Positions 1 through 35,671 of a stretch of 35,671 nt of DNA are shown here, piece after piece (position 1 is the stretch's first letter; every line of letters starts with the position of its first letter). The notes beneath the pieces were generated by a model. The model saw only the letters and a list, made by a program, of their open reading frames with translations. It was not told the origin of the DNA and ran no database searches. The translations under genes were made by a program, and so were the position numbers. Origin of the DNA: Methylococcales bacterium (GTDB taxonomy: Bacteria; Pseudomonadota; Gammaproteobacteria; Methylococcales; Methylomonadaceae); contig JAPLRP010000008.1 of the NCBI GenBank assembly GCA_026399095.1, positions 1-35,671 on the forward strand, given 5' to 3'.

Positions 1-71
1 TACAAGTCCTTTTACGACATACTTAATAAGTAATTAAGGCATGGAAAAAAGTCAGTAGCCTGTTCGTTATG

Positions 72-98
72 TTATGCCTGAATTGTTGGCAGTTGCTG
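72..98 (+). repeat. imperfect direct repeat, copy 1
   Basis: This 27-base stretch, starting TTATGCCTG, matches 23 of 27 bases at 955-981. Both copies can fold through TGCC...GGCA. The two copies bracket the split lipoprotein gene. They could be the ends of a small inserted segment or two copies of a terminator-like element; the sequence does not decide. Confidence 0.45.
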
Positions 99-194
99 TT
101 CGGCATTGATTAGTCCCATTTTTATTATTTTAGAAGTATCTTGATAATTACTAAAGCGGTATCATCAACCAAGTATCAATATACAAAGGTATTC

Positions 195-620
195 ATGAAA
201 AATAAAATATTTTTAATAAGTTTTTATTCTCTTTTAGTTGGTTGTGCGAGCTGGAAATACCCCAACTGGGAACAAGTTCATGTTGTTAAATCTGTTTATA
301 AACAGCCATGTGAATTTAAGCAGGAAGAAGTTTGCTCTGATGCAGACAGTTTTAGCGCTGAATGTACTGTTTGGTATAAGAAGAGAGCGACTATTTATAA
401 AGCCAATACTTTTGTAAATGAAGTTACTAAGGCTGAAAAATTGGCCGCAAAATACTATTATTGCGGACCGGGAATTCCTTTATACAATCAAAAACCATTA
501 TTAGCATGGACAATAAGGCACAAATCAGACCCAGCACTAACTTATAGTGATTATGAAAAAGCAGTTTATGAATGCAACTATCAAGCTGATGTAGCCAACA
601 TACGACGCCAGCAGGCCTAA
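195..620 (+). CDS. small lipoprotein, probably the 5' part of a frameshifted gene
   Basis: A predicted 141-residue lipoprotein of unknown function. The N-terminus MKNKIFLISFYSLLVGC is a classic signal peptide with lipobox LVGC, so the mature protein should start at Cys15 and be membrane anchored. The ATG at 195 is preferred to the upstream TTG at 141 because it begins the signal peptide and has AAAGGT just upstream. The mature part has several cysteines and a CGPGIPLYNQ segment. The C-terminus (YECNYQADVANIRRQQ) resembles the point in related small lipoproteins where a last helix with a conserved Cys normally follows. That piece appears in another frame at 631-885, so a frameshift or sequencing indel near 595-630 is likely. 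No function is assigned. Confidence 0.6.
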   Translation: MKNKIFLISFYSLLVGCASWKYPNWEQVHVVKSVYKQPCEFKQEEVCSDADSFSAECTVWYKKRATIYKANTFVNEVTKAEKLAAKYYYCGPGIPLYNQKPLLAWTIRHKSDPALTYSDYEKAVYECNYQADVANIRRQQA

Positions 621-630
621 TCCATCAAGG

Positions 631-885
631 GTGATTATTCCAACACTAAACTATGACTATCAACAAGCCCAAATAAATGCAATAGAAATGGATAGAATGT
701 ATGAAGGATGGCGGCAGGATGAAAAATATTTTATGAGAAGTAAAATTTATAATCATTGTATTGATGCAACCGGCTTCCTTAATACATCAACTACTAATAA
801 AAAAGATTTTGATGATATAGAAAAATATTGCCCTAATATTGATAACTATGTGCAAGCTTGTTTTATACCTGGGGCGCAAAAATAG
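631..885 (+). CDS. hypothetical protein, probable 3' part of the split lipoprotein gene
   Basis: An 84-residue reading frame opening with GTG ten bases after the stop of the upstream lipoprotein, shifted by +1 relative to it. The GTG follows AAGG too closely for a good ribosome site, and the frame is open back to 595. It carries no signal peptide. The segment MDRMYEGWRQDEKYFMRSKIYNHCIDATGF would fit as the C-terminal helix and Cys motif of the preceding lipoprotein. I therefore think 195-885 was one gene of about 220 codons, but independent translation cannot be excluded. A terminator follows at 923-956. Confidence 0.4.
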   Translation: MIIPTLNYDYQQAQINAIEMDRMYEGWRQDEKYFMRSKIYNHCIDATGFLNTSTTNKKDFDDIEKYCPNIDNYVQACFIPGAQK

Positions 886-922
886 AATCTTAAAGATAGA
901 TTCAGTAAGATAGTAAAAAAAT

Positions 923-956
923 AAAGCCGATAGCTTTAACGGGTTATCGGTTTTTT
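923..956 (+). terminator. rho-independent terminator after the lipoprotein ORFs
   Basis: The stem CCGATA/TATCGG is extended on both sides by A-T and wobble pairs, has a TAAC loop, and is followed by six T. It ends transcription of the two ORFs ahead of the convergent tRNA operon. Confidence 0.7.
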
Positions 957-981
957 ATGCCTGTATTATTGGCATTTGTTG
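955..981 (+). repeat. imperfect direct repeat, copy 2
   Basis: Second copy of the 27-base element at 72-98, with four mismatches. It starts inside the T-run of the terminator and contains the small hairpin ATGCC...GGCAT. Confidence 0.45.
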
Positions 982-1010
982 CGGGTGTTTTATGGCTTTT
1001 TATTTTCATT

Positions 1011-1032
1011 TGCAACGTGAGTGCAACGTGGA
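1011..1032 (+). repeat. tandem 11-bp repeat near tRNA-Asn
   Basis: TGCAACGTGAG is followed directly by TGCAACGTGGA, sharing the core TGCAACGTG. Short GCAACGTG-type repeats often sit beside integrase attachment regions, but no integrase gene is present here, so this is only suggestive. Confidence 0.4.
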
Positions 1033-1045
1033 GGAAATTCAGAGC

Positions 1046-1078
1046 AAAAAAAAGCCCTAGATTTTACTCTAAGGCTTT
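1046..1078 (-). terminator. terminator of the csrA-tRNA transcript
   Basis: The arms AAAGCC and GGCTTT, then TAGA and TCTA with one internal mismatch, form a stem. On the minus strand it is followed by a run of eight T, just past the 3' end of tRNA-Asn. Confidence 0.7.
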
Positions 1079-1086
1079 GATTTATT

Positions 1087-1162
1087 TGGCTCCCCCGGAC
1101 GGGCTCGAACCGCCGACCTAATGATTAACAGTCATCCGCTCTACCGACTGAGCTACAGGGGA
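1087..1162 (-). tRNA. tRNA-Asn (anticodon GTT)
   Basis: A 76-base tRNA with encoded CCA. The minus strand starts TCCCCTGTAGCTCAG and ends GGGGGAGCCA. The anticodon GTT lies in ACTGTTAAT and the T-arm reads GGTTCGAGCC. It closes the tRNA-Ser/Arg/Asn series downstream of csrA. Confidence 0.95.
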
Positions 1163-1182
1163 TTAAAACTTTGGCTTATCAA

Positions 1183-1259
1183 TGGTGCGCCTGGAGAGAT
1201 TCGAACTCCCGACCGATCGGTTCGTAGCCGATTACTCTATCCAGCTGAGCTACAGGCGC
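1183..1259 (-). tRNA. tRNA-Arg (anticodon ACG)
   Basis: A 77-base tRNA with encoded CCA. The minus strand starts GCGCCTGTAGCTCAGC and ends CAGGCGCACCA. The anticodon loop CTACGAA gives ACG. It closely resembles E. coli tRNA-Arg-ACG. Confidence 0.95.
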
Positions 1260-1332
1260 CTTATTGAGCCGCTTATTATCTTTTTTTATTCGTTTTGTGT
1301 CAACTTATATTTAATTAAGTTGACGGCAATAA

Positions 1333-1424
1333 TGGCGGAGAGAGAGGGGTTCGAACCCTCGATGGGAGTTAAAGCCCATACTCCCTTAGCAGGGGAGCGC
1401 CTTCAGCCGCTCGGCCATCTCTCC
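1333..1424 (-). tRNA. tRNA-Ser (anticodon GCT)
   Basis: A 92-base class II tRNA with a long variable arm and encoded CCA. The minus strand starts GGAGAGATGGCCGAG and ends CTCTCCGCCA. The anticodon loop CTGCTAA gives GCT. It lies eight bases after the csrA stop, the same neighbourhood as in many gammaproteobacteria. Confidence 0.95.
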
Positions 1425-1432
1425 TAAAACTT

Positions 1433-1624
1433 TTACTCTTCAGAATCTGGTAAACCTGCCTGTTCTTTTTTGATTCTTTCGTAGATTTCTTCCCTATGAA
1501 CAGAAACATCTTTTGGTGCATTTACACCTATGCGCACTTGGTTTCCCTTCACCCCAAGGACAGTGACAGTCACTTCGTCACCAATCATTAGAGTCTCCCC
1601 TACTCGACGTGTCAATATAAGCAT
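1433..1624 (-). CDS. csrA: carbon storage regulator CsrA
   Basis: CsrA is a homodimeric RNA-binding protein that binds GGA motifs in mRNA leaders and controls translation and stability of carbon, motility and biofilm genes. The 63-residue length is normal. The sequence starts [15 protein letters not shown] and contains the two RNA-contact regions, residues 2-7 (LILTRR) and the VHREEIY segment with Arg44. The minus strand has AGGGAGA seven bases before the ATG. It is followed at once by tRNA-Ser, tRNA-Arg and tRNA-Asn with a shared terminator at 1046-1078, so csrA is probably co-transcribed with the tRNAs. Its targets could include the EPS genes of this window, but nothing here shows that directly. 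Confidence 0.97.
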
Positions 1625-1704
1625 GGCTTCTCCCTAATAGTGTATTAAAAACCTACTGTTCTTATGCTGCATCTAACTAAGACAGGGTATCATATCAGCT
1701 TTTC

Positions 1705-1733
1705 TGTATAAATAAAACCTAAAACTCCTTCAA
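1705..1733 (-). promoter_or_regulatory. candidate sigma70 promoter for csrA
   Basis: On the minus strand TTGAAG and TATACA are separated by exactly 17 bases, about 80 bases before the csrA start. A second possible -10, TATGAT, lies slightly downstream. Confidence 0.45.
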
Positions 1734-1805
1734 CGCATTGATTCAATCTCAATAGATATAGCCCTTGTGTGTTTTAATCTGCACTATATTCCTATATAAA
1801 GTTAA

Positions 1806-1840
1806 TTTTACCAGAAAAGTTAAAATAATTTTCGGTAAAA
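1806..1840. repeat. 12-bp inverted repeat with one bulge
   Basis: The arms TTTTACC-A-GAAAA and TTTTC-GGTAAAA enclose a 10-base loop, with one unpaired A. It lies between the ABC operon and csrA, both minus strand. No good T-run follows on either strand, so terminator function is uncertain. Confidence 0.45.
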
Positions 1841-1967
1841 GATAACGACCTATCTTTTGATTGCATTATCAAGATAACCTGACCGAATAACTGATTATTA
1901 TTTGTTGCCCGTTGGCATTGTTAACAAGACTGTTTCTATAGGTTAAGTTAGAGCCTTTGAAGCATGC

Positions 1968-3320
1968 TCACTCTGCATTTCGCCTCGGATCAAAGGCATC
2001 CTGAACGGTATCAGCAAATAAATTAGCTGCCAAAACCAATGTGAACATAAACACAAAAGCAGCAGATAGAGACCACCAAACAATGGGCTCTCGGGCCATT
2101 TCCAAACGCGCACCGTTAATCATATTACCCCAACTATATGTGGTTGGATCAACGCCAATGTTGATATATGACAATACCGCTTCGGCTAATACCAATGAAC
2201 TAAAATCCAGCACCACCGATATTAAGACGATGTGCATGACATTGGGTAAAATGTGACGTACTAAAATCATACTTTGCTTAACGCCTAAAGCTTGAGCTGC
2301 TTGCACATACTCCAACTCTCTAAGCTTAAGGGTTTCGGCTCTGAGCAATCGACATAAGCCTGTCCAATTAGTCACACCCAGAATTAGACATAAAAATAAC
2401 AGCCGCACATCTGCACGTACTATTACACTGGTAAAATCTTGCTCATGATTTGCAATGTAAACTTGAACCATAAGAATGGAGGCAGCTATCAACAATACGC
2501 TGGGGATTGAGTTTAATGTGGTATATAGATATTGAATCAAATCATCAATCCAGCCACGAAAAAATCCGGCCAATATGCCAAAAACTATCGCCATTGGCAG
2601 CATTATTAATGTTGTCAAGGTACCCAATACCAAGCCGGTACGTATACTTTTTACTGCCTGATAAAACACATCCTCACCTACTTTATCGGTACCAAAGACA
2701 TGATAATAGCCGGATAAGTATATTAAGGTATTGCTCGTCGAAATAACTATAAACACAACTAACAGCGCAATATTAGCGCTTGTCGATAAAACAATTGCTT
2801 GATTTTTTTCACCTTGCAGCTTGTACCTGACTGCCAAATAAATCAATATAAGTAAACCAGTCAGTCCGGCTCCCTGAGCAAAGCCATAAAGGGCTTTTTG
2901 CAGAACATCAGCTACATGCTGAGTTTCAGGATCATCTAAATAGTTACCGCCATATGCCAACCGGGGATAGCGCCACTGAGTTGTACCATCAGCAAGAACC
3001 ATTATTTCTTTACTGTACAGGGATGTAGCAAAAGGTGCTGAATACGTTTTTTCACTGTGTTCTCTTAAGGGGGCTGCCCAATAATCCAAAAGACTGATGA
3101 TCTCATTATTTTTTGTATCGATTGGTTTAAAATGTACAGAGTCCAACAAGCCAATCACTATAAAAAAAAGTAATATTACCAATGATGCCATGCCCACTTT
3201 ACTACGAACAATTTTTTGCAAGGGGCGCTTAATATGCTCCTTGCCACGCAGATAAAATGCCAAGGCAAGTATGGCAAAGGTTAGTATAAATATCAGTGCA
3301 TCAGTCCATAAAATGATCAT
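1968..3320 (-). CDS. peptide-type ABC transporter permease, OppC/YejE-like
   Basis: Inner-membrane permease of a dipeptide/oligopeptide-type ABC importer (DppC/OppC family). The C-terminal half holds the usual transport domain: GTDKVGEDVFYQAVKSIRTG, the EAA loop that contacts an ATPase (around LELEYVQAAQALGV), and the ending FADTVQDAFDPR typical of OppC/YejE. At 450 residues it is clearly longer than the roughly 300-340 of the family. The extra length is an N-terminal helix pair, a periplasmic stretch containing YGGNYLDDPETQ, and two further helices (about residues 149-205). Its start codon overlaps the stop of the upstream OppB-like gene by one base, so translation is coupled. It is the last gene of the operon. 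Confidence 0.85.
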   Translation of the reverse strand: MIILWTDALIFILTFAILALAFYLRGKEHIKRPLQKIVRSKVGMASLVILLFFIVIGLLDSVHFKPIDTKNNEIISLLDYWAAPLREHSEKTYSAPFATSLYSKEIMVLADGTTQWRYPRLAYGGNYLDDPETQHVADVLQKALYGFAQGAGLTGLLILIYLAVRYKLQGEKNQAIVLSTSANIALLVVFIVISTSNTLIYLSGYYHVFGTDKVGEDVFYQAVKSIRTGLVLGTLTTLIMLPMAIVFGILAGFFRGWIDDLIQYLYTTLNSIPSVLLIAASILMVQVYIANHEQDFTSVIVRADVRLLFLCLILGVTNWTGLCRLLRAETLKLRELEYVQAAQALGVKQSMILVRHILPNVMHIVLISVVLDFSSLVLAEAVLSYINIGVDPTTYSWGNMINGARLEMAREPIVWWSLSAAFVFMFTLVLAANLFADTVQDAFDPRRNAE

Positions 3321-4297
3321 TACGACAACCTCACGCGCGGATCAACAAGGGTGTAAGAAATATCAGTCAACAATAAACCAATGACGTATAAAACCGAACC
3401 AAGAAACACCATCGCCCGCACGATGGCAAAATCCTGACTATTAATGGCATCAATTGTGTAACTACCCAAACCGGGAATACTGAAAAAAGATTCCATAATT
3501 AAACTACCCATAAATAACAACGGCAGAATGACTACTACACCGGTTAATATGGGTATCAAGGCGTTACGTAACACATGCTGAAACAAAGTTTGGGTTTCGG
3601 TTAAGCCTTTTGCTCTTGCCGTTCTAACATAGTCTTTTTCAACTTCTTCCAGAAAGAGTGTCCGATACCAACGAACACCAGAACCAATGCCTGAACACAC
3701 ACCTATCAGAACGGGCAATACCAAGAACTTTATTGCAGCCAACCCATCGTCATACCCAGAGATAGGTACGAGCCTTAATAATTTAGCTATAAAAAACTGT
3801 CCACCGATAATATAAAACAGCGATGAAATTGACATTAAAATAACACACAAGACAATGCCGGACTGCTCCAGGTAACTGCCACGAAATAACACCATCAATA
3901 ATGCAAAAGTAATATCTACCATTAAGCCTACACATAACGTTGGCAGGGCAAGTGCCAAACTTGGCCACATACGTTCCTGAATATCGGCACCAATATTTCT
4001 GCCACTATCTGACACCCCAAATCTAAACAAAAACAAACCAACTGATTTTTGATAGAAAATAGTCCGGGTTATTTTTTCTTCTCCAGTTGCATCCGCATTC
4101 CATAATAGCGGCACATCGTAGCCATGTTGCTGCTTCCAGTTATTTATAGATTGTTCAGTCACGTGTTTTTGCCCCAACTGCATACGGGCCATATCGTCAG
4201 GGCTGTTGACAATAAAAAACAAGACAAACGTTAAAATATTGACGCCCATCAACAAAGGAAATGCGTATAAAAATCGACGAATAATATAATGGATCAT
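3320..4297 (-). CDS. peptide-type ABC transporter permease, OppB/YejB-like
   Basis: Inner-membrane permease partner of the downstream OppC-like protein. The 325 residues begin with MIHYIIRRFLYAFPLLMGV, the standard OppB/DppB first helix, followed by a periplasmic loop with the family's Q-x3-YG-like region (KQQHGYDVPLLWN). The cytoplasmic EAA loop is EKDYVRTARAKGLTE followed by HVLRNALIPILTG. The C-terminus ends TLVDPRVRLS as usual. It overlaps the binding-protein gene by four bases and the next permease by one, a tight three-gene operon. YejB is the closest familiar analogue, though the substrate cannot be read from the sequence. Confidence 0.88.
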   Translation of the reverse strand: MIHYIIRRFLYAFPLLMGVNILTFVLFFIVNSPDDMARMQLGQKHVTEQSINNWKQQHGYDVPLLWNADATGEEKITRTIFYQKSVGLFLFRFGVSDSGRNIGADIQERMWPSLALALPTLCVGLMVDITFALLMVLFRGSYLEQSGIVLCVILMSISSLFYIIGGQFFIAKLLRLVPISGYDDGLAAIKFLVLPVLIGVCSGIGSGVRWYRTLFLEEVEKDYVRTARAKGLTETQTLFQHVLRNALIPILTGVVVILPLLFMGSLIMESFFSIPGLGSYTIDAINSQDFAIVRAMVFLGSVLYVIGLLLTDISYTLVDPRVRLS

Positions 4298-6444
4298 TGC
4301 AACGTTTCCTTGGCTCGGCGGCGATAAGCATTAATGGCAGGAATTAACAGTGCTACAAACAAAAACAAACCCACCACGAGCGGCCAAAAAATGGGCCGAT
4401 TCCAAAGCTGTCTCTTTTCTGTTCTGGCAACGGCATCAATACGGGTATATTTAAGTCGGTTATTCGCCATTAAATTGGATTTCTGGTTCTTGTACCAACT
4501 ATGAAATAACGAAAAATTCTTCGGATGAAAGCCAAATATCCAAGGCGCATCATGTCGCACAACTTCCTGTAATTCTTGTATGATTTGGTAGCGTTGCTCA
4601 TTATTATCCATATTACGCATTTGCTCAAACAAACGATCAAACTTGGGATTTTGATAATTAACGGCATTTTCGCCACCGTATTTAACTTTTGAGTTAGGTC
4701 CATACAGTAAGAAAAACAAGTTTTCAGGATCAGGATAATCGACATTCCATCCCCAAATAAAGATTTGCTCATTACCTGAGCGCATTTTTTCCTGAAAACG
4801 ATTGTAATCAGTCCCTCGAATTACCAACTTGATACCCAGTTTCTCAAATTGCTTGCGATACCAATTCATGGATGGACGGTCATCGATACTTACTGATGTC
4901 GTATCAAAATACAGAATCAAGGCTTCTTTGGTTTTAGGATCAATACCATTACTGTAACCGGCCTCTGCCATCAATTGACGAGCCTCGGCTATTTTTTTTC
5001 GCTGCTCCCTATTATTAATCCAGTCGTAAGTGTAATGATTAATACCCTCTTTGCCCTCTGCATAGCCATAAATACCAGGAGGAATTACACCTTGAGCAAT
5101 GATTCCTCGCCCGTTTCTAAAAATGGAAATATATTCCTCATAATCTACGACAATTGCTATGGCTTGGCGTAACTTTCTAGCTCTCTCACTATCGCCACCT
5201 ACGGTAGCATCCATCATGTTAAAGCCCATATAGAATATCGACGTTTCTACCAACGTTTGTAGCTTAATACCTTTTTCTTTCATGGAGTCGGTCAAAGCAA
5301 TACCGCCACTGCCGGTAAATTGTATGGCTTGATCGAAACTATCCGATGCAATTCCAGAGGCATCATAATAGCCTTGTAAAAACTTGGTCCAGTAGGGAAT
5401 GGTTTCTTTTTCCAGCATAAAAACAACTTTATCAATAAAAGGCAGTTTTTTTCCTGCATCCATTAACAATCCATTCTGCTTATCGCCACCCTCACCTTCA
5501 GAGGGATATTTTTCCAAATGAAATAACGGGTTTTTAAGCAAAATCATGCGTCGATTGGGATTATTTTCCGACAACAGATAGGGACCTGTTCCAATTGGAA
5601 ACCAATCCAAGGTAATATTTTTATCAGACAATCCTGGTTGATCATAAAAAACATCTGCTTCCCAAGGCATTGGCGAAAAAAAAGGCATCGCCAGCCAGAA
5701 TATAAATTGTGGGTATTTTCCTTTGATACGAATACGATATTGATATCGACTTATAGCCTCTACACCCGCTATTGTTAAATTTTTTAAATCCGTTTTTTTC
5801 TTATCACTGACTTGCTTGGAAAAATCTTCAAAACCAACGATGTAGTTTTTCATGATTTCCGCAATCGGCGATTGTATTTTAGGATGAGCCAATCGCTTAA
5901 TTTGATATACATAATCTTCAGCGGTAAGTTCACGCGTGCCCGTATTTTTAAAATCGCTTAGGGTATTAACTGACTGCAGTTCAGCCTCAGTGATACTGAG
6001 ATAGCTAAATTGTCCTTGTGCATTTTTAGCCAATGCCGGATGCGGCTGGAAGTTAATATCTGGCTTAATATCAATGATATAGTCTGTATAGGCAATATCG
6101 CTATCCTTTGCGTCTTTTCCTAATTTTTCAGCACTTTTATTCAAATAATTAATTTCAGGCATTTTATTTGCCGTCAAAGGTGTTAGTTGATATGGTCTTT
6201 TCAAATAATGATATTGAAACGGTGGCTCATATATTTGTGCGAGAAAAGCATATTCATTTTCGCTATAGGCAACGGCAGGATCCAGATGCTTGGGTCGCTC
6301 TGAAAATGATTGATATAAGACTGAAAGCTTGCCTTCATCATCTGCATAAGGATTATTGAGTTGCGAATCGCCGCAAGCCGTTAATAACAAGAATAACATT
6401 TGAATTATGTAGGATTGCATCTTCATAGACAAAAAACTGGACAT
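4294..6444 (-). CDS. family 5 extracellular solute-binding lipoprotein with C-terminal membrane helix
   Basis: Periplasmic substrate-binding component of the peptide-type ABC system (SBP_bac_5 family, as in OppA, DppA and YejA). The N-terminus has a signal peptide with lipobox LLTAC (Cys24), so it should be lipid anchored. Three Met codons (residues 1, 7 and 9) could start the signal peptide; 6444 is the longest. Family features include the domain I stretch SFSERPKHLDPAVAYSENE and the Asp-rich WGWNVDYPDPENLFFLLYG near residue 565. At 716 residues it is longer than typical members (500-600). Oddly, it ends in a hydrophobic helix (about residues 684-704) followed by RRRAKETLQ, which would add a second anchor in the inner membrane. 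No ATPase gene accompanies the operon. Confidence 0.85.
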   Translation of the reverse strand: MSSFLSMKMQSYIIQMLFLLLTACGDSQLNNPYADDEGKLSVLYQSFSERPKHLDPAVAYSENEYAFLAQIYEPPFQYHYLKRPYQLTPLTANKMPEINYLNKSAEKLGKDAKDSDIAYTDYIIDIKPDINFQPHPALAKNAQGQFSYLSITEAELQSVNTLSDFKNTGTRELTAEDYVYQIKRLAHPKIQSPIAEIMKNYIVGFEDFSKQVSDKKKTDLKNLTIAGVEAISRYQYRIRIKGKYPQFIFWLAMPFFSPMPWEADVFYDQPGLSDKNITLDWFPIGTGPYLLSENNPNRRMILLKNPLFHLEKYPSEGEGGDKQNGLLMDAGKKLPFIDKVVFMLEKETIPYWTKFLQGYYDASGIASDSFDQAIQFTGSGGIALTDSMKEKGIKLQTLVETSIFYMGFNMMDATVGGDSERARKLRQAIAIVVDYEEYISIFRNGRGIIAQGVIPPGIYGYAEGKEGINHYTYDWINNREQRKKIAEARQLMAEAGYSNGIDPKTKEALILYFDTTSVSIDDRPSMNWYRKQFEKLGIKLVIRGTDYNRFQEKMRSGNEQIFIWGWNVDYPDPENLFFLLYGPNSKVKYGGENAVNYQNPKFDRLFEQMRNMDNNEQRYQIIQELQEVVRHDAPWIFGFHPKNFSLFHSWYKNQKSNLMANNRLKYTRIDAVARTEKRQLWNRPIFWPLVVGLFLFVALLIPAINAYRRRAKETLQ

Positions 6445-6511
6445 AGATTATCGGGTCGTAGATACTTGGAAGATCACTCATTAAATGTGAATGGGTGTAG
6501 ATCAAAATCAG

Positions 6512-6537
6512 AATGGAACAATACTTTTAGTTCCATT
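6512..6537. promoter_or_regulatory. perfect 8-bp inverted repeat upstream of fabI
   Basis: AATGGAAC (6512-6519) and GTTCCATT (6530-6537) are exact inverted copies separated by 10 bases, 34 bases before the fabI start and in the gap shared with the divergent ABC operon. There is no T-run, so a protein-binding site or leader stem-loop is more likely than a terminator. It does not resemble known FabR or FadR sites. Confidence 0.5.
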
Positions 6538-6571
6538 GTAACAACAAATACAAAAATACGGGGAGATGATA

Positions 6572-7354
6572 ATGGGTTTTATGCAGGGCAAACGAGTCTT
6601 AATTGTAGGTTTAGCGAGTAACCGCTCTATTGCATGGGGTATTGCTCAAGCCATGCACCGTGAAGGTGCTGAATTAGCTTTTACATTTCAAAATGAAAAA
6701 CTACAAAGCCGCGTGGAAGACATGGCTAATCAGTGTGCATCTAATATTACTCTTGAATGCGATGTGAGCATCGATGAACATATCGATTCTGTATTTGCCA
6801 AACTTGGCGAGCACTGGGATGGTTTGGATTGTATTGTTCATTCGGTCGCTTTTGCACCACGAGACGCGCTGAATGGAGATTATGTTGACGTCACCACACG
6901 CGAAAACTTTAAAATTGCTCATGACGTTAGTTCATACAGTTTTACTGCTCTAGCAAAAGCCGGGCGAGCAATGATGCAGGGTCGTAATGGCTCTTTACTT
7001 ACCTTAACTTATTTGGGCGCAGAACGGGCCATTCCTAATTACAATGTCATGGGAGTCGCCAAAGCAAGTCTGGAAGCTAATGTTCGTTATATGGCAGTTG
7101 CCTTAGGCGCAGAAGGTACTCGGGTTAATGCTATTTCAGCAGGACCTATCAGAACCCTGGCGGCATCAGGCATCAATGACTTTAAAGCCATGTTAAATAA
7201 AGCTCAGGATACTTCACCCTTAAAGAGAAACATCACGATTGAAGAAGTAGGCAACGCCGCAGCATTTATGTGCTCAGATTTAGCCTCAGGCATCACAGGC
7301 GAAATTACTTATGTCGATTGTGGCTACAATATTGCCGGTTTAGCCGCATCGTAA
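6572..7354 (+). CDS. fabI: enoyl-[acyl-carrier-protein] reductase (NADH) FabI
   Basis: FabI catalyses the last step of each fatty-acid elongation cycle, reducing trans-2-enoyl-ACP with NADH in the cytoplasm. I take the ATG at 6572 because GGGGAG ends six bases before it and the product then starts MGFMQGKR, like E. coli MGFLSGKR. The ATG at 6566 directly touches that ribosome site. The 260 residues show the short-chain dehydrogenase fold, with the cofactor motif [13 protein letters not shown] near residues 14-26 and the enoyl-reductase catalytic pair Tyr147 and Tyr157 with Lys164 ([19 protein letters not shown]). A perfect inverted repeat lies upstream and a strong bidirectional terminator follows. 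Single gene, divergent from the ABC operon. Confidence 0.96.
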
Positions 7355-7369
7355 CACTTTACCCTGCAT

Positions 7370-7402
7370 ACAAAAAAGGGAGCCTTAAGCTCCCTTTTTT
7401 GT
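7370..7402. terminator. bidirectional terminator between fabI and ppiD
   Basis: A 14-bp perfect stem, ACAAAAAAGGGAGC against GCTCCCTTTTTTGT, with loop CTTAA. A-tract and T-tract flank the GC core, so it can stop both the convergent fabI and ppiD transcripts. Confidence 0.9.
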
Positions 7403-7409
7403 GGCCAAC

Positions 7410-9281
7410 TTATTGTACTTGAGGCTTTTTGTTTATCACAACATCAGCTTCGGCTTGCAAACTGTTTAATACCTGATTAAATTCAGTTTGACCAAAGGCA
7501 TTCGCAATATTTTTCTTAGCCAATTCCAGTTGTTTTTTGTCGTCCTCACTCATAATACCCGGTGTAACTTTTGACAAACTGACTACAACTTGCTCGCCAG
7601 ATGGCAAAGCGGTAATAAAAACACTTGGCTTACCACCAACGGGCTTAGCAGCTTTAAATATTGCCTCATTCAACTGCTCAGGTAATTTATTTTTGCCACG
7701 AACAAGCCCTTTAAAGGTTTTAATTTCTAACTTGTTACCGGCAGCCTCATCACTAATAGATTCACCTGATGCCAAGCGATTTTTTATTTCGTTTGCTTTT
7801 TGAACGGCCAGTTGCTGAGTTTTTTCTTTTACTAAAACTGCTGTGACATCCTTACTAACTTCATTTAACTCACGCTTGGCCGCTGATTTATGCTCTAACA
7901 GTCTTACCACCACTAAACGATCAACCCCTTGTTCTATAGGAGCGCTATTGTTGCCTTGCAATATTTCTTCCGAAAATGCAGCACTACGAATTTTTTCATC
8001 TGAGGCTACACCCTCACCCTTTTCCTTAGTAAACAAAGCTGATTTCTTAACAGCAATACCTAAACCATCAGCTACTGTTTGCAGATTATCAGGATGCTCG
8101 TAACTCATTTCAGTTAGCTTTTCACCCGCCTCAATAAACGCATTTTCTGCCTGTGCTTTTTGGTAAGCCTTAGTAACATCACCTTTAACGCTATCAAATG
8201 TTTTAACGTTACCCGGCACAAGCTCAGTAACTGTTATTAAGTGATAGCCAAAAGCTGATTTTACAGGCTTTGATACTTCTCCAAGCTTTAATGAACTCGC
8301 TGCTTCTTCAAAGGCTTTTTCCATAACACCCAAGTTAAACAAACCAAGATCTCCGCCTTTTTTTGCAGTCAACTTATCCTCTGAAACCTCTGACGCTAAT
8401 GAAGCAAAGTCTTTGCCAGCCAAGTCTTGTTTCGCTTTTAACGCTTTATCCAAGGCCATTTTTTCAGTCACCTTATCATTAATTAAAAACAAGATATGGC
8501 TGATTTTTCTGCGCTCTGGTGTAGTGTATTGATCTTTTTGCTCTTCGTAAAAAGCTTTTAACTTTTCGTCATTAACAACTACTTTCTTTGCGACATCATC
8601 GAGTGATAGCTCAACATATTCAACAGATACTTGTTCTGGTGTTGCATATAAATCTTGATGCTGTTGGTAATAGGCTGAAATTTCTTCTGCGGTTGGCTGA
8701 CCTGTTAAAGACTGAATCGCAACGGTTATATAATCAACATCACGCTCTTGGTTTTGGATCTTAAAATAACTTTCAACATCATATTGCGTAGCAAAACTGC
8801 TATCGACAATGCTGTGCTGAAACTGCTCCATAGTCAGGGCATTCTTTATTCTGTTAACAAACTCGCCTGATGAGATTTTTTGTGAACTGAGTAATGTTTT
8901 ATATTGCTTGTCACTAAATTTACCATCTACCTGAAAATAAGGTAAAGATTTGATAAAGTCGCGCGCTTCATTATCCGTTGTTACTAACCCTTCAGCGTGA
9001 ACATATTGCAATAAGACTTCATCTTTTATCAGCTTTTGTAATGCCTGCGCTTTTAAGACTTGCTCATCAATACCCATGCCCTGTAAATTTTGACTATATT
9101 GCTCGTAAGCTTTATTAACATCGCGCTGATAAAAATCCTTATCACCCACTGATGCAACCGGAGCCTCTCCACCTGCGTCCAAATAATTATTAATCCCCCA
9201 TAAAGCAAAGGGTACACATATTAATACCAAGATAACCCATGCAAGGGTGCCTTGTGATTTTTCTCTAATTTTTGTCAACAT
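7410..9281 (-). CDS. ppiD: periplasmic folding chaperone PpiD (SurA-like N-domain and PpiC domain)
   Basis: PpiD is an inner-membrane-anchored periplasmic chaperone that meets newly secreted proteins at the Sec translocon. The 623 residues match the E. coli size. Order: a short cytoplasmic start (MLTKIREKSQG), one membrane helix (about 13-31), a SurA-like helical N-domain (about 38-200), a parvulin/PpiC domain (about 257-355: RRKISHIL, GGDLGLF, FGYHLITV), and a C-terminal chaperone region. As in other gammaproteobacteria it lies downstream of hupB, here separated by tRNA-Val and tRNA-Asp. A strong terminator ends 36 bases before its start codon, leaving little room for its own promoter. Confidence 0.93.
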   Translation of the reverse strand: MLTKIREKSQGTLAWVILVLICVPFALWGINNYLDAGGEAPVASVGDKDFYQRDVNKAYEQYSQNLQGMGIDEQVLKAQALQKLIKDEVLLQYVHAEGLVTTDNEARDFIKSLPYFQVDGKFSDKQYKTLLSSQKISSGEFVNRIKNALTMEQFQHSIVDSSFATQYDVESYFKIQNQERDVDYITVAIQSLTGQPTAEEISAYYQQHQDLYATPEQVSVEYVELSLDDVAKKVVVNDEKLKAFYEEQKDQYTTPERRKISHILFLINDKVTEKMALDKALKAKQDLAGKDFASLASEVSEDKLTAKKGGDLGLFNLGVMEKAFEEAASSLKLGEVSKPVKSAFGYHLITVTELVPGNVKTFDSVKGDVTKAYQKAQAENAFIEAGEKLTEMSYEHPDNLQTVADGLGIAVKKSALFTKEKGEGVASDEKIRSAAFSEEILQGNNSAPIEQGVDRLVVVRLLEHKSAAKRELNEVSKDVTAVLVKEKTQQLAVQKANEIKNRLASGESISDEAAGNKLEIKTFKGLVRGKNKLPEQLNEAIFKAAKPVGGKPSVFITALPSGEQVVVSLSKVTPGIMSEDDKKQLELAKKNIANAFGQTEFNQVLNSLQAEADVVINKKPQVQ

Positions 9282-9317
9282 ACGAAGTGTCCTAAAGAAT
9301 CAATTTACAAAGCAAAA

Positions 9318-9349
9318 AAAAACCCCGAACCTGAGGGTTCGGGGTTTTT
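9318..9349 (-). terminator. terminator after tRNA-Asp
   Basis: A 14-bp stem AAAAACCCCGAACC/GGTTCGGGGTTTTT with a four-base loop. On the minus strand it is followed by an extended T-run. It ends the tRNA-Val/tRNA-Asp transcript just before ppiD. Confidence 0.88.
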
Positions 9350-9354
9350 AAATT

Positions 9355-9431
9355 TGGCGGAGTGGACGGGACTCGAACCCGCGACCACCGGCGTGACAGG
9401 CCGGTATTCTAACCAACTGAACTACCACTCC
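9355..9431 (-). tRNA. tRNA-Asp (anticodon GTC)
   Basis: A 77-base tRNA with encoded CCA. The minus strand starts GGAGTGGTAGTTCAG and ends CCACTCCGCCA. The anticodon loop CTGTCAC gives GTC. Confidence 0.95.
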
Positions 9432-9437
9432 AAAGTC

Positions 9438-9513
9438 TGGTGGGTGCTGAGGGGATCGAACCCCCGACCCTCGCCTTGTAAGGGCGATGCTCTCCCAGCT
9501 GAGCTAAGCACCC
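9438..9513 (-). tRNA. tRNA-Val (anticodon TAC)
   Basis: A 76-base tRNA with encoded CCA, six bases before tRNA-Asp in the same transcript. The minus strand starts GGGTGCTTAGCTCAGC and ends AGCACCCACCA. The anticodon loop CTTACAA gives TAC. Confidence 0.95.
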
Positions 9514-9539
9514 GACTTGCCCATTATATATTATTTTTA

Positions 9540-9561
9540 AATAAAAATATATATTTTTATT
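9540..9561. repeat. 22-bp AT palindrome between hupB and tRNA-Val
   Basis: The arm AATAAAAATAT is followed directly by its exact complement. It is entirely A/T and lies 26 bases upstream of tRNA-Val. It may serve as an upstream promoter element for the tRNAs or as a weak end for hupB. Confidence 0.4.
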
Positions 9562-9606
9562 GGGCTTTTCTTTAGTGTTGAATTGAAACAACTCAACAAA
9601 GAAGAT

Positions 9607-9879
9607 CTAGTTTACAGCATCTTTTAAAGTCTTACCAGCTTTAAATGAAGGAATTTTTGCAGCTTTAATAGTAATTTCTTCTCCAGACTGTGGATTACGG
9701 CCTTTACGCTCTGCTCTTTCCTTAACAGAATAAGTACCAAAGCCCACTAAAGCAACTGAATCACCTTTACTTAAAGCACCTGTCACGGCACCAAGAAAAC
9801 CATCTAAAGCACGTCCAGCATCTGCCTTAGTTAAACCAGCCGACTCTGCAATAGCATCAATAAGTTCCGATTTATTCAT
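9607..9879 (-). CDS. hupB: DNA-binding protein HU (beta-type)
   Basis: HU is a small basic dimer that bends and compacts DNA in the nucleoid. The start at 9879 gives the standard 90-residue protein [21 protein letters not shown] longer frame to 9939 is rejected because AGGGGGAAT sits just before this ATG. The beta-arm with the signature [20 protein letters not shown] (about residues 44-63) is intact, including the Arg-Asn-Pro tip that inserts into the minor groove. Position between lon and ppiD identifies it as the hupB copy. A near-consensus promoter lies 91 bases upstream of the start (9971-10000). Confidence 0.96.
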
Positions 9880-9970
9880 TATTCCCCCTGAGGAAGTTAA
9901 ATTATACACATTATGAAAAACACCTATGTCTATTCTCATATCCTACATAGCAACACAAGAAACACCGCTA

Positions 9971-10000
9971 TTTATATCAATTGCTGTCACGTAGTGTCAA
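9971..10000 (-). promoter_or_regulatory. sigma70 promoter of hupB
   Basis: On the minus strand a perfect -35, TTGACA, and the -10 TATAAA are 18 bases apart, in the gap between lon and hupB. It allows hupB to be expressed independently of lon. Confidence 0.7.
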
Positions 10001-10069
10001 GCTTTAAAACCCCTAGAGCCCATGTTTTTTGGGTATTGCACCTTAGTGCCATAAAAAAGACACATTTCC

Positions 10070-12502
10070 CTAGTGGGCCATCAACCCCTGCTGTGTTAAT
10101 TTCCCGCCCTCAGCTTCAGTTTTTACCTGCTCATCCCCGACCTTCTTTTCTACAGGAATTGGCATATATTGCAAAGCAACCGCCAAGACCTCATCTATCC
10201 AGTGGACTGGCCTGATGTCCAGATTCTGCTTTATATTTTCTGGTATCTCAACTAAATCTTTCTCATTATCTGCAGGAATTAAAACTATTGTTATGCCCCC
10301 ACGATGGGCTGCCAATAACTTTTCTTTTAACCCGCCAATAGGCAAAACCTCACCTCGCAAGGTGATCTCTCCAGTCATGGCCACATTGGCACGCACCGGT
10401 ATTTTAGTTAATGCCGAAATAATAGCCGTACACATCCCAATACCGGCACTTGGACCGTCTTTGGGCGTAGCCCCTTCGGGAACATGAATATGAATATCAT
10501 TTTTTTGAAATAATTCATTGTCTATGCCCAATAACTCAGACCGACTTCTGACCACGGTCATTGCCGCTTCAATTGATTCCTTCATAACGTCACCCAGCTT
10601 ACCCGTAGCCGAATGCTTTCCTTTTCCTGGAATGACTGCAGTCTCAATGGTTAATAATTCGCCACCCACCTCTGTCCAAGCCAACCCTGTTACCTGACCT
10701 ACCTGATCTTTCTCTTCAGCAAGACCGTAACTGAAACGCTTTACACCCAAGTATGTATCCAGATTCTCTGGATTAATGATAATTTTGTTATTAGCTGACT
10801 TTAACAAGAGCGCCTTAACAACCTTACGACAAATCTTGGAAATATCCCGCTCAAGATTCCGAACGCCCGCCTCGCGTGAATAATAGCGTATCATGTCCCT
10901 GACCGCGACTTCTGAAATTTCAATTTCGTGCGCTGCAAGGCCATTATTTTTTACCTGCTTAGGTATTAAATAACGAATGGCAATATTTATCTTTTCGTCT
11001 TCAGTGTATCCAGCGAGACGAATCACCTCCATTCTATCCAACAATGCCGGTGGAATGTTCATGGTGTTAGCAGTCGCTACAAACATCACATCAGATAAAT
11101 CAAAATCAACTTCGAGGTAATGATCTGAAAAAGCGTGATTTTGCTCTGGATCTAATACTTCCAACAAGGCCGAAGCCGGATCTCCACGAAAATCGGCCGC
11201 CATTTTATCTATTTCATCAAGAAGAAACATAGGATTTCGTGTTTTGACCTTAGCCAAATTCTGCAAAATCTTACCCGGCATAGAACCGATGTATGTTCGC
11301 CTGTGACCTCGAATTTCAGCCTCGTCCCTAACACCACCTAAAGCCATACGCACAAATATACGATTCGTTGCCCTAGCGATAGATTCTCCCAAAGAGGTCT
11401 TACCGACGCCTGGAGGCCCAACAAGACATAAAATAGGACCTTTCAACTGCTTAACCCGTTGTTGCACAGCAAGGTACTCTAAAATGCGTTCTTTTACCTT
11501 ATCCAAGCCATAATGCTCTGCTTCCAAGACCTGCTCGGCAATTTTTAGATCGTGCCGTACTTTAGTTTTTTTCTTCCAGGGTACATTAATCATCCAGTCA
11601 ATATAATTACGAACGACAGTTGCTTCAGCAGACATTGCCGGCATTAGCTTGAGCTTATTGAGTTCAGTATCTGCTTTTTTTTTGGCTTCCTTTGACATCC
11701 CGGCATTGATAATTTTCTTTTCCAATTCTTCAATTTCATTCGGCACATCTTCCATGTCACCCAATTCCTTTTGAATCGCCTTCATCTGTTCGTTCAGATA
11801 GTATTCTCTTTGATTCTTTTCCATCTGCTGCTTTACGCGGACACGGATTTTTTTCTCCATCTCCAAAAGATCGACCTCACCTTCCATTAGCGTCATTAAA
11901 TCTTCCAACCGCTTTTCAATATCTGCAGTTTCAAGAACAGCCTGCTTATCACTAACCTTTAAAGACATATGAGCAGCCATTGTGTCTGCCAGTCGACTAG
12001 GATCTTCTATACCCGATAAAGCGTTCAACACTTCCGGAGGAATCTTGCTGTTTAATTTAACGTATTGGTCAAATGAATTTATCACTGTCCTTTGCAATAC
12101 ATCCTGACTTTTTGCAGATAAATTGAAAATATCATCAACTTTTTCAACCACCGCTGAAAAAAAGCTGCCTGTTTCTTGATATCGCAGAACTTTACTACGC
12201 TGACTCCCTTCAACGAGCACTTTAACAGTACCATCAGGTAATTTTAGTAACTGTAAGATGTTAGCTAACGTTCCAATTTCATAAAGATCCGTAAATTCAG
12301 GCTCATCAACTTCAGCCTCTTTTTGTGCAACTAATAATACCTGCTTGTTATCCTTCATAGCGGCATCAAGAGCATCAATAGAGCGCTCCCGTCCAACAAA
12401 CAAGGGGATAACCATATGTGGATACACCACGACATCTCTAAGTGGCAACACAGGGATCAAGTTGTCTTTTTGCTCTAATACTTTCATTTTGTGCGTTTCC
12501 AT
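10070..12502 (-). CDS. lon: ATP-dependent protease Lon
   Basis: Lon is a cytoplasmic homohexameric AAA+ serine protease that degrades misfolded and regulatory proteins. The 810 residues contain the N-terminal substrate domain (about 14-205), a coiled-coil linker, the AAA+ module with Walker A GPPGVGKT (362-369) and Walker B FLLDEIDK (426-433), and the protease domain with the Ser685-Lys728 dyad in PKDGPSAG and GGLKEK. AAAGG lies upstream of the ATG at 12502; a second in-frame ATG at residue 6 is possible. The gene follows clpX after a 401-base gap with its own sigma32-like promoter, and hupB follows from a separate promoter. Confidence 0.97.
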
Positions 12503-12533
12503 AAACGGAACCTTTAACTTTTTGGATTAAAGG

Positions 12534-12562
12534 ATAATGGGGGCGCTAATTTAAATAGCAAG
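12534..12562 (-). promoter_or_regulatory. sigma32-type heat-shock promoter of lon
   Basis: The minus strand reads CTTGCTA, 13 bases, then CCCCATTAT, close to the sigma32 consensus CTTGAAA / CCCCATnT. It ends about 30 bases before the lon start. Lon is a known heat-shock gene in gammaproteobacteria. Confidence 0.7.
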
Positions 12563-12842
12563 GAAATAAGTTACAATTTATCACTTATCTAAAAAAAACA
12601 TAGTAAATTACGACAATTTCTCACCAAAGCTCTGTAATGACCCAAATGGCTTGCACGAATACCAACCAAATCCACTGTCTGTTTGGGTAAAAAATGACCC
12701 ATTAGTCTTTCTTGCTAATAAAACGGGAGCGAAGTGGATCACAAAATATTGACAGAAATGACACGTAATTTGACACTATCAATTTAAATTAGCGATAGTT
12801 TAATTTTGGAAAAAATATACTGAAAACGCGGTTAGCGCTATT

Positions 12843-12869
12843 GAATAAAAACATGGGGCATAAACCCCA
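12843..12869 (-). terminator. probable terminator of the tig-clpP-clpX operon
   Basis: On the minus strand the short GC stem TGGGG/CCCCA with a six-base loop is followed by TGTTTTTATT, about 35 bases after the clpX stop. The stem is only five pairs, so some read-through is likely. Confidence 0.5.
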
Positions 12870-12903
12870 CCAGACTCGCCTGGCAGGATTCATAACTGAG
12901 GCA

Positions 12904-14178
12904 TTAAGACTCTACAACAGCCTTTTTCTTTTCTGTTTCATAAACCAATATTGGTTCAGATTGGCCTAAAATAACACTTTCTTCAATTACTACTTTGCTA
13001 ATATTATCTGCTGATGGTAATTCATACATAGTGTTTAACAAGACATTTTCGACTATAGTTCTTAATCCTCGCGCACCGGTTTTTCTTTCCATAGCTTTAC
13101 GAGCAATTGCAATTAAAGAATCTTCTCTAAATTCAAGCTCTGCACCTTCCATCTCAAACAAATGCTTATATTGCTTGGTTAGTGCATTTTTTGGCTCAGT
13201 CAAAATCTGAACTAATGCCGCTTCATCCAACTCTTCCAAGGTAGCAATAATCGGTAAACGACCAACAAACTCAGGAATCAAACCATATTTTATAAGGTCT
13301 TCAGATTCAACCTCTGCAAATAATTGGCCTATATTTTTAGACTCGTCTTTTGTTTTTACGTCAGCTGAAAATCCAATACCACCTTTTTCAGACCGCGCCT
13401 TAATGACGCGATCCAGACCGGCGAAAGCACCACCGACTATAAACAGAATATTCGCTGTATTTACCTGCAAAAACTCACCCTGAGGATGCTTACGACCACC
13501 TTGCGGCGGCACTGAGGCAATTGTTCCTTCAATTAGCTTCAATAGCGCTTGTTGAACGCCCTCACCTGAAACATCACGAGTGATGGAGGGGTTATCAGAT
13601 TTTCTGGAAATCTTATCAATTTCATCAATATAAACAATGCCTGTTTCAGCTTTTTCGACATCGTAATCACATTTTTGTAAAATTTTCTGAATAATGTTTT
13701 CTACATCTTCGCCCACATAACCCGCTTCAGTAAGCGTGGTAGCGTCAGCAATTGTAAACGGAACATCCAACAAACGCGCTAAAGTTTCAGCCAGTAGCGT
13801 CTTGCCCGAACCGGTTGGTCCAATCAGTAAAATATTACTTTTTGCCAACTCAACAGAATCTTTTTTAGACTTACTACGTAGACGCTTATAGTGATTGTAA
13901 ACAGCTACTGCCAATATTTTTTTTGCTCTTTCTTGGCCAATAACATAACCATCAAGCTCTTCTTTTATTTCTTTTGGCTTAGGTAGTTTGTTACTACCAA
14001 AAGACGATTCTTCCTCTTGCAACTCGTCTTTAATTATGTCGTTACAAAGCTCTACGCATTCGTCACATACATATACTGAGGGCCCGGCAATAAGTTTTCT
14101 TACCTCATGCTGGCTTTTACCACAAAAAGAACAATAAAGTAATTTTTCACTGTCTTTGCCGTTTTTATCATTACTCAT
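12904..14178 (-). CDS. clpX: ATP-dependent Clp protease ATP-binding subunit ClpX
   Basis: ClpX is the hexameric AAA+ unfoldase that feeds tagged proteins into the ClpP chamber. The 424 residues equal the E. coli length. The N-terminal zinc-binding domain has Cys16, Cys19, Cys38 and Cys41. Walker A is GPTGSGKT (120-127), Walker B is IVYIDEIDK, and pore and ClpP-contact elements (GYVGEDVE and the IGF loop in GGIGFSAD) are present. It has a good ribosome site (GCAGGAG) and follows clpP by 84 bases. The order tig-clpP-clpX is the usual one in gammaproteobacteria. Confidence 0.97.
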
Positions 14179-14262
14179 AAATCAGCTCCTGCAAACATCA
14201 AAATCACATTTTTACTTTCTATAAAACCAAGCATATCTAAATACCTAAAAAATACCAAGCTT

Positions 14263-14910
14263 TTATAGATCAGAACCAGTTGATCTAGTCGTTAATACTT
14301 TATCAATCAGTCCGTAACTTACGGCGTCATCAGAACTTAAAAAATTATCTCTATCCGTATCTTGCTGAACTTTTTCAAAAGGCTGCCCGGTATGATGAGC
14401 CAAAATTCTATTTAGCTTATCTTTAATCAAGAGTATTTCTCTGGCATGAATATCAAAGTCAGAAGCCTGACCCTGAAAACCACCTAATGGCTGATGAATC
14501 ATCATTCTAGAATGCGGCAAACAATAACGCTTGTCTTTAGCGCCACCTGTTAACAGCAACGCTCCCATGCTGGCTGCCTGACCTATACATAAAGTACTTA
14601 CATCGGGCTTGATAAATTGCATGGTGTCGTAGATTGACATACCTGCAGTTACAGAACCACCTGGAGAATTGATATAGAGATGGATATCTTTATCAGGATT
14701 TTCCGACTCAAGAAAAAGCAACTGAGCAACAACCAAGTTAGCCATATAATCTTCAACTTGGCCAACCAAAAAAATGACTCGCTCTTTTAAAAGCCTTGAA
14801 TAGATATCAAAAGACCGCTCACCTCTGGCAGTTTGCTCTATAACGATAGGTACTAACCCACCCGCTGCTTCCAAAGCCTTCGCTTGATTCATTACATGCT
14901 GTCTATACAT
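14263..14910 (-). CDS. clpP: ATP-dependent Clp protease proteolytic subunit ClpP
   Basis: ClpP is the tetradecameric serine peptidase that degrades proteins unfolded by ClpX or ClpA. The 215 residues include a short N-terminal propeptide. The catalytic triad is Ser114 (GQAASMGA), His139 (MMIHQP) and Asp188 (DTDRD), with spacing identical to E. coli. The family signature [19 protein letters not shown] is present. The start follows the tig stop by nine bases, with AAGG before the ATG, so it is translated from the tig transcript. Confidence 0.97.
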
Positions 14911-14919
14911 TTTAAAACC

Positions 14920-16221
14920 TTATCGTTGCTGCTTATCCATCACATCAGTAAAATTAACAGTCTCATCAGTTACTTTAGCTTGCGCGACTAACCACTCGAC
15001 TACTTGATCTTCCAAAACCATTTGCTGAACTTCATTTAAACGAGTTTCATCAGAATAGTACCATGCTACTACATCTTCAGGTCGCTCATAACTTTTCGCC
15101 ATCTCTTCAATAGTAGACCGTACTTTAGTACCATCTAATTCTATCGCTTTATTTTGAATAATTTCGCCTAAAATCAACCCTAATGATACCCGACGTTTTG
15201 CCTGCCCTTCGAATACGTCTCTAGGCAACTTTAAGTCTTCCAGCTTCATTTTCTGTCTTTTAGCTGTTTCAATGTAAGGCTTCATCAACAATTCGACTTC
15301 AGCATCAACCAGCGTATTGGGTACTGTCAATTGAATTTTCTCACACAAAGCATCCATAACCGATGTTTTCAGCTTGCCACGCAACGCTTGCTCCAACTCT
15401 CTTTCCATGTTGTTTCTAACGTCAGCTCGAAATGATTCAACCGAACCATCTTCAATACCGTAAGCTTTAACGAATTCTTCATCAATTTCTGCAAGCACAG
15501 GTTCTTCAACCTTAACAACATCCACGTCAAATTCAGCAACTTTACCAGCCAACTTTTCATTACCGTAATCATCTGGAAAAACTAAACTAAACGCTTTATT
15601 GGCGCCAGCAACAAGACCCGTCAAATTATCTTCGAACCCTGCAATCATTTTTTTCAAGCCTAGAATAACTTGAAAATCGTCCACTTTACCATCGGTAAAA
15701 TTTTCACCTTCAGAAGTACCTGAAAAGCTTATAGTGACATTATCATTCTGTTGAGCAGGACGCTCAACCAGTTGCCAAGTTTGTTTTTGAGCTCTTAACT
15801 TCTCAATCATATCCTCAACATCAGCATCTTTAACAGTTGCAACAGGACGAATAACTTCTAACTTATCAATGCCATCTAATGAGATCTCAGGATAAACTTC
15901 AAACACAGCGGTATACTTAAAGCCGTCCGTTTCATCCAAAGGTTCGATGTAAGGATGACCGGCAGGTTTTAAATCCTGACCCTCCAAGGCATCATAATAA
16001 GTGTCTTTGATCAAATCATTGGCTATCTCACCACGAACGCGATCGCCAAACATCTTCTTAACAACTTGATGCGGCACTTTTCCGGGACGAAAGCCATCAA
16101 CTTTAACTTCACGCGCCAACGACTTCAAACGCTCGGCCATTTTTTCCTGAACAACGGCTTCAGGCACGCTAACAGTCATTTTTCTGCTTAATTCTGATGT
16201 CTTTTCGACAGAAACTTGCAT
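14920..16221 (-). CDS. tig: trigger factor, ribosome-associated chaperone
   Basis: Trigger factor docks on ribosomal protein L23 and shields nascent chains; its FKBP domain is a prolyl isomerase. The 433 residues match the usual 432. The ribosome-binding signature is GFRPGKVPHQVVKKMFG (about 44-60), followed by the FKBP-like domain (about 160-245) and the helical C-terminal substrate cradle. It has a strong GAGGTAAAG ribosome site. It heads the tig-clpP-clpX group, and tRNA-Leu is transcribed just upstream on the same strand, so the tRNA promoter may also feed this operon. Confidence 0.97.
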   Translation of the reverse strand: MQVSVEKTSELSRKMTVSVPEAVVQEKMAERLKSLAREVKVDGFRPGKVPHQVVKKMFGDRVRGEIANDLIKDTYYDALEGQDLKPAGHPYIEPLDETDGFKYTAVFEVYPEISLDGIDKLEVIRPVATVKDADVEDMIEKLRAQKQTWQLVERPAQQNDNVTISFSGTSEGENFTDGKVDDFQVILGLKKMIAGFEDNLTGLVAGANKAFSLVFPDDYGNEKLAGKVAEFDVDVVKVEEPVLAEIDEEFVKAYGIEDGSVESFRADVRNNMERELEQALRGKLKTSVMDALCEKIQLTVPNTLVDAEVELLMKPYIETAKRQKMKLEDLKLPRDVFEGQAKRRVSLGLILGEIIQNKAIELDGTKVRSTIEEMAKSYERPEDVVAWYYSDETRLNEVQQMVLEDQVVEWLVAQAKVTDETVNFTDVMDKQQR

Positions 16222-16290
16222 TTCTTTACCTCACACGTTTATTAAGAATTTATTATGAATACCGATGGACGGACTAAATACTGCTGAAGA

Positions 16291-16310
16291 TAGAGCAAGA
16301 TATTGCTCTA
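16291..16310. repeat. perfect 8-bp hairpin between tRNA-Leu and tig
   Basis: TAGAGCAA, loop GATA, TTGCTCTA. It is 16 bases past the 3' end of tRNA-Leu with no T-run, so it may mark tRNA 3' processing or attenuate transcription into tig rather than fully terminate it. Confidence 0.5.
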
Positions 16311-16326
16311 TTATTTTAGAATGGGG

Positions 16327-16413
16327 TGGTGCGAATGGAGAGACTCGAACTCTCACAGGATAACCTACTGGAACCTAAATCCAGCGCGTCTACCAGTTCC
16401 GCCACATTCGCAC
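16327..16413 (-). tRNA. tRNA-Leu (anticodon TAG)
   Basis: An 87-base class II tRNA with encoded CCA. The minus strand starts GTGCGAATGTGGCGGAACTG and ends CCATTCGCACCA. The anticodon loop ATTTAGG gives TAG. Confidence 0.95.
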
Positions 16414-16428
16414 TTTAATGAACGAGCT

Positions 16429-16457
16429 ATTATAGTGAGTAGTGCCTTATATAACAA
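16429..16457 (-). promoter_or_regulatory. sigma70 promoter of tRNA-Leu
   Basis: On the minus strand TTGTTA and a perfect TATAAT are separated by 17 bases, ending 15 bases before the tRNA 5' end. It is probably also a source of tig transcription. Confidence 0.7.
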
Positions 16458-16483
16458 GCTAATATTCACAAACCACGACAGAA

Positions 16484-17335
16484 TTAAATATTCACCGACA
16501 CATCAAAGCCCAAAAGCTTAATCTCATTGGCAAATGCATTTAATATTTCAACTGACAAAGGCTTTAAAAGCCTAGCCTCTGGCTGCTGTGAAGGCCTGGC
16601 TATGGTATACAGCATAATTTGCTGTAATTTGCACCCGGCATTCTTGATATCCCTTAACAAATCCAGATATGAATCTTTTTCCCTATCGGTCAGACCTCGA
16701 TTATCATAATCCAAGAAACACGATTGAAGCTTGGTTTGGCACAAACTGACCGAAAGCATTAGATTTTTCAGGCTAGCCTTGCAGCTTTGGGCAGTATTAT
16801 TAATTAAAGACCTGCCTTCTTCAGTAGCACTATCCACTTTAAACCAGACTTCTCCGCCATAAGCACTTAAAATCTTTAAACCATCCTGAACCTTTGGCAA
16901 ATGCACCAAACTACCATTAGTGATCAAAACATAATGACAGTATGGAAATACCCCTTTTTCAGTGGCCACTTTGCCTATCAACTCCACCGCACGTGCAAAT
17001 TCTTTTAAACTGGTCGGCTCACCATTTCCGGCAATTGCAATATCCTTAATCACTCGCTTATCTACATCGACATGAAAACGCTCGTAAAAATCACCCGTTA
17101 ATACGTCATCAAGAAAAAACCTTAATTCATCTTCCAATAACGTAAAGTCCATCACTGGTGCGGCACCTATTTTTAGGTTTTCAATCTGGCAGTAGATGCA
17201 GCGCCAATTGCAAGCGTTATTGGGGTTAAAATTGATGCCAATAGATAAACCGCCCATACGCCTCGAAATGACAGGATAAACATACTTTAACCCAACAACA
17301 TCAGAACAATGATTAGTTGTTGTTAACTTTGACAT
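16484..17335 (-). CDS. radical SAM protein of unknown substrate
   Basis: A 283-residue radical SAM enzyme. The [4Fe-4S] motif CNWRCIYC (C-x3-C-x2-C) lies near residues 42-49, preceded by RRMGGLSIGINFNP. GNGEPTS, a typical SAM-binding GGE-like turn, lies about 65 residues later. No second cluster domain is evident. Two ATG codons sit side by side; the second (17335) has better spacing from GTAGAG. The gene stands alone between tRNA-Leu and the divergent CecR operon, so context gives no substrate. Related proteins are annotated only as Fe-S oxidoreductases. Confidence 0.8.
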   Translation of the reverse strand: MSKLTTTNHCSDVVGLKYVYPVISRRMGGLSIGINFNPNNACNWRCIYCQIENLKIGAAPVMDFTLLEDELRFFLDDVLTGDFYERFHVDVDKRVIKDIAIAGNGEPTSLKEFARAVELIGKVATEKGVFPYCHYVLITNGSLVHLPKVQDGLKILSAYGGEVWFKVDSATEEGRSLINNTAQSCKASLKNLMLSVSLCQTKLQSCFLDYDNRGLTDREKDSYLDLLRDIKNAGCKLQQIMLYTIARPSQQPEARLLKPLSVEILNAFANEIKLLGFDVSVNI

Positions 17336-17555
17336 CATAACTCTACTTTGAAATAATTTTTCTGATACCCCTATTCTACGGGGTTGTGACTTTTTAATTT
17401 TAATATTTTAAACCTAAAAAAACCACTAAGTCAGTGCCGTAAAATAAGACAAAAAAATCATAATTGACTTTAAAATTAAAATTTAAACAATAAATTTTAA
17501 TTGCTGTTTTTAAACTTAATAAAACCAAAAAAAATCTAAAACACTACAAAACCAG

Positions 17556-17573
17556 GCAATAAGAATTTATTGC
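17556..17573. promoter_or_regulatory. putative operator over the -35 of the exporter operon
   Basis: A perfect inverted repeat, GCAATAA-GAAT-TTATTGC, overlaps the -35 element of the promoter at 17570-17597. Size and position suit autorepression by the TetR-family product. Two looser dyads (AAACA-AC-TGTTT and ACGATCGT) lie between the -10 and the start codon. Confidence 0.55.
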
Positions 17574-17597
17574 TATTGAAAAAAATACCCCTATAAT
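17570..17597 (+). promoter_or_regulatory. promoter of the cecR-like exporter operon
   Basis: TTGCTA and a perfect TATAAT are separated by 16 bases, with about 33 bases to the regulator start codon. The -35 lies in the right arm of the 18-bp inverted repeat. Confidence 0.6.
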
Positions 17598-17630
17598 CGA
17601 TTAAAACAACTGTTTAATACGATCGTTTAA

Positions 17631-18284
17631 ATGAAACATTCAAATGCTATCGAACCTGTTTCTGACCGACTGCTTCATGCTGCCGTGGAAGTTTTTGCCG
17701 AATACGGTTTTCGCGACGCCACCGTGCGTGATATATGCTCCAGAGCCAACGTCAACGTCGCTTCCGTCAATTACTATTTCCGTAGTAAAGAAAGCCTTTA
17801 TACACAAGTACTCGCTTTTTCTTTTCGGGAAGCTAATCGACTCTATCCTCAAGATGCGTTTCTCGAAAAAAATATCCCCTCTGAACAACGACTCACATTA
17901 TTCATTAGAAACTTCCTTAATAAACTAATGGATGACAGTCACTTAGGGCTACATAGTAAGCTCATTACCCGTGAAATAGCTGATCCTACCAAGGCGTTAG
18001 ATGATATTTTAAAAGTCGAAATTGTTCCTCAAATAAACTTACTCGAAGAAATAATACAACCCATTATTGGCATAAAAGCTGATAAATTGACCATCCAACG
18101 ATGCCTTCTGGGAATTTATGGTCAATGCCTCATGTTTAAACACTCTCGATCAATTATTGACCGCCTGTATCCTGAATTAATTGCCGATCATTCTGCCATA
18201 GAAACTTGTGCTGAACATATCGCACAGTTCTCAATAGCCGCCCTAACCCAAATTGCCCACCAACAAGAGAAATCAACATCATGA
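17631..18284 (+). CDS. TetR-family regulator of the CecR type
   Basis: A 217-residue transcriptional repressor. The N-terminal TetR helix-turn-helix spans about residues 8-55 (AAVEVFAEYGFRDATVRDIC, then ANVNVASVNYYFRSKESLY). The C-terminal half matches the CecR/YbiH-type ligand domain, with the recognisable HSKLITREIADPT stretch. In E. coli, CecR controls an ABC efflux system; here the regulator is the first gene of an exporter operon and overlaps the next gene by four bases, so it is probably translationally coupled. A perfect inverted repeat on its own promoter suggests autorepression. The inducing compound is unknown. Confidence 0.85.
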   Translation: MKHSNAIEPVSDRLLHAAVEVFAEYGFRDATVRDICSRANVNVASVNYYFRSKESLYTQVLAFSFREANRLYPQDAFLEKNIPSEQRLTLFIRNFLNKLMDDSHLGLHSKLITREIADPTKALDDILKVEIVPQINLLEEIIQPIIGIKADKLTIQRCLLGIYGQCLMFKHSRSIIDRLYPELIADHSAIETCAEHIAQFSIAALTQIAHQQEKSTS

Positions 18285-19441
18285 ATCACGTAGCCTTAAA
18301 AATGCTCATGGGTGATAAAGGAAAATATATGGGCATCATAATGGGGCTTACGTTTGCTTCATTAATCATGACCCAACAGCCCGCTATTTTTGTTGGACTC
18401 ATGTCAAGGTCATACAGCTTTATATCCGACGTTGGCCTGCCCGATATCTGGGTGATGGATTCAAAAGTCCAATTTGTTGATGACATCAAACCCTTACAAG
18501 ACACCGAACTTTATCGAGTAAGGGGTATTTCAGGCGTGGAATGGGCAACGCCCATGTACAAAGGTTTACTCAAAGCGCGTCTGACTGATGGTACTTTTCA
18601 AACCTGTATCGTCGTTGGCTTGGACGATGCCACTTTAATTGGTGGCCCACCCGTCATGCTGGAGGGGAAAATTGCAGATTTACGTCGAAGCGATAGCGTG
18701 ATAGTCGATATAGACGGCGCCCGTGATAAATTGGGCAAACCCTCATCCATACCTGGTGGTAAACCGATACCACTCAAAATAGGAGACACTTTAGAACTGA
18801 ATGATCGCCGTGCGATAGTCGTTGGCATTGCCAAAGTCACGCGCACTTTTCAATCTCAACCTGTAGTCTATACCACGTATTCAAGAGCTAAAAGTTACGC
18901 ACCTAGGGAAAGGAAGCTGTTATCTTTTGTTTTGGTAAAAGCAAAAAAAGGAGAAAACCTTACCGATCTGAGCCACCGCATTCATGAGGCAACCGGACTG
19001 GCGGCTTATACACAAGCTGAATTTAAAGAGCTAACTTATGAATACTTTATGCATAATACCGGCATCCCCATTAATTTTGGCATTTCAGTACTGCTGGGTT
19101 TTATCGTAGGTGCGGCTATAGCAGGCCAGACTTTTTACAATTTTACCTTGGAAAACCTGCGCCAGTTCGGCGTTCTTAAAGCCATGGGCACCAGTAACCT
19201 GACATTACTCCGCATGATTTTGTTACAGGCCGTTCTAGTAGGCAGTATAGGCTATGGACTAGGCGTGGGTTTAACGGCTTTATTCGGCTACGCCATGCGC
19301 CATACTATTCTGGCCTTTAAGTTTCCTTGGCAACTATTGCTATTCAGTGGCGCAGGAGTCAGTTTAATCTGTATCTTTGCCGCAATGATTAGCATACTGA
19401 AAGTAATTCGATTAGAACCCGCTATTGTTTTTAAAGGCTAA
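18281..19441 (+). CDS. ABC exporter permease, DevC/MacB-like
   Basis: Inner-membrane permease of a type VII (MacB/FtsX-fold) ABC exporter. The 386 residues show one N-terminal helix (about 15-35), a large periplasmic domain (LPDIWVMDSKVQF and following), and three C-terminal helices (about 263-290, 305-335 and 350-380). This is the DevC-type topology. It overlaps the regulator by four bases and is followed three bases later by its ATPase. Such permeases use ATP hydrolysis to drive export through an adaptor and an outer-membrane channel, both encoded downstream. Confidence 0.85.
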   Translation: MNHVALKMLMGDKGKYMGIIMGLTFASLIMTQQPAIFVGLMSRSYSFISDVGLPDIWVMDSKVQFVDDIKPLQDTELYRVRGISGVEWATPMYKGLLKARLTDGTFQTCIVVGLDDATLIGGPPVMLEGKIADLRRSDSVIVDIDGARDKLGKPSSIPGGKPIPLKIGDTLELNDRRAIVVGIAKVTRTFQSQPVVYTTYSRAKSYAPRERKLLSFVLVKAKKGENLTDLSHRIHEATGLAAYTQAEFKELTYEYFMHNTGIPINFGISVLLGFIVGAAIAGQTFYNFTLENLRQFGVLKAMGTSNLTLLRMILLQAVLVGSIGYGLGVGLTALFGYAMRHTILAFKFPWQLLLFSGAGVSLICIFAAMISILKVIRLEPAIVFKG

Positions 19442-19444
19442 CCC

Positions 19445-20134
19445 ATGAGCTTAGCCGTACACTGTAAAAACGTAACCAAAATTTATGATACTGGCGGACA
19501 AAAAGTGACCGCGCTTAATCGTATCGACCTTGACATCAACATAGGTGAACTCATGATGCTGGTCGGGCCTTCGGGCTGTGGAAAGACTACTTTGATTTCT
19601 GTCATTGCCGGCATTCTCGATCAAGATGAAGGCACCTGCGAATTGTTCGGTGAAAACTTGCGCAATCTGTCCGGCAAAGATAAATTAAATTTCAGGGCTC
19701 GCAATATTGGCTTCGTGTTTCAGGCCTTTAACCTCCTGCCATCTCTAAATGCTGCAGAAAACGTATCCATTCCACTCATTATCAATGGCATGAAACGAAT
19801 TGAAGCAGAACGAAAAGCCGTAACCATCTTAGAACAAGTGGGCTTGGGAGAGCGCTGGAAATTTTTACCCTCACAACTTTCCGGCGGACAACAACAGCGA
19901 GTAGCAATTGCCCGAGCTTTGGTTCATAACCCAAGACTGATAGTCTGCGACGAACCAACAAGCGCACTGGATCATGAAACCGGACAAAACGTAATGTCCA
20001 TGCTTAAAGATGTTGCCATGCATAAAGACCGCACTTTAGTCATTGTCACCCATGATTCACGTATTTTTAACTTTGCTGACCGCGTTGCAGAAATGGATGA
20101 CGGACAAATTATTAATGTTAAAGGCGAAGGGTAA
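19445..20134 (+). CDS. ABC exporter ATP-binding protein, DevA/MacB-type
   Basis: A 229-residue cytoplasmic ATPase of the LolD/MacB/DevA family. Walker A is GPSGCGKT (41-48), the Q-loop lies in GFVFQAFNLLP, the ABC signature is LSGGQ (145-149), Walker B is LIVCDEPTSALD (from 165), and the H-loop His is in IVTHDSRIF. All catalytic residues are intact. It follows the permease by three bases and should form a 2+2 complex with it. The next gene starts 68 bases later in the same direction. Confidence 0.93.
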   Translation: MSLAVHCKNVTKIYDTGGQKVTALNRIDLDINIGELMMLVGPSGCGKTTLISVIAGILDQDEGTCELFGENLRNLSGKDKLNFRARNIGFVFQAFNLLPSLNAAENVSIPLIINGMKRIEAERKAVTILEQVGLGERWKFLPSQLSGGQQQRVAIARALVHNPRLIVCDEPTSALDHETGQNVMSMLKDVAMHKDRTLVIVTHDSRIFNFADRVAEMDDGQIINVKGEG

Positions 20135-20202
20135 AAAACTAAAAACACGCTTTTCTTTCCTATTGCCCTTAAAACTTTTATTTTTTACCTAGAAACATAA
20201 CT

Positions 20203-21186
20203 ATGCAAATCAAATACACATTACCAATACTAGCGATTGCCGGAATTGCATTTGCCGCTTTCTCGGTAATCAACAGCAATCAACCCACACCCATTGCATC
20301 AGCGGTTACTGAACCAGCTGCAGGCCCCTTTAAATCTTATATAGCCGGTGCCGGCATTGTCGAAGCACAAAGTCAAAATATCGCTATCGGCACGCCCTTG
20401 CCTGGTATTGTAAAAACCGTAACCGTCAAAGTGGGAGACCACGTCAAGAAAAACACGCCGCTCTTCTATATCGACGACCGTGACGCACTTTCAACGCTCG
20501 CCATTAAAACAGCAGACCTGGTTAAAGCAAAAGCTGAAGTTGCCGTCGCAAAAGCCAACCTGAGTGATGCTAAATCATTAAACGATTTAGCAGAAGCAGT
20601 AACCGACAGACGAGCGATCAGTACAGAAGAACTGCTTAAACGACACAACTTTATGATGATAGCCAAAGCGAGACTGGAAAGCGCCGATGCGTTAGTACAA
20701 CAAGCAGAGGCCAATATTGATGATGCTAAAACGACTTTAAAGCGACTGATTATTATAGCCCCTGTAGAGAGCCACGTATTACAAGTCAATATTCGACCCG
20801 GTGAATTTGCACAAGCGGGTGTTCTTAATACACCCCTAATGGTATTAGGCGACCTCGAGCAAGTCCATGTTCGAGTCGATATAGATGAAAACGATGCCTG
20901 GCGCTTCGATAAAAACAGCAAGGCGGTCGCCTTTTTGCGCGGTAATCGAGACTTCAAGGTTGACCTAAGCCTCGCCTATGTTGAACCTTATGTTGTACCC
21001 AAAAAATCACTGACAGGCGATAGTAATGAGCGGGTTGATACGCGCGTATTACAAGCGCTTTATAGATTCGATCGTAAACAACTACCTATTTATGTAGGCC
21101 AACAAATGGACGTCTTCATTGAAGCGCAAGATTACTCTACCCACAAGGAATCAGAAAATGCTCAAGACTCTAAAGGCGCATTATGA
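20203..21186 (+). CDS. HlyD-family periplasmic adaptor subunit
   Basis: Membrane-fusion protein linking the ABC exporter to the outer-membrane channel. The 327 residues have an N-terminal signal anchor (about 5-23), a first beta-barrel/lipoyl half (TPLPGIVKTVTVKVGDHVKK, about 62-81), a helical hairpin (about 95-175), the second lipoyl half (IIAPVESHVLQVNIRPGEFA), and a barrel domain (VRVDIDENDAWRF). The hairpin is short, as expected for adaptors docking on TolC-like channels. It overlaps the next gene by four bases, so adaptor and channel are translationally coupled. Confidence 0.9.
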   Translation: MQIKYTLPILAIAGIAFAAFSVINSNQPTPIASAVTEPAAGPFKSYIAGAGIVEAQSQNIAIGTPLPGIVKTVTVKVGDHVKKNTPLFYIDDRDALSTLAIKTADLVKAKAEVAVAKANLSDAKSLNDLAEAVTDRRAISTEELLKRHNFMMIAKARLESADALVQQAEANIDDAKTTLKRLIIIAPVESHVLQVNIRPGEFAQAGVLNTPLMVLGDLEQVHVRVDIDENDAWRFDKNSKAVAFLRGNRDFKVDLSLAYVEPYVVPKKSLTGDSNERVDTRVLQALYRFDRKQLPIYVGQQMDVFIEAQDYSTHKESENAQDSKGAL

Positions 21187-22700
21187 TCCGCAATCGCATC
21201 CTACTTTTTTTAACCTTACTGGTTTCTGGATGTACAGTAGGACCTGACTTCAAACCACCCATTGTTTCCGTTCCCAAGCAATGGACTGATGACCCAACAA
21301 TCAATCGAGCAGCGATACCGCAAGCGCAACAAGATCAATGGTGGAAATCTTTTAATGATCCTGTCCTTGACCGACTGATTAATGACGCCATAGCAGCCAA
21401 TCTGGATTTAAAGCAAGCATTAGTCAGAGTTAAAGAAGCACGCGCACAACGCTGGATAACTATAACTGCCGGCTTACCCACTATCACGGGTAAGAGCACA
21501 GCCAGTAGACGCTTAAATAATTATTCATCAAGCACACAAGCTGGTGGCACATCCTCACCCGGTGGCGGCGGCTTTGGTTTTGGCGATCAAGTTGTTAATA
21601 TCTTCCAAATGGGCTTTGATGCACAGTGGGAAATGGATTTCTTTGGTGGCATCCGGCGTGGCATAGAAGCCGCAGATGCCAATGTCGACAGTGAAGTAGA
21701 AAACAGTCGAAACGTATTAACTACCCTATTAGGGGAAGTCGCCAGCAACTACATTCAGTTACGCGCCAACCAACAACTCATTACCATTACGCAAGAAAAC
21801 CTGGATTCTCAACAGGAAACAGCACGGCTGACAGAAATCCGCAAGCTGGCCGGCTTCGCCAGCATGCTGGAAGTTGCTCAAGCTCAATCTCAGGCCGCTA
21901 CGACGGAATCATTCTTGCCTACCTATAAAACTGTCGTTCAACAATCAATCCATTCACTTGGCGTATTGCTTGGCAGGCATCCGGACGCACTCGCTATTCG
22001 ACTTGATAAACCTGAAGCAATTCCGGCTATGCCCACAATAGTATTATCAGAGCTACCCTCGGAACTGTTATTGCGCAGACCTGATATTCGTCAGGCCGAA
22101 CGAAAAATTGCCGAAGCCAACGCTAACGTTGGCGTAGCAACTGCCGAACTTTACCCAAGAGTCAACCTGTCAGCATTTCTCGGCCTGCAAAATACGCGCA
22201 TCACAGACTTTACCCCCATCGGTAAATCTTGGTCTACGGCATCATCATTAACCTTACCCATTTTTAATTGGGGAAAAATTAACGCTAATATCAAAAGCAA
22301 ACAAGCACAACATGAACTGGCTTTTCTGTCCTATCAATCCACTGTTTTAACTGCATTTAAAGAAGTAGAAAATGCACTCGTTGCCTATATGAATGAACTG
22401 CAACGACAAAAATCGCTTACAGAAGCCGTTTCCGCAAGCCAACTCGCCGTAGAAATGGCAAATGAACGTTATAGCAATGGATTAACCATGTTTCTGGATG
22501 TACTCCAAGCGCAAGAAGCTCTTTTCCAAACCCAACGCAACTTGGTCGACAGCAAAGCTGAGCTTTCAACTGATCTGGTCGCACTCTACAAAGCCTTAGG
22601 TGGCGGCTGGGAAACCGAAGCCAGCGTGAGTGAAGCCGTTGAAATGAAACCCGAGAAAGGCATGTGGCTGGAAGGCATTTATACTAATAAAATTAAATAA
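21183..22700 (+). CDS. NodT/TolC-family outer-membrane efflux lipoprotein
   Basis: Outer-membrane channel of the tripartite exporter. The 505 residues have a signal peptide with lipobox VSGC (Cys17) followed by TVGPDFKPP, the standard start of NodT-type factors, and two OEP domains (about 60-260 and 280-475). The family motif LLRRPDIRQAERKIAEANANVG is partly visible as ELLLRRPDIRQAE and the second repeat has GLTMFLDVLQAQEALF. A Gly/Ser-rich insert lies near residues 118-133. It is the last gene of the operon that begins with the CecR-type regulator. A possible terminator follows at 22796-22820. Confidence 0.92.
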   Translation: MIRNRILLFLTLLVSGCTVGPDFKPPIVSVPKQWTDDPTINRAAIPQAQQDQWWKSFNDPVLDRLINDAIAANLDLKQALVRVKEARAQRWITITAGLPTITGKSTASRRLNNYSSSTQAGGTSSPGGGGFGFGDQVVNIFQMGFDAQWEMDFFGGIRRGIEAADANVDSEVENSRNVLTTLLGEVASNYIQLRANQQLITITQENLDSQQETARLTEIRKLAGFASMLEVAQAQSQAATTESFLPTYKTVVQQSIHSLGVLLGRHPDALAIRLDKPEAIPAMPTIVLSELPSELLLRRPDIRQAERKIAEANANVGVATAELYPRVNLSAFLGLQNTRITDFTPIGKSWSTASSLTLPIFNWGKINANIKSKQAQHELAFLSYQSTVLTAFKEVENALVAYMNELQRQKSLTEAVSASQLAVEMANERYSNGLTMFLDVLQAQEALFQTQRNLVDSKAELSTDLVALYKALGGGWETEASVSEAVEMKPEKGMWLEGIYTNKIK

Positions 22701-22795
22701 ATACGTTTCAAACAACCCGACAGCTAAAAAAGAACTTCCGATGAATAATTGCCGGGTGTTCAAGCTTGTACAAAAGCTTTATCATATACAACAAA

Positions 22796-22820
22796 GGTTC
22801 TTTGAAAAACACAAAGAGCC
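22796..22820 (+). terminator. hairpin between the exporter operon and mtgA
   Basis: GGTTCTTTG and CAAAGAGCC form a nine-pair stem with one G-T pair and a seven-base loop. No T-run follows, so termination would be weak or Rho-assisted. An AAGCTT/AAGCTT pair lies just upstream. Confidence 0.35.
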
Positions 22821-22853
22821 TCATCTATATTAACCTTCAAAAGCAGTAACCAT

Positions 22854-23579
22854 TTGACAAAAAGATCTCGCTACCAAACAACCAGTAAAATCAAGCCAAT
22901 ATCAATAGCGACACTACTGCGAAACAGCCTGCTTTTTTTTGTTGCCTCATCCGTCTTAATAGTAGCCACACTTCGTTTTTTGCCGGTACCCACAACCGCT
23001 TTCATGCTTTATCGGCATTATGAAGATTTAATGGAAGACCAAACATTCAAGTCAATTGAATACCATTGGATCAGTGCAAAAAACATTTCTTCTCATGCGT
23101 CCACTGCCGTTATTGCTTCAGAAGACCAACAATTTTATAACCATTTTGGCTTTGATTTACAGTCCATACGCTCATCAATTACTGCCTACTTGAATGGCGG
23201 AAGACGCTTACGAGGTGCCAGTACAATTACCCAGCAAGTTGCCAAAAACATTTTTCTAACGCCATCGAAAAGTTTCATCCGAAAAGGCCTGGAAGTGTGG
23301 TTTACACTTTTAATTGAAATAATGTGGAGTAAACAACGAATATTAGCGGTATACCTCAATATTGCAGAATTTGGCGATCACTTATTCGGGATAGAGGCTG
23401 CCAGCCAACACTATTTTGGCATCCCGGCCAAAAACCTAACTCGCTCACAAGCCGCCATGCTTGCAGCCACACTACCCAACCCGCTTCGACTCCGAGCAGC
23501 TCGACCTTCAAATTATGTTATTAAAAGACAAAACTGGATACTTCGACAAATGCAAAACTTGGGCAATCCGAATAACTAA
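22854..23579 (+). CDS. mtgA: monofunctional biosynthetic peptidoglycan transglycosylase
   Basis: A GT51 glycosyltransferase that polymerises lipid II into glycan strands at the inner-membrane surface. The 241 residues comprise one N-terminal membrane helix (about 24-42) and a single GT51 domain without a transpeptidase domain. Conserved motifs: ASEDQQFYNHFGFD with catalytic Glu90, RGASTITQQVAKN, and KQRILAVYLNIAEFG. The start is TTG at 22854; a stop codon two codons upstream rules out a longer form, and the next Met is inside the domain. The ribosome site is weak. A terminator follows at 23643-23668. Confidence 0.92.
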   Translation: MTKRSRYQTTSKIKPISIATLLRNSLLFFVASSVLIVATLRFLPVPTTAFMLYRHYEDLMEDQTFKSIEYHWISAKNISSHASTAVIASEDQQFYNHFGFDLQSIRSSITAYLNGGRRLRGASTITQQVAKNIFLTPSKSFIRKGLEVWFTLLIEIMWSKQRILAVYLNIAEFGDHLFGIEAASQHYFGIPAKNLTRSQAAMLAATLPNPLRLRAARPSNYVIKRQNWILRQMQNLGNPNN

Positions 23580-23642
23580 ACCGAATTATGGTGCATGACG
23601 ATTACTTAAAACGAGTCATCATTTAGGCGCGCCAGTTCATTT

Positions 23643-23668
23643 AACCATTGTTTTAATGGTTTTTTTTA
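23643..23668 (+). terminator. rho-independent terminator after mtgA
   Basis: AACCATT, loop GTTTT, AATGGTT, then a T-run. The sequence TTGTTT-16-TATACT, overlapping and following it, could be the promoter of the next gene. Confidence 0.6.
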
Positions 23669-23697
23669 TTATACTATTCAATTTTTAGGTAGAAATT

Positions 23698-24432
23698 ATG
23701 TGCTTTAGTGCTGATATGTCGATGGGACTGGGTGCCATAGGGATGGCAGCTTCCTGCGTCACTTTTCTGGATAAAACCGAAACTTTCTGGGTACGGTTTG
23801 CAAGAGCCTATGCAATCTTCCATTTTTCTCTTATGGAGCTCATTCAATACTTCGCCTATCCGGTTGCAGACCAATGTGGTTATGGACTTAACGCTTATTT
23901 AAGTGAAATGTCGACTTACCACATTGCCTTACAAGCTTTTGCCATCATGCCGGCACTGGCCACCTACTCATCAGATAAATCTGCCCTTAAACATGCAACC
24001 ATTATTGGCGCATCGTTAAGCTTTTTATTTTTGCTCTGCTCTTTTCTTCCTAATACCTGGCAACTTTTAAACACCACGCCCAACTTTATTGGCAATATGG
24101 TGTCCTGTTTGTTTATGGGTCAATATCATATTGGCTACCACATCTCCAGCGCGTTTGGTACTTTTGTAACCCACGGCTCTCTGTTTGCCTTGGCACTTAG
24201 CGGCTTTCTTTGGAAAAACAATTGGAAAATTGCCAGTTACCATTGCTTTATGGCGCTCATGACACTGTTTATGCCGCAATGGGTATTGGGCGTATCGACT
24301 GGTGAAGCAGCGGCGATTTATTGTTTTTATTCAATACCAACCACCATCAGTTTTATGCCCTATTTTAAAAACTTTTTTACCGTTCAAAACTATGAAAATT
24401 GTGAAAATACGCCTTTAAAAGTTAATGACTAA
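23698..24432 (+). CDS. polytopic membrane protein, DUF5765-like
   Basis: A 244-residue inner-membrane protein of unknown function. It starts MCFSADMSMGLGAIGM, resembling the MC-F/W-SA opening of DUF5765-type proteins, and has about seven hydrophobic segments. Conserved-looking polar positions sit in membrane segments: E in FSLMELIQYFAYP, the H residues in GQYHIGYHISSAFGTF, and the final GEAAAIYCFYSIPT. AGGTAG precedes the ATG. It stands alone between mtgA and the signalling genes. The family link is from memory of the N-terminal motif, so it is moderately sure; no function should be inferred. Confidence 0.65.
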   Translation: MCFSADMSMGLGAIGMAASCVTFLDKTETFWVRFARAYAIFHFSLMELIQYFAYPVADQCGYGLNAYLSEMSTYHIALQAFAIMPALATYSSDKSALKHATIIGASLSFLFLLCSFLPNTWQLLNTTPNFIGNMVSCLFMGQYHIGYHISSAFGTFVTHGSLFALALSGFLWKNNWKIASYHCFMALMTLFMPQWVLGVSTGEAAAIYCFYSIPTTISFMPYFKNFFTVQNYENCENTPLKVND

Positions 24433-24551
24433 ACTTTTAGCCACCATTCACAACCGACTTGGCAATACTTAGTTAAACCCAATAATTTAAATAAAAAACC
24501 AAGGGATTTAATTTAACTATACTACTGTAAGTATTTACAAAGTGATCATGA

Positions 24552-25697
24552 ATGACCAACCAAACTAATAGCACCATACTGATAGTAGATGATACTGCTG
24601 AAAATCTGAGCATACTGGTTGACATTCTTCAACCAAAATATCGGGTGCTTGCTACCACCTCTGGAGCTGCCTGTTTAAAAATTGCAGGTAGTAACCCAAA
24701 ACCTGATCTAATTCTGCTTGATGTAATAATGCCCGGCATGGATGGTTACGAAGTACTTTTTAAGTTGCATCAAAATCCGCTAACAAGAGATATTCCGGTT
24801 ATTTTTCTCACCGCATTAACCACGGCAGCCAATGAAGAAAGCGGACTAAAACTAGGCGCGGCTGATTACATCACCAAACCTATCACGCCCTCATTAGTGC
24901 TTGCCAGAGTTCGTACTCAAATTGAAGCAAAGCACGCTCGTGACTGGATGAAGAATCAAAATACCATCCTTGAGGCAGAAGTAAAAAAACGAATGCTCGA
25001 AAACAACCTTATCCAACGGGTCAGCATTAGAGCCTTGGCGCATTTGGCAGAAATGCGTGACATGGAAACAGGCAACCACATTTTACGTACTCAAGGCTAT
25101 ATGCATCGACTAGCCACCCGTTTAAACCAACACCCGCGTTTTGCTACCATTCTTAATGATCGCTATATTGACCTGTTAACTGAGTCAGCACCCCTGCATG
25201 ATATTGGCAAGGTTGGCATCCCTGATCACATTCTCCTAAAGCCCGGTAAACATAGTCAAGAAGAATGGGCCATTATGAAAACACATGCAAAACTGGGCAG
25301 CGACGCTATTGAACAAGCTGAAAGAGATATTGATATGCACCCAGCATTTTTTTCTGCAGCCAAGGAAATCGCACGCTGGCACCACGAAAAATGGGATGGT
25401 AGCGGCTATCCGGACGGCTTGGCAAAAGATGCCATACCTGTTTCCGCCCGCTTAATGGCAGTCGCTGATGTATTTGATGCTCTTATCTCAAAACGCGCCT
25501 ACAAACCGGCAATACCTTTCGACCAAGCCCGCGACATGCTAGCGGCGGAACGAGGTAAACACTTTGATCCAGATATGATTGATGCGTTCCTTGACGGCTT
25601 TGACGATTTCGTGGCTATCGCGAAACACTACCAAGACACGGAACAAGTTGCCAGAGAAGACACAAATAACATAGTTAATTTAAACAGGATACTGTAA
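24552..25697 (+). CDS. response regulator with HD-GYP phosphodiesterase domain
   Basis: A two-domain signalling protein predicted to hydrolyse cyclic di-GMP under control of phosphorylation. The receiver domain (about 7-125) has the acidic pair Asp13/Asp14, phospho-acceptor Asp57 (LLLDVIMPG region), Thr87 and Lys109, all canonical. A short coiled linker (about 128-155) leads to the HD-GYP domain (about 155-350) with catalytic His216-Asp217 (HDIGKVGIPD), the HHEKWDGSGYP motif ending in GYP (285-287), and AVADVFDAL. The active site looks intact. The cognate kinase is not in the window; an HPt protein follows 124 bases later and could relay phosphate. Lowered c-di-GMP would be expected to affect biofilm or EPS traits. 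Confidence 0.92.
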   Translation: MTNQTNSTILIVDDTAENLSILVDILQPKYRVLATTSGAACLKIAGSNPKPDLILLDVIMPGMDGYEVLFKLHQNPLTRDIPVIFLTALTTAANEESGLKLGAADYITKPITPSLVLARVRTQIEAKHARDWMKNQNTILEAEVKKRMLENNLIQRVSIRALAHLAEMRDMETGNHILRTQGYMHRLATRLNQHPRFATILNDRYIDLLTESAPLHDIGKVGIPDHILLKPGKHSQEEWAIMKTHAKLGSDAIEQAERDIDMHPAFFSAAKEIARWHHEKWDGSGYPDGLAKDAIPVSARLMAVADVFDALISKRAYKPAIPFDQARDMLAAERGKHFDPDMIDAFLDGFDDFVAIAKHYQDTEQVAREDTNNIVNLNRIL

Positions 25698-25821
25698 TTG
25701 CTGATCACAAAAACACACCTATCATTACAGAAAAACCTCCTAAAAAAACGGATGCACCCTATACCGTTACAGCCATTACGCCAACACAAGAGCCGAACTT
25801 ACTTTTTACTACCCTGCTATA

Positions 25822-26505
25822 ATGGCTACCCTTAAAGCCGATAAAAATAGCCGCTCGACAACTGAAATAACCACGATGATTAAAGAAAAAATCGCCTGCA
25901 CAGATGCTAAAGAGCGGATGGCAAAAATACCAGGGTTAAATATGGCCTATTGTCAATCATTATTAGGCGGCAGTGCCGATAAATACCTTGAGCTAATGAA
26001 CATTTTTCTTGAAGCGCACGTCAATGATATGACTGAACTAAGGTCAAGCCTGACAGAAAAGGATTATGCCTTATCCAAACATTTGATACATACACTTAAA
26101 GGCACCTCAAGCACCTTGGGTTTGGATAAACTAGCCGAAATGGCTAAAGATTTAGAAAATCTATTAGATGACCATCACTACACAACAACATCAGGCGATG
26201 TGATTGACAGCGCCATAAAGAGTATTACCCTTGAGCTAGCTGCTCTTGCAGCTATGTTGCTAGACATGCCTGAAGTTACTTTACAAACTGATAGTCACCT
26301 AAGCCATGGTAAACTTCGTTCAGTGCTAAAAAAACTGGATGAATTATTGGCACAAAATGATGCGGCCGCCATTTTATACTATGAAACCCATGCCGCCGCA
26401 CTTAAACCCGCACTAGGCGCATCTTTTGAATCCTTCTCGCGACTCCTCAAAAAATTTGAATTTGAAAAAGCCGGAAATTTACTGCAAAGAGTTATAAAAA
26501 CTTAA
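25822..26505 (+). CDS. HPt-domain protein, resembling the tail of a hybrid histidine kinase
   Basis: A 227-residue protein with a histidine phosphotransfer domain (about 36-120). The phospho-accepting residue is His90 in HTLKGTSSTLG. After it (about 150-225) comes a helical segment of the kind found at the extreme C-terminus of hybrid sensor kinases (LDELLAQNDAAAILYYETHA and following). The kinase and receiver parts are absent. The start at 25822 lacks a good ribosome site; its ATG overlaps a TAA closing a 48-codon open stretch from 25679 that reads through the gap. An internal ATG at about 25918 with AAAGAG upstream is an alternative. It may relay phosphate to the upstream receiver-HD-GYP protein, or may be a decayed kinase fragment. 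Confidence 0.75.
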   Translation: MATLKADKNSRSTTEITTMIKEKIACTDAKERMAKIPGLNMAYCQSLLGGSADKYLELMNIFLEAHVNDMTELRSSLTEKDYALSKHLIHTLKGTSSTLGLDKLAEMAKDLENLLDDHHYTTTSGDVIDSAIKSITLELAALAAMLLDMPEVTLQTDSHLSHGKLRSVLKKLDELLAQNDAAAILYYETHAAALKPALGASFESFSRLLKKFEFEKAGNLLQRVIKT

Positions 26506-26528
26506 TGTAGCGTGCATAAGCTTTTGCG

Positions 26529-27629
26529 TCATGCAGTCGTCGGATGATTATGTTGCGCCAGCGCCCATTGCACATGTTCTCTGACCAGTTCAGATGAATG
26601 CATAAGCTTCGATTTTAACGCCTCAATAACATCAGGAGACGTTGGTGCATTACCCAAAGCGACCGCACTGTTTCTCAACCAACGCTCATAACCAATGCGA
26701 CGTATCGCAGAACCTTCGGTTTTTACCAAAAAGTCCGCTTCACTCCAAGCTAAAACAGCCAGTAATTGTTGCGTATTAAGTTGCTGACGGGGATTAAAAT
26801 CGGCTTCCGCCGTTAGCTTGGCAAAGCGATTCCACGGACAGATAAGCTGACAATCATCACAACCATAAATCCGATTACCAATTAACTTTCTAAAGGGTTC
26901 TGGAATAGACCCCTGTAGTTCGATGGTTAAATAAGACACACAACGTCGCGCATCAACCTGATAAGGCGCGACAATGGCCTGAGTTGGACAAACCGTTAGA
27001 CAAGCGACGCAATCACCGCAATGCGCCGTCGTTAAATGATCGACCGGCAGGGGTAGATCAATATAAATCTCGCCTAAAAAAAACCACGAACCGGCCTTGC
27101 GATTAATTAAATTAGAATGCTTACCAATCCAGCCTAAACCGGCTTTTTCAGCCAGCGCTTTTTCCAAAACAGGTGCACTGTCAACAAAAGCCCGCATACC
27201 GACCTTAAACGCTGGAAGCCCAGAAATCAAAGAGGCCTCAGCCTGAATCTTATCCGCCAACTTTTGCAAACGCTTACGCATTAACTTATGATAATCACGC
27301 CCCAAAGCATAGCGCGAAATATAAACCGAAGTAGGATCATCCAACACCTGATTCATACTCGCTGCTGACTCTGTCTGATAGTCCATTCTTACCGAAATGA
27401 CTCTCACAGTCCCCTCATGCAACAAGGCAGGCCGGCTTCGCTTTACGCCATGACGCTGCATGTAATCCATTTCACCTTGGTAGTTATTAGCCAACCAATT
27501 TTCCAGATGACCTTCTGCAGCCGATAAATCGGTATCGGTAATACCGACCTGCTGAAAGCCCAACACCTGCCCCCACTGTTTAATCAGGAAAGCAAGTTGA
27601 GCCATGTCTTGAGCGCTAATCTCGTTCAT
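26529..27629 (-). CDS. queG: epoxyqueuosine reductase QueG
   Basis: QueG is a cytoplasmic cobalamin- and Fe-S-dependent enzyme that reduces epoxyqueuosine to queuosine in the wobble position of GUN tRNAs. The 366 residues show the DUF1730 cap region with GEMDYMQRHG and YGRDYHK-like (ALGRDYHKLM), the cobalamin-site segment FVDSAPVLEKALAEKAGLGWIGKH (about 148-171), two [4Fe-4S] clusters (Cys204, 207, 210, 214; and Cys230, 257, 260, 264) and a C-terminal HEAT-like helical tail. It ends convergently 23 bases from the HPt gene. It lies in the same direction as, and 72 bases downstream of, rhlE. Confidence 0.95.
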   Translation of the reverse strand: MNEISAQDMAQLAFLIKQWGQVLGFQQVGITDTDLSAAEGHLENWLANNYQGEMDYMQRHGVKRSRPALLHEGTVRVISVRMDYQTESAASMNQVLDDPTSVYISRYALGRDYHKLMRKRLQKLADKIQAEASLISGLPAFKVGMRAFVDSAPVLEKALAEKAGLGWIGKHSNLINRKAGSWFFLGEIYIDLPLPVDHLTTAHCGDCVACLTVCPTQAIVAPYQVDARRCVSYLTIELQGSIPEPFRKLIGNRIYGCDDCQLICPWNRFAKLTAEADFNPRQQLNTQQLLAVLAWSEADFLVKTEGSAIRRIGYERWLRNSAVALGNAPTSPDVIEALKSKLMHSSELVREHVQWALAQHNHPTTA

Positions 27630-27670
27630 GTAGGGTTATTATCGAGGGCTACCGATAGCAAACGATAATC

Positions 27671-27684
27671 GCGGCTAAAGCCGC
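27671..27684. repeat. short GC-rich hairpin between rhlE and queG
   Basis: GCGGC-TAAA-GCCGC, a perfect five-pair stem with no T-run. It may be a copy of a dispersed palindromic element; only a genome search can say. Confidence 0.35.
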
Positions 27685-27701
27685 TGCTAGGCAACCAGTA
27701 A

Positions 27702-28964
27702 TTAAACATTGCCTCTTGCTGGACGAGGTTTATTATTTGAATTACCGGATGGACGACGCGCCTGACTTGAGTTTCTAGGCGGACGTGGTGCACGAGGCGG
27801 CTCGGGTGGCATAGGCGGCGCTACATCAGCGGCTTCAAAACCGACAATTTGTTCGCGTTTGATCGGCGCACCAATCAGCTTTTCAACCAATCGTAAGGCC
27901 CCAACCTCATCATGCGATACCAAAGAAATGGCTTGTCCCTCTTCCCCTGCTCTACCGGTACGGCCAATTCTATGCACATAATCCGCTGGTGAACGAGGTA
28001 ATTCATAATTAACCACATGCGGCAGCAAAGCAATATCAATACCTCGGGCGGCCACATCGGTGGCAACCAACACTCTTATGTCTCCGGCTTTAAACCCCGA
28101 CAAAGCACTGGTTCTGGCACCCTGGCTTTTATTGCCATGAATCGCAGCGGCCTTGATAGCAATCTTGTTAAGCTTTTCCGTTAGCCGGTTAGCACCATGC
28201 TTGGTACTGGTAAATACCAACACTTGTTGCCAATCATTGGTTTTAATCAAATGGCAAAGCAACTCCGCTTTATTGGCTTTATTGCAAAGATAAGCAATTT
28301 GCTCAACCGTTTCAGCGGCCGTATTGCGGGCTGCCACTTCGATTTTAATAGGATTAACCAATAAACCGGTGGTGAGTTTGCGTATATCTTCAGAAAAAGT
28401 CGCAGAAAACAACAAGTTTTGACGTTTTTTAGGTAACAAGGCAATGAGCTTGCGAATATCACGTATAAAACCCATATCCAGCATTCGATCGGCTTCGTCC
28501 AGCACCAATGTTTCAACTTTATCCAACTTGACTGCGTTTTGACTCACTAAATCCAGTAAACGCCCCGGCGTTGCCACCAAAATATCGACGCCACCTCTTA
28601 AACGCATCATTTGGGGATTGATTTTTACCCCACCAAAGACCACCTCGGTTTTTAAGCGGGGATGTAAATGTTCACCGTATTTACTAACCGACTCACCGAC
28701 TTGTGCAGCAAGCTCACGGGTTGGCGTTAATATCAACACTCTGACAGGTCGATTGGCACCGGAAGCATGTTGCGACAAGCGATGCAAAATAGGTAAAGCA
28801 AAGCCCGCTGTTTTACCGGTGCCGGTTTGCGCAGCCGCCAAAAGATCATGGCCGTTTAAAACCGCAGGAATGGCCTGCAATTGTATTGGCGAGGGCGTGG
28901 TATAACCGGCTTCAGCAATAGCACGTAACAGTGGATCTGATAAACCGAGTTTGGAAAATGGCAT
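27702..28964 (-). CDS. rhlE: DEAD-box RNA helicase, RhlE type
   Basis: A 420-residue ATP-dependent RNA helicase acting in ribosome assembly or RNA turnover, often cold induced. Motifs in order: F and Q motif ([10 protein letters not shown]), I AQTGTGKT (45-52), Ia PTRELAAQV, Ib TPGRLLD, II DEAD (156-159), III SAT (187-189), and [12 protein letters not shown]. The first ten residues ([10 protein letters not shown]) and the [11 protein letters not shown] extension fit the RhlE group. The tail after residue 380 is a basic, Pro/Arg/Asn-rich low-complexity stretch typical of RhlE RNA-binding tails. It is transcribed ahead of queG from the long upstream gap 28965-29389. Confidence 0.92.
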
Positions 28965-29389
28965 GTGATGGTTCTCTGTAATGGCCGCGCTTAAATAAGA
29001 CTTGCAGCACTTTATAAAAATGAATTTCTTGCCAAAAGAACCTCACGAACCTAAGCAATCTAAAATCACAAGGTCAAGGTTGTTGGCGTTTATTAATAAT
29101 GACGGGATATATGAAGGTATGGTTAACGCAGGCTCATGATCGCTAACTGTTTTAGCGAACTAGAGCTACTATACAACGTCGCCCTTTTATGTATTGAGAT
29201 ATAGATTTTTAATTGGCTAAATTTTAAGATATACCGACAACAAATAACAGGCACTTATAATAACACATTACCTGCATCACTTAAGCGTGTCTGATGGTTT
29301 ATTTTTTTGAGTGGTAGGCCGCAACAAAATTAACCCAGTCAATTAAATATCAATGACTGATCTAATGTTACCTGAGAACCTTGATTGAG
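28965..29389. other. intergenic region between rhlE and the response-regulator gene
   Basis: 425 bases without a credible gene. It holds a perfect seven-pair hairpin, TCGCTAA-CTGTT-TTAGCGA (29140-29158), and a six-pair inverted repeat CAGTCA/TGACTG (29336-29359) that could weakly end the regulator gene. The rhlE leader lies at its left end. I looked for a c-di-GMP riboswitch or small RNA with its own terminator and saw neither. Confidence 0.5.
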
Positions 29390-30124
29390 TTATTTTTCAA
29401 TAACGATAGGAGAAATAAACGAATATCCAATTGCATGGACAGTTTTTATCGGCAATTCCATTCCCAAATGGGTTAAACATTTATTTCTTAATCGTCCTAC
29501 TAATAAATTCATTCTACGGCTGCCATTTTGGTTAAATTTACCCAAAAGTGTTTCAGCTAAGAAATGCTTATTAACTATCTCTCCCTGTTTTAAGCATAAT
29601 AGATAGATTAATTGATACTCACGAGCCGTTAATTCAATTGAATATCCACTTGGGGAAATAAGCAACCAGCCAAAGGACTTCAATTTCCATGCCGATTTTT
29701 TTCTTCTTTTTGAAACCGCTTCATCGATAATTTGATCATTATCATCATTTTTATCTTTATCTTTATCTTTATTTCTAAGCAACGCCTTAATATTGGCTAG
29801 TAACGTTTCATTGTCAACATCATCCGATAAAATCCTGTTCGATCCCACATTAAGAAAAGAACACTCCCTTTCCACATTCGTCTCAGGACCCATCAAAATG
29901 ATGATAAGTAAATTAGGATTGATAGCCAAATATCGCTCAATATTTTCCTCATTTTCAGATGAAAATTCCAAATCAATGATTAAAACGCTTACTTGAGTGC
30001 CAAGAATCTTCTTAAACAAGGTAATACCTTCCGAAAAGCCCTGCAATGCAACACCTAATTTAGTGATGCCATTAACTCTTGCGCGCAACCTTTCTTTATT
30101 GTTACTTATAAAAAAAACTGACAT
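29390..30124 (-). CDS. atypical OmpR-family response regulator
   Basis: A 244-residue DNA-binding regulator. The N-terminal domain (about 1-110) has a receiver-like pattern with Asp51 (LIIDLEF), but the acidic pair near residues 7-9 is Ser-Asn-Asn and the usual Lys in the last strand is missing (NRILSDDVD). It is therefore a degenerate receiver that may not be regulated by ordinary phosphorylation. A charged linker (KDKDKDKNDDND and KRRKKS) leads to a winged-helix domain (about 150-242: LTAREYQLIYLLCLKQGEIV and GYSF). AGGGA lies five bases before the ATG. It is divergent from the EPS operon across 283 bases containing direct and inverted repeats, which makes it the prime candidate to control that operon. 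Confidence 0.82.
   Translation of the reverse strand: MSVFFISNNKERLRARVNGITKLGVALQGFSEGITLFKKILGTQVSVLIIDLEFSSENEENIERYLAINPNLLIIILMGPETNVERECSFLNVGSNRILSDDVDNETLLANIKALLRNKDKDKDKNDDNDQIIDEAVSKRRKKSAWKLKSFGWLLISPSGYSIELTAREYQLIYLLCLKQGEIVNKHFLAETLLGKFNQNGSRRMNLLVGRLRNKCLTHLGMELPIKTVHAIGYSFISPIVIEK
29750..29773 (-). repeat. hexanucleotide repeat in the regulator linker
   Basis: TTTATC three times plus a near copy TTTATT on the plus strand, encoding the Lys-Asp run of the linker. Gain or loss of a unit keeps the frame and changes linker length by two residues. Confidence 0.6.
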
Positions 30125-30143
30125 TGCATCCCTATTGACATAT

Positions 30144-30178
30144 TTTTAGTTTTGATAATGTAATTAGCAAAACTAAAA
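30144..30178. promoter_or_regulatory. 11-bp perfect inverted repeat upstream of the atypical regulator
   Basis: TTTTAGTTTTG (30144-30154) and CAAAACTAAAA (30168-30178) are exact inverted copies with a 13-base spacer, starting 20 bases before the regulator start codon. Position fits an operator for autoregulation; the arm centres are 24 bases apart, a little over two helical turns. Confidence 0.6.
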
Positions 30179-30193
30179 TAAGCAACTAAAAAC

Positions 30194-30254
30194 GCTTATT
30201 GGTGGCTTTTGGTCGCTTTTTGAGGCAATTTGATGCAATTTGTAGCATTTTGTT
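30194..30254 (+). promoter_or_regulatory. phased tandem 10-bp repeats upstream of the EPS operon
   Basis: Five contiguous 10-base units start at 30205, 30215, 30225, 30235 and 30245: GCTTTTGGTC, GCTTTTTGAG, GCAATTTGAT, GCAATTTGTA, GCATTTTGTT (consensus GCWWTTTGNN). A sixth, GCTTATTGGTG, precedes them at 30194 with an 11-base step. The exact helical period places every unit on the same face of the DNA. The array ends one base before the -35 of the promoter at 30256-30284. This is the layout expected of an activator-binding array for an OmpR-family protein. Confidence 0.75.
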
Positions 30255-30255
30255 G

Positions 30256-30284
30256 CTAGAAAAAATTACCACTTTCTATATAAT
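30256..30284 (+). promoter_or_regulatory. activator-dependent type promoter of the EPS operon
   Basis: A perfect -10 TATAAT (30279-30284) is paired with a poor -35 CTAGAA at 17-base spacing. The weak -35 directly abuts the repeat array, so transcription probably needs the bound activator. It leaves a leader of about 115 bases before the first gene. Confidence 0.6.
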
Positions 30285-30350
30285 AAAACTGCAGCAATGT
30301 CGATAGACAGCTCAATAGCCTTTTTTAAAGCTCGAAATATTAAACAACTT

Positions 30351-30367
30351 ATTACAATTTTTGTAAT
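30351..30367 (+). repeat. AT-rich hairpin in the EPS operon leader
   Basis: ATTACAA-TTT-TTGTAAT followed by TTT. It has seven A/T-rich pairs with a short T-run inside the untranslated leader. It could act as a weak attenuator or be an incidental AT palindrome. Confidence 0.35.
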
Positions 30368-30407
30368 TTTAACCGACCTATTCAAAAAACCCATCAAGAG
30401 ATTAATT

Positions 30408-30833
30408 ATGAAAATTAATAAGACATTGTCAAAATTAGTTTTATTGCTACTGACACTGGTTGTTGTCATGCCAATAACAGCGTCAGCAATATCCGCAAAA
30501 GACAAAAAGGAATTAATTCGTATACAAAAAGATATCGTTGAAATTAATAAAAAACAAGCCATTGTCAATAAAAAAGCCGCTACAGAGCAGGCTAAAATTA
30601 CAAATGACATTGGCATACTAAGAAAACGCTTAGATGCGCCCAAGAAACCATCCAAAAAAGAAATCGCTAAAATAAATATCGCTATCAAGGCATTGGATAA
30701 AAAATCATCAATTTTAATAGAAAAAACCAAACAAGACGTTGCCAAATTAGATCGCGAGAAAAATAAAGATCTTAAAAAAGAAAAAGAAATTGAAGACAAA
30801 TACCCCAAGCCAAAACCCGTCAGCCCAAATTAA
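30408..30833 (+). CDS. secreted Lys-rich coiled-coil protein, unknown function
   Basis: A 141-residue protein I do not recognise. The start at 30408 is chosen over the open frame from 30297 because it begins a clear signal peptide (MKINKTLSKLVLLLLTLVVV, cleavage after TASA near residue 27) and has AAGAG eight bases upstream. The mature part (about 114 residues) is extremely rich in Lys with Ile/Leu at heptad-like spacing (for example ELIRIQKDIVEINKKQ), broken once by APKKPSKKE, so two coiled-coil helices joined by a proline turn are likely. It ends KPKPVSPN. It is the first gene after the phased-repeat promoter, 36 bases before the next gene. It might coat or bridge anionic polysaccharide, but that is only inference. 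Confidence 0.7.
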   Translation: MKINKTLSKLVLLLLTLVVVMPITASAISAKDKKELIRIQKDIVEINKKQAIVNKKAATEQAKITNDIGILRKRLDAPKKPSKKEIAKINIAIKALDKKSSILIEKTKQDVAKLDREKNKDLKKEKEIEDKYPKPKPVSPN

Positions 30834-30869
30834 TTAAGTTGTTAAAATATTCATAACCCGTTAATAAAT

Positions 30870-31463
30870 ATGCTTATTAAGCTTTTTTTATTGCTTTTTT
30901 ATTTATTAAACCCCCTAAGAGTTAATGCTTTTGAGGCACTTGATAGTGCCCCAAAAAACGATCAGGCTGTCGCTAACACAGCGGCTGATATTAAAACGGC
31001 CCTAGCAGCCAATCCCGACCAGGCTGCTAGTTTAACGGCCGCGATAGTATCAGCCGCCATAGTGGCCAACCCCGATCAAGTAGCTGCCATTACTGCAGCG
31101 GCTATTGGCGTTAACCCTAGTATGGCGATTATTATTACTACTGCTGCTGTTGCAGTAGCGCCCAGTCAAGCGGCAGCCATTGCAGCCGCTGCTAACCTGG
31201 CAGTACCGGGACAGGCATCGGCGATTAAAACAGCCGCAGTAACTGCTTTACTTACTTCGCAAGGGAAAAACATCCTCTCCACTACGACCTCGGAATCAAC
31301 AGTCAATTCGATCGGCATGTCAGTTGCTGTTGTTGTAAACACCCTAGATGCCTGCGGCAACAATCAAGCCTGCATCAAAAATGTGTATAAATTAGTCGCA
31401 GAATCAAGTAGCAACACAACGCTAATAGACGAAGACATTAAAAAAGAAGTTAGTCCAAACTAA
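30870..31463 (+). CDS. secreted Ala-rich repeat protein, unknown function
   Basis: A 197-residue protein I do not recognise. The signal peptide MLIKLFLLLFYLLNPLRVNA has likely cleavage after residue 20. Residues 27-127 contain about six degenerate repeats of 15-19 residues, Asn-Pro-x-Gln followed by an Ala/Ile/Val-rich helix (ANPDQAASLTAAIV, ANPDQVAAITAAAIGV, NPSMAIIITTAAVAV, APSQAAAIAAAANLAV), which suggests an alpha-helical solenoid or bundle. The C-terminal part has a Cys pair (162 and 168, ACGNNQAC) and ends KKEVSPN, the same last four residues as the preceding protein. It lies 36 bases after that gene and 28 before the barrel gene, in one operon. No strong ribosome site is visible. Confidence 0.7.
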   Translation: MLIKLFLLLFYLLNPLRVNAFEALDSAPKNDQAVANTAADIKTALAANPDQAASLTAAIVSAAIVANPDQVAAITAAAIGVNPSMAIIITTAAVAVAPSQAAAIAAAANLAVPGQASAIKTAAVTALLTSQGKNILSTTTSESTVNSIGMSVAVVVNTLDACGNNQACIKNVYKLVAESSSNTTLIDEDIKKEVSPN

Positions 31464-31491
31464 CCCTCCATCAAAAAATCAGTTAATTAAC

Positions 31492-32814
31492 ATGCCTTTT
31501 TGCACAAAAAATCAAATAAAAGCTTTAATGATTGGCTTAATTAGCTGCGGCAATGCTGTTGCTTATGATAGTAACGATGACAGTGGGATAACAAAAGATC
31601 GCCGAAAAGCAGATTATATTCCCCAAGGCGTACACGCAGGTGCATTTACAGTATTACCAAAATTAGATTTTACCAACGAATACAATTCCAATATTTATTA
31701 TCGTGATAAATCACTAGGCACCAACGATAGTTATATTGCCCATTTCAAACCCGGCTTAACCGCCAACTCGAACTGGAGCCAACATTCACTTAATTTTATG
31801 TTGGATACTGACTTGGCGCAGTATGCCACGCAACCAGACAACAATGATTTTAATCACGTCATGACCGAGTTAGATGGCCGTCTTGATGTGTTAAGAGACA
31901 GTCATTTTGACGCCGGATTTGGTTACAACTACCTCACCGAAAACAGAGGCTCTCCTGACCAAATCAGCGGTATAGCCCCCACTATTTATGACACCAAAGT
32001 CATCGATGGGTTTTTTACCCAAACCTTTAATCGTGTCAATGCCCGATTAGGTTTAAACGCCATTAGTTACAATTACCAAGATGTGCAAACCTCTTTAGAT
32101 ACCACCTTACAAATGACCACTCGTAATCATTGGCTTTATGCTCCCGAACTTAGAGTGGGGTATTTAATACAACCAGAATATGAAGCCTTTGTAAGATTTC
32201 AATATCTTGAAGCCAGTTATGACACCTTGGTTTACACCAATGGTGTAGCGCCCAGCGTGGGTGCAAATGGCCAAATCAACAATCCCGCCTATGATCGTAA
32301 TTCATCGGGCTACAACGCTTTAATGGGTATCGCTTTAGACTTAACCGGCTTAATCACAGCCGATGCCTCTTTAGGTTATTTACAGCGCACATACGTAGAC
32401 CCGGCTTTGCCAGAAATTGCCGGCGTTAACGGCTTTGTCAATTTAAAATGGCGCCCCACCAAACTGACCACCGTTACCAGCGCGATTAGTCGTACCATTA
32501 ATGAAACCACTCAAGCCGGTGTATCTGGCGTTTTTACAACGGGTTTAGGCTTAACAGTTGAACATGAATTAAAACGAAATATTATTTTGTATACCAGTGC
32601 TCAATACAGCGATGGCATCTACGAAGGCTTTACCTTTCCGAGCACCCAAAATCGTAACGATAGCTACTATGGCGGCAATATTGGCTCCAAATATCTATTA
32701 AACAGAAACGTCTCAACCGATCTTTCTTACACCTACCAAGCACGTAGCAGTAATTACCAAAACGCCGACTTTGAAGTTAATCAAATCATGATTAACTTTA
32801 GAGGTCAATATTAA
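31492..32814 (+). CDS. outer-membrane beta-barrel protein of the EPS operon (EpsL/BBP2-like)
   Basis: A 440-residue outer-membrane protein. The N-terminus has a signal sequence (cleavage probably after NAVA, residue 24) and then VLPKLDFTNEYNSNIYYRD, the typical opening of BBP2-type barrels in EPS clusters. Alternating aromatic strands run to the end (for example LSYTYQARSSNYQNADFE), and the last residue is aromatic (RGQY), as required for BAM insertion. Proteins of this kind in methylotroph EPS operons (EpsL) are thought to help polymer pass the outer membrane. The stop codon lies within a 12-bp perfect inverted repeat (32803-32832). Upstream and downstream genes are co-directional. Confidence 0.8.
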   Translation: MPFCTKNQIKALMIGLISCGNAVAYDSNDDSGITKDRRKADYIPQGVHAGAFTVLPKLDFTNEYNSNIYYRDKSLGTNDSYIAHFKPGLTANSNWSQHSLNFMLDTDLAQYATQPDNNDFNHVMTELDGRLDVLRDSHFDAGFGYNYLTENRGSPDQISGIAPTIYDTKVIDGFFTQTFNRVNARLGLNAISYNYQDVQTSLDTTLQMTTRNHWLYAPELRVGYLIQPEYEAFVRFQYLEASYDTLVYTNGVAPSVGANGQINNPAYDRNSSGYNALMGIALDLTGLITADASLGYLQRTYVDPALPEIAGVNGFVNLKWRPTKLTTVTSAISRTINETTQAGVSGVFTTGLGLTVEHELKRNIILYTSAQYSDGIYEGFTFPSTQNRNDSYYGGNIGSKYLLNRNVSTDLSYTYQARSSNYQNADFEVNQIMINFRGQY

Positions 32815-32832
32815 GATGACTTAATATTGACC
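32803..32832. repeat. 12-bp perfect hairpin over the barrel gene stop codon
   Basis: GGTCAATATTAA (32803-32814, including the TAA stop), loop GATGAC, TTAATATTGACC (32821-32832). No T-run follows. In the mRNA it would make a strong stem between the barrel and export genes, suited to protect the upstream message or limit read-through. Confidence 0.7.
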
Positions 32833-32864
32833 ACCTATAACCACAGACATCTTATCAATAAAAA

Positions 32865-33440
32865 ATGACTAAATCATGTTTAACCGTTATTTCACCACTC
32901 GTGTTGAGTGTGTTTTTTTGTTCGCCACTGCTTGCAGACGACGCAATACCCGATAATTTTCCCGTCAATACTATTGAAGATGAAGAATATAAACTGGGTT
33001 CCGGGGATTTAATAAAAATCACCGTCTTTAATCAAAAAGAATTATCCGGCGAATACATGATTAACGGAGCCGGCCTGATTGCCCTTCCCTTAATTGGCGA
33101 TGTAAAAACAAAAGACTTGACCGTAAAACAAGTCGAAGAAGGCATCGCCAATAAATTAAAACCTGATTACTTACTTAACCCAAAAGTTAACGTACAAGTT
33201 TTAAACTACCGGCCCTTTTATATCCTGGGCGAAGTGAAAGAGCCTCAATCTTATCCTTATGTCGACGGCATGACCTATCTTAACGCCGTAGCCATCGCAG
33301 GCGGCTATAGTTATCGCGCCAAAGAAGATTATGTGATGGTCATCAGAATGAAAGACCCCCAAAAACGCGAGCTAAAACTCAATATGGATGAAAAAGTAAT
33401 GCCGGGTGATGTAATCCACGTTGAAGAACGGTTTTTTTAG
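32865..33440 (+). CDS. Wza-like polysaccharide export protein
   Basis: A 191-residue periplasmic or outer-membrane polysaccharide exporter. A signal sequence (about 1-25, ending LLADD) is followed by the poly-export domain (about 42-120: YKLGSGDLIKITVFNQKELSG, then GLIALPLIGDVK) and one SLBB domain (about 118-190: FYILGEVKEPQSYPYVDGMTYLNAVAIAGGY). It ends PGDVIHVEERFF. This is the short form (Wza of E. coli has about 380 residues), as seen in EPS loci with a separate barrel protein, so the upstream barrel may form the outer-membrane pore. Cys19 lacks a proper lipobox. It lies 64 bases before the Wzc-like gene. Confidence 0.88.
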   Translation: MTKSCLTVISPLVLSVFFCSPLLADDAIPDNFPVNTIEDEEYKLGSGDLIKITVFNQKELSGEYMINGAGLIALPLIGDVKTKDLTVKQVEEGIANKLKPDYLLNPKVNVQVLNYRPFYILGEVKEPQSYPYVDGMTYLNAVAIAGGYSYRAKEDYVMVIRMKDPQKRELKLNMDEKVMPGDVIHVEERFF

Positions 33441-33504
33441 CACCACTAACCGATCCCGATAAAATCGCCAGCCCATTAACTCAATAAAAAAAATCGAGAA
33501 CACC

Positions 33505-35671
33505 GTGTACGAATCAAGAGACAAAAATCAGCAAACTGAAGACTCGCTGCAAATCGACAATACCGAGATTTCTTTAAGCAATATTATCAACACCCTCTGG
33601 TTAAGAAAACGCATCCTCATCAGTGTTACTTTTTTTATTAGTTTATTAGCGGTTTTGGCTATTTTTCAGTTAATCCCGCGTTACACAGCCGCCACGCAAC
33701 TTTTGATTGGCATCAACTCGGCTAAAGTGGTTGATATTCAAGAAGTCATGAGCGGCAGTTTAAACGGTGACTCTGCCGTTATCGGTGAAATGGAAGTCAT
33801 TAAATCGCGTGAATTAGCTCGTAAAATCATCAACCTTTTACATTTAGATCAATACGAAGAATATAACCCGGCCCTTAAAAAACCCGGCTTTTTTGCCGAG
33901 TTCGGTCCAAAAACTTGGCTACCGGAAAGTTGGATAGAAGCGATGGGCATGACTGAAATTGACGCCCGTACCGAAGAAGAAAAAGAAGAAGCCCGACTCA
34001 CCAATTTAACCAATACCTTTCTTAGTAAGTTAACGGTTTCACAAGTTAAACGCTCACAAGTCATCAATGTCGCTTTTGAATCAGAAGACCCTGCCTTAGC
34101 CGCCAAAATTGCTAATGAAATCGCTGATAACTACATCGTAGGTCAGTTACAAGCCAAATTTGATGCCACCAAAAAAGCCACCGATTGGCTCAATGATCAA
34201 CTCGGCGATTTAAAACTAAAACTCGAATCCTCAGAACGCGCCGTAGAAGAATACAAAAAAACCCATGCCTTACTCGAAGTGAGTGATGGCACGGGTCTGA
34301 GCCAACAACAACTATCAGAAGTTAACAGCCAATTAATCATCGCCCGCGCACAACGTGCCGAAGCCGAAGCCAAATACCAACAAGTAGAAGCAATCGCCAG
34401 AAGTGGTCAAGATATCGATAGCGTTTCGGAAGTTTTAAATTCTGCCCTGATTTCTTCATTGCGTGGACAAGAAGCCGAAGTGCAACGTAATTACTCGGAA
34501 ATGCTGGTTGAATATGGCGCTCGCCATCCCAACATGATTCAAATGCAAGCCGAACTAGCTGACATTAAAGGCAAAATAGGCTTGGAAGTAAAAAAAATAG
34601 CCGCCGGCTTACGACATAGCCTTGATGTTGACCGCGCTCGCGAAAGTTCTTTAGCGGGCAGTTTAAAACAAATGGAATCCAAAACAACCGGCAACAGTGA
34701 AGCAGAAGTAGAGCTACATGCCTTAGAGCGTGAAGCAACCGCCAACAAAGCCCTGTTTGAAACCTTTTTGGGGCGCTTTAAAGAAACCGCGTCAACTCAA
34801 GGTATTGCTCAAGCCGATGCACGAGTCATCTCTTTTGCAGAGATTCCTTTAATTGCTTCTTTCCCCAAGAAAAACCTGATGCTGACTGTCAGCATCATGG
34901 GCGCACTGTTTTTTGCGGTATTTTTGGTGTTTGTACTTGAAATGCTTAGCCCGGGCGTGCGATCACCCGAACAAATTCAGGCTCTTTTTAACATGACCAC
35001 GCTAGGTATCGTGCCTAAACTTATGGACATAAAAATACCGCCTCATGAATACCTGCTGGAAAAGCCTCAGTCGGCATTAGCAGAAGCGATGAACACCCTG
35101 CGGATATCGTTATCGTTACTTAACCCGGATTCTGAGACCAAAACCATCGTAGTCACCTCCTCAGTCCCTGGCGAAGGCAAATCAACGTTGTGCAGCACAT
35201 TGGCCAGACACTCGGCCTCTGCCGGAAAAAAAGTAGTCCTAGTGGATTGTGATTTACGCCGCCCGACTATTTCAAAAATATTTAATCTTGAAAAAGATAC
35301 TCTGGGCCTGACCGATTACTTAATGAACCACGACTTGGTAGTGGATAATCTGTTGGTGACAGACCCCAGAACCGGTATGAAAATTTTAACCCGGGGCCAT
35401 TCAGCCTATATTAACCCCAGCGATTTATTTGCCTCGCAGCGCATGAAAAGGTTAATTGAACATTTACGGCAACACTTTGATCTGGTTATTTTGGACTCAG
35501 CCCCCATCATGGCCGTACCGGATACCCGCATATTAGCCGGCTTGGCCGACAAAACCCTGTTTGTCTTAAACTGGGATGCAACACCCAAAAAAGTAGTCGC
35601 CAGTGCCTTACATATTTTAAATAAAGACGGCCATAACAACCTGGCCGGCATTGTCTTACAAAAAGTAAATA
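33505..35671 (+). CDS. Wzc-like chain-length regulator and BY-kinase, partial at window end
   Basis: A fused polysaccharide co-polymerase and tyrosine autokinase, open from GTG 33505 to the window edge (722 codons seen, 3' end missing). Order: Wzz domain with first helix (about 37-58), a long periplasmic coiled-coil stretch with the GNVR-type ARHPNMIQMQAEL (about 340-352), second helix (about 457-480), then the cytoplasmic kinase. Kinase motifs are Walker A SSVPGEGKST (552-561), Walker A-prime VVLVDCDLRRP (Asp581, Asp583) and Walker B LVILDSAP (660-667). The GTG is preceded by GAG six bases away. The C-terminal Tyr cluster would lie beyond the window. With Wza-like and barrel proteins upstream, it should control polymer length and export. 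Confidence 0.9.
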   Translation, partial: MYESRDKNQQTEDSLQIDNTEISLSNIINTLWLRKRILISVTFFISLLAVLAIFQLIPRYTAATQLLIGINSAKVVDIQEVMSGSLNGDSAVIGEMEVIKSRELARKIINLLHLDQYEEYNPALKKPGFFAEFGPKTWLPESWIEAMGMTEIDARTEEEKEEARLTNLTNTFLSKLTVSQVKRSQVINVAFESEDPALAAKIANEIADNYIVGQLQAKFDATKKATDWLNDQLGDLKLKLESSERAVEEYKKTHALLEVSDGTGLSQQQLSEVNSQLIIARAQRAEAEAKYQQVEAIARSGQDIDSVSEVLNSALISSLRGQEAEVQRNYSEMLVEYGARHPNMIQMQAELADIKGKIGLEVKKIAAGLRHSLDVDRARESSLAGSLKQMESKTTGNSEAEVELHALEREATANKALFETFLGRFKETASTQGIAQADARVISFAEIPLIASFPKKNLMLTVSIMGALFFAVFLVFVLEMLSPGVRSPEQIQALFNMTTLGIVPKLMDIKIPPHEYLLEKPQSALAEAMNTLRISLSLLNPDSETKTIVVTSSVPGEGKSTLCSTLARHSASAGKKVVLVDCDLRRPTISKIFNLEKDTLGLTDYLMNHDLVVDNLLVTDPRTGMKILTRGHSAYINPSDLFASQRMKRLIEHLRQHFDLVILDSAPIMAVPDTRILAGLADKTLFVLNWDATPKKVVASALHILNKDGHNNLAGIVLQKVN

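Follow-up and report, generated by a model that had tools for sequence, protein, structure and literature searches.

Tandem 10-bp direct repeats as a probable operator between an OmpR-type regulator gene and an exopolysaccharide operon

A row of six direct repeats lies between a divergently transcribed OmpR-type regulator gene and an exopolysaccharide (EPS) operon in the window, the whole 35,671-nucleotide stretch of DNA analysed here. The row is best read from its sequence as a tandem direct-repeat operator of the OmpR/PhoB type, a principle that is already well established. We assign a probability of about 0.68 to the reading that it is the operator of the EPS operon, bound head to tail by the divergently encoded regulator, and that this binding activates the operon. 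Array and neighbouring regulator gene are kept together in two relatives, so the array is most likely the regulator's site. The genus was taken as Methylobacter and covered by 35 genomes, the source genome (G000) included; the two relatives are G002, which matches M. psychrophilus Z-0021, and G011. Exopolysaccharide synthesis in a methanotroph thereby gains a defined candidate operator and a probable regulator.

The repeat array and the promoter it adjoins

The array and the predicted promoter comprise the following features.

30194..30254, forward strand: array of six units of consensus GCWWTTTGNN at steps of 11, 10, 10, 10 and 10 bp; proposed tandem operator, kept in two relatives
Unit 1, start 30194: GCTTATTGGT
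Unit 2, start 30205 (11-bp step): GCTTTTGGTC
Unit 3, start 30215 (10-bp step): GCTTTTTGAG
Unit 4, start 30225 (10-bp step): GCAATTTGAT
Unit 5, start 30235 (10-bp step): GCAATTTGTA
Unit 6, start 30245 (10-bp step), end 30254: GCATTTTGTT
30256..30261, forward strand: poor -35 CTAGAA, 2/6 match to TTGACA with a spacer of 17, one base after the last unit
30279..30284, forward strand: perfect -10 TATAAT, also found in both relatives

A preliminary description of this DNA had reported five exact 10-base units and a sixth at an 11-base step, with the row ending one base before CTAGAA and this hexamer 17 bp from TATAAT. Both statements were right in their coordinates. The 10-bp phase is continued once more by a GC at 30255.

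In the 16 units from the window, G002 and G011 taken together, position 1 was G in 13 and C in two, position 2 was C or T and position 6 was T in all 16, and position 8 was G in 14 and C in none; positions 9 and 10 were variable. Constancy of G1, C/T2, T6 and G8 on one strand is expected if a protein reads the units unidirectionally. Within the window the units differ mainly at positions 3, 4, 9 and 10 and are constant at 1, 2, 6 and 8. This pattern argues against a neutral minisatellite, whose units would have arisen by slippage and serve no function, as does the persistence of the motif across two lineages with regulators of about 30% identity. Simple repeats do occur nearby, for example a run of hexanucleotides within the regulator gene and, in the G002 leader, a run of A-rich hexamers, and could be taken to favour slippage, but we consider this explanation very improbable.

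The array is unlikely to have arisen by chance. Chains of five units were scored against the consensus of the preliminary description, GCWWTTTGNN, with steps of 9-11 bp and a maximum of 40. The window chain scored 39/40 and was equalled by none of 300 dinucleotide shuffles (mean 23.5, maximum 28). A motif-free test of 10-bp self-similarity in the 283-bp intergenic region, maximised over periods 6-14 and permitting no 9-bp slip, was equalled by 1/300 dinucleotide shuffles. These results bear out the earlier claim that such helical phasing is rare by chance. As the consensus was derived from the window array itself, G002 and G011 provide the independent test. Both scored 31/40, equalled by 0/300 shuffles in each case (shuffle maximum 30 in G002 and 28 in G011). 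The motif-free test did not pick out the 10-bp period in either relative. Its best period was 6 in both, reached by 0/300 shuffles in G002, because of the A-rich hexamer run in the leader, and by 32/300 in G011.

The step of 10.0 bp is slightly shorter than the 10.5-bp helical turn, so the earlier statement that all sites occupy one DNA face stands as an approximation and fails as an exact description. The same near-phasing could in principle reflect intrinsic curvature from phased A/T tracts. Six tracts of 4-5 A/T without TpA occur in the 70 bp from 30194, with a resultant of 5.0 (at 10.0 bp/turn) or 5.5 (at 10.5 bp) of 6; the resultant was 4.0-4.1 of 6 in both relatives. The predicted 70-bp bends, calculated with wedge parameters, were however not exceptional. 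They came to 55.8, 48.9 and 40.1 degrees in the window, G002 and G011, placing them at the 86th, 76th and 62nd percentile of the window, and were equalled by 14, 17 and 34% of mononucleotide shuffles, respectively. Bending alone is unlikely given so ordinary a predicted bend despite in-phase tracts. Moreover, bending would not require a strand-specific G at positions 1 and 8, yet the units retain one, and six EPS promoter regions without the regulator are array-free. We therefore regard curvature as an unlikely main explanation.

The array adjoins the weak -35 of a predicted EPS promoter, with a similar arrangement in G002 and G011. The last unit starts 34 bp before TATAAT in the window and 32 bp before it in both relatives. 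An alternative -35, TAGAAA, with a spacer of 16 matches TTGACA at 4/6 positions, and over spacers of 15-19 the best -35 match was 4/6 in the window, 3/6 in G002 and 2/6 in G011. Three promoter-like sites were predicted in the region, against 1.8 expected. The poor -35, together with an array ending there, suggests activation by contact with RNA polymerase.

This layout is compatible with the following mechanism. Several regulator molecules would line up head to tail on roughly one DNA face, each bound to one 10-bp unit. The last bound molecule may then touch RNA polymerase at the promoter, whose -10 is perfect and whose -35 is all but absent. How fully the row is occupied would depend on the amount or state of the regulator and on contacts between neighbours, and this occupancy would turn the operon on. 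Binding of the regulator to the array, its cooperativity and the positive sign of regulation are all presumed here.

The divergent regulator and the EPS genes

The genes flanking the array are listed below.

29390..30124, reverse strand: regulator gene, 244 aa, with a pseudo-receiver domain and an OmpR-type winged helix joined by a low-complexity KDKDKDK linker
30408..30833, forward strand: first operon gene, encoding a 141-aa Lys-rich protein with a signal peptide-like start and the C-terminus VSPN
30870..31463, forward strand: Ala-rich, secreted-looking protein ending in VSPN
31492..32814, forward strand: putative beta-barrel porin 2 (BBP2_2), by family match
32865..33440, forward strand: polysaccharide export protein (Poly_export, SLBB), by family match
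33505..35670, forward strand: polysaccharide co-polymerase/tyrosine kinase-like protein (Wzz, GNVR, AAA_31), by family match; runs off the window

The preliminary description had named the divergent regulator at 29390-30124 as the most likely activator, and an OmpR-type DNA-binding domain was identified in it by Pfam, PDB and fold comparison. The winged helix matched Pfam Trans_reg_C (PF00486, 8.9e-11), and PDB sequence matches were to OmpR/PhoB-family proteins such as 1kgs and SaeR. No Pfam receiver-domain match was found in the N-terminal half. An AlphaFold2 model (pLDDT 88.8, pTM 0.52) predicts an N-terminal receiver fold and a C-terminal winged helix. The modelled receiver-like fold matches receiver domains, for example 3crn at an rmsd of 1.7, and fold matches of the regulator include RitR and the atypical regulator 2hqr, titled phosphorylation-independent.

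The canonical receiver residues are missing from this domain: residues 7-9 are SNN with no acid pair, and the Lys position is occupied by another residue (LSDD). An ordinary phospho-switch is thus doubtful, and we infer control by something other than phosphorylation. D51 is present in the regulators of the window, G002 and G011 and is a Tyr in a fourth orthologue (L004, from G001). The motifs NQ-x-G-x-R and GRLR-x-K are common to all four orthologues.

The KDKDKDK linker between the domains is encoded by a hexanucleotide repeat of 6.3 copies at 29735-29772; the G011 regulator has an EPV repeat as its linker instead. By inspection, the gene next to the regulator is a helicase-like ORF in the window and glmS-like in G002 and G011. 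Two-component-like ORFs lie at 24552-26505, 3-6 kb from the regulator, and appear by inspection to encode an Hpt-like protein and a receiver coupled to an HD-type output domain. An inverted repeat at 30144-30178 (16-nt arms, 94% complementarity, 3-nt gap) covers what inspection suggests to be the regulator-gene promoter. No counterpart was apparent by eye in G002 or G011, and the repeat is possibly a separate autoregulatory site.

The start of the first operon gene was chosen by inspection, 30408 being more likely than an upstream ATG at 30297. In G002 and G011 the first ORF downstream of the array promoter resembles the Ala-rich gene, and the operon continues with apparent nucleotide-sugar and flippase genes, named by inspection. 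The first two genes of the window operon (ends 30833 and 31463) encode small, secreted-looking proteins that differ from each other but both end in VSPN. At other loci (L093-L101, L103) SPN ends 7/10 pre-porin genes, and a Lys-rich protein at L102 also ends in VSPN. This C-terminus could be a sorting or processing tag. A DNA pattern for a C-terminal VSPN gave one match elsewhere and missed the window's own genes. A second porin paralogue in the same genome (L108, G000:C18:348-1682) is 70% identical and, by inspection, lies beside a dnaB-like ORF; no chain score of at least 30 was found in the L108 sequence.

Occurrence of array and regulator among relatives

At E <= 0.001 the regulator had matches in 27/35 genus genomes, many of which matched just the widespread DNA-binding domain. 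At E <= 1e-45, close orthologues were found in 4/311 genomes of the order, namely G000, G001, G002 and G011, all of them within the genus. A genome-contig search with the window regulator protein found no relative; when the G011 protein was the query, M. psychrophilus was the single relative found. The window regulator is 31% identical to that of G002 and 29% to that of G011, within a range of 29-34% depending on the alignment.

Both G002 and G011 have the regulator divergent to an Ala-rich VSPN gene followed by the same EPS genes, and five units, at steps of 10, 10, 9 and 10 bp, lie between the divergent genes. The best shared 17-mer with the window array was 16/17 in G011 and 15/17 in G002. 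Conservation of the 10-bp period in relatives with the same gene pair had been proposed as a check on the array. The motif row was kept in both such relatives (2/2), but their 9-bp step breaks the period, so exact 10-bp phasing is not conserved. A MAFFT alignment of the three intergenic regions did not line up the units one by one. Since G002 and G011 are close relatives, effectively two independent lineages carry the array.

The most similar regulator (43-44% identity) is that of G001 (L004, G001:C20), where neither the EPS porin nor the export protein had a match. Upstream of it we found a weak chain of 28/40, equalled by 0/300 shuffles (maximum 26), with a best 17-mer of 14/17. Decay following the loss of the operon would account for such a chain, but so would chance, as 13 further regions were tested alongside it. 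One could tentatively extend these observations to a phosphorylation-independent pseudo-receiver regulator dedicated to a single Methylobacter EPS operon. How strongly the operon switches would then depend on the number of 10-bp units and on single slips of 9 or 11 bp, and loss of the operon, as in G001, would be followed by decay of the row. We hold this broader scheme to be possible but doubtful.

Array and regulator occur together. The EPS porin query gave 17 loci in 16/35 genus genomes. Three of these operons have an array, each with the regulator adjacent; six are without; and eight (L096, L097, L102, L104-L108) were not judged at the operon promoter. The array was absent upstream of EPS in all six examinable regions (G006, G009, G017, G018, G019 and G027), taken as the sequence upstream of the first recognised gene. 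They scored 23-26, values that 20 to 238 of 300 shuffles reached, and no close regulator orthologue (E <= 1e-45) was found in any of the six genomes. Nor was an array found upstream of four distant regulator relatives (L007, L008, L009, L011), where 145 to 299 of 300 shuffles scored as high. Thus the array goes with the regulator (3/3 vs 0/6), as supported by a small sample from two lineages, and this co-occurrence suggests that the regulator is the cognate one.

It is improbable, but somewhat less so than curvature, that the array is instead the operator or silencer of another winged-helix regulator, the divergent gene being incidental, or that it is a repressor site of the divergent regulator. 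The pairing rests on neighbourhood and on co-occurrence in few genomes, and an array between two divergent genes could act on either. The 3/3 vs 0/6 distribution nevertheless counts against an incidental neighbour, and the poor -35 points to activation. A repressor site also more often covers the -10 or the transcription start.

The array appears to be unique in its own genome. A pattern made of two units and the GC that follows matched there solely at the array (three overlapping places), and neither this pattern nor a loosened four-unit one found another copy. Across the family, the four-unit pattern with at most three mismatches matched 4/237 genomes, the source genome included. The reversed control gave a similar yield (three matches in two genomes), so the three other matches, each with three mismatches, are at chance level. 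Having fixed steps, this pattern misses the G002 and G011 arrays. Two of the three further matches (L119, L120; the third is L121) were looked into and rejected as candidates: that in G118 (L119) overlaps mechanical ORFs, and that in G165 (L120) falls in a gap where no ORF reaches 90 aa, at a locus with no EPS-like ORF. Near 1500-1540 of L120, which belongs to another genus of the family, there is a TTTTG-type row with steps of about 10 bp, scoring 33/40. The two-unit pattern matched 25/35 genus genomes, and its reversed control matched many too, so it was too common to be of use.

A first scan of the loci gave its best chains at L108 (29), L102 (28.5) and L093 (28.5); 30 mononucleotide shuffles reached at most 27. 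On inspection no chain was array-like, and none reached 30 in a stricter scan. That scan covered 1,004,380 bases, counting both strands and overlapping loci, and was the only analysis to include the longer flanks L109-L117 and L135. Scores of at least 30 occurred solely in the three arrays and in three loci chosen for their fit to the loosened pattern.

Comparison with known OmpR-type operators

The array shows the direct repeats at about 10-11 bp that characterise OmpR/PhoB-family operators, with one 9-bp step in G002 and G011. The unit sequence of OmpR sites differs from that of the array. TorR, also of the OmpR family, is an ordinary two-component regulator whose tor boxes are decamers, and the membrane-bound ToxR has an OmpR-type winged helix and a tandem TTTTGAT repeat with a 7-bp step. 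SARP regulators are actinobacterial and, to our knowledge, without a receiver-like domain.

The preliminary description had stated that OmpR-family proteins bind direct repeats about 10-11 bp apart. Published accounts give tandem 10-bp subsites for OmpR (PMC3050693) and repeats mostly at 11 bp for ArcA (PMC3798270). The E. coli OmpR sites F1-F2-F3 (ompF) and C1-C2-C3 (ompC) are described as two tandem 10-bp subsites each, with two OmpR bound (PMC3050693), and six OmpR proteins in tandem have been reported at ompF (Harlocker et al. 1995, via PMC5930380). The array has the same layout of tandem 10-bp units as these promoters. OmpR is described as acting when phosphorylated (PMC3050693); the divergent regulator lacks the canonical receiver residues. 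OmpR also has many targets, with 43 putative sites given for S. Typhi (PMC3586657), whereas this array occurs once in its own genome by the patterns searched.

ArcA, of the OmpR/PhoB family, likewise has sites of multiple direct repeats mostly one helical turn apart, the majority holding three to five repeats (PMC3798270). By contrast with the array, its spacing is mostly 11 bp, and it is described as a global regulator whose sites lie at no conserved position with respect to the promoter (PMC3798270). SARPs such as PimR, which have an OmpR-like DNA-binding domain, are similar to the proposed system in their direct repeats one turn apart; these are heptameric, bound cooperatively and activating, but at a step of 11 bp (PMC5930380). 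In the case of TorR, several repeated tor boxes precede the torCAD operon and are bound by the activator (PMC9239176).

No description of the regulation of such an operon in Methylobacter was found among the titles and abstract openings listed by text searches of open-licence papers. The arrays add a small natural series of tandem OmpR-type operators that differ in unit number and slips. Compared with the known systems, the degenerate receiver is the less usual part, and for this a phosphorylation-independent precedent is already known from the title of 2hqr.
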